From Eubacteriaceae bacterium (GTDB lineage Bacteria > Bacillota > Clostridia > Lachnospirales > Lachnospiraceae): 38,090 nt of DNA. Positions 1 through 38,090 of this stretch are shown piece by piece. Location: contig CAJTFB010000037.1 of assembly GCA_910575665.1 (NCBI GenBank), positions 1-38,090 of the forward strand, read 5' to 3'. The notes under the pieces were generated by a model. It made no database searches and was not told the origin of the DNA. It saw only the letters and a program-made list of their open reading frames with translations. The translations under genes were made by a program, and so were the position numbers. The stretch's first letter is position 1, and each line of letters begins with the position of its first letter.

Positions 1-50
1 CGCATTTTTATCCTGCTGTGGGACCATTATACCACAGAACCGCAGAAAAA

Positions 51-149
51 AACGGGAAAGTTGCTACAAAAGTGGAATTTCGGGTACAAAATTTGAAGGT
101 CGCTTTCAAAATGTGAAACTCGTTTACAAAACGGGAAGGTCGTGTTACA
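51..149. mobile_element. Terminal repeat array, probable end of an IS21-family element
   Basis: An imperfect repeat with an exact 20-base period is visible. The core TACAAAA (once TTCAAAA) recurs at 65, 85, 105 and 125, each followed by a GGAA- or GAA-type motif and a TCG. Read on the minus strand the block begins TGTAACACGACC, that is with TG. IS21-family elements are known for multiple short repeats of this kind near TG/CA ends. The transposase genes would lie left of the window, so the family is an inference. Confidence 0.5.
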
Positions 150-214
150 TTCGAGCAATTTTATAAAAATTTTATGCAATTCGCGCAATAAAATGACCAT
201 TCACGCAAAAACTA

Positions 215-258
215 TTTCCTTTTTAGATATGTTGTGTTATGTTTATGCTGTCCGGACA
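215..258 (+). promoter_or_regulatory. Candidate promoter and palindrome upstream of the secreted peptide gene
   Basis: An extended -10 (TG, one base, TATGTT at 238-243) lies 17 bases after a weak -35 (TTTCCT at 215-220). Just downstream is a perfect 10-base palindrome, TGTCCGGACA (249-258), at about the expected transcription start. Its position would suit a repressor site. The remaining bases to the start codon (259-349) hold an imperfect GTTTC/GAAAC inverted repeat around 289-319 and the ribosome binding site. Confidence 0.35.
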
Positions 259-349
259 AAAAGGCTAGGTATCGAGAGAAACACATGTGTTTGTTTCACA
301 GAATGGAAACATAAACAAAGACAGATTAATAAAAAGGAGAGATAAGTCT

Positions 350-691
350 ATGAAAAGAAAAGTTTTAGTGAAAAGTTTAGCGATAGTAGCAGTAAGTGCA
401 ATACTGGGGAGCGGAAGTATTTATGCTGCGGGCTATACTGCAACAGGAGGGAAAAGTGGGTCTTATACAGAAGATGTTGGACCGGCAACTTCGTGCAAGT
501 TTAGTTATACTATAACACAAAATGGTGGTGCATTTAACACGCAGATCAGGGATCCTTTTTTTTGGCATGATCGCTACAGCGGATATGGCCTAACGAAGGG
601 ATGCAAAGGTGGTAACAATATATATGGTGGCTCTAAAAAAGCTGATTGGCGTGGATGGGTTAAATATGGAAGAATTACGGTAACTGCTTAG
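350..691 (+). CDS. Small secreted two-cysteine peptide, bacteriocin-like
   Basis: This encodes a 113-residue precursor. I start it at ATG 350, which follows AAAAAGGAGAGA at good spacing; a longer frame from 287 has no such site. Residues 1-26 form a classical signal peptide (KRK, hydrophobic core, SIYA cleavage), leaving a mature protein of about 87 residues. That part is rich in Gly, Tyr and Trp and has exactly two cysteines (Cys49 and Cys85), which could form a disulfide. I recognise no family. The arrangement of a small secreted protein followed by a large membrane protein and an ABC ATPase recalls lactococcin 972-type bacteriocin loci, but the sequence does not match that family as I know it. 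A hairpin directly after the stop could raise its expression over the downstream genes. It could instead be a toxin or signalling protein. Confidence 0.75.
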   Translation: MKRKVLVKSLAIVAVSAILGSGSIYAAGYTATGGKSGSYTEDVGPATSCKFSYTITQNGGAFNTQIRDPFFWHDRYSGYGLTKGCKGGNNIYGGSKKADWRGWVKYGRITVTA

Positions 692-701
692 TAATTACGC
701 C

Positions 702-735
702 TGGGGTATAGAATTTTCTGTACCCCATCTTTTTC
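702..735 (+). terminator. Attenuator-like hairpin between peptide gene and exporter genes
   Basis: TGGGGTA (702-708) pairs with TACCCCA (721-727) around a 12-base loop and is followed by TCTTTTT. It lies 11 bases after the peptide stop and 15 bases before the next start codon. The next genes have no obvious promoter of their own, so it probably terminates only part of the transcripts. That is a common way for peptide loci to make more peptide than transporter. Confidence 0.6.
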
Positions 736-750
736 AAGGAGTATGAAAAA

Positions 751-2733
751 ATGAAACGATTTCTTATTATGATAAAGCTATTTTTAAAAACCCCTGGTAT
801 CGTAATTCCTTTTAGCATTTTAGTGGCTTGTTGCAATGTGTTTTTATTTAAGTTGACAACCGGCTTCGTTGCAAATGCTAGTAACCAATCAGCGATTAAC
901 GACGCCATTTATTATTTTGGGGATATCAATTTATTATGTTTTCTTTTGTTTCTGTTTTGGATATTTATTAGTTTTGAATTTATGCGAAAAGTAAAAGAAA
1001 CACATACGGAAGAATTGTTGAATACATATGGAAGGAGCGGAAAATTAGTTTGTTTAGAGCAGATGTGTGTGCTGGTTTTGGTGGCTGCTCTACTAGCCAT
1101 AAACATATCTGTTTATTATATTGTGGCATGTGTTAGTTTGAGAGTATCTGATCAGTTGACCGGGGAAGCGATCCGGCTATTGGCGGTAAATATATGGTGT
1201 CTCTCCTTTGGAGCCATCGGGATGGGATGTGTGCTGGCGAAGATTAAGAAACGATTTTTTGGATATGTGACAATGCTTGCTATTCTTTTTTTGATTCTTC
1301 CCAATACCGTAGATTTTTTTGGAATGCTGCAACAGGATTATCATATCCCTGTTTTTTTTGTTAGAGATCTAATCTGTCTTATTCCGCCAGATATGTCGGC
1401 AGTAAATGATACCTTATATGGTTTTCCTACAGAAGCGTACCGGATGGCGGCGATGGGATTCTGGGTTGTATTTGCTCTCCTGCTTTTCACCTGGGAATTT
1501 TATAAGAACATTCCAAAGAGACGTTTCATTTCTTTGGCAGTACTGGTGGGATTGTCAGGATTATTATTATATCAGGCAGAAGTAAAGGGAAGTGTTTTGC
1601 TGATGAATGATCATCCAGAGGCTAGTTTAAATGAGATCGTAGATTATTATATAAAACATGAGGCAAAAGACGAAGCGGCGAATTTTGAAATTACAGAATA
1701 TAATATAATCATGACTATGGGAAAAGAGTTAGAGGCAGAAGTTATCATGGCTTTGCGTTCGCCAGATAGAATGTCGTGCTATCGTTTCACACTGTATCAT
1801 GGGTATAAGATTAAAGAGGTGACGGACGGAGCGGGAACTCCCTTAGATTACTCCAGAGAAGGAGATTATTTGGAAATTCAATCCCAAGGTGACAGCCTGC
1901 CGGAAATACGTATCGCCTATAAGGGACATAGTTCCAGCTTTTATGCAAATAAGAAGGCTTGTTTTTTGCCAGGATTCTTTCCATATTACCCAAGGGCAGG
2001 ATACCGAATGATCTATGATATCAATAAAAGGACATATGTGTCTCATATGGATGAAAAGACAAAGTTCCATGTCACAGTTGATAAAGATCATATTTTTAGT
2101 AATCTGAGAAAGGATGGAAAGACATTCAAAGGAGTGGCTGAAAATCTAATTCTGGTCAATGGATATTACAAAGAGACCAAAAGTGAAAGTAAACGGATGA
2201 TAACATATCCTCTCAGTGAAAATGAGGAACAGGGAATAAAAGAACGCTTGGAACAGCTTCCCGCAGAGTTAGAAGAACTGCAGTCATTCTTAGGGATACC
2301 AGAGCTGGAAACATCATTTCCCGAATTGATTGTAACAGTGCCAGGAAGTTTGGCGATGGCAAGTTCAGTGCAGAAATATTTTTCTTATGAAGATTATGCT
2401 CTTGTGTCTTCTAATACTGGAGCTTATGATATATTGGAGGAGGAAATGCTGGAGAGCGGTATGGTGACAAAAGAGAAAAAACTTCTTTTTGATATGTTCT
2501 TTTCTATGCATATAGAAGCTGATACAGATGTAGATATATTGGGATTATGGAAAGAAGAAGAAGGGTTTACCGGATATGAAACGAAGGAAATGGAATTGAG
2601 TGATTTTTTCGTTGAAAAAATAAGAAAATATGGAATTCAATATGTTTCGAGTGAGATCATGCGTTATCTTTGGGACGAAAATAATCATATGGATTCCCTG
2701 GAATTCATAAAAAAATTGGAGAAGGGGGAGTAA
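751..2733 (+). CDS. Large membrane protein with M1-peptidase-like outside domain, ABC exporter or immunity component
   Basis: This is a 660-residue protein starting at ATG 751 after AAGGAG. The first 275 residues hold about seven hydrophobic segments (near 17-37, 58-77, 105-128, 141-163, 168-188, 232-247 and 257-275), as in ABC-2-type permeases. The rest is hydrophilic and probably outside the cell. Residues around 330-430 resemble the N-terminal beta domain of M1 aminopeptidases, with a FLPGFFPYYPRAG stretch like the conserved proline-rich turn of that domain. No HExxH zinc motif is present, so it is unlikely to be an active M1 enzyme. It is followed 4 bases later by an ABC ATPase gene. I infer a permease whose outer domain binds or protects against the upstream peptide. 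The family assignment of the outer domain is tentative. Confidence 0.6.
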   Translation: MKRFLIMIKLFLKTPGIVIPFSILVACCNVFLFKLTTGFVANASNQSAINDAIYYFGDINLLCFLLFLFWIFISFEFMRKVKETHTEELLNTYGRSGKLVCLEQMCVLVLVAALLAINISVYYIVACVSLRVSDQLTGEAIRLLAVNIWCLSFGAIGMGCVLAKIKKRFFGYVTMLAILFLILPNTVDFFGMLQQDYHIPVFFVRDLICLIPPDMSAVNDTLYGFPTEAYRMAAMGFWVVFALLLFTWEFYKNIPKRRFISLAVLVGLSGLLLYQAEVKGSVLLMNDHPEASLNEIVDYYIKHEAKDEAANFEITEYNIIMTMGKELEAEVIMALRSPDRMSCYRFTLYHGYKIKEVTDGAGTPLDYSREGDYLEIQSQGDSLPEIRIAYKGHSSSFYANKKACFLPGFFPYYPRAGYRMIYDINKRTYVSHMDEKTKFHVTVDKDHIFSNLRKDGKTFKGVAENLILVNGYYKETKSESKRMITYPLSENEEQGIKERLEQLPAELEELQSFLGIPELETSFPELIVTVPGSLAMASSVQKYFSYEDYALVSSNTGAYDILEEEMLESGMVTKEKKLLFDMFFSMHIEADTDVDILGLWKEEEGFTGYETKEMELSDFFVEKIRKYGIQYVSSEIMRYLWDENNHMDSLEFIKKLEKGE

Positions 2734-2737
2734 ATGG

Positions 2738-3427
2738 ATGCTTAAGGTAAAACATGTAAATAAGAACTTTGGAAAAAGAAAAGTTTTAGATGATATCTGC
2801 TTGGAATTGGAAAATGGATGCTATGGATTGCTGGGTCCGAATGGTGCGGGAAAAACTACATTGCTCCGTTGTATTTTGAAATTGTATCCACTAAAAGAGG
2901 GGGAAATCTGTACAAATAATAAGGACATAGGATATCTTCCTCAAAAATTTGGAGTGTTCCAGGAATTGACGGTATATGATATATTGTATTATTTTTCTAC
3001 CTTAAAAAAAGTTCCAAAAGAAGAGCGGAATGGCGAAATTGATCGGGTGCTTTCTCTGGTAAATCTGGAGGATCGGAAAAAAGAGCGAATGAGTCGTTTG
3101 TCCGGAGGTATGCTGCGCAGGGTTGGGATTGCCCAGGCGATATTAGGAGATCCAGAGGTTCTTTTCTTTGATGAACCAACAGCGGGGCTGGATCCGGAGG
3201 AAAGGGCTAGATTTAAAAGATTAGTGAAAAAGATTATGGAGGGCAAAATTGTTATTATTTCTACGCATATAGTCGAAGATGTGGAATCATTATGCGATCG
3301 GGTTATTATTATGAATCAAGGAAAAATTCTGGAAAATGTAACGGTGGATGCGGCCTGTCAATTTGCCGGGTCAGAAGCCAATGCCAATCTGGAAGCCGGA
3401 TATCTAGCAAGAATACAGGGAGATTGA
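2738..3427 (+). CDS. ABC transporter ATP-binding protein
   Basis: This is a 229-residue stand-alone ATPase. It shows Walker A GPNGAGKT (about residues 34-41), a Q-loop region (LPQKFGVF), signature LSGGM, Walker B VLFFDEPTAGLDP and the switch histidine in ISTHIVED. This form is typical of ATPases that work with ABC-2-type permeases in peptide export or self-immunity. It starts 4 bases after the upstream stop, behind GAAGGGGGAG, and is followed by a membrane protein gene 5 bases on. All motifs look intact, so it is probably functional and powers the permeases encoded on either side. Confidence 0.9.
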   Translation: MLKVKHVNKNFGKRKVLDDICLELENGCYGLLGPNGAGKTTLLRCILKLYPLKEGEICTNNKDIGYLPQKFGVFQELTVYDILYYFSTLKKVPKEERNGEIDRVLSLVNLEDRKKERMSRLSGGMLRRVGIAQAILGDPEVLFFDEPTAGLDPEERARFKRLVKKIMEGKIVIISTHIVEDVESLCDRVIIMNQGKILENVTVDAACQFAGSEANANLEAGYLARIQGD

Positions 3428-3432
3428 CACGT

Positions 3433-4080
3433 ATGATTTCATTACTTTGGACAAGGCTGCGGAAGCGAAAAGCCATGATAGTTATTCCAATTTTCATAAT
3501 AGGGATATTAGTGCCGATTATGTGTTTTTATTTTTCGGTACTATATGTGGAGGAACCAGAACGAATTGTTGAAGAGGTAATAGCTCTTTTACATACCTGT
3601 ATACCTATGACGGGATGTTGGTGGATCATTCTTTTGTATCAGGATTTTTTTGAATGGGAGGGAAACGAACTTCTTTATTATTACCATTCCTGGAGAAAGC
3701 TCATTAAAGAATATATCTTTGTTGTGGCAGTTTATGTGGGAGTATCTGGTTTCATCGTTTTTTGCATACAACAAACAATAGAATTCCCGCTTTTTGTAAT
3801 TGGACAGCTTAGCGTTGAGACCGTGTTTATTGCTTCACTAACTTTATTTTCTTCTTTTCTTTTGCAAAATACAGGGGGGAGTTTACTGGTTGTAATTGCC
3901 TATTGTGTGTATTTAAATCACTTTGATTCCCTGGGAATATTTCAGTTTATGTCTGTGTTTCCCCGGCGTGAGGAATTTCTAAATTTAAATGTGGGGTTAT
4001 TGAGAAATGCTTTCATTAGCTCAGGAATAATTTGTATATTAGGAAGTGCATGTATAGGCTGGCGCAGAGGATATAAATGA
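3433..4080 (+). CDS. Six-helix membrane protein, likely ABC-2-type permease subunit
   Basis: This is a 215-residue hydrophobic protein with about six membrane segments. I start it at ATG 3433; its ribosome binding site AGGGAG (3418-3423) overlaps the end of the ATPase gene, which indicates translational coupling. A longer frame reaching back into the ATPase gene is unlikely because it would add a non-hydrophobic, cysteine-rich segment. I see no family motif. By position it is the second permease or an immunity protein of the secreted-peptide unit. The unit appears to end here, because an insertion sequence begins a few bases after the stop. Whether further genes were lost when that element arrived cannot be told. 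Confidence 0.7.
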   Translation: MISLLWTRLRKRKAMIVIPIFIIGILVPIMCFYFSVLYVEEPERIVEEVIALLHTCIPMTGCWWIILLYQDFFEWEGNELLYYYHSWRKLIKEYIFVVAVYVGVSGFIVFCIQQTIEFPLFVIGQLSVETVFIASLTLFSSFLLQNTGGSLLVVIAYCVYLNHFDSLGIFQFMSVFPRREEFLNLNVGLLRNAFISSGIICILGSACIGWRRGYK

Positions 4081-4092
4081 CTCCTCCCATCG

Positions 4093-5570
4093 AGTGTGTG
4101 AAGAAAAGTCTGTAATTACTAATCTTCTATGATAATTTTGGTGCTGAAATCTCTTTGCCAGGGTTTCGGCACCTGCTTTATTTATACCAGTACATGCCGG
4201 GGCATGTCAAGAGCAGGCGGAAATTTCCGCCTGCTAATCAGACTTTTTCAGAATTTAATCAGGCAGCCGTCCTTCATACATAATACTTAACTCCCCATAG
4301 ACCTGCCCCCCAGTTCCTGAGCGGCATGGTCCATTTCTTGGTCGCCTCAAAAGTGGACAGATACAATGCCTTTAACAGAGCCGTATCGCTCGGAAATACA
4401 CTTCTCTGACGGTTTAACTTACGGTAAGTCGCATTCAGGCTTTCGATTGCGTTTGTGGTATAAATGACCTTCCGTACATTGCTTGAAAATTTGAAGATGG
4501 GGGATATGGCATCCCAGTTCTGTTTCCAGCTCTTCATGGAATTTGGATATTTTGTACTCCATTTTTCCATTACCCGTTCTAATGCTTCCAGTGCCTTTTC
4601 TTCTGTCGGTGACTGATAGATCGTTTTCAGGTCTGCCGCGAAGGGTTTTCTGTCTTTGTCAGCCACATATTTCATTGTATTCCGTACTTGGTGGACGATA
4701 CACCTCTGGTATTCTGTCTGGGGATATGCTGCTGCAATCGCTTCTTTTATTCCGGTCAGCCCGTCCGCACAAATGATCAGAATGTCTTTTACACCTCTGT
4801 TTTTTAATCCGTTCAGAATAGAGAGCCAGTATTTCGCACTTTCATTTTCTCCGATCTCAATGGTCAGGACTTCTTTGTATCCGTCCTGGCTGATGCCCAG
4901 AATAACGTAAGCAGCAAGTTTACGGATCACGCCGTTGTCACGCACAGAGTAGTGGATGGCATCTATGTAGAGCACGGGATAAACCTCTGAGAGAGGGCGG
5001 TTCTGCCAGTCTTCAATCTGCGGCATGATCTTGTCTGTCACATCAGAGATGAAGCCTTCGGATGCTTCAAAACCATAGATATCGTCTAATGTTTCCGATA
5101 TCTGGCGCGTGGTCATGCCCTTTGCGTACATGGAGATGATTTTCTGGTCGATATCGGTCCTTTTGCCGCTTTTTCACTACCTGTGGCTCAAAGGTGGATT
5201 TCCTGTCCTGTGGCACAGTGATCTCCATGCTTCCATAGCTGCTGTTGACCTTTTTCTTTTTGTAGCCGTTGCGGTAGTCATCATTGTCGGAACGCTGGGA
5301 TTTGCCGTAGCCAAGATGGTCCTCCATTTCTGCTTCCATCATTTCTTTGATGGTTCCGCCAAGCAGATCTTTTAAGGCCTCCTGAATATCCTGGGCAGAT
5401 TCAATATCCTATTCCAGCAGGAGCATTTGGATGATGTTGCGTTTTCTTTCTGTCATTTCAACTTTGTGTACATTTTTCTTTTCTTTTGCCATAATAAAAG
5501 GCTCCTATGAATTTATTTTATCATAGAAGACCAGCTATTTCTTTACTTTACAGAAAAAGTCTCACAGACT
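4093..5570 (-). mobile_element. Decayed IS256-family insertion sequence
   Basis: The element is bounded by related inverted ends. The left edge reads AGTGTGTGA with TCTGTAA and later TCTTCTATGATAA. The right edge, on the minus strand, reads AGTCTGTGA with TCTGTAA and TCTTCTATGATAA. A mutator-type (IS256) transposase reading frame fills the interior on the minus strand but is broken. I found no convincing target duplication: the flanks are CCCATCG on the left and CCCCTAAT on the right. The exact ends may be off by a few bases. Confidence 0.75.
4255..5492 (-). pseudogene. IS256-family transposase, broken by a stop and two frameshifts
   Basis: Read on the minus strand, the gene starts at ATG 5492 (MAKEKKNVHK) behind AGGAGCC and would end at TAA 4257-4255 (YEGRLPD), about the usual length of roughly 400 residues for mutator-type transposases. 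The core is clearly this family: DAIHYSVRDNG, the CADGLTGI segment with a catalytic Asp, RCIVHQVRN and YTTNAIESLN. Three lesions are visible. There is an in-frame TAG at 5411-5409 (codon 28). A frameshift near 5155-5165 separates VVKKRQKD from DQKIISMYAKG. An extra G in a run of six near 4303-4311 puts the last 19 codons out of frame. The copy should be unable to move itself, though an intact relative could act on its ends. Confidence 0.85.
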
Positions 5571-5584
5571 CCCCTAATGAGCAG

Positions 5585-6244
5585 CTATAATGCTTCCTTC
5601 AACATAAAATACACTTCATTTACACTGTCAAATGCCGAAAAAATATAGTCTAAAATTTCTCTTGTATAAAAAACGGCACTAAGATTCTCTTCATGTGTGA
5701 AAGAAATTTTTTTGCGCTCTAACCATTCTTGCAAAACAATATCTTCGTTCGGATAATGCGCCTTTTTATATTTTTCACCTTGAATTTCTAATAAGCCTGT
5801 TTCGTTAAAAGCTTCAATTACTTTCTTTGCAAAATGCTTATTATCCAATATATAATCTCGGATTTTATTCATTCCACTCGCATCTGGATTATAGATATTT
5901 AGTCCATATTTATACCCATCCAAAGATGCATCAAAAAAGAAGCCTAATGCGTTTTTCTTATTCATTTTATTCAGTTTAAATCGTATGTAAAAGTATTCCT
6001 TTATAGGCGTTCCACAACAAAAGCGTGCATCGTTATATACTGAAGAAATACATCTTCTTCTATTACCTAATAGATCCCTATCAACGCCATTAAAATAATT
6101 GTATAATTCAAAATAAAGTTCATCTAAAGGAAATCTCACACCTTCAAGATATAGATGTTCATTATCTTGATATACTTTTTTACAGTTTTCCTTACGAATT
6201 GCTTTATAATACCTTATGGTAGACTCATTAAATCCTTGAAACAT
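5585..6244 (-). CDS. DUF2461 family protein
   Basis: This is a 219-residue soluble protein. The N-terminus MFQGFNESTIRYYKAIRKEN and the central CISSVYNDARF with a following KEYFYIRF match the usual pattern of DUF2461 (TIGR02453-type) proteins, whose biochemical role is unknown to me. No signal peptide or membrane segment is seen. It is the last gene of a leftward three-gene unit, 12 bases after the S51 peptidase-like gene. Codon and base use are A+T rich, like the rest of the island. Function: none assigned. Confidence 0.8.
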   Translation of the reverse strand: MFQGFNESTIRYYKAIRKENCKKVYQDNEHLYLEGVRFPLDELYFELYNYFNGVDRDLLGNRRRCISSVYNDARFCCGTPIKEYFYIRFKLNKMNKKNALGFFFDASLDGYKYGLNIYNPDASGMNKIRDYILDNKHFAKKVIEAFNETGLLEIQGEKYKKAHYPNEDIVLQEWLERKKISFTHEENLSAVFYTREILDYIFSAFDSVNEVYFMLKEAL

Positions 6245-6256
6245 GTTGTCCTCTTT

Positions 6257-6817
6257 CTATTCTCCAATTATTTCCATACCTTCCGGAAAATCCCGTATAA
6301 CAAGCGCACATGTATTTGTAAGTTTTACATTATCTTTTAATGGATATGCAAGTTTTCCTCTTCTTTCCCCCGTTATACAATGAACATCTAATTTTGTATC
6401 TATGAACCCCAAATTGTTCTCTAAATTATTGGAAAAAATGAGACTTCCAGCACTTACCCCTATTACCAAGCCATTGTCATTGATATACGCCATCAAAGAC
6501 TTATTAAACTTTGTAGCATTGATTCTTTCAAGCAAATAATGTGTATTTCCGCCACACAAATATACCACATCATATTGTTGCAGCTTCCCGAACTCCATTC
6601 CAGCATGTAAATCACATACGTCTATATTTTTATCTAAGATACCGCATTTTAACAGATCATTCATACATTTTGGCAAAACTTCTATTGCATCTGCATCTAT
6701 TGCTGCTGTAGGGATAAATAAGGCTTTTACTAAAGACATATCTTTGCCTGCCATATCCACAAAGCACTCTTTAATTTCTTCTGTTTCTAAACCCGCTGAT
6801 GTTAATAATACCCTCAT
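6257..6817 (-). CDS. Peptidase S51 (PepE-like) family protein
   Basis: This is a 186-residue protein of the class I glutamine-amidotransferase-like fold. The nucleophile elbow GVSAGS places a serine at residue 122, as in aspartyl dipeptidase PepE and its relatives. A glycine-rich CGGNTHYLL turn precedes it, and His146 (DVHCITGERRG) is the likely triad histidine. Family members cleave Asp-X dipeptides or act on related small substrates. This protein is shorter than the classical PepE (about 230 residues), so the substrate is open. It starts 7 bases after the XRE regulator stop and reads into the DUF2461 gene, so the three are probably one transcript. Confidence 0.85.
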   Translation of the reverse strand: MRVLLTSAGLETEEIKECFVDMAGKDMSLVKALFIPTAAIDADAIEVLPKCMNDLLKCGILDKNIDVCDLHAGMEFGKLQQYDVVYLCGGNTHYLLERINATKFNKSLMAYINDNGLVIGVSAGSLIFSNNLENNLGFIDTKLDVHCITGERRGKLAYPLKDNVKLTNTCALVIRDFPEGMEIIGE

Positions 6818-6824
6818 GTTCCTC

Positions 6825-7442
6825 CTATTCCGACCAGTTCATCTGCTCATTAGAAATACCTAATTTCCTACATTCATTGCATACATATTCTTTTTCCGTC
6901 CGATTTCCAATCTGATATTTTAAAATCCTGTCTTTAAATACAATGTATTTTTTGTTATCTGCCTTAAAATCAACAAACCAATTCTCATTTGTATCAGGAT
7001 TGGACAGCATGACTTTTGAAATTTGTTCCGGAAAATCTCTTCTATCACTTGTAAAAAACAATATAGTCCAATATTTTGGTTTCCCGCCAGTATTCCACAA
7101 TTCAATTTTATGAATATTAAGACAATCAATGATACTATCATCCACTATACTTTCTTTAATTAATACTCCCTCATACAATTCTTGTTTCTTTTTTTGAATT
7201 GCATTATTGCCACAGATATGAACCTCCCTAACCTCATTTAATGTCAATTCATCCTTTAATAAAATATCCATAGATACCTGAAAGGCTTCTCCCAGTATCA
7301 ATAATTTTTCTGTCTCAGGTAATGCAATGTCAGCCTCCCATTTAGATATGGATTGTCTGCTAACATTACATATTGATGCAAGTTCTTCTTGAGTCATTCC
7401 CTTTTCTTTTCTTAGTAGCATAATTTTCTCTGATAATTTCAT
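6825..7442 (-). CDS. XRE-family transcriptional regulator with C-terminal extension
   Basis: This is a 205-residue protein. Residues 1-60 form a helix-turn-helix of the Cro/XRE type (EKIMLLRKEKGMTQEELASI followed by VSRQSISKWE). The rest, about 140 residues, is a soluble domain I do not recognise; it ends with a single CxxC (VCNEC). I prefer ATG 7442 over ATG 7448 because AGGAGG (7455-7450) is only 1 base from the latter but 7 from the former. It heads the leftward operon with the S51-like and DUF2461 genes and is divergent from the ABC exporter gene. A palindrome over its own -10 suggests autoregulation. Confidence 0.85.
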   Translation of the reverse strand: MKLSEKIMLLRKEKGMTQEELASICNVSRQSISKWEADIALPETEKLLILGEAFQVSMDILLKDELTLNEVREVHICGNNAIQKKKQELYEGVLIKESIVDDSIIDCLNIHKIELWNTGGKPKYWTILFFTSDRRDFPEQISKVMLSNPDTNENWFVDFKADNKKYIVFKDRILKYQIGNRTEKEYVCNECRKLGISNEQMNWSE

Positions 7443-7463
7443 TGCCATGCCTCCTTTAATTAA

Positions 7464-7478
7464 TTTGTATTATACAAA
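7464..7478 (-). promoter_or_regulatory. Palindromic operator overlapping the XRE operon -10
   Basis: TTTGTAT, one base, ATACAAA forms a perfect inverted repeat. On the minus strand it contains TATAAT (7474-7469), a consensus -10 about 27 bases upstream of the regulator start codon. XRE-type repressors commonly bind such sites and control their own gene. No good -35 lies at 17 bases (TGGCAA only), so the promoter may be weak. Confidence 0.5.
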
Positions 7479-7569
7479 ATAATAATACTATTTGCCACCA
7501 ACATTAAAGTGCTTTTTGTCAACTCCCAGTTGCAAATAGAGATTTTTAAAAGATTTATCCAAAATCTGG

Positions 7570-7599
7570 TAGACTGTGGAGGGTGTGTTTTGGTATAAT
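7570..7599 (+). promoter_or_regulatory. Promoter of the ABC exporter gene
   Basis: A consensus TATAAT (7594-7599) is preceded by TGG, giving an extended -10. TAGACT (7570-7575) at 18 bases is a fair -35. Transcription would start about 20 bases before the start codon. Confidence 0.6.
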
Positions 7600-7626
7600 T
7601 AAGTCGATAAAAGGAGGAGAAGGAAA

Positions 7627-9294
7627 TTGTTAAAAAAAATATTTAAAAAGAACAGATACAAGTTTTTGCTAAGCCTGATTCCGGTGATTATTGTTGGTAT
7701 CATGGCTCCCTTACGTTCCTATATTATGCAGCTTCTGATCGATTCTTCAAATTATAAGGAATTGTTGGGAAAATGCCTTATCGCCGCTGTTTTTAGCATA
7801 GGGGTATTTATCTTTGAATGGGTAAGCAAGAAGAGTCAGACGATTGTTGTGCGGGATATTGAAAAGGATATGCGCGATCAATTGATGCATAAGCTGTTTT
7901 ATATTTCTGCCAATCAGTTTGAAAAAAAGGGGTTGGCATATTATCTTTCAAAATTTACTACAGATATTAATATTATATTAAACGACGGTGTCAACAATGT
8001 ATATGGCATGATTATGCAGGCTGTCTTTGTGGTTGTTGCTGTCATTTACTTACTTTGTGTAGAACCGTTTATTTTGCTGATCGTTGTCGCAGTCAGCATG
8101 GTGCAATTTGGGGTTCCGGGCATATTGAAAAAGAAAATCGCTTCTTCAAGAAAAGAGTATACAGAAGCTTTGGAGGTTTATCTGGATGGAATAAAAAGTG
8201 ATCTGGGAGGTCATAAAGTCATAAGAACCTTTGATGCCGTGAAACAGATCTTAGGAAAGCAGCAAAAGCGAAGTGATTTTGTATGCAGGAAAAACGAATA
8301 TTCCTCCCAAACTTTATACTGGGCACAAGCATTAGCTTCTTTTGTAAACAATGGAGCTTTCTTGATCGTTCTGGGGAGTTGTATGTTCTTTGCTGTAGCA
8401 GGCAGGATCACGGTTGGTGAGATTGTGGCGATTACTAATATGATGAATTTTGTTTTGACGCCATGCAGGGCTATTTCCAATGGAATGATCCAGTTAAAAT
8501 CAATGGAGAAGGTGACAGCTGAATTGGAAGCTTTGTTAGAACAGGAAAGTGAAAACGACAATAAAGAGAATCTTGAAGAAAATATACAGGAAATCTGTTT
8601 GGATAATGTGGATCAAAAAATCAGTGAAAATTTTTCCTTGGATAAACTGACACTGACCTTTGAGAAAGGCAAGAAGTATGCCATTGTTGGTAAGAGCGGA
8701 AGCGGAAAATCAAGCATCATAAAATTACTTACGGAGTATGGAGCGGACTATACAGGCCGGGTTCTGATCAATGGACACGAGCTTTTAGGACTAAATAAGG
8801 AAAGTATCATGCATATAAGTCCGGTTTGCTACCAGCAGACCTACATATTCAATGACACGGTTTTCAATAATGTAGCTTTATATCAGAATTATTCAAAAGA
8901 CGAGGTCATTGAGGCGCTACAGAAGGCAGGCATCTATGATACCATTCAAAAACTTCCGGAGGGAGTGGATGAAAAAATTCAGGAGAATGGCATAAATTTT
9001 TCGGGTGGTGAATTACAGAGGATTGCTTTGGCGAGGCTGTTTTTAAGAAATAAAGCAATGACCTTTCTTGATGAGATTACATCGGGGCTTGACAATGCTA
9101 CTGCTTATGAAATTGAAAAAAGATTGTTGGATGAGGATATGACTATTATAAATATCACCCATAGATATAATAAAGCACTTATGCAAAAATACAATGAAAT
9201 CATTGTGATGGATGCCGGTAAAATTGTAGAAAGAGGAACATTTGATGAGTTACTGGAAAAGGAAGGGCAATTTTTCCGTTTATACAAAGTCTAA
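7627..9294 (+). CDS. ABC exporter half-transporter (permease and ATPase fused)
   Basis: This is a 555-residue protein with an N-terminal membrane domain (about residues 10-290) and a C-terminal ATPase. The ATPase has Walker A GKSGSGKSS, signature FSGGELQR, Walker B MTFLDE with SGLD, and the switch His in ITHR, all intact. I use TTG 7627, which follows AAGGAGGAG at about 9 bases; the first in-frame ATG would cut into the first membrane helix. Half-transporters of this type export peptides, lipids or drugs as dimers. No partner, peptidase domain or peptide substrate gene is adjacent. It is divergent from the XRE operon, so that regulator may control it, and its base composition matches the accessory island. 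Confidence 0.85.
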   Translation: MLKKIFKKNRYKFLLSLIPVIIVGIMAPLRSYIMQLLIDSSNYKELLGKCLIAAVFSIGVFIFEWVSKKSQTIVVRDIEKDMRDQLMHKLFYISANQFEKKGLAYYLSKFTTDINIILNDGVNNVYGMIMQAVFVVVAVIYLLCVEPFILLIVVAVSMVQFGVPGILKKKIASSRKEYTEALEVYLDGIKSDLGGHKVIRTFDAVKQILGKQQKRSDFVCRKNEYSSQTLYWAQALASFVNNGAFLIVLGSCMFFAVAGRITVGEIVAITNMMNFVLTPCRAISNGMIQLKSMEKVTAELEALLEQESENDNKENLEENIQEICLDNVDQKISENFSLDKLTLTFEKGKKYAIVGKSGSGKSSIIKLLTEYGADYTGRVLINGHELLGLNKESIMHISPVCYQQTYIFNDTVFNNVALYQNYSKDEVIEALQKAGIYDTIQKLPEGVDEKIQENGINFSGGELQRIALARLFLRNKAMTFLDEITSGLDNATAYEIEKRLLDEDMTIINITHRYNKALMQKYNEIIVMDAGKIVERGTFDELLEKEGQFFRLYKV

Positions 9295-9343
9295 GATTTG
9301 AATTTTCCAATTGTGAATGAACTGTAAAGTATTTTAGAAGGGC

Positions 9344-9372
9344 TTGTTTTCTTTTCCTTTTTTCGCTATACT
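9344..9372 (+). promoter_or_regulatory. Promoter of the DUF1015 gene
   Basis: TTGTTT (9344-9349) and TATACT (9367-9372) are 17 bases apart, in the otherwise empty gap 9295-9436. The leader to the start codon is about 60 bases. I see no terminator for the upstream ABC gene here. Confidence 0.6.
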
Positions 9373-9436
9373 ATGAATATGAGTTTTACGAAATCTTGAA
9401 GAGGTCACGGACAGGTGTGGCGATAAGGAGGAAAAC

Positions 9437-10672
9437 ATGGCAGAGATCAGACCATTTAGCTGTGTGCGCCCGGCGGCTGAGCTGGCGGACAGAGTGGCAG
9501 CGTTACCATATGATGTTTATAACAGGCAGGAGGCAAAGGCAGAGGTTCAGAGAGAGCCCATGTCTTTTTTAAAGATTGACAGGGCGGAGACCAGTTTTGA
9601 TGATTCCGTGGACACCTATGCCCCTGAAGTTTACGAAAAAGCGAGGGAGCTTTTGGAGAAAGATATCGAGGACGGCGTCTATATTACCGATCCGGACCGG
9701 GTATACTATATTTATCAGCTGGAGATGGATGGGAGAACTCAGACGGGGCTGGTGGCATGTTCTTCTGTGGACGATTACATGAACCAGGTGATCAAAAAAC
9801 ACGAAAATACCAGGGCGGATAAGGAAGTGGACCGTATAACCCATGTGGATACCTGTTCGGCACAGACCGGACCGATTTTTCTTGCCTACCGTGCCGATCA
9901 GGAGATCAGCCGGGTAGTGGAAAAGTATGTGAAGACAGAACCAGTCTATGATTTTACAGCGGTGGACGGGATCTCCCATCGGGTATGGAAGATCGGTGCC
10001 AGGGAAGATGTGGATACGATCTACCAGGCATTTCAGAAGATTGATAAGATTTATATTGCAGACGGGCATCACCGGGCGGCGTCAGCGGTAAAAGTAGGGC
10101 TGAAACGGCGGGGGGAAAATCCTGGATATACCGGGGAGGAGGAATTCAATTATTTCCTTTCTGTGCTGTTTCCCCATGATGAGCTGATGATTATGGATTA
10201 TAATCGTACCGTGAAGGATCTAAATGGTCTTTCCTTGGATGAATTTATGGATAAGGTAAAGGAAAAATTTGATGTGGCGGAGTCTGAGACGCCGGTAGCG
10301 CCGGAGAAAAAAGGAACTTTTGGTATGTTTACCGAGGGGAAATGGTATGTTCTGACGGCGAAACCGGAGCTGTTTGAGGGAAAGGATGCAGTGGAGAGTC
10401 TGGATGTATCAGTTCTACAGGATAATCTGCTGGGTCCAGTACTTGGTATCGGAGATCCCAGGACGGACAGCCGCATTGATTTTGTCGGTGGTATTCGTGG
10501 CTTACAGGAATTGGAGCGCAGAGCCAGTGAAGATATGTGCATTTCATTTTCCATGTATCCAACATCCATTATCGAGCTTTTTGACGTGGCGGATAACGGT
10601 CTTTTGATGCCGCCGAAATCTACCTGGTTTGAGCCAAAGCTCAGAAGTGGATTGTTTATACATAGGATTTAG
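9437..10672 (+). CDS. DUF1015 domain-containing protein
   Basis: This is a 411-residue soluble protein that starts at ATG 9437 after AAGGAGG. The N-terminus (AEIRPFSCVRPA followed by LPYDVYN), the IYIADGHHRAASA segment and the DPRTDSRIDFVGG segment are hallmarks of DUF1015 (COG4198). I am not certain of its biochemical role; relatives have been discussed in connection with phosphorylation of free serine because of a ParB/SerK-like fold, which I give only as a lead. In many clostridia this gene lies by serine biosynthesis genes, but here it precedes a YesL-like gene and glgB. It is the first gene of the core-like region after the island. Confidence 0.85.
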   Translation: MAEIRPFSCVRPAAELADRVAALPYDVYNRQEAKAEVQREPMSFLKIDRAETSFDDSVDTYAPEVYEKARELLEKDIEDGVYITDPDRVYYIYQLEMDGRTQTGLVACSSVDDYMNQVIKKHENTRADKEVDRITHVDTCSAQTGPIFLAYRADQEISRVVEKYVKTEPVYDFTAVDGISHRVWKIGAREDVDTIYQAFQKIDKIYIADGHHRAASAVKVGLKRRGENPGYTGEEEFNYFLSVLFPHDELMIMDYNRTVKDLNGLSLDEFMDKVKEKFDVAESETPVAPEKKGTFGMFTEGKWYVLTAKPELFEGKDAVESLDVSVLQDNLLGPVLGIGDPRTDSRIDFVGGIRGLQELERRASEDMCISFSMYPTSIIELFDVADNGLLMPPKSTWFEPKLRSGLFIHRI

Positions 10673-10695
10673 ATGACAGGGGGAAAAAACCGATC

Positions 10696-11385
10696 ATGGA
10701 ACGTTTTTTTAATGCAGACAATGGTGTTATGAGGGCATTGTCGAAGATTTTTGATATTGGATGGCTCAGTCTGATCTATGTGGTCTTCTGTATACCTTTG
10801 ATTACCATCGGGGCGGCGACGACGTCTCTCTATTATGTGAGTGCAAAGGTGCTGCGCAGGGGAAGGAGTTATGTGTGGACGGAGTTTTGGAGAAGTTTCA
10901 AACAAAATTTTGCGCCTGCCACGTTGATCTGGGTGGTTTTTGCGGTTGTATTCGGACTTTTGTTTTTTAATTTTACCATAGTCAATAACCAGTCAGAATA
11001 TGGCGGGTATCTAATCGGGGTTTATCTGGCGCTGGCATTGATCGTGCTGTGTATTATGTCCTATGCCTTTTGTGTCTTATCCCGGTTTTCGATGAAGATC
11101 GTGCAGATCTTTCGTTTTTCCCTGTTTTGCGCCTTTCGCCATTTTGCTCATACGCTGGTGTTAGTGGTGATCCTGCTGGTGGGCATCACCGGGATATTTT
11201 TACCCCTTCTGTTTCCGTCTCCGGTAGTACAATCGCTGGTGCCGATGATTCTGGCATTTGTGCCGGGAACAGCTGCTTTTTTGTATACGTTTCCTATGGA
11301 GCATCTTTTGAAAAAATACACACCAGAGTCAGAGCCAAGATATACAGAAGATGGCGAGAGAATTCTGGAATGGTACGAAGAGTAA
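10696..11385 (+). CDS. YesL/DUF624 family membrane protein
   Basis: This is a 229-residue membrane protein with about five to six hydrophobic segments. It begins with MERFFNADNGVMRALSKIFD, and GWLSLIYVVFCIPLITIGAA is the typical first helix of the YesL (DUF624) family. Family members are often found with carbohydrate uptake or degradation genes; their molecular function is not established. The start at 10696 follows AGGGGGAAAA. The gene lies 23 bases after the DUF1015 gene and 16 bases before the glgB start, so the three could be cotranscribed. Confidence 0.85.
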   Translation: MERFFNADNGVMRALSKIFDIGWLSLIYVVFCIPLITIGAATTSLYYVSAKVLRRGRSYVWTEFWRSFKQNFAPATLIWVVFAVVFGLLFFNFTIVNNQSEYGGYLIGVYLALALIVLCIMSYAFCVLSRFSMKIVQIFRFSLFCAFRHFAHTLVLVVILLVGITGIFLPLLFPSPVVQSLVPMILAFVPGTAAFLYTFPMEHLLKKYTPESEPRYTEDGERILEWYEE

Positions 11386-11401
11386 TGAGAGGAGGAGCAT
11401 G

Positions 11402-13717
11402 ATGGGATTAAAGATGGATGATTATATGGACTGGCCAGAGATCGAGGATCTGGAATATGCGGAGTGCACCAACCCGAGACATGTGCTGGGACCAGTGGAA
11501 GTGCGGGGGGATGTGCTAGTACGCTGTTTTTTTCCGGGAGCGGCAAAGGTATCTGTGAAAATAAAAGGGAAAAGCTGTCCTGTGGCGATGAAAAAGATGG
11601 ACGAAGCGGGGTACTTTGCGGCATTTCTTGGCAGTAAGAAGATCCCCGAATATTCTTATACTGTAGAATATGAAGATATCAGCATGGAATTGTGTGATGC
11701 ATATGCCCTGGAGGATTTTGTTGATGTGATGGATGCAGCGATGTTCGAGGAGGGGATCCATGACAAGATTTATGAAAAACTTGGGGCACATCCTGGGACA
11801 GCCTGTGGATTTAAGGGGACTTATTTCGCTGTGTGGGCGCCGAATGCGGTCTCTGTGAGCGTTGTTGGTGACTTCAATCACTGGGATGGCAGGGTAAATC
11901 CGATGAAGCGTCTGGAGTCTGGGATCTTTGAATTGTTTGTGCCCGGTGTTTCAGAAGGGTATCTCTATAAATATGAGATCCATGGATTTGACGGAAAGAC
12001 CGTTTTAAAATCAGATCCCTATGGCTATTATTGTGAAAAACGTCCTGCTAACGCCAGTGTGGTGTGGGATATCAGCGGGTATTCCTGGCGGGATGAGAAG
12101 TGGATCGAACAGCGCAAAAAGACGGATCTGGCAAAAGAACCTGTCATTGTCTATGAGCTTCAACTGGGATCTTTTAAAAAGCCCCAGCCGGATGGACAGG
12201 ATGTGGAGAAGGATTTTTATACATACCGAGAGCTGGCGCCGATGGTAAGCCAGTACTGTAAAGAAATGGGATATACTCATGTGGAACTGATGCCGGTGAT
12301 GGAGCATCCCCTGGATGCATCCTGGGGCTATCAGGTGACAGGGTATTATGCACCGACCTCACGGTACGGCACACCAGAGGATTTTATGTTTTTTGTGGAT
12401 ACCCTTCATCAGAATGGTATCGGAGTGATCCTGGATTGGGTGCCGGCGCATTTTCCCAAGGACGAGCACGGTCTGGCGCGATTTGATGGGACCTGTCTGT
12501 ATGAGCACCTGGATAAGCGGCAGGGAGAGCATCCTCACTGGGGGACTTTGATCTATAATTATGGACGACCCCAGGTGGTGAATTTTCTCGTGGCAAATGC
12601 ACTGTTCTGGCTGGAGCAGTACCATGTAGATGGGCTTCGGCTGGATGCTGTGGCGTCCATGCTCTATCTGGATTATGGAAAACAGGATGGAGAATGGGTG
12701 GCAAACATGTACGGCGGCAATGAGAACCTGGAGGCAGTGGAGTTCTTAAAGAAGCTGAATCAAAAAGTAAAAGAAAGAAAAGACGGTACCATAACCATTG
12801 CGGAAGAGTCCACGGCATTTCCTATGATCACAGGACTACCAGAAGAGGGAGGCCTTGGATTTGATCTGAAGTGGAACATGGGGTGGATGAACGATTATCT
12901 GGAATACATACGCACTGACCCATTGTTCCGCAAAGGACGGCATGGGATGCTGACCTTCAGTATGGTATATAATTATTCAGAGAATTTTATGCTTGTATTT
13001 TCCCACGATGAAGTGGTGCATGGCAAGGGTTCTATGTATGGGAAGATGCCGGGGACGCCGGAGCAGAAGCTGGCAGAACTGAGGTTGTCTTATGGTTATA
13101 TGGCGGTACATCCGGGCAAAAAGCTCTTGTTTATGGGACAGGAATTTGGTCAGGAGCGGGAGTGGAGCGAGGCGAGACAGCTGGATTGGGAACTTTTGCA
13201 GGATCAGCAGGCGGCAGCCAGCGGTTCCGGAGAGATCATTGCCATCAAGTCTCCTCATTCTATGCTAAAAGATTATGTGGCGGGACTCTGGCGCTTTTAT
13301 AAAGAACATCCAGCTCTCTATGCGGAGGATTACAATCCTCAAGGGTTCCAGTGGATCAGTATGCTGGATGCAGATCACAGTGTTATTGCCTTTTTGAGAA
13401 AACATAAAGAAGAGATTTTGCTTGTGGTGTGCAATTTTACACCAGTAGTATACGAAGAGTTCCGGTTAGGAGTTCCATTTGCTGGAAAATTTAAAGAAAT
13501 ATTTAACAGTGACAGTATAGCCTTTGGCGGAAAAGGAAACATTAATCCAAGGTTACGGCAGTCCCGTGCCGTGGAATATGACGGTATGGATCAGTCCATC
13601 GAGTTCGTACTGGCGCCGTCAGCGGTACAGATTTTCCAGTGCACGGAGTCGAAGACTGGCACGACAAGAAAGACAGCGAAGAAGAAAGCCGATTCGCAGA
13701 AAAAGAAAGAAAAGTAG
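11402..13717 (+). CDS. glgB: 1,4-alpha-glucan branching enzyme
   Basis: This is a 771-residue GH13 enzyme that makes alpha-1,6 branches in glycogen. An N-terminal carbohydrate-binding module precedes the E-set domain (AVWAPNAVSVSVVGDFNHWDG). The catalytic barrel contains the nucleophile Asp415 (DGLRLDAV), the acid/base Glu468 (IAEEST) and the conserved FSHDEVVHGKGS. I choose ATG 11402, 6 bases after AGGAGG; ATG 11399 is also possible. The C-terminus carries an unusual lysine-rich tail of about 20 residues (KTAKKKADSQKKK), probably disordered. The gene sits after the YesL-like gene and 35 bases before an M16 peptidase. Its partner glgA is about 15 kb downstream in this window, so glycogen genes are not clustered here. 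Confidence 0.95.
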   Translation: MGLKMDDYMDWPEIEDLEYAECTNPRHVLGPVEVRGDVLVRCFFPGAAKVSVKIKGKSCPVAMKKMDEAGYFAAFLGSKKIPEYSYTVEYEDISMELCDAYALEDFVDVMDAAMFEEGIHDKIYEKLGAHPGTACGFKGTYFAVWAPNAVSVSVVGDFNHWDGRVNPMKRLESGIFELFVPGVSEGYLYKYEIHGFDGKTVLKSDPYGYYCEKRPANASVVWDISGYSWRDEKWIEQRKKTDLAKEPVIVYELQLGSFKKPQPDGQDVEKDFYTYRELAPMVSQYCKEMGYTHVELMPVMEHPLDASWGYQVTGYYAPTSRYGTPEDFMFFVDTLHQNGIGVILDWVPAHFPKDEHGLARFDGTCLYEHLDKRQGEHPHWGTLIYNYGRPQVVNFLVANALFWLEQYHVDGLRLDAVASMLYLDYGKQDGEWVANMYGGNENLEAVEFLKKLNQKVKERKDGTITIAEESTAFPMITGLPEEGGLGFDLKWNMGWMNDYLEYIRTDPLFRKGRHGMLTFSMVYNYSENFMLVFSHDEVVHGKGSMYGKMPGTPEQKLAELRLSYGYMAVHPGKKLLFMGQEFGQEREWSEARQLDWELLQDQQAAASGSGEIIAIKSPHSMLKDYVAGLWRFYKEHPALYAEDYNPQGFQWISMLDADHSVIAFLRKHKEEILLVVCNFTPVVYEEFRLGVPFAGKFKEIFNSDSIAFGGKGNINPRLRQSRAVEYDGMDQSIEFVLAPSAVQIFQCTESKTGTTRKTAKKKADSQKKKEK

Positions 13718-13752
13718 CGGGGAAGAGTTTCCCCGACGGAAATGGAGATCGT

Positions 13753-16671
13753 ATGAACGCAGTAGAAGGATATCGAAAACTTGTACAGCAGGAGTTGACC
13801 GAGCTGGATGCCCAGGGGTATCTGCTGGAACATGAGAAGACAAAAGCAAAGGTGGTTCTGATCGAGACCGCGGATGATAATAAAGTATTTTCTATCGGAT
13901 TCCGGACTCCCCCCAAGGATTCTACAGGAGTAGCACATATTATAGAACACACGGTATTATGTGGTTCCAGGGAATTTCCGGTGAAGGATCCCTTTATCGA
14001 ACTGGCGAAGGGGTCCTTGAACACCTTCCTCAATGCCATGACCGCTCCAGATAAAACCGTGTATCCCGTGGCAAGTTGCAATGAAAAGGATTTTCAGAAT
14101 CTGATGCACGTTTATCTGGATGCTGTATTTTATCCTAATATATATCAGGAAGAAAAGATCTTTATGCAGGAGGGGTGGCACTACGAGCTGGAGAAACCGG
14201 AAGGCCCATTGAAATACAATGGAGTGGTCTACAATGAGATGCGGGGTGCGTATTCTTCCCCGGAACAGTTGATGGAGAGAAAGATTCAGCAGTCCCTGTT
14301 TCCTGATACGACCTACGGTTTTGAATCGGGAGGGGACCCGGAAAACATTACGGATCTGACCTATCAACAGTATCTGGATTTTCATAAAAAATATTATCAC
14401 CCCTCCAACAGCTATATCTACCTGTACGGAGATATGGATATGGCGGAAAAGCTGAAATGGATCGACGAAAAATATCTGAGTCATTTTGACTATCTGGAGG
14501 TAGATTCCGAAGTAAAGCGGCAGAAAGCATTTGATGCGCCGAAGGAAATGAAGGTATACTATTCTTTGACAGAGGGCGAGAGCGAAGAGGATAAGACGTA
14601 TTTTAGTTACAATGCCGTTACCAGTACGTCTCTGGACAGAGATCTCTACATCGCTTTTCAGGTGCTGAATTATGTGCTGGTGCAGGGAGTGGGCGCCCCG
14701 GTGAAACAGGCGCTTCTCGATGCCGGCATCGGCAGTGAGATCATCAGCTTTTTTGAGGAAAGTATTTGTCAACCCGTATTTTCCATTATTGCCAAAAACG
14801 TCGCAGGCGACAAAAAGGATCAGTTCGTCACTGTGATACGGGAGAAGCTGGAAGAGCTGGTGGAGCAGGGGATCAACCGGGATTCTCTGAATGCAGGGCT
14901 GAATTCCCTGGAATTCCGTTATCGGGAGGCGGATTTTGGCTCCTATCCTAAGGGGCTGATGTATGGGCTCCAGATCTTTGACAGCTGGCTCTACGACAGT
15001 GATAAGCCATTTATCCATATACGCGCCAACGATACTTTTGAAACACTGCGCCAAAAGATGGATGAGGGATACTTTGAGTCTCTGATCCAGAAATATCTGC
15101 TGGACAATTCCCATCGTTCGGTGGTGACGGTGGAGCCAAAGACGGGGCTGACCACTCAGATGGAAGAAAAAGAAGCGAAGCGCCTCGCCGGGTATCTGGC
15201 GACCCTTTCCCAGACAGAGAGAGAGGAATTGATTCGCCAGACAAGAGAGCTCAGGGAGTACCAGGAGGAGCCATCGCCGAAGGAGGATCTAGCGAAGATT
15301 CCGTTGCTGGCAAGGGAAGATATCGGAAAGAAAGCCCTCGGATTTTCCAATATTAAAAAACGGGCAGCAGACTGTGACGTCATTCATCACGATTATTTTA
15401 CCAATGGCATCAACTATATCAATCTCTTATTTGACATCAAGCCATGGCTGGCGGACTATGCGCCCTATATCAGCCTTCTTATGTCGGTGCTGGGCTGTGT
15501 GGACACGGACCTGCATGACAAGCTGGATTATTCCAACGAGATCCTGCAGAATGCAGGTGATATGTCTTTTAATGCGAAGGTTATGAGAAACCGGGTGAAA
15601 AAGGGGCATTATGATGCCTATGCTTCCTTTGGGACGAAAGTATTTACCGATAAGACTGAAAAAATACTGGATCTGTTTTATGAGGCGGTGAGCAGTTCTC
15701 ATCTGGGGGATGAAAAAAGGCTGAAAGAGATTGTTGCGGAACAGTGCTCTTCCCTGCAGATGCAGCTGATCTCAGCGGGACACAGCACAGCAGTAAGCCG
15801 GGGACTGGCATATCTGTCAGAGCCATCCCGTTATGATGAGGCATTCAGTGGAATCTCCTATTACCGTTTTCTAAAAGAGCTGGATCAGAATTTTGAAAGC
15901 CATAAAGAGAACCTGATCCGGGTATTAAAATTTCTCGTGGAAAATATTTTTGTCCGGGACCGTATGCTGGCGGGGATCACCTGTGCAGCAGCAGACTATC
16001 CGGTATTTGAAAAAGCATTTACCACACTGGCAGGACATCTGCCGGAGAAGAAGGAGACAGAGATGCCGAAACCGGATCTGATCCAGGAGGAAATCCCCTG
16101 TAATGAGGGATTTCTCACGGCAGGGCAGATACAGTATGTGGCGAGAGTGGGTGATTACAGAAAACAGGGCATCGGTTACAGCGGCGTTTATAAGGTGCTG
16201 AGATCCATACTGGGATATGAATATCTGTGGAACGAAGTGCGTGTCAAGGGCGGCGCTTACGGTATTATGTGTGAATTTTCAGATATCGGGGCAGGATATT
16301 TTGTATCCTACCGTGATCCAAAGCTTGCCGAGACCAATGAGGTTTACCGGAGTGTGCCGGATTATCTGAGGAATTTTGAAGCGGATGAGCGGGATATGAC
16401 CAAATTTATCATAGGAACCATCAGTGCCGTGGATACGCCGTTGCCGCCGCGGGCGAAGGGCGGGCGCTCCATGTATGCTTATATCGCCGGTATCACCGAA
16501 GAAGATGTTCAGAGAGAAAGAGATGAGATCCTGGCTGCCAGGGAAGAAGACATCCGGGACTGCGCTGAAATGGTGGAGGCCATTCTTTCTGAGGACCGGA
16601 TCTGTGTACTGGGAAATGAAGAAAAGGTAAAAGAAAACCAGGAGTTATTTGAAGTTACGGTGACGATGTAG
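13753..16671 (+). CDS. M16C-family zinc metallopeptidase (PreP-like)
   Basis: This is a 972-residue insulinase-family peptidase. The inverted zinc motif HIIEH is at residues 62-66 (GVAHIIEHTVLCGS), with the later NEMRGAYSS region expected to carry the third ligand. The length and two-half layout match the M16C group (presequence protease and its bacterial relatives), which degrade short unstructured peptides in a closed chamber. No signal peptide is seen, so it should act in the cytoplasm. I start at ATG 13753 after GGAGAT; a longer frame to 13639 overlaps glgB and lacks a binding site. A strong hairpin lies between it and era. Confidence 0.92.
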   Translation: MNAVEGYRKLVQQELTELDAQGYLLEHEKTKAKVVLIETADDNKVFSIGFRTPPKDSTGVAHIIEHTVLCGSREFPVKDPFIELAKGSLNTFLNAMTAPDKTVYPVASCNEKDFQNLMHVYLDAVFYPNIYQEEKIFMQEGWHYELEKPEGPLKYNGVVYNEMRGAYSSPEQLMERKIQQSLFPDTTYGFESGGDPENITDLTYQQYLDFHKKYYHPSNSYIYLYGDMDMAEKLKWIDEKYLSHFDYLEVDSEVKRQKAFDAPKEMKVYYSLTEGESEEDKTYFSYNAVTSTSLDRDLYIAFQVLNYVLVQGVGAPVKQALLDAGIGSEIISFFEESICQPVFSIIAKNVAGDKKDQFVTVIREKLEELVEQGINRDSLNAGLNSLEFRYREADFGSYPKGLMYGLQIFDSWLYDSDKPFIHIRANDTFETLRQKMDEGYFESLIQKYLLDNSHRSVVTVEPKTGLTTQMEEKEAKRLAGYLATLSQTEREELIRQTRELREYQEEPSPKEDLAKIPLLAREDIGKKALGFSNIKKRAADCDVIHHDYFTNGINYINLLFDIKPWLADYAPYISLLMSVLGCVDTDLHDKLDYSNEILQNAGDMSFNAKVMRNRVKKGHYDAYASFGTKVFTDKTEKILDLFYEAVSSSHLGDEKRLKEIVAEQCSSLQMQLISAGHSTAVSRGLAYLSEPSRYDEAFSGISYYRFLKELDQNFESHKENLIRVLKFLVENIFVRDRMLAGITCAAADYPVFEKAFTTLAGHLPEKKETEMPKPDLIQEEIPCNEGFLTAGQIQYVARVGDYRKQGIGYSGVYKVLRSILGYEYLWNEVRVKGGAYGIMCEFSDIGAGYFVSYRDPKLAETNEVYRSVPDYLRNFEADERDMTKFIIGTISAVDTPLPPRAKGGRSMYAYIAGITEEDVQRERDEILAAREEDIRDCAEMVEAILSEDRICVLGNEEKVKENQELFEVTVTM

Positions 16672-16692
16672 TGCCGAATTGTTAGCAGGCAG

Positions 16693-16728
16693 TTAACCCG
16701 GCGGTGCCAGCTGGCGCCGCCGGGTTAA
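16693..16728. repeat. Near-perfect 36-base GC-rich palindrome before era
   Basis: TTAACCCGGCGGTGCCAG (16693-16710) is followed directly by its complement (16711-16728), with a single T-G wobble. In RNA it would form a very stable hairpin. No U run follows, so it is not a normal intrinsic terminator. It ends 16 bases before the era start codon and leaves the ribosome binding site (GAGAGG) just outside the stem. It may limit read-through or stabilise or process the mRNA. Confidence 0.7.
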
Positions 16729-16744
16729 AGGATGAGAGGAAAGT

Positions 16745-17671
16745 ATGGAAAAATCAAATCAGGATATTGTATTTAAGTCTGGTTTTGTCTCCTTGGTGGG
16801 ACGGCCGAATGTGGGAAAATCGACACTGATGAACCGAATCATTGGTCAGAAGATCGCCATAACCAGCAACAAACCCCAGACTACGAGAAATCGGATCCAG
16901 ACCATTTTTCATGACGAGAGAGGTCAGATCGTGTTTTTGGACACGCCGGGAATCCACAAGGCAAAAAATAAGCTGGGTGAGTATATGGTCACGGTGGCAG
17001 AAAGAACTTTTGATGAAGTGGATGTGATCCTCTGGCTGGTGGAGGCGGCGACCTTTATCGGCAAGGGGGAGCGGCATATTGCGGAACAGTTGAAAAAAGC
17101 GAGTATTCCTGTAATACTTGTGATGAACAAGATCGATACGGTGAAAAAAGAACATTTACTGGAGTGTATCGCCGCTTACCAGGGGCTTATGGACTTTTCC
17201 GAGATCATTCCGGTGTCCGCCAGAACCGGTGAGAGCGTGGAACATTTGATCGATGTGATGTTTGGGTATCTGCCGGAGGGACCGCAGTTTTATGATGAGG
17301 ATACAGTGACGGATCAGCCAGAACGCCAGATCGTAGCGGAACTGATCCGAGAAAAAGCGTTACGCCTTCTTTCCGACGAGATTCCCCATGGCATCGCGGT
17401 GGCGGTGGATCAGATGAAATTGCGTCATAACAATAAAAATTTATATGATATTGACGCCACGATTATCTGTGAGAGGGATTCCCATAAGGGCATCATCATT
17501 GGCAAACAGGGGAAGATGCTCAAAAAGATCGGAACCCAGTCACGGGTAGAGATCGAGGAATTTCTACAAAAGAGAGTGAACCTGAAGCTCTGGGTGAAGG
17601 TCAAGAAAGACTGGCGTGACAGCGATTTTCTTTTGAAAAATTTTGGGTACAACAAGAAGCTGGATGGATGA
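16745..17671 (+). CDS. era: GTPase Era
   Basis: This is a 308-residue essential GTPase that binds 16S rRNA and helps mature the 30S subunit. G1 is GRPNVGKS (19-26), G3 is DTPG (66-69) and G4 is NKID (128-131). The switch region ITSNKPQTTR is characteristic of Era. The C-terminal KH domain is present with the GKQGKML loop near residue 255. Start at ATG 16745 after GAGAGGAAA. It is followed by the yqzL-like gene and recO, the usual Firmicutes order, although the 143-base gap after era is larger than expected for a tight operon and shows no clear promoter. Confidence 0.97.
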   Translation: MEKSNQDIVFKSGFVSLVGRPNVGKSTLMNRIIGQKIAITSNKPQTTRNRIQTIFHDERGQIVFLDTPGIHKAKNKLGEYMVTVAERTFDEVDVILWLVEAATFIGKGERHIAEQLKKASIPVILVMNKIDTVKKEHLLECIAAYQGLMDFSEIIPVSARTGESVEHLIDVMFGYLPEGPQFYDEDTVTDQPERQIVAELIREKALRLLSDEIPHGIAVAVDQMKLRHNNKNLYDIDATIICERDSHKGIIIGKQGKMLKKIGTQSRVEIEEFLQKRVNLKLWVKVKKDWRDSDFLLKNFGYNKKLDG

Positions 17672-17814
17672 TCTGGCAGAATGTTCTAGTATAGTGGCAT
17701 TCCTTTGTGGAGAATCTATAAAGTGAACACCGGTGGATGGATTCATAGGAAAGATGATTTTCTGAACTTAAAGTGATCCTTCTGGCGGAGAAAAAAACCA
17801 CGGAGGAAACCAAT

Positions 17815-18012
17815 ATGCAGGGTGATAGCTGGAATGATTTTGCAAAAAGCGGAAAAGTATCAGATTACTTAAAATACGTAGATTCCGCAAGAAATACAAC
17901 GGATGAATATAGGGAATTTTCAGGGAGAATGAAAGAGTCTAATCGTATGGAGTCGATGCAGCATGCAGGAAAAAGTGACGGGAATGGTGCTTTCGGGCAC
18001 TCCGGTTGGTGA
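17815..18012 (+). CDS. YqzL-like small protein
   Basis: This is a 65-residue protein starting at ATG 17815, 8 bases after CGGAGG. Its N-terminus (DSWNDFAKSGKVSDYLKY) resembles the W-x-x-F-x-x-(T/S)-G pattern of YqzL, the short protein coded between era and recO in many Firmicutes. Its function is unknown. The last 50 bases overlap the start of recO in a different frame, so translation may be coupled. The second half is hydrophilic and looks unstructured. Confidence 0.7.
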   Translation: MQGDSWNDFAKSGKVSDYLKYVDSARNTTDEYREFSGRMKESNRMESMQHAGKSDGNGAFGHSGW

Positions 18013-18718
18013 AAATGACAAACGGATCGTGATACTTACAAAGGAGCGGGGCAAGATCTCCGCCTTTGCCAGAGGGGCGAGACGGGCAAAGAGCCCTTTG
18101 CTGGCGGCCTGTGAGCCTTTTACCTTTGGGGAATTTAGTGTATACCGGGGCAGAGATTCCTATACGGTATCTTCTGTCGACGTGAAAAATTATTTTTCAG
18201 AGCTCAGGGATGAACTGGAGGACATCTACATGGGAATGTATTTCTGTGAGGTGGCAGATTATTTTACCAGGGAAAATCTCGATGCCAGAGAAGTATTGAA
18301 ACTTCTCTACCAGTCACTGCGGGCGCTCAAGGTACCGTCGCTGAACCGGGTTCTTGTAAAGACGATTTTTGAATTTAAAATGATTGCAGTAAACGGGGAA
18401 GCACCCCGTTTATTTGCGTGTATCGGTTGTGGGAAAAAAGAAGAACTGTTTTATTTTCATGATCAGCAGGCGGGAATCCTGTGTGAAGATTGTTATCAGA
18501 ATGCGCCCCACGGCGGGAAGGGCGCAGTGAAAATAATGGGCACCACTACATATATTTTGCAGCGCATTCTTGCTGCTCCTATAGAAAAACTGTATACCTT
18601 CAGCGTGAAAGAACCGGTGCAGAAGGAATTGGAACAGGTGGTAAAAAGATATTATTCGACAAGAGTAGACCGCCGGTTTCAGACAATTGAGTTTATTGAA
18701 ATGCTAAACCTCGTTTGA
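17963..18718 (+). CDS. recO: DNA repair protein RecO
   Basis: This is a 251-residue recombination mediator that helps load RecA at single-stranded gaps with RecR. The N-terminal OB fold (VTGMVLSGTPVGENDKRIVI and the basic KISAFARGARRAKSP) is typical, and a four-cysteine zinc site follows (CIGC and, about 20 residues on, CEDC). The start at ATG 17963 lies inside the preceding small gene with GGAG about 10 bases upstream. The 3' end overlaps the convergent D-lactate dehydrogenase gene by 15 bases, which leaves no room for a terminator between them. Confidence 0.95.
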   Translation: MQEKVTGMVLSGTPVGENDKRIVILTKERGKISAFARGARRAKSPLLAACEPFTFGEFSVYRGRDSYTVSSVDVKNYFSELRDELEDIYMGMYFCEVADYFTRENLDAREVLKLLYQSLRALKVPSLNRVLVKTIFEFKMIAVNGEAPRLFACIGCGKKEELFYFHDQQAGILCEDCYQNAPHGGKGAVKIMGTTTYILQRILAAPIEKLYTFSVKEPVQKELEQVVKRYYSTRVDRRFQTIEFIEMLNLV

Positions 18719-19675
18719 GCATTTTCCCGTGTGAAAATATTCCTCCAGATTGGAAAGGGTAACGCTGGCGATATTTTTTAGTGCTTCCTCTGTGAGAAAG
18801 GCCTGGTGGGAGGTGAGAATGACATTGGGACGGGATACCAGGATTGAGAGGATATCATCCTTGATCACGATATTGGAGAAATCCTCATAAAATAAATCCG
18901 ATTCCTCCTCGTACACGTCCAGTCCCGCTGCTCCGATCTTGCCAGAAGTCAGTCCATCCAGAAGTGCCTGGCTCTCGATCAGGCTTCCTCTGGAAGTGTT
19001 GATGATATAGACACCCCGTTTCATCCGGGCAATGCTGTCTTTATTGATCAGGTGGTGAGATTCCCTGGTCAGCGGACAGTGGAGAGATATGATGTCACTT
19101 TTGGCAAACAGCGTGTCCAGGTCTGCATAAGGAATATCCGAATCCTCTATCGGATAGGGATCATAGGCGATGATCTCCGCTCCGAATCCCCGGCAGATAT
19201 TGATAAATACCCGTCCGATTTGGCCAGTGCCGATGACGCCGATGGTCTTACCGTGGATATCAAAGCCGATCAGGCGGTTCAGGCTGAAATTAAAATCCCT
19301 GGTCCGGATGTATGCCTTGTGTATCTTCCGGTTCAGTGTAAGGAGCAGCGCCATGGCGTGTTCTGCCACAGCGTAGGGAGAGTAATAGGGAACACGCAGT
19401 ACTTTTATCTTTCCCTTTGCAGCCTGAATGTCTACATTGTTAAAACCGGAACACCGCATGGCGAGAACGGGAACCTGTTCTTCGTGGAGAGTATCGATCA
19501 CGGTCTTGTCAATCTCATCGTTGACAAAGGCGATGACTCCGTCATAACCACGGACCAGTTTGCATGTTTTGGGCGTCAGTTTTCCCTCAAAATAATCAAT
19601 TTCTAATGATTCATTGTATTCGTCAAACCATATTTTGTCATATGGCTTCGTATCAAAAAAAGCAATTTTTTTCAT
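18704..19675 (-). CDS. D-lactate dehydrogenase (D-2-hydroxyacid dehydrogenase)
   Basis: This is a 323-residue NAD-dependent enzyme that reduces pyruvate to D-lactate, regenerating NAD in fermentation. The dinucleotide motif is GTGQIG (149-154) with Asp172 favouring NAD. The catalytic residues Arg229, Glu258 and His290 have the spacing seen in characterised D-lactate dehydrogenases. I start at ATG 19675, behind GGAGG; a longer frame to 19735 would run through hairpin sequence. The 5' leader holds three inverted repeats. It is convergent with recO. Another 2-hydroxyacid substrate cannot be excluded. Confidence 0.85.
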   Translation of the reverse strand: MKKIAFFDTKPYDKIWFDEYNESLEIDYFEGKLTPKTCKLVRGYDGVIAFVNDEIDKTVIDTLHEEQVPVLAMRCSGFNNVDIQAAKGKIKVLRVPYYSPYAVAEHAMALLLTLNRKIHKAYIRTRDFNFSLNRLIGFDIHGKTIGVIGTGQIGRVFINICRGFGAEIIAYDPYPIEDSDIPYADLDTLFAKSDIISLHCPLTRESHHLINKDSIARMKRGVYIINTSRGSLIESQALLDGLTSGKIGAAGLDVYEEESDLFYEDFSNIVIKDDILSILVSRPNVILTSHQAFLTEEALKNIASVTLSNLEEYFHTGKCSNEV

Positions 19676-19688
19676 GTTTTCCTCCATC

Positions 19689-19766
19689 TGCGCACGTTTT
19701 TTGCGCATCACACAAGTTTGGGCGTGCGCGCACAAACTTGATAGGTTGAAAGATTTCTTTCAACCT
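19689..19766 (-). promoter_or_regulatory. Three consecutive inverted repeats in the D-lactate dehydrogenase leader
   Basis: Going upstream from the gene there are TGCGCA/TGCGCA (19689-19694 and 19702-19707), CAAGTTTG/CAAACTTG (19713-19720 and 19733-19740, enclosing the palindrome GTGCGCGCAC), and AGGTTGAAAG/CTTTCAACCT (19743-19752 and 19757-19766, 4-base loop). I could not place a good promoter here. The repeats may be operators or RNA hairpins of a regulated leader. Confidence 0.5.
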
Positions 19767-19870
19767 TGCAACCTTTCTTCTGTGTATTGTTCCCACGGCA
19801 GAACCGCCGGGGAAGTGCCATGTTACCCCTATCTTTGCCGGTTGTTTATCCGAATATACATAGCGTTTTT

Positions 19871-19899
19871 TTCACAAAATGACAAAAATTTCATACAAT
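19871..19899 (+). promoter_or_regulatory. Promoter of the SsuBC-type transporter
   Basis: TTCACA (19871-19876) and TACAAT (19894-19899) are 17 bases apart, each one mismatch from consensus. Transcription would begin about 20 bases before the ATPase start codon. Confidence 0.65.
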
Positions 19900-19926
19900 G
19901 AGATATATCCACAGGGGAGGCAGCGT

Positions 19927-20700
19927 ATGGGAAATATTTTGTCATTTCGTCATATATCCTATTCCTACCACAGTGTAAACGGAGAAACCCTCGCTTTAGA
20001 TGATCTGAGTTTTGATGTGAAAGACGGAGAATTTCTCGCTGTCGTCGGTCCAAGCGGCTGCGGCAAATCCACCCTGCTTTCTATCATTGCCGGCCTGATC
20101 GAGCCGGATTCCGGAGAGGTTTTGATTGAAAATACACAGCGGGATAAATCAGGTGTCAATATCGGTTATATGCTTCAGAGAGATCATCTTCTGGACTGGA
20201 AAAATACCTGGCAGAATGCGGCGCTGGGCTTATCGATTCAGAAGAAAAACTGGGACGGGGACAAAATCATGCTGCTGAATCATCTGTTTCAGACCTATGG
20301 TCTGGTGTCTTTTGAAAAAGCAAAGCCATCAGAGCTCTCCGGCGGCATGCGTCAGAGAGTTGCCCTGATCCGTACACTGTTGATGGAACCAGATCTGCTT
20401 CTTCTGGACGAACCATTTTCCGCACTGGACTACCAGACAAGACTGGAGGTCTCGGACGATATCTGGAAGATTATAAAAAAAGAAAAAAAGACGGCGATTC
20501 TTATCACCCATGATATTTCGGAAGCCATCAGTATGGGGGATCGGGTTCTGGTCCTTACCTCAAGACCGGCTCAGTTGAAAAAAGAGATATGTATCGACCT
20601 CAGCTATGAGGGGGAGATCACTCCGTTCAAGGCGAGAAGTACACCGGAATTTCAAGATTATTTCAATGAAATATGGGAGGAATTGAACGGTGGAAAATAA
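19927..20700 (+). CDS. SsuB/TauB-type ABC transporter ATPase
   Basis: This is a 257-residue importer ATPase with Walker A GPSGCGKST, signature LSGGMRQR, Walker B LLLLDEPFSAL and switch His ITHD. The pattern DHLLDWKN and the RPAQLKKEI region fit the nitrate/sulfonate/taurine/thiamine-precursor subclass. I start at ATG 19927 after GGGGAGG; an in-frame ATG at 19879 lacks a site. It overlaps the permease gene by 11 bases. The substrate cannot be read from the ATPase. Confidence 0.9.
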   Translation: MGNILSFRHISYSYHSVNGETLALDDLSFDVKDGEFLAVVGPSGCGKSTLLSIIAGLIEPDSGEVLIENTQRDKSGVNIGYMLQRDHLLDWKNTWQNAALGLSIQKKNWDGDKIMLLNHLFQTYGLVSFEKAKPSELSGGMRQRVALIRTLLMEPDLLLLDEPFSALDYQTRLEVSDDIWKIIKKEKKTAILITHDISEAISMGDRVLVLTSRPAQLKKEICIDLSYEGEITPFKARSTPEFQDYFNEIWEELNGGK

Positions 20701-21517
20701 CATATCAATCCGTACATTAAAACGAAGTCTTTCTGGGGACATATCGGAACGCCAGCGGGAATTTATCCTTTCCTGCATCCGTCAGAAACGGAAGGTGAGG
20801 GTTCTCCAGATCAGTATATTTATTCTTTTTATCCTGGTCTGGGAGGTAACCGCTCATTTTGGCATCATTGACCCCTTTGTATTCAGTAGTCCCTCCCGCA
20901 TGGCAGAATGTTTTGTCCAGCTCTCGGCAGACGGAAGCATTTACTACCACATCGGGGTGACATTGTTTGAAACCTTTTTAAGTTTCTTTTTTATCATGTT
21001 TTTTGGAATTCTCACTGCCATCCTGCTCTGGTGGAACGATACGGTGGCAAAGGTGAGCGAGCCCTATCTGGTGGTGCTGAACAGTTTGCCCAAAACCGCC
21101 CTTGCCCCGGTGTTTATCGTATGGCTGGGAAATAATATGAAGACCATCATAGTGGCGGCTGTATCGGTGGCTGTCTTCGGAAGCATTATCACACTGTTTA
21201 CCGCCTTCTGTTCCGTGGAGGAGGAGAAGATCAAACTGATCCGCACGCTGGGAGGAAATCGCATCGACATACTGAGGTATATTGTCCTGCCAGGAAATGC
21301 CCACACCATCGTCAGCAATATGAAGGTCAATATCGGATTGTCCCTGGTGGGGGTGATCATCGGTGAATTTCTCGCCGCCAATGCTGGGCTGGGCTATCTG
21401 ATTGTATACGGAAGCCAGGTGTTTAAACTAGATTATGTGATCTTAAGCATTGTGATCCTGTGTATTGTGGCCACCGGGCTCTATAAGGGGCTGGAGGCGC
21501 TGGAAAAGCATTGGTGA
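20690..21517 (+). CDS. SsuC/TauC-type ABC transporter permease
   Basis: This is a 275-residue membrane protein of the nitrate/sulfonate/taurine importer type, with about six helices. The conserved cytoplasmic EAA-like loop is visible as RTLGGNRIDILRYIVLPGN. It starts at GTG 20690, 9 bases after GGGAGG, inside the end of the ATPase gene. The usual periplasmic-type binding protein gene is not in the window next to it, so the transporter either relies on a binding protein encoded elsewhere or lost it. A strong terminator follows 23 bases after the stop. Confidence 0.9.
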   Translation: MENNISIRTLKRSLSGDISERQREFILSCIRQKRKVRVLQISIFILFILVWEVTAHFGIIDPFVFSSPSRMAECFVQLSADGSIYYHIGVTLFETFLSFFFIMFFGILTAILLWWNDTVAKVSEPYLVVLNSLPKTALAPVFIVWLGNNMKTIIVAAVSVAVFGSIITLFTAFCSVEEEKIKLIRTLGGNRIDILRYIVLPGNAHTIVSNMKVNIGLSLVGVIIGEFLAANAGLGYLIVYGSQVFKLDYVILSIVILCIVATGLYKGLEALEKHW

Positions 21518-21540
21518 AATCATAAAATTTTTATGAAGGA

Positions 21541-21587
21541 AAAGTCTGACAAACGCCTTGAAACAGTTGTTTTGTCGGACTTTTTTG
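21541..21587 (+). terminator. Intrinsic terminator of the SsuBC-type operon
   Basis: AAAAGTCTGACAAA (21541-21554) pairs over 14 bases with 21572-21585 (one wobble), and TTTTTT (21582-21587) closes it. Confidence 0.85.
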
Positions 21588-21640
21588 TGCAGGGAACCGC
21601 AGACAGACAAAAAGACAGAGTGGAACCTAGTATTTTTTTG

Positions 21641-21669
21641 TTGAATTATGCGTAAAAATATGGTAGCAT
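21641..21669 (+). promoter_or_regulatory. Promoter of the M60 peptidase gene
   Basis: TTGAAT (21641-21646) lies 17 bases from TAGCAT (21664-21669), which is preceded by TGG as an extended -10. It implies a leader of about 125 bases. Confidence 0.5.
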
Positions 21670-21681
21670 TACCCAAAATGG

Positions 21682-21776
21682 CTAAAACAGTGGTTAGAGT
21701 CATGAGGAACGGAGCAATGCGACAGCCCGTTGTTTTAGTTTTAGTCATGAAATTATTTGTGCCGCCTCTGGCGGCA
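21682..21776 (+). ncRNA. Candidate structured leader RNA before the M60 peptidase gene
   Basis: An outer stem CTAAAACA (21682-21689) with TGTTTTAG (21731-21738) encloses about 40 bases, including ACGG/CCGT (21709-21712 and 21727-21730). A second hairpin, TGCCGCC/GGCGGCA with a 3-base loop (21760-21776), is followed by TATTTTG and lies 26 bases before the start codon. This layout of a folded upstream part and a terminator-like hairpin resembles a riboswitch or attenuator. It does not match any class I can recall, including the cyclic di-GMP classes. Confidence 0.4.
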
Positions 21777-21802
21777 TATTTTGAAAGAAAGGAAGCGAGA
21801 GA

Positions 21803-24800
21803 ATGAGGAGATTAATTGCTATTCTGCTCACCGGATGTCTGGCTTTTCAGACCTGGACAGCGGCGGCTGTACCGGCAAGTGCTGGTTCCAAGACGGAAAA
21901 AACAGCCCAGGAGAGCAGTGAAAATTCGAATCGTGAAAGTGTGTCACAGACAGAGAGCGGACTGGAAGTAGAAATCCGATCTTCCCGTCTGTTCCCTTTT
22001 CAGGGAAAGGCAACGATACAGATCCGTGGCGGCGAGGTAGAAGAATCCAAAGAGCTGCAATTTAGCGGTTCCGATTCGACCTCGGCAAGCCAGCGGTTTG
22101 ATGTCCCCCAGGGAGATTACACTGTTACGATCAAGTCCGATAAATTTGCTGACTACAAACAGAAGGTTCAGGTGTCCAAGGGCTGGGTGTCAAAGATTCA
22201 GGTTTGGGCGGCCAGGTATGAGAACGGAAGAGGGGCCAGTCCCGGATGGATCCGTCAGGGAGATATCAATGGGGATGGCATGATTGACCAGAAGGATACC
22301 GAACTGATGTTGTCAGCGGTCCGGGAAGATCCGAAAAAAAGCGATACCGATCTGAACCAGGATGGAAATACGGATCTGGTGGATCTACAAAACCTGGTAC
22401 AGGGAATCGATGAAAAACAGGAATCCAATATCGAAAAGCTGGCGCTTCTCAGAAAAGTGCAGACCGTCGAGGGAACGACGGTAGAGGGCAGCATGGAAGC
22501 CTTTCTCAGCCGTTCCGAAGGCATTGTTTTGAAACCATCCAACGCCGGTGCTGCGATCTCAGCAGACAATCCAGTGGCCCTTGAATTTACATTGGCAGAG
22601 GATGGGGCACAGGATACGGAAGATATCCCAAAGATACAGGGGATCGCTATTCATGCGCCGATGAAAGCGGAAGAGGGAGAGGATGTGTCCAGTGAGATCC
22701 TGGATGGAGAAGCACAAATAGTTGCTGTCGATGAGAAGGGGAATGAACAGGAGCTAACGCTTCCTCTTGCCTCAGAATCGAAGCAGAGCATGTCATTAAG
22801 GGCATATTCGGCGAATCCGAAGGTTCATGTGGATGCAGACGGTTCACTGATCCTGGATTTTGGAACCCAGATCGCTGTTAAGAGAGTAACGATTAAGATC
22901 ACAGGTACGAAAAAAACCGAGCCGCTGGTCAACCTGGCGAAGGTGGAGTTTGTCAACAACATGGAGGACCGCATCGCCCCTCCGAATCTTGACATACCGA
23001 CGCTGAATGCCCCGGTATCGGAAAATAAGGCTTTGACAGTGTCCTGGGATGCACAGACCAATATTACAGGTTATGAAGTCTACGTGTCTGGTCCAGTGAA
23101 AGGCCAGGCAGAAAATGTGACACAGATCATCCGTGTCTCCGGTACAGTACATACGATCAGTGGGATCAATGATAAAGAGTTAATTAATTTTGAAAAATAT
23201 AAAATTAAGGTACGTTCGGTAAATGGGGACTGGAAGAGTCCCTGGTCCAATGAGCAGACCGGAATTCCTAAACCTCAGAAGCTGCCGGCTCCCCCGGATT
23301 ATGTAAAAGCAGAAGGGGGATACCGCTCCATCAGCGTGTCATGGAAGGACATGGAAGATGCAGCTGGTTATATGGTATATTACAAAAAGTCAACAGATAC
23401 AGAATTTGTTCCGGTGGTGAAAGATTTCCAGCCAGTACAGGCAGGAACCGGAAAGCTGGAGGATGCGCGTTACGTGATATCTGGCCTGGAGGACAATGTA
23501 GAATATTCGGTGTATGTTATAAGCTGGAATGAGCTGGGATGGGGCAAGGCTTCTCTTGTATCCTCAGCAGTTACGAAGGATGACAGCCCGCCTCAGCTTC
23601 CGACGTATAAGCTGTTAAATACCTCCAAAGGCGAGGGTGTATTGAGCGACCATATCATAAATGCTACTATCGGTGGAAGCGGGGGAGCTAAGATGGTTAG
23701 CAGCCCGTTAGATACATCTGCTGGCAGTGCGCTGGGACTGGTGGATAATAATTTTGGCTCCTACTGGATCAAGTCTGACTGGGATGACGGAGTCGCTTAT
23801 CCAAGTCTTGGCAAGGGAATGATCATAACTCTGGATGATGATTATCCGATGAACTATATAACCTTTGCGGCCGCTGATCAGAAAACTTCGGTGGACGTTG
23901 TGAGGATCGGATACTGGAACAAGGAAAATCCAGATAAGGAGCAGATCGTAAACGCCCGCCTGATCCAGAAGAAAGATGAAAATAATAATCCTTATTATAT
24001 TGTAAAATTTGACGGCGCGATCACGGCGAATAAGATCCACATGTGCCTTGGCAGAAGCTGGGGAGGTTCTGGAGATCTCATGGTCGGGGAGATACATTTT
24101 CACAAATATGACTCCCTGGAAGATGATATCATGAAACTGTATGAAGATGAGATGCATACGACCCTGCGTAAAGATGTGACAGAAGCTGTCATCGCAGCCC
24201 TGGAAGAACGGCTCAATAGGATAGATGAAGAGAGCGGAGAAAAACATCCTCTGTTCCAGGAGCTGACACTGGAGATCAAGACGGCAAGAGAGATATTGAA
24301 TTCCAAGCTGGACCCTTCTCTTAGAGTGGAAAACAGGATCACAGGGCAGAAGGATAAACATCTTGGCTTTGGCGGCTTAAATCCATGGCAGCCGCTGGGA
24401 AAGGCTGCTTATGCCGGCGAGACACTTCTGGTATATGTGGGACATAACACAAAGAGAACCGGAGATTCCACCAATCTGCAGCTGATCGTGACCCAGCATC
24501 ACGCAGAGGCAGATAGTCTTGCCAAAGGGATCAATCTAAAGATAGGACGAAATGAGATCACGGTTCCGCAGCTCACTTCCAATACATTTGAGAGGGGCGG
24601 TCAGCTCTACATCGCTTACACAGGAAATAATTCCTCTGACCAGTATGCTGTCCGTATCAGCGGCGGTAGCAGTATTCCAGTATTAAGCGTCTACGGGAAG
24701 ACCGGCAGTGAGCGGACGGAGGCCATCAGCGCCTATGTAAAACAGCTTGAGAGCTATGTAAACACGATTCAGCCGGGACACGATGAAAAACATACTGGCA

Positions 24801-27019
24801 CAAAAAATGTAGATTATGATTACGATGTAACAAACTGTATCCTGAATGCGACGGATATCATGATGAAGGATATGATGTATTCGGTTCCTGCCACGCAGGT
24901 CTGGGCGGCGATCAAGAATGCAGAAGATAAAACAGAAAAATTAGATAACTCCCTGAAGGCGATGGAAGATACCATGACGTTGTTCTATCAGCACAAGGGC
25001 CTCAGTGATGACGCAGGCACCAAGAGAGGTAACAATGCCCTACCTGCACAGCATCTGAATATACGGTACATGAGAATGTTCGCTGGCGCATTTATGTATG
25101 CGGCGGGTAACCACATTGGAGTGGAGTGGGGATCCACCACACTGGCAGGCGGACCGAATGACTGGTCTGGCTTCGGATGGGGTGTTGCCCATGAGATCGG
25201 CCATAATATCAACCAGGGAACCTATGCGGTGGCAGAGATCACCAACAACTATTTTGCACAGCTTCTGACGAAGACGCCGGGCAAGACCAGGTTCCAATAT
25301 CCAAAGGTGTACGAGAAGGTGACCTCTGGAACCATCGGCCGCTCTTCCAATGTGAGTACGCAGCTGGCATTATACTGGCAGCTTCATCTGGCATTTGATA
25401 ATCAAACGGATGACAGACATATCTTTGATGATTATGAAGAGCAGTTTAACAACCTCTTCTTTGCCCGTGTGGATACTTATTCCAGAAACCCTGATAAAGC
25501 GCCACAGTCAGGCCTGTCATTGAAGGGAGGCACGGACCAGAATCTTATGCGTCTCGCCTGTGCCGCAGCAAATAAAAATATTCTGCCGTTTTTCCAGCGG
25601 TGGGGTATGGTGCCGGATGAGGAAACAAAGGCTTACGCCCAGAAATATGGAGAAGCAGAGACGAAGGCATTGTATTATGTAAATGACGATGCCAGAGATT
25701 ACCGCGCAGCCCATACCGGCGAAGAGGGAACGATTTTGAACCAGGATGTGGTAACTGCTACCGTGGCGGCGAAATCAAACCAGGTAGAGGTTACGATTGC
25801 AACAGAACAGAACAAGGATCTGATACTTGGTTATGAGATTCTTAGAAGCATGACTTCAAATGGAAAAAAAGAGACGAAAGTAGTTGGCTTCCAGCCAATT
25901 GACACCGCTCAGAACACGGTATATGTGGATTCCATTTCCTCCATAAACAACAGAGTTATGGAGTATGAGGTACGGGCAGTGGATAAGTATCTGAACTATT
26001 CCAATTCAGCTCAGGCGGGATCTGTTAAGATACAGACAGATGGTGTGCTGGATAAAACGGAATGGACGGTTGAAACCACTATGACGTCGGAGGATGATGT
26101 GGCGATTGATTCGGATATCGAAGATCCCGACAGTGGGTATCACGCAGAAGATCCGGGCAGCATCGGAGAAAAGAAAGTACACAGTATCGACCGGATTCTC
26201 GATCAGGACAGAACAGAGTCCGGGACTTATCACGGTATAAGCGAAGGAAACGCAGTGATCACCATAGATATGCACAAGACCGAACAGGTAACAGCATTGA
26301 AATATCAGGGAGATGCATTGACCGGGATGACCATCGAGGTCAGTCCAGATGGAAGCGCGTGGACGGTAGTAAAAGAAGGTTATACAGGATTGTCCGGAAC
26401 CGGGGAACAGACCGTATGGTTTGATTCTGTGAAGGAAGATTTAAGAGACAGCTGGATCGGTACCTACGATGCCAGATATGTGAAAATGACCATTCCGCAG
26501 TCCGGCGAGATTGCGATCCAGGAGATCGAGATATGCGGGCCATCGGGAGACAATCTGGAATTTATGGAAGCAGAAGAGAATACGCCGGCAGTTGGTGTGT
26601 TGACTGCAGACTATAAATATGGCAGCCAGGATTCGGATGTAATTAAAAAAGGTTCTTTGATATTTACAGGAACCTATAAAGGAAATCCAGCTTACAATGT
26701 CGTTGTATTATATGATACAGAAGGAAATGTAATTGGTGCAAAAGAGGACGCGGTTCAGGCAGGTCAGGTTATATTTGCCGATGTACCAGAGCAGGGAAAT
26801 CTTGGCGAGACCTCAAACGGAACATGGGTATACTACGTAGAGCCTGGTCAGTGGGATGCCGCTTCCCTGCAGAAGATCAAGGGGGTTCGCGGTGAACTTT
26901 ACCGGGTGGACGATGCCCTGACGTTAGAAGGAGAGCGTATCGTCAGTGATACCCAGACCATCCAGCTTCCAGATTCTCTGCCGGATATTACATTAACAGG
27001 ATCCAAATACGGATCGTGA
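21803..27019 (+). CDS. Secreted M60-family metallopeptidase with dockerin-like, FN3 and discoidin-like domains
   Basis: This is a 1,738-residue secreted protein. Residues 1-27 are a signal peptide ending ASA. About 153-205 is a dockerin-like pair of calcium loops (DINGDGMIDQKD and DLNQDGNTDLVD). Two FN3 domains follow (about 393-490 and 492-592), then a discoidin-like domain (about 602-773). The peptidase M60 (enhancin-like) domain spans about 855-1165, with zinc motif HEIGHN at 1130-1135. Another FN3-like segment (about 1315-1415), a second discoidin-like domain (about 1418-1585) and an unknown tail follow. M60 enzymes cut mucin-type O-glycoproteins, so a role in host mucus is likely. There is no LPXTG anchor, so the dockerin may attach it. 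A dockerin near the N-terminus rather than the C-terminus is unusual. Confidence 0.88.
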   Translation: MRRLIAILLTGCLAFQTWTAAAVPASAGSKTEKTAQESSENSNRESVSQTESGLEVEIRSSRLFPFQGKATIQIRGGEVEESKELQFSGSDSTSASQRFDVPQGDYTVTIKSDKFADYKQKVQVSKGWVSKIQVWAARYENGRGASPGWIRQGDINGDGMIDQKDTELMLSAVREDPKKSDTDLNQDGNTDLVDLQNLVQGIDEKQESNIEKLALLRKVQTVEGTTVEGSMEAFLSRSEGIVLKPSNAGAAISADNPVALEFTLAEDGAQDTEDIPKIQGIAIHAPMKAEEGEDVSSEILDGEAQIVAVDEKGNEQELTLPLASESKQSMSLRAYSANPKVHVDADGSLILDFGTQIAVKRVTIKITGTKKTEPLVNLAKVEFVNNMEDRIAPPNLDIPTLNAPVSENKALTVSWDAQTNITGYEVYVSGPVKGQAENVTQIIRVSGTVHTISGINDKELINFEKYKIKVRSVNGDWKSPWSNEQTGIPKPQKLPAPPDYVKAEGGYRSISVSWKDMEDAAGYMVYYKKSTDTEFVPVVKDFQPVQAGTGKLEDARYVISGLEDNVEYSVYVISWNELGWGKASLVSSAVTKDDSPPQLPTYKLLNTSKGEGVLSDHIINATIGGSGGAKMVSSPLDTSAGSALGLVDNNFGSYWIKSDWDDGVAYPSLGKGMIITLDDDYPMNYITFAAADQKTSVDVVRIGYWNKENPDKEQIVNARLIQKKDENNNPYYIVKFDGAITANKIHMCLGRSWGGSGDLMVGEIHFHKYDSLEDDIMKLYEDEMHTTLRKDVTEAVIAALEERLNRIDEESGEKHPLFQELTLEIKTAREILNSKLDPSLRVENRITGQKDKHLGFGGLNPWQPLGKAAYAGETLLVYVGHNTKRTGDSTNLQLIVTQHHAEADSLAKGINLKIGRNEITVPQLTSNTFERGGQLYIAYTGNNSSDQYAVRISGGSSIPVLSVYGKTGSERTEAISAYVKQLESYVNTIQPGHDEKHTGTKNVDYDYDVTNCILNATDIMMKDMMYSVPATQVWAAIKNAEDKTEKLDNSLKAMEDTMTLFYQHKGLSDDAGTKRGNNALPAQHLNIRYMRMFAGAFMYAAGNHIGVEWGSTTLAGGPNDWSGFGWGVAHEIGHNINQGTYAVAEITNNYFAQLLTKTPGKTRFQYPKVYEKVTSGTIGRSSNVSTQLALYWQLHLAFDNQTDDRHIFDDYEEQFNNLFFARVDTYSRNPDKAPQSGLSLKGGTDQNLMRLACAAANKNILPFFQRWGMVPDEETKAYAQKYGEAETKALYYVNDDARDYRAAHTGEEGTILNQDVVTATVAAKSNQVEVTIATEQNKDLILGYEILRSMTSNGKKETKVVGFQPIDTAQNTVYVDSISSINNRVMEYEVRAVDKYLNYSNSAQAGSVKIQTDGVLDKTEWTVETTMTSEDDVAIDSDIEDPDSGYHAEDPGSIGEKKVHSIDRILDQDRTESGTYHGISEGNAVITIDMHKTEQVTALKYQGDALTGMTIEVSPDGSAWTVVKEGYTGLSGTGEQTVWFDSVKEDLRDSWIGTYDARYVKMTIPQSGEIAIQEIEICGPSGDNLEFMEAEENTPAVGVLTADYKYGSQDSDVIKKGSLIFTGTYKGNPAYNVVVLYDTEGNVIGAKEDAVQAGQVIFADVPEQGNLGETSNGTWVYYVEPGQWDAASLQKIKGVRGELYRVDDALTLEGERIVSDTQTIQLPDSLPDITLTGSKYGS

Positions 27020-27045
27020 CATGGATAGGGAGGTTCGTGAGAAAA

Positions 27046-28200
27046 ATGAAAAAAATCATATTATTCTTCGTGGCAGCACTTTTGCTTGCTGCCACGGTTC
27101 CCACGGCTGCCAAAGCGGCAGGAAACGGCAGTGGTACGCTTACCGTAGACAAAAATAATGTGTCTGTGTCGCTGGCCATACCAGGGGGAAAGACAAAGAC
27201 CATCACGTCCCTGCGTGTGCAGCTGCGGGTGTCAGTCACCAGTGGTACGATGGATCAGCCGGATTTCACCTTTGACGCTTCGATTCCAAGTACCGTGAAA
27301 AGTGCTGCGGTCAAAAAAGACGGTAGTGCCTATATGGTGGATATCGTTTTGTCAGGGAAAAAGAATCAGGATATATTCAAAAACAGTGAGAATGCCAAAC
27401 TGGGAATTCTGTCCGTGAAGCCTACCAGCGCAGAGTATCAGATCAAAGTAGAATTTGCAGGTAAGGCAGATGGCGTCAATGGTCCTGTTATAAAGTATGC
27501 GGAAAGCAGCAGTCTGTCGGAGGTGACACTTTCGCTGTCCAATGCTCTTCCAGCGACCGTGGAATCAGCGAATCATACAACCACACCACCTTCTGGAAAG
27601 ACTTTGGGCAAACCGAAATTGACTACCACAGTAAAGAAAGGAAAAAACCGCGTCTATTTTAAGTGGAACAAGATCAGCGGCGCCAGTGGATACAGGCTTT
27701 ATCGATACGATGAAAAAACGAAAAAGTACAAGAAGATAAAGACGATTACAAAAGGAGGAACAACATCCTATTCTAAAAAGTATGAGTATGCTTCTTCTCA
27801 CCGCTTCCGCATTCGTGCATTTAAAACAGAGGCAGGCGGAGCAAAGACTTATAGCAGCTACAGTTCGACTGTTAAGGTTACGGTGCCGCCGGCTAAGGTG
27901 AAAAAGTTCTCAGCGGAATACTGGAGCGATGGAAAGGCTGCCCTCCTGTGGAAGAAGGTCAGCAAGGCCAAAGGTTATCAGATATACCGCAGCAGGAAAA
28001 AGAATGGAAAATACCTCCGCGTAAAAACGATCCGAAAGGGCAAGATCACCAAATGCACTAGCGTAAAACATAAACTCGGCAAAACCTATTATTACAAGAT
28101 CAGAGCTTATGTCACAGGTGCGAATAAAAAACGTGTTTATGGTAAATTCAGTGTAGTGGTACCATACAAAAATAAGGGTAGCTCGAAGGCGCCAATTTGA
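27046..28200 (+). CDS. Secreted protein with possible cohesin-like domain and two FN3 repeats
   Basis: This is a 384-residue protein from ATG 27046; GTG 27037 is an alternative, since GGGAGG lies 3 bases from it and 12 from the ATG. A signal peptide (ending AAKA) is clear. Residues about 27-185 form a beta-rich domain whose end (KLGILSVKPT, then VEFAGKADGVNG) resembles the last strands of cohesins. Two lysine- and tyrosine-rich FN3 repeats follow (about 190-280 and 285-375), each with GYRLYR or GYQIYR. It starts 26 bases after the M60 gene and should be cotranscribed. I infer that it may hold the dockerin of that enzyme at the surface. There is no sortase motif; the basic FN3 repeats might bind the wall. 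The last codons and stop lie inside a palindromic repeat element. Confidence 0.7.
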   Translation: MKKIILFFVAALLLAATVPTAAKAAGNGSGTLTVDKNNVSVSLAIPGGKTKTITSLRVQLRVSVTSGTMDQPDFTFDASIPSTVKSAAVKKDGSAYMVDIVLSGKKNQDIFKNSENAKLGILSVKPTSAEYQIKVEFAGKADGVNGPVIKYAESSSLSEVTLSLSNALPATVESANHTTTPPSGKTLGKPKLTTTVKKGKNRVYFKWNKISGASGYRLYRYDEKTKKYKKIKTITKGGTTSYSKKYEYASSHRFRIRAFKTEAGGAKTYSSYSSTVKVTVPPAKVKKFSAEYWSDGKAALLWKKVSKAKGYQIYRSRKKNGKYLRVKTIRKGKITKCTSVKHKLGKTYYYKIRAYVTGANKKRVYGKFSVVVPYKNKGSSKAPI

Positions 28201-28342
28201 ACCCTGTTTCGTTCTGCGCTAGCAGCAAAATAGCGTTGTTGCTTTCATTCGATGATACCACCGCATCACCTCATTCAAGCGCCTAGCTATTTTGCTACTA
28301 TCACAAGTCGGAGGCAGAAGTAAAATTGACGCCGTCGAGCTA
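28179..28342. repeat. MITE-like palindromic element overlapping the end of the cohesin-like gene
   Basis: The outer arms are 28179-28200 and 28321-28342, complementary at 19 of 22 positions (TAGCTCGA-GGCG-CAATTT). A second, perfect 11-base pair of arms lies inside (28224-28234 and 28286-28296, AGCAAAATAGC). There is no open reading frame and no U run. The left arm supplies the last codons and the stop of the preceding gene, which suggests insertion. Its ends and origin are unknown. Confidence 0.55.
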
Positions 28343-28372
28343 AGCAATAGATATGTAAAATAAAAAAAATCC

Positions 28373-28401
28373 TTTTCTATCTTCCCCAAATAGTGTATAC
28401 T
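28373..28401 (+). promoter_or_regulatory. Candidate glgA promoter
   Basis: TATACT (28396-28401) is a good -10, with overlapping TATAAT at 28401-28406. The -35 at 17 bases is poor (TTTTCT). The transcript would begin just before the hairpin at 28416 and carry a leader of about 270 bases made largely of the repeat element. Confidence 0.4.
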
Positions 28402-28415
28402 ATAATAAAAATGAT

Positions 28416-28636
28416 GTTGGGGTCAAAAAGTATTTTGACTCCAACGGATGCTGCGGATTGCTTCGTTGTTTCACAACTTCCGCAATCCTTCAAACATTCG
28501 AAATCCGCTGATTTACTGTGTAAATCGCACCTTTCTCATGTTTGGCGGGTCCCAAGTTCAAATGCGAATAAGTTCGTCAGAACTTATTTTTCATACAAGC
28601 ATGAACGGCATTTTGACCTTTTGACCCTGGCATCAT
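28416..28636. repeat. Structured intergenic repeat element in the glgA leader
   Basis: It is bounded by GGTCAAAA on the left and TTTTGACC with CTGGCATC on the right. Inside are four hairpins: GTTGGGGTCAAAA/TTTTGACTCCAAC (28416-28445), GGATTGC/GCAATCC (28455-28488), GATTTA/TAAATC (28510-28526) and AATAAGTTC/GAACTTATT (28567-28588). Part of it recurs inverted after glgA. It has no credible gene. It could be a mobile palindromic element or encode an RNA. Confidence 0.6.
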
Positions 28637-28678
28637 ATCATATTACTTATGGGATACCATGTGAATGGAGGGAAAGAC

Positions 28679-30115
28679 ATGAAAAGGATTTTATTTGTAG
28701 CTTCAGAGTGTGTACCATTTATTAAAACAGGCGGTCTCGCTGATGTTGTGGGGTCACTGCCAAAATACTTTAATAAAGATGAATTCGATGTCCGGGTTAT
28801 GATTCCCAAATATACGGCGATCCCGGATGAATATAGGAATCAGATGCAGTTTGTCACTCATTTTTATCTCGAACTCGCATGGCGTAAGCAGTATGTGGGA
28901 ATTTTTGAGATGGAATATCAGGGAGTTAAATTTTATTTTCTTGACAATGAATTTTATTTTAACGGAAATACACCATATGGGGAAATCTATCAGGACATAG
29001 AGAAATTTGCCTTTTTTGGAAAAGCGGCGTTGTCTTCCCTTCCACTGATTGATTTTCGTCCAGACATCATCCATTGCCACGACTGGCAGACCGGCTTGAT
29101 TCCGGTATATTTGAAAGATTCTTTTCAGCAGGGAGATTTCTTCCGTGGAATTAAGTCCATCATGACGATCCACAATCTAAAATTCCAGGGGATCTGGGAT
29201 AAGAAAACGGTGATGGATACCGCCGGATTGGACGCTTATTATTTCACACCGGATAAACTGGAGGCATATGGGGATGCCAATTATTTGAAGGGCGGAATTG
29301 TGTACGCGGACCAGATTACTACCGTCAGCGATACATACGCTGAAGAGATCAAGACACCATTTTATGGAGAAAAACTGGATGGCCTGATCAATGCTAAGGC
29401 AGGCTGCCTTACAGGAATCGTAAATGGATTGGACTACGATGAATACAATCCTTCCACGGATCCGATGATCGCGGCGCACTACGATGCCAGAACCTTCCGC
29501 AAAGAAAAGATTAAGAACAAACGGGCACTCCAGAAAGAACTGGGACTTGCCCAGGATGATAAAAAGTTTATGATCGGTATCGTGTCCAGGCTCACCGACC
29601 AGAAGGGATTTGACCTTATTGACTATGTGATCGAGGAGATCTGTGCGGAGGATACCCAGCTTGTGGTTCTGGGAACCGGAGAAGAAAAATATGAACACCT
29701 TTTCCGGCATTTTGCATGGAAATATCCAGAGCGGGTGTCGGCTAATATATTTTATTCCAATGAGCGCTCCCACAAAATATATGCTTCCTGCGATGCCTTC
29801 CTGATGCCATCTCTGTTTGAACCCTGTGGGCTCAGCCAGCTGATGAGCCTCCGCTATGGAACGGTACCTATCGTCCGGGAGACAGGCGGACTGAAGGATA
29901 CGGTGGAGCCTTACAATGAGTACGAGAGCAAGGGAACCGGTTTTTCCTTTGCCAACTATAATGCTCATGAGATGCTCAACACGATCCGTTACGCCAAATA
30001 TATCTATTACGATAAGAGACGCGACTGGAACAAGATCATTGACCGCGGTATGGCGATGGATTTTTCCTGGGCCAATTCCGCCAGAAAATACGAAGATCTG
30101 TATAACAGGATGTGA
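28679..30115 (+). CDS. glgA: Glycogen synthase
   Basis: This is a 478-residue GT5 enzyme that adds glucose from ADP-glucose to glycogen. The substrate loop KTGGLADV is at residues 16-23, and the C-terminal SLFEPCGLSQL motif holds the catalytic glutamate. The length equals the usual bacterial GlgA (about 477). I start at ATG 28679, 6 bases after GGAGGG; the in-frame ATG 28649 has no site. It stands alone, far from glgB, and no glgC or glgP is adjacent. A 28-base inverted repeat flanks it, the right copy covering its stop codon, yet the C-terminus has normal length. Confidence 0.95.
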   Translation: MKRILFVASECVPFIKTGGLADVVGSLPKYFNKDEFDVRVMIPKYTAIPDEYRNQMQFVTHFYLELAWRKQYVGIFEMEYQGVKFYFLDNEFYFNGNTPYGEIYQDIEKFAFFGKAALSSLPLIDFRPDIIHCHDWQTGLIPVYLKDSFQQGDFFRGIKSIMTIHNLKFQGIWDKKTVMDTAGLDAYYFTPDKLEAYGDANYLKGGIVYADQITTVSDTYAEEIKTPFYGEKLDGLINAKAGCLTGIVNGLDYDEYNPSTDPMIAAHYDARTFRKEKIKNKRALQKELGLAQDDKKFMIGIVSRLTDQKGFDLIDYVIEEICAEDTQLVVLGTGEEKYEHLFRHFAWKYPERVSANIFYSNERSHKIYASCDAFLMPSLFEPCGLSQLMSLRYGTVPIVRETGGLKDTVEPYNEYESKGTGFSFANYNAHEMLNTIRYAKYIYYDKRRDWNKIIDRGMAMDFSWANSARKYEDLYNRM

Positions 30116-30154
30116 AACAACGAAGCAATCCGCAGCATCTGCCAGGGTCAAAAA
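30112..30154. repeat. Truncated inverted copy of the glgA-leader repeat
   Basis: Bases 30112-30139 are the exact reverse complement of 28447-28474. They are followed by CAGGGTCAAAA, matching the element terminus. The copy begins one base before the glgA stop codon (30113-30115). Confidence 0.75.
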
Positions 30155-30201
30155 CCATTAGACCTGAACAATGGCTTGTCATAGAATTTGTCTGATTTTT
30201 C

Positions 30202-30254
30202 AGCCGGCGAAGACATTTCTTTTCGGAGAGGTGTTTTCTCCGGCTTGGTTTTTT
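30202..30254 (+). terminator. Terminator downstream of glgA
   Basis: AGCCGG-GAA-ACA (30202-30215) pairs with TGTTTTCTCCGGCT (30232-30245) with two mismatches, followed by TGGTTTTTT. It separates glgA from gap. Confidence 0.7.
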
Positions 30255-30294
30255 CATATAACATCAGAAATTTAAAAAAAAACGATATTACCCC

Positions 30295-30323
30295 TTGAAA
30301 TTTGCTTTGTTATTGGTTAGAAT
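30295..30323 (+). promoter_or_regulatory. Promoter of gap
   Basis: TTGAAA (30295-30300) and TAGAAT (30318-30323) are exactly 17 bases apart, each one mismatch from consensus. The leader is about 60 bases and ends with AGGAGGA before the start codon. Confidence 0.75.
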
Positions 30324-30391
30324 AGGAAACAGAGAGTTTGTATAAATTTTAACAAACAGAAATCAAGTATATTATTAGGAGGAATCGACAA

Positions 30392-31405
30392 ATGGCAGTA
30401 AAAGTAGCGATTAACGGATTCGGACGTATCGGACGTCTTGCATTCAGACAGATGTTTGGAGCAGAAGGTTATGAAGTAGTAGCGATCAATGATTTGACAA
30501 GCCCTAAGATGCTTGCTCACTTGTTGAAATATGATTCAGCTCAGGGTAAATATGCTCTTGCTGATAAAGTTTCTGCAACAGATGATTCTATTATTGTAGA
30601 CGGAAAAGAGATCAAAATTTACGCAGAGGCAGATGCAGCGAAACTTCCATGGGGCGACCTGAAAGTTGATGTTGTACTTGAGTGTACAGGTTTCTATACA
30701 TCCAAGGACAAGGCTTCCGCTCATATCACAGCAGGTGCTCGTAAAGTAGTTATCTCCGCACCAGCAGGAAATGATCTTCCTACCATCGTATACAATGTAA
30801 ACCATGAGACACTGAAGCCAGAGGATACTGTTATTTCAGCAGCGTCCTGTACAACAAACTGCCTGGCACCTATGGCTAAGGCATTGAATGAGCTGGCACC
30901 GGTTAAATCTGGTATCATGAGCACAATTCACTCTTACACAGGAGACCAGATGACTCTGGATGGTCCTCAGAGAAAGGGTGACCTCAGAAGATCCCGTGCT
31001 GCAGCAGTTAATATCGTTCCTAACAGCACAGGTGCTGCTAAAGCGATCGGTCTTGTTATTCCAGAACTGAATGGTAAACTTATCGGTTCTGCACAGCGTG
31101 TACCATGTCCTACAGGTTCTACTACGATCCTCGTAGCAGTTGTAGAAGGAAAAGTTACTGTTGATGAGATTAACGCTAAGATGAAAGCATCCGCTACAGA
31201 GTCCTATGCTTACAATGAGGATGAGATCGTATCTTCCGATATCATTGGTGCTACCGCAGGTTCTATCTTCGACGCAACTCAGACTATGGTATCTCCTATG
31301 GATGATGGAAATACACAGGTTCAGGTTGTTTCCTGGTATGACAATGAGAACTCTTACACAAGCCAGATGGTAAGGACAATCAAATATTTCAGCGAGTTGG
31401 CTTAA
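30392..31405 (+). CDS. gap: Glyceraldehyde-3-phosphate dehydrogenase
   Basis: This is a 337-residue glycolytic enzyme that oxidises glyceraldehyde 3-phosphate to 1,3-bisphosphoglycerate. The NAD-binding motif is NGFGRIGR (8-15) with Asp34 (INDLT), which favours NAD over NADP. The catalytic Cys153 sits in SAASCTTNC, and a histidine follows in IHSYTGDQ. It has a strong promoter and leads into pgk and tpiA, so the three form the triose-phosphate part of glycolysis. A 150-base gap with a hairpin separates it from pgk. Codon choice is strongly biased, as expected for a highly expressed gene. Confidence 0.98.
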
Positions 31406-31462
31406 TATACGGAAGATTGTCCGCCGATGATCGATACTTCGGCGAATATAAATGTGAAACCC

Positions 31463-31498
31463 AAACGGGTCCGGTCTGAAAGGACCGGGCCCGTTTTC
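31463..31498 (+). terminator. Intercistronic hairpin between gap and pgk
   Basis: AAACGGGTCCGGTC (31463-31476) pairs with 31483-31496 (one wobble) around TGAAAG. Only four T residues follow. It is probably a partial terminator or an mRNA end-stabiliser, giving more gap than pgk transcript. Confidence 0.55.
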
Positions 31499-31510
31499 AA
31501 TCAGACTCAG

Positions 31511-31525
31511 GTTTCAGACTGAAAC
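31511..31525. repeat. Perfect palindrome upstream of pgk
   Basis: GTTTCAG, A, CTGAAAC lies 31 bases before the pgk start. It is too short for a terminator; it could be a protein-binding site or an RNA hairpin. Confidence 0.35.
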
Positions 31526-31555
31526 AGGAATTATTTTTGAAAGGAGATTCATTCC

Positions 31556-32752
31556 ATGTTAAACAAAAAGTCAGTAGATGATATTAATGTAAAAGGCCAG
31601 AAGGTACTGGTTCGCTGTGATTTCAACGTACCTCTGCAGGATGGTAAGATCACAGATGAAAACCGTCTTGTGGCAGCACTTCCTACAATCAAAAAATTAA
31701 TTGCAGACGGCGGCAAAGTCATTCTTTGCTCCCATCTCGGAAAGCCAAAAGGAGAGCCAAAGCCAGAGCTGTCTCTTGCACCAGTAGCAAAACGTCTTTC
31801 CGAACTTCTGGGACAGGAAGTCAAATTTGCAGCGGATGCCAATGTAGTTGGTGACAACGCAAAGGCAGCGGTAGAAGCTATGAAAGACGGAGAAGTAGTT
31901 CTTCTTGAAAATACTCGTTACCGTGCAGAGGAGACAAAGAACGAAGAGGCATTTTCCAAAGACCTGGCTTCTCTGGCAGATGTATTTGTAAACGATGCAT
32001 TTGGTACAGCCCACAGGGCACACTGCTCCAATGTAGGTGTGACAAATTTTGTGGATACGGCAGTGGTTGGATATCTGATGCAGAAAGAGATCGATTTCCT
32101 CGGAAATGCAGTGAACAATCCAGAGAGACCATTTGTAGCTATCCTCGGTGGGGCAAAAGTTTCCTCCAAGATCTCGGTTATCAACAACCTGCTTGACAAA
32201 GTGGATACGCTGATTATCGGCGGCGGTATGGCATATACCTTTATGGCTGCCCACGGAGAAGAAGTTGGAAAATCTCTTCTGGAAGAGGATTACAAGCAGT
32301 ATGCCCTGGATATGGAAAAGAAGGCGGAGGAGAAAGGTGTTAAGCTTCTGATCCCTATCGATACCGTGGTAGCAGATGATTTTTCCAATGATGCGAATTC
32401 TAAGATCGTTGGACGCGGTGAGATTCCGGCAGATATGGAAGGACTTGATATCGGACCAAAGACCTCAGAGCTTTTTGCAGAGGCAGTGGCTGGAGCAAAG
32501 ACTGTTGTGTGGAATGGACCAATGGGATGCTTTGAGATGCCGAATTTTGCCAAAGGAACCATCGCAGTGGCAGAGGCAATGGCAAAACTGGAAGGCGCTA
32601 CTACAATTATCGGCGGCGGCGACAGTGCGGCAGCGGTAAACCAGCTGGGATTTGGCGACAAGATGACACATATTTCTACCGGTGGCGGTGCTTCTCTTGA
32701 GTTCCTGGAAGGAAAAGAGCTTCCGGGTGTGGCGGCTGCTGACGACAAATAG
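31556..32752 (+). CDS. pgk: Phosphoglycerate kinase
   Basis: This is a 398-residue enzyme that transfers the acyl phosphate of 1,3-bisphosphoglycerate to ADP. The N-terminal [11 protein letters not shown] is the family signature. The substrate-binding HLGKPKGEP follows, and the nucleotide-binding region includes GGAKVSSKI and the C-terminal GGGDSAAAV and TGGGASLEF glycine loops. The length is standard. Start at ATG 31556 after AAAGGAG. It lies between gap and tpiA, 58 bases before the latter, with no promoter of its own that I can see. Confidence 0.98.
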
Positions 32753-32810
32753 GAATCTGTTTATCTGCTTGAATAGATTAATGATCCGTAAAGGAGGAAG
32801 AAAATAAATT

Positions 32811-33560
32811 ATGGCTAGAAAGAAAATTATTGCCGGCAACTGGAAGATGAACAAAACACCGAGTGAAGCCGTTGCACTGGTAAATGAATTAAAACCTCTT
32901 GTGGCAAATGAGGAAGCAGATGTGGTATTCTGTGTACCGGCCATCGATATCATCCCTTGTGTGGAAGCGGCAAAGGGAAGCAATATTCAGATCGGTGCAG
33001 AGAATATGTACTATGAGGAGAGTGGAGCCTATACCGGCGAGATCGCTCCCAATATGCTTACCGATGCGGGAGTGAAATATGTGGTGATCGGACACTCTGA
33101 GAGACGTGAGTACTTTGCGGAGACCGATGAAACGGTAAACAAGAAGGTTCTGAAGGCATTTGAACACGGCATCACACCGATCATCTGCTGCGGGGAGTCC
33201 CTGACACAGAGAAAACAGGGAATCTACATTGACTGGATTCGTATGCAGATCAAGATCGCATTCCAGAATGTGACTTCCGATCAGGCAAAGAAAGCGGTGA
33301 TCGCTTATGAGCCGATCTGGGCCATCGGTACAGGCGAGACAGCAACTTCTGACCAGGCAGAGGAGGTATGTAAGGCGATCCGCGACTGTATCGCCGAGGT
33401 TTACGACAGTGCCACAGCAGAAGAGATCCGTATTCAGTACGGTGGATCAGTCAATGCAGGAAATGCAGCTGAGTTGTTTTCTAAGCCGGATATCGACGGT
33501 GGTCTTGTGGGAGGGGCATCCCTCAAAGCAGATTTCGGCAAGATCGTAAATTATAAGTAA
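32811..33560 (+). CDS. tpiA: Triose-phosphate isomerase
   Basis: This is a 249-residue barrel enzyme that interconverts dihydroxyacetone phosphate and glyceraldehyde 3-phosphate. The active-site residues are Asn10 and Lys12 (GNWKMN), His95 (VIGHSERR) and Glu167 ([11 protein letters not shown]). Start at ATG 32811 after AAAGGAGGAAG. It closes the gap-pgk-tpiA unit; no phosphoglycerate mutase or enolase gene follows, unlike in some Firmicutes. Confidence 0.98.
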
Positions 33561-33589
33561 TCATAACAGTGAACAGGGAACATAATAAC

Positions 33590-33626
33590 AGAAGCCTCGA
33601 AAGCAAAAGTTGTTTTTGGGGCTTCT
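33590..33626 (+). terminator. Weak hairpin after tpiA
   Basis: AGAAGCCTC (33590-33598) pairs with GGGGCTTCT (33618-33626), one wobble. No T run follows the stem, so termination is uncertain. The rest of the gap to 33768 shows nothing else I can support. Confidence 0.35.
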
Positions 33627-33768
33627 CAAATATACGCAAAGGGAAAGTGAGAAATCCAGCAAGCCTGCCCACAGGGTATTCGGGCGCGCCTGCGACTCCA
33701 AGCGGTTTCGCGGAATGTGACGCTCGGGGTTGGAACTGCTGGGCTGACAGAGTGGAGAAGGAGATGGG

Positions 33769-34371
33769 ATGGAGAGGAAAACCGATTCTTATGTGTATTA
33801 TATGTTTCACAAACCGGCGGGTTGTATCACGGCAGTGAGGGACGACAGGCACCGGACGGTGATGGAATATTTTCGCGGTGCGGATGTGCCAGGGCTTCAT
33901 CCGGTAGGGCGGCTGGATAAGGATACAGAAGGACTTCTTCTTATTACAAACGACGGCCGTTGGAACCAGAAGCTTATGAACCCGGAGAATCATGTGGAAA
34001 AGACTTATTTTTTCTGGGCGCTGGGTGAGCTCTCGGAAGAAGAGCACCGGCGGCTGGAACAAGGGATCGAGCTGAGGGGCGGCAGAGCAGGTGTTTCCCG
34101 TCTGGTTTTGGGAAAGACAGCGGTTCTTGGGGATATACAGGATCTTGCCAGAGGGATAAAACCCGGAAACAGAAAGGATCAGCCAGTGTTTTCAGGCCAT
34201 CTCACGATTTATGAGGGGCGCAAACATCAAGTAAAGAGAATGCTGAAAGCGGCAGGATGTTATGTCGTTTATCTGAAACGGGTGTCCATAGGGGGAATTC
34301 AATTGGATGACCACCTGGCGCCCGGTGAGTTCCGACCTCTTTACCACGATGAATTGCAACAGATATTATAA
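33769..34371 (+). CDS. RsuA-family pseudouridine synthase without S4 domain
   Basis: This is a 200-residue enzyme that isomerises a uridine in rRNA. The catalytic motif GRLDKDTEGLLL places the essential aspartate at residue 50, and GRKHQVKRM is the conserved C-terminal motif of the RsuA/RluB/RluE/RluF group. The protein begins directly with the catalytic domain (YYMFHKPAG), so the S4 RNA-binding domain found in many members is absent, as in RluE-type proteins. Start at ATG 33769 behind GAAGGAG. The target base cannot be assigned from sequence alone. Confidence 0.9.
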   Translation: MERKTDSYVYYMFHKPAGCITAVRDDRHRTVMEYFRGADVPGLHPVGRLDKDTEGLLLITNDGRWNQKLMNPENHVEKTYFFWALGELSEEEHRRLEQGIELRGGRAGVSRLVLGKTAVLGDIQDLARGIKPGNRKDQPVFSGHLTIYEGRKHQVKRMLKAAGCYVVYLKRVSIGGIQLDDHLAPGEFRPLYHDELQQIL

Positions 34372-34440
34372 AAATTTAGTAGAAAAACTAGAAGTTTTTG
34401 CGAAATCCGCTAAAAAAAGGGTTTATGGGAAAAAAATGCT

Positions 34441-34469
34441 TTATCTTTGGGGGGAACTTGTGTTATAAT
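34441..34469 (+). promoter_or_regulatory. Promoter of ppdK
   Basis: TATAAT (34464-34469) is preceded by TGT, an extended -10. The -35 at 17 bases is weak (TTATCT). Upstream, AAAAACT/AGTTTTT around 34386-34402 may help end the preceding gene. Confidence 0.6.
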
Positions 34470-34547
34470 ATTCACAGCGACTAGTCAAATGTTATTTTGA
34501 AAGTCAAATCATTATACTATTATTAAATTTAGGAGGAATTTATAGAC

Positions 34548-37181
34548 ATGGCAAACAAATGGGTTTATTTGTTCAGTGAAGGTAACGCAGACATGCGTGA
34601 ACTCCTCGGCGGAAAAGGTGCAAACCTTGCTGAGATGACCAGCCTTGGTCTTCCAGTACCACAGGGATTTACGATTACAACAGAAGCATGTACACAGTAC
34701 TATGAAGATGACCGTGAGATTAACGATGAGATCCAGGGACAGATCAACGAATACATCGTTAAGATGGAAGAGATTACTGGAAAGAAATTTGGAGATAAAG
34801 AGAATCCGCTTCTTGTATCCGTTCGTTCCGGAGCACGTGCTTCCATGCCAGGTATGATGGACACGATCCTGAACCTTGGACTGAACGAGACAGTAGTAAA
34901 CGTAATTGCTGAAAAGTCTAACAACCCACGCTGGGCTTGGGACTGCTACAGAAGATTTATCCAGATGTACTCCGACGTTGTTATGGAAGTTGGAAAGAAA
35001 TATTTTGAAGAGCTCATCGACAAAATGAAAGAAGACCGTGGAGTACAGCAGGACGTTGAATTGACAGCAGATGACCTGAAGGAACTGGCAAATCAGTTCA
35101 AAGCTGAATATAAAGAGAAAATCGGTGCAGACTTCCCGGATGATCCGAAAGAGCAGCTGATGGGTGCGATCAAAGCCGTATTCCGTTCCTGGGACAACCC
35201 TCGTGCGAATGTATACCGTCGTGACAATGATATCCCTTACTCCTGGGGTACTGCTGTAAACGTACAGTCCATGGCATTCGGTAATATGGGTGACGATTGT
35301 GGTACAGGTGTTGCCTTTACCCGTGATCCAGCTACCGGCGAGAAGAAACTTATGGGTGAGTTCCTGAAGAATGCCCAGGGTGAGGATGTGGTTGCCGGTG
35401 TTCGTACACCGATGCCGATCGCTCAGATGGAGCAGGAATTCCCAGAGGCATTTGCTCAGTTTAAAGAGGTTTGCTCCACTCTGGAGAATCACTACAGAGA
35501 TATGCAGGATATGGAGTTTACTGTTGAAAATAAGAAACTCTACATGCTGCAGACCCGTAATGGTAAGAGAACTGCTCAGGCTGCTCTTAAAATTGCCTGC
35601 GACCTTGTTGATGAGGGTATGAGAACCGAAGAAGAGGCAGTTGTAATGATTGATCCTCGTAATCTGGATACTCTCCTTCACCCACAGTTCGATGCCGCTG
35701 CATTGAAAGCTGCTACACCGATGGCAAAAGCACTTGGTGCTTCTCCGGGAGCTGCTTGTGGTAAAGTTGTATTTACTGCTGAGGATGCTGTAGAGTGGAA
35801 TGCCCGCGGTGAAAAAGTTGTTCTGGTTCGTCTTGAGACTTCTCCAGAAGATATCACTGGTATGAAAGCTTCCCAGGGTATCCTGACCGTTCGTGGTGGT
35901 ATGACAAGCCATGCAGCTGTTGTTGCACGTGGTATGGGTACATGCTGTGTATCCGGTTGTGGTGACATCAACATGGACGAGGCAAACAAGAAATTTACTT
36001 TGAATGGCAAAGAGTTCAAAGAGGGAGATTCCATCTCCATCGATGGTTCTACTGGAAACATTTATGATGGCATTATCCCAACGGTAGATGCTACCATCGC
36101 TGGTGAGTTTGGCCGCATCATGGAGTGGGCTGACAAATATCGTACTATGAAAGTACGTACCAATGCAGACACACCTGCTGATGCAAAGAAAGCACGTGAA
36201 CTCGGTGCAGAGGGTATCGGACTTTGCCGTACAGAGCATATGTTCTTTGAGGAAGACAGAATTGCTGCATTCCGTGAGATGATCTGTGCAGATACCGTAG
36301 AGGAGAGAGAAGCTGCACTTGACAAGATTCTTCCTTATCAGCAGAGCGACTTTGAGGCTCTCTACGAGGCTCTTGAAGGAAATCCGGTTACCATTCGTTT
36401 CCTGGATCCACCTCTTCATGAGTTCGTACCGACTGAGGAAGCAGATATCAAGAAACTGGCTGATGCTCAGGGCAAATCTGTAGAGGATATCAAAGCGATT
36501 ATCGCTTCCCTGCATGAGTTCAACCCAATGATGGGACATCGTGGATGCCGTCTGGCTGTAACCTATCCGGAGATCGCTAAGATGCAGACAAAAGCTGTGA
36601 TCCGTGCAGCGATCAACGTTCAGAAAGCACACGCAGACTGGACTGTAAAACCGGAGATCATGATCCCATTGATCGGCGATGTAAAAGAGCTTAAATATGT
36701 TAAGAAATTTGTTGTTGAGACCGCTGATGCTGAGATCGCAGCAGCTGGAAGTGATCTGAAATATGAAGTGGGTACCATGATCGAGATTCCTCGTGCTGCA
36801 CTTACTGCTGATGAGATCGCAAAAGAGGCTGACTTCTTCTGCTTCGGTACCAATGATTTGACCCAGATGACATTCGGGTTCTCCCGTGATGACGCTGGTA
36901 AATTCCTGGATGCTTATTACGATGCTAAGATCTTTGAGAACGACCCATTTGCAAAACTTGACCAGACTGGTGTAGGAAAGCTTATGGAGACTTCCCTGAA
37001 GCTCGGCAAACCTGTAAACAGTGCCCTTCACTGTGGTATCTGTGGTGAGCACGGTGGAGATCCATCTTCTGTAGAGTTCTGCAATAAGATCGGTCTTGAC
37101 TATGTATCCTGTTCACCGTTCCGTGTGCCAATTGCAAGATTAGCGGCAGCACAGGCGGCTATCAAAAGTAGGGAGGCTTAA
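34548..37181 (+). CDS. ppdK: Pyruvate, phosphate dikinase
   Basis: This is an 877-residue enzyme that interconverts pyruvate, ATP and phosphate with phosphoenolpyruvate, AMP and pyrophosphate. In clostridia it can serve glycolysis or gluconeogenesis. The N-terminal ATP-grasp region begins WVYLFSEGNADMRELLGGKG. The phosphoryl carrier His455 lies in GGMTSHAAVV, the same position as in the Clostridium symbiosum enzyme. The C-terminal barrel carries HCGICGEHGGDP with the catalytic cysteine (Cys832 or Cys829). Start at ATG 34548 after AGGAGGA. Codon use is that of a highly expressed gene. Mobile-element material begins right after its stop codon, but the C-terminus has normal length. Confidence 0.98.
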   Translation: MANKWVYLFSEGNADMRELLGGKGANLAEMTSLGLPVPQGFTITTEACTQYYEDDREINDEIQGQINEYIVKMEEITGKKFGDKENPLLVSVRSGARASMPGMMDTILNLGLNETVVNVIAEKSNNPRWAWDCYRRFIQMYSDVVMEVGKKYFEELIDKMKEDRGVQQDVELTADDLKELANQFKAEYKEKIGADFPDDPKEQLMGAIKAVFRSWDNPRANVYRRDNDIPYSWGTAVNVQSMAFGNMGDDCGTGVAFTRDPATGEKKLMGEFLKNAQGEDVVAGVRTPMPIAQMEQEFPEAFAQFKEVCSTLENHYRDMQDMEFTVENKKLYMLQTRNGKRTAQAALKIACDLVDEGMRTEEEAVVMIDPRNLDTLLHPQFDAAALKAATPMAKALGASPGAACGKVVFTAEDAVEWNARGEKVVLVRLETSPEDITGMKASQGILTVRGGMTSHAAVVARGMGTCCVSGCGDINMDEANKKFTLNGKEFKEGDSISIDGSTGNIYDGIIPTVDATIAGEFGRIMEWADKYRTMKVRTNADTPADAKKARELGAEGIGLCRTEHMFFEEDRIAAFREMICADTVEEREAALDKILPYQQSDFEALYEALEGNPVTIRFLDPPLHEFVPTEEADIKKLADAQGKSVEDIKAIIASLHEFNPMMGHRGCRLAVTYPEIAKMQTKAVIRAAINVQKAHADWTVKPEIMIPLIGDVKELKYVKKFVVETADAEIAAAGSDLKYEVGTMIEIPRAALTADEIAKEADFFCFGTNDLTQMTFGFSRDDAGKFLDAYYDAKIFENDPFAKLDQTGVGKLMETSLKLGKPVNSALHCGICGEHGGDPSSVEFCNKIGLDYVSCSPFRVPIARLAAAQAAIKSREA

Positions 37182-37191
37182 TCTTTCCTTT

Positions 37192-37305
37192 GATTTACCG
37201 CTATCTTTTGAGCAGGCGGCAGCCTATCGAAAGGCTAACGGGCAGTATGTTCGTAAAAATCAATGGAGGGAAACAACCATTACAGCGTTGATAGACCTTG
37301 AATAG
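37192..37305 (+). pseudogene. Remnant of an unidentified gene, C-terminal part only
   Basis: A frame open through 37192-37305 encodes a plausible protein tail (LPLSFEQAAAYRKANG, later KNQWRETTITALIDLE) ending at TAG 37305. It has no start codon or ribosome binding site of its own and runs back out of frame into ppdK. It is followed 13 bases later by a strong terminator, as the end of a real gene would be. I read it as the leftover 3' end of a gene truncated when the element joined ppdK. I cannot name the family. Confidence 0.45.
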
Positions 37306-37318
37306 AAACTAAATGAAG

Positions 37319-37358
37319 ATAAGCGTATCATTAGAGATAGTGATACGCTTATTTTTTT
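37319..37358 (+). terminator. Strong intrinsic terminator after the gene remnant
   Basis: ATAAGCGTATCA (37319-37330) pairs perfectly with TGATACGCTTAT (37341-37352), followed by a run of T. It may now also end the ppdK transcript. Confidence 0.85.
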
Positions 37359-37373
37359 GCCAAGATTGCACAT

Positions 37374-37402
37374 TTGAGCTGCTCACCGTTCCTACATATA
37401 AT
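37374..37402 (+). promoter_or_regulatory. Promoter of the two small element-borne genes
   Basis: TTGAGC (37374-37379) and a consensus TATAAT (37397-37402) are 17 bases apart, just after the terminator. Confidence 0.7.
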
Positions 37403-37429
37403 GAAAGTGAAGAAACGGAGGTGGCTCGT

Positions 37430-37621
37430 ATGAGAGAACAAAAATTCCATATTTATCTGGATAGCCAAGAAAGGACAATCCTGCTACATAGCCTTGTGGA
37501 ACTGAAAAATCAGCTCCTTGCGCAAGGCAGATATGCGGACTGCGTTGACGAACTGATTTTTAAGGTTACGGGCGCACCGCTGAAAAGACTCAAAGTACAA
37601 CACGATTGCGGGAGGGTATGA
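37430..37621 (+). CDS. Small hypothetical protein of conjugative-element type
   Basis: This is a 63-residue protein starting at ATG 37430 after GGAGGTG. It reads HIYLDSQERTILLHSLVELKN and then a helix ending GRYADCVDELIFKV, with a basic tail. I have no family name for it, but small proteins of this pattern are common in integrative and conjugative elements of clostridia. The stop overlaps the next start, so the two are translated together. Confidence 0.7.
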   Translation: MREQKFHIYLDSQERTILLHSLVELKNQLLAQGRYADCVDELIFKVTGAPLKRLKVQHDCGRV

Positions 37622-37959
37622 TGGATGGCGTAGAATTTAAAGAACTGTTCAAGGTAGCTGTGGAAACACTGAGGGAAAAGACGATTACTCCGTTGTTGGA
37701 AGCAGACGCAACCTATCAGGAGGACTCTGATAATGAGGGGATTGCGGAAATGAACTATCTCCAGTTGGACTTAACCAAGGAACAACGGAGAATCTGTAAC
37801 CGCCTGCTTGAGTGCCGGGACAAGCAAGATACTGAGTATGCTACCCACGCATATATCGCAGGACTGTATGACGCTTTTCAGATAATGGCAGTGCTGTTCC
37901 CTGATAAGTGGGACACGGACGATATACGGGAGCTGCTTGCAGCAAAGGTCAACAACTGA
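37621..37959 (+). CDS. Hypothetical helical protein, DUF6809-like
   Basis: This is a 112-residue, acidic, mostly helical protein. ATG 37621 lies 5 bases after GGAGG; ATG 37618 overlaps the previous stop and is also possible. The end, AYIAGLYDAFQIMAVLF, resembles the C-terminal helix of small DUF6809-type accessory proteins of mobile elements, but this is a weak likeness. It has no signal peptide and no enzymatic motif. Confidence 0.7.
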   Translation: MDGVEFKELFKVAVETLREKTITPLLEADATYQEDSDNEGIAEMNYLQLDLTKEQRRICNRLLECRDKQDTEYATHAYIAGLYDAFQIMAVLFPDKWDTDDIRELLAAKVNN

Positions 37960-38001
37960 ATATTGAGGATTTTACATAGCCGATTGGTATGAACCGCTCC
38001 C

Positions 38002-38014
38002 TGTCAAGTAGACA
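38002..38014. mobile_element. Possible insertion-sequence terminus at the right edge
   Basis: The palindrome TGTC AAGTA GACA followed by an A-rich stretch looks like the outer end of an insertion sequence extending out of the window. A transposase-like gene tail on the minus strand lies inside it. Confidence 0.3.
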
Positions 38015-38037
38015 ATTAAAAAAATAAAAATTTCAGC

Positions 38038-38071
38038 CTGCCAGTCACAAAAAAGGACTGGCAGAGTTTTT
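38038..38071. terminator. Intrinsic terminator near the right edge
   Basis: CTGCCAGTC (38038-38046) pairs perfectly with GACTGGCAG (38056-38064), followed by AGTTTTT. On the minus strand the loop contributes a CTTTTTTGTG run, so it may work in both directions. Confidence 0.65.
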
Positions 38072-38090
38072 ATGCAGCCTCCTTCAAATA
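38070..38090 (-). CDS. Possible C-terminus of a transposase gene, cut by the window edge
   Basis: Read leftwards, the last 21 bases encode Y-L-K-E-A-A and a TAA stop, directly before the hairpin. Its position inside a probable IS terminus suggests a transposase tail, but seven codons are too few to be sure. Confidence 0.25.
   Translation of the reverse strand, partial: YLKEAA

Follow-up and report, generated by a model that had tools for sequence, protein, structure and literature searches.

A candidate surface-display gene pair: an M60 protease with a predicted X-dockerin and an adjoining single-cohesin protein

How might a large M60 protease be held at the cell surface when no C-terminal anchor is visible in its sequence? 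The question is raised by two genes in a stretch of 38,090 nucleotides from a Eubacteriaceae bacterium (referred to as the window; all features below lie on its plus strand). The genes are arranged head to tail with 26 bases between them: (i) a gene at 21803..27019, delineated from the open reading frames and Pfam profiles, encodes an M60 metallopeptidase of 1738 amino acids with a predicted N-terminal X-dockerin, and (ii) a gene at 27046..28200 encodes a protein of 384 amino acids with a single predicted cohesin. Both adjoining reading frames are present as described in the initial annotation of this DNA. For the second gene, the ATG at 27046, 26 bases past the protease stop codon, is a more likely start than the GTG at 27016.

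Genes for the ATPase and permease of an ABC transporter lie directly upstream of the protease gene (19879-21517), and no plus-strand open reading frame of at least 100 amino acids, e.g. for a substrate-binding protein, lies between them and the protease. The flanking genes vary by lineage, with the ABC transporter and a glycogen synthase at this locus, other genes in L038 and, by eye, trp genes in L037. From the records of its nearest relatives, we take the source bacterium to belong to the Lachnospiraceae and its habitat to be the gut.

Domains of the two proteins

The proposed M60 identity of the first protein is borne out by a match to Peptidase_M60 (PF13402) above the curated cut-off (52.3 versus 25.8 bits, E 7.9e-14), with the catalytic domain at residues 998-1268 (24794..25606). 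Within this domain, HEIGH at residues 1130-1134 is followed by E1145 ten residues on, and this gluzincin motif, HEIGH-x10-E at residues 1130-1145 (25190..25237), is invariant or nearly so in an alignment of 10 rows. At the level of sequence, the motif agrees with HExxH-x(8,28)-E, the definition given for Peptidase family M60 in the available text of PMC3267712. The protease shares its catalytic domain and gluzincin motif with M60-like/PF13402 mucinases such as BT4244, a lipoprotein for which, according to the same text, mucin degradation has been shown (PMC3267712), and by analogy with this member of the family mucin is the probable substrate. The protease also has a putative signal peptide at residues 1-27 (21803..21883; by eye), two fibronectin type III stretches found by Pfam, the better one at residues 497-588 (23291..23566), and an F5/8 type C-like (galactose-binding-type) domain slightly below the Pfam cut-off (26198..26500).

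Two calcium loops in dockerin arrangement, previously noted as lying oddly near the N-terminus, were located by motif scan at residues 154-165 (22262..22297) and 183-194 (22349..22384) within a dockerin at residues about 148-205 (22244..22417) that is indicated by profile matches and by the predicted fold. A loop pair with the same spacing arose once in 20,000 shuffles of the protease sequence, only one of the 77 long stop-to-stop frames in the window contains such a pair, and 66 of 74 aligned members, the window protease among them, have both loops in canonical form. The X-module ahead of the dockerin, an Ig/PEGA-like beta domain at residues about 54-140 (21962..22222), adds to what had been noted before; it is suggested by a weak PEGA match, by the predicted fold and by a profile match to PDB X-dockerins that covers X-module and dockerin together. 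In the predicted model, which has two helices at model positions 116-128 and 145-154, the X-module is packed straight before the dockerin, and the eight top structural matches cover both modules. Combining these data, the N-terminal segment of the protease is predicted to be a type II-like X-dockerin. In a survey of the genome it was the single confident X-dockerin, and the search for other dockerins gave no further confident candidate. Two weaker hits from the genome searches for other cohesins and dockerins (E 0.29 and E 0.023) were rejected by eye, one being situated in a Cna-B-like repeat protein and one being a partial match of 47 residues in an 89-amino-acid frame.

The first domain of the second protein had been called cohesin-like over residues 27-185, and fold prediction upheld this call: the AlphaFold2 model and comparison with PDB structures give a confident cohesin fold, with the jelly-roll beta-sandwich of cohesins, at residues about 25-172 (27118..27561). 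Type I cohesins score higher than type II cohesins against this model, and the X82 cohesins of Clostridium perfringens (2vo8, 2jh2 and 2w1n) are among the structures compared. Profile searches bore out the dockerin half of the proposed pair, by the PDB X-dockerin profiles and a Dockerin_1 match that is below threshold in the window protease (E 0.005, 17.5 bits versus a cut-off of 22.9) and is found in 59 of the 74 members at E 0.01, whereas the cohesin half gained no sequence match. Specifically, searches of Pfam and of PDB sequences found no cohesin for this domain, all NCBIfam matches to it lie far under their cut-offs, no Pfam family matches the cohesin domain in any of 74 members at E 0.01, and PF00963 (Pfam Cohesin) has no match in this genome at 1e-3. 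Given these last two results, the first domain is a cohesin by predicted fold that stands outside PF00963 as built. This genome holds one confident copy of it.

Recurrence of the gene pair and exchange of the tail

The conservation of the gene pair likewise goes beyond the initial annotation. Starting from a ten-row alignment of proteases, we searched the GTDB species genomes and obtained at least 499 relatives; the analysis used the best 80 loci. Among these best 80, the X-dockerin is present in 77, the other three matches beginning past this region (at residues 885, 643 and 299), and an iterated profile identified the cohesin in 78; in 77 it is on the same strand and starts less than 900 bases behind the protease frame, and L147, in which it is fused to the protease, is counted among the 78. 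Both loci without a cohesin match (L098 and L106) end at contig edges. The partners of L110, where the gene is cut off, and L135 were found by six-frame profile searches. L135 comes from a genome labelled Eggerthella sinensis DSM 16107 (contig NZ_PPTT01000028.1), an actinomycete, and its pair suggests either cross-phylum transfer or a mislabelled contig. L096 and L143 are overlapping pieces of one contig (CANQUH010000037.1), each with an M60 gene followed by a cohesin gene, apparently in tandem; their calcium loops are non-canonical.

A second, separate sample covered 299 genomes from 298 genera of the window's family. The cohesin is present in 26 of them, and exactly these 26 match the X-dockerin at E ≤1.1e-16; of their 27 cohesin loci, 25 lie on the contig that holds the X-dockerin and two (in G632 and G080) on a different one. 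Another 18 of the 299 genomes match the X-dockerin profile (E 5e-15 to 9e-7), many through the dockerin part alone. Two of these were inspected: the next gene has a cohesin in G586 (E 2.6e-8 in a small search set) and is cohesin-like by eye only in G713. As a control, 21 M60 proteins in 145 relatives were compared. Eighteen have the X-dockerin (with that of G004 on another contig, and with G129 C2 counted), and a cohesin accompanies 16 of these by profile (adjoining, fused or on another contig) and two by eye only (L067 and L172); for the three that lack an X-dockerin, the fetched stretches contain no such cohesin. At the level of the class, the cohesin profile matches three of 391 genomes, all three also with X-dockerin, and the X-dockerin profile matches 132, many via the dockerin part, probably reflecting that the cohesin profile is too narrow there or that those dockerins belong to other systems. 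For the most distant proteases, the partners in L067, L161, L165, L166, L170, L171 and L172 were missed by the profile and are cohesin-like by eye; in one set of 12 fetched stretches, L160, L161, L163-L166, L170 and L171 were chosen for weak or class-survey X-dockerin hits.

The element behind the cohesin is exchanged between lineages. In the window it is a lysine-rich tail of two FN3-like repeats (27598..28197), recognized by eye and by its likeness to tails elsewhere in the genome, which we propose to be a surface-retention module. A simple rule of hydrophobicity and motifs was applied to the tails of 75 downstream proteins: 36 contain a hydrophobic stretch, taken to be a membrane helix, 37 contain FN3-like motifs, and the remaining two, with neither, look FN3-like by eye. 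The net charge of 35 FN3-class tails is +14 to +58 in 29 and −36 to +1 in six. Behind the cohesin, L119 has a classical LPQTG motif and other relatives have TGD-type motifs, both presumably sortase signals; in L061 the position is taken by choline-binding repeats and in L067 by SLH repeats. A second SLH protein, in which Pfam finds SLH only and whose N-terminal domain is cohesin-like by eye, is encoded at 3834-5219 (plus strand) of L067, immediately upstream of the M60 gene. In the window's own genome, an LRR protein and two GH43-CBM6 enzymes (L153, L155 and L156) terminate in lysine-rich FN3 tails of this kind. We know of no pointer to mucin in these families, and their tails fit a general retention module, pointing to one shared at the surface by the FN3-tailed proteins of this genome, whatever its ligand. 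We propose attachment of the FN3 tail to the cell on the grounds of what replaces it in other lineages.

A proposed docking mechanism and its alternatives

Combining the predicted folds with the genomic data, we consider it likely that the two genes constitute a bicistronic surface-display cassette, in which the X-dockerin protease is docked on an envelope-retained protein with a single cohesin. In this model, (i) the M60 protease would be secreted, (ii) its N-terminal X-dockerin would dock 1:1 and in a calcium-dependent manner onto the single N-terminal cohesin of the downstream protein, (iii) the downstream protein would be retained on the cell envelope through the element behind the cohesin, here the two lysine-rich FN3-like repeats and in relatives choline-binding or SLH repeats or a membrane helix that in some cases comes with a sortase-type motif, and (iv) the big catalytic body of the probable mucin-cleaving protease would thereby be held at the surface by its N-terminus. 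The initial annotation had interpreted the two proteins as a cohesin-dockerin pair with a partner other than a cellulosome scaffold. The pairing is supported by the folds, by the sole confident copies in the genome and by the linkage at 78 of 80 loci and in 26 of 26 genomes, and the kind of partner by the one cohesin per protein and the lack of a PF00404 or PF00963 match in the genome at 1e-3. A scaffoldin with several cohesins together with several dockerin enzymes, as in a cellulosome or mucinolysome, was not found in this genome.

Alternatively, the cohesin protein could be an adaptor to the substrate, its basic FN3 tail binding sialylated or sulfated mucin or another polyanion, as part of a released two-part mucinase. 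The window's tail, which by eye has neither a hydrophobic C-terminal stretch nor a sortase motif, and the high positive charge of 29 of the 35 FN3-class tails would fit such a role. Given that the other six are negative to near neutral, that other lineages hold envelope anchors at the same position (helix-like stretches, choline-binding and SLH repeats) and that the same kind of tail is present on the GH43-CBM6 enzymes and the LRR protein, we regard an adaptor as unlikely.

The docking step itself would fail if the X-dockerin and the cohesin bound other partners, e.g. on another cell or a scaffold, and not each other. Co-divergence across 75 paired sequences did not distinguish the X-dockerin from other protease domains, so that it is fold, genomic pairing and family knowledge that argue for binding; moreover, a type II-like dyad faces a cohesin closer to type I, some lineages fuse both modules in one chain, and, of 15 system-bearing genomes checked, 10 encode Pfam-type cohesins elsewhere, the window's genome not being one of them. 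The single confident copy of each module in this genome, their co-occurrence and linkage across genomes, and the three M60 proteins that lack both X-dockerin and neighbouring cohesin nevertheless make separate partners very improbable. Finally, the first domain might be another beta-sandwich, such as a pilin, Cna-like or CBM-like adhesin domain, with a merely general likeness to cohesins. In the Foldseek comparison the lowest E-value (1.0e-4) belongs to a Cna collagen-binding domain, cohesins having similar E-values, and sequence matches to cohesins were not found; we judge this reading very improbable.

Relation to known systems and fused forms

The favored model of a docked surface protease is similar to the attachment of cellulosomes by type II cohesins and X-dockerins, described in the available text of PMC5141474 for C. 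thermocellum CipA/CipB and surface scaffoldins and for A. cellulolyticus ScaA-ScaB, in the predicted X-dockerin fold, the cohesin on an envelope-anchored protein and the role in surface attachment. In cellulosomes, according to that text, the X-dockerin ends a scaffoldin carrying many enzymes (PMC5141474), whereas here it lies near the N-terminus of an enzyme, an M60 peptidase, with one cohesin and no scaffoldin. Also, cellulosome attachment uses a type II cohesin, whereas type I cohesins give the better scores with the model obtained here. Another likeness is to ScaD and ScaG, which we take to be OlpA and OlpC. As far as described in PMC5141474, these surface proteins of C. thermocellum have one cohesin each and can hold an enzyme directly, but they function within a large multi-enzyme cellulosome and not as part of a dedicated one-to-one gene pair. 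The X82 cohesin-dockerin pairs of C. perfringens, which in the available text of PMC12997984 link glycan-degrading enzymes, share with the pair described here non-cellulosomal pairwise binding, host-glycan enzymes and one cohesin per protein. There, all five cohesin proteins also bear a glycoside hydrolase domain (PMC12997984), whereas here the cohesin protein lacks a recognized enzyme domain, has a tail interpreted as an anchor and faces an M60 protease as its dockerin partner. The Limousia mucinolysome, in the same text, is likewise a cohesin-dockerin system for mucin with dockerin-bearing peptidases, but with Pfam-detectable multi-cohesin scaffoldins and many dockerin enzymes (PMC12997984) in place of a single pair whose cohesin is unseen by Pfam. 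Among M60-like proteins, the available text of PMC3267712 tabulates Dockerin type 1 in two of 415, notes no evident anchoring feature for the Clostridium and Bacillus sequences of one figure, and does not use the word "cohesin" in its main text. Searches of the open-licence literature showed no account of an M60 X-dockerin paired with its own mono-cohesin anchor; an earlier description is possible.

Given that the same two-gene kit recurs in many relatives with swappable cell anchors, the pair looks like a stripped-down relative of the cellulosome attachment system. If so, cohesin-dockerin attachment would reach beyond fiber-degrading cellulosomes to a dedicated one-enzyme system, with a probable mucinase, in many Lachnospiraceae, and would explain how an M60 protein without a visible C-terminal anchor stays on the cell. 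A likely function would emerge for a family of small secreted proteins in which Pfam misses the first domain, cohesin counts based on Pfam would overlook this family, and the paired sequences with different anchors would be a natural test bed for interface co-evolution. On balance, we lean towards a broader reading in which Lachnospiraceae and other Clostridia widely carry an obligate cassette of X-dockerin mucinase and mono-cohesin anchor, with an exchangeable anchor slot, that has escaped notice because Pfam does not see its cohesin; fusions that mostly keep the loops would form an intramolecular clasp or a head-to-tail fiber, and a second dockerin in the slot of four fused proteins (L147, L167, L168 and L169) would join the mucinase to a larger complex.

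In these four proteins and in L062, L065 and L066 the cohesin is at the C-terminus of the protease, and L062 has SLH repeats in addition. Within the fetched pieces, six of the seven fused proteins keep the N-terminal X-dockerin, with loop 1 altered by an insertion in L066 and by a changed first residue in L168; the L169 protein is cut off, and an X-dockerin is on another contig of its genome. Docking in the fused proteins may result in a closed clasp or a fiber. Pfam recognizes the second, C-terminal dockerin in L147 and L168 and, right at its cut-off (22.9 bits), in L167; in L169 it was identified from a weak match (13.5 bits) together with inspection by eye. Such a dockerin may connect the mucinase to a further cohesin. 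Pfam-type cohesins are encoded elsewhere in the genomes of L167, L168 and L169 (G691, G574 and G632, respectively), as they are in seven of the other 12 genomes checked.
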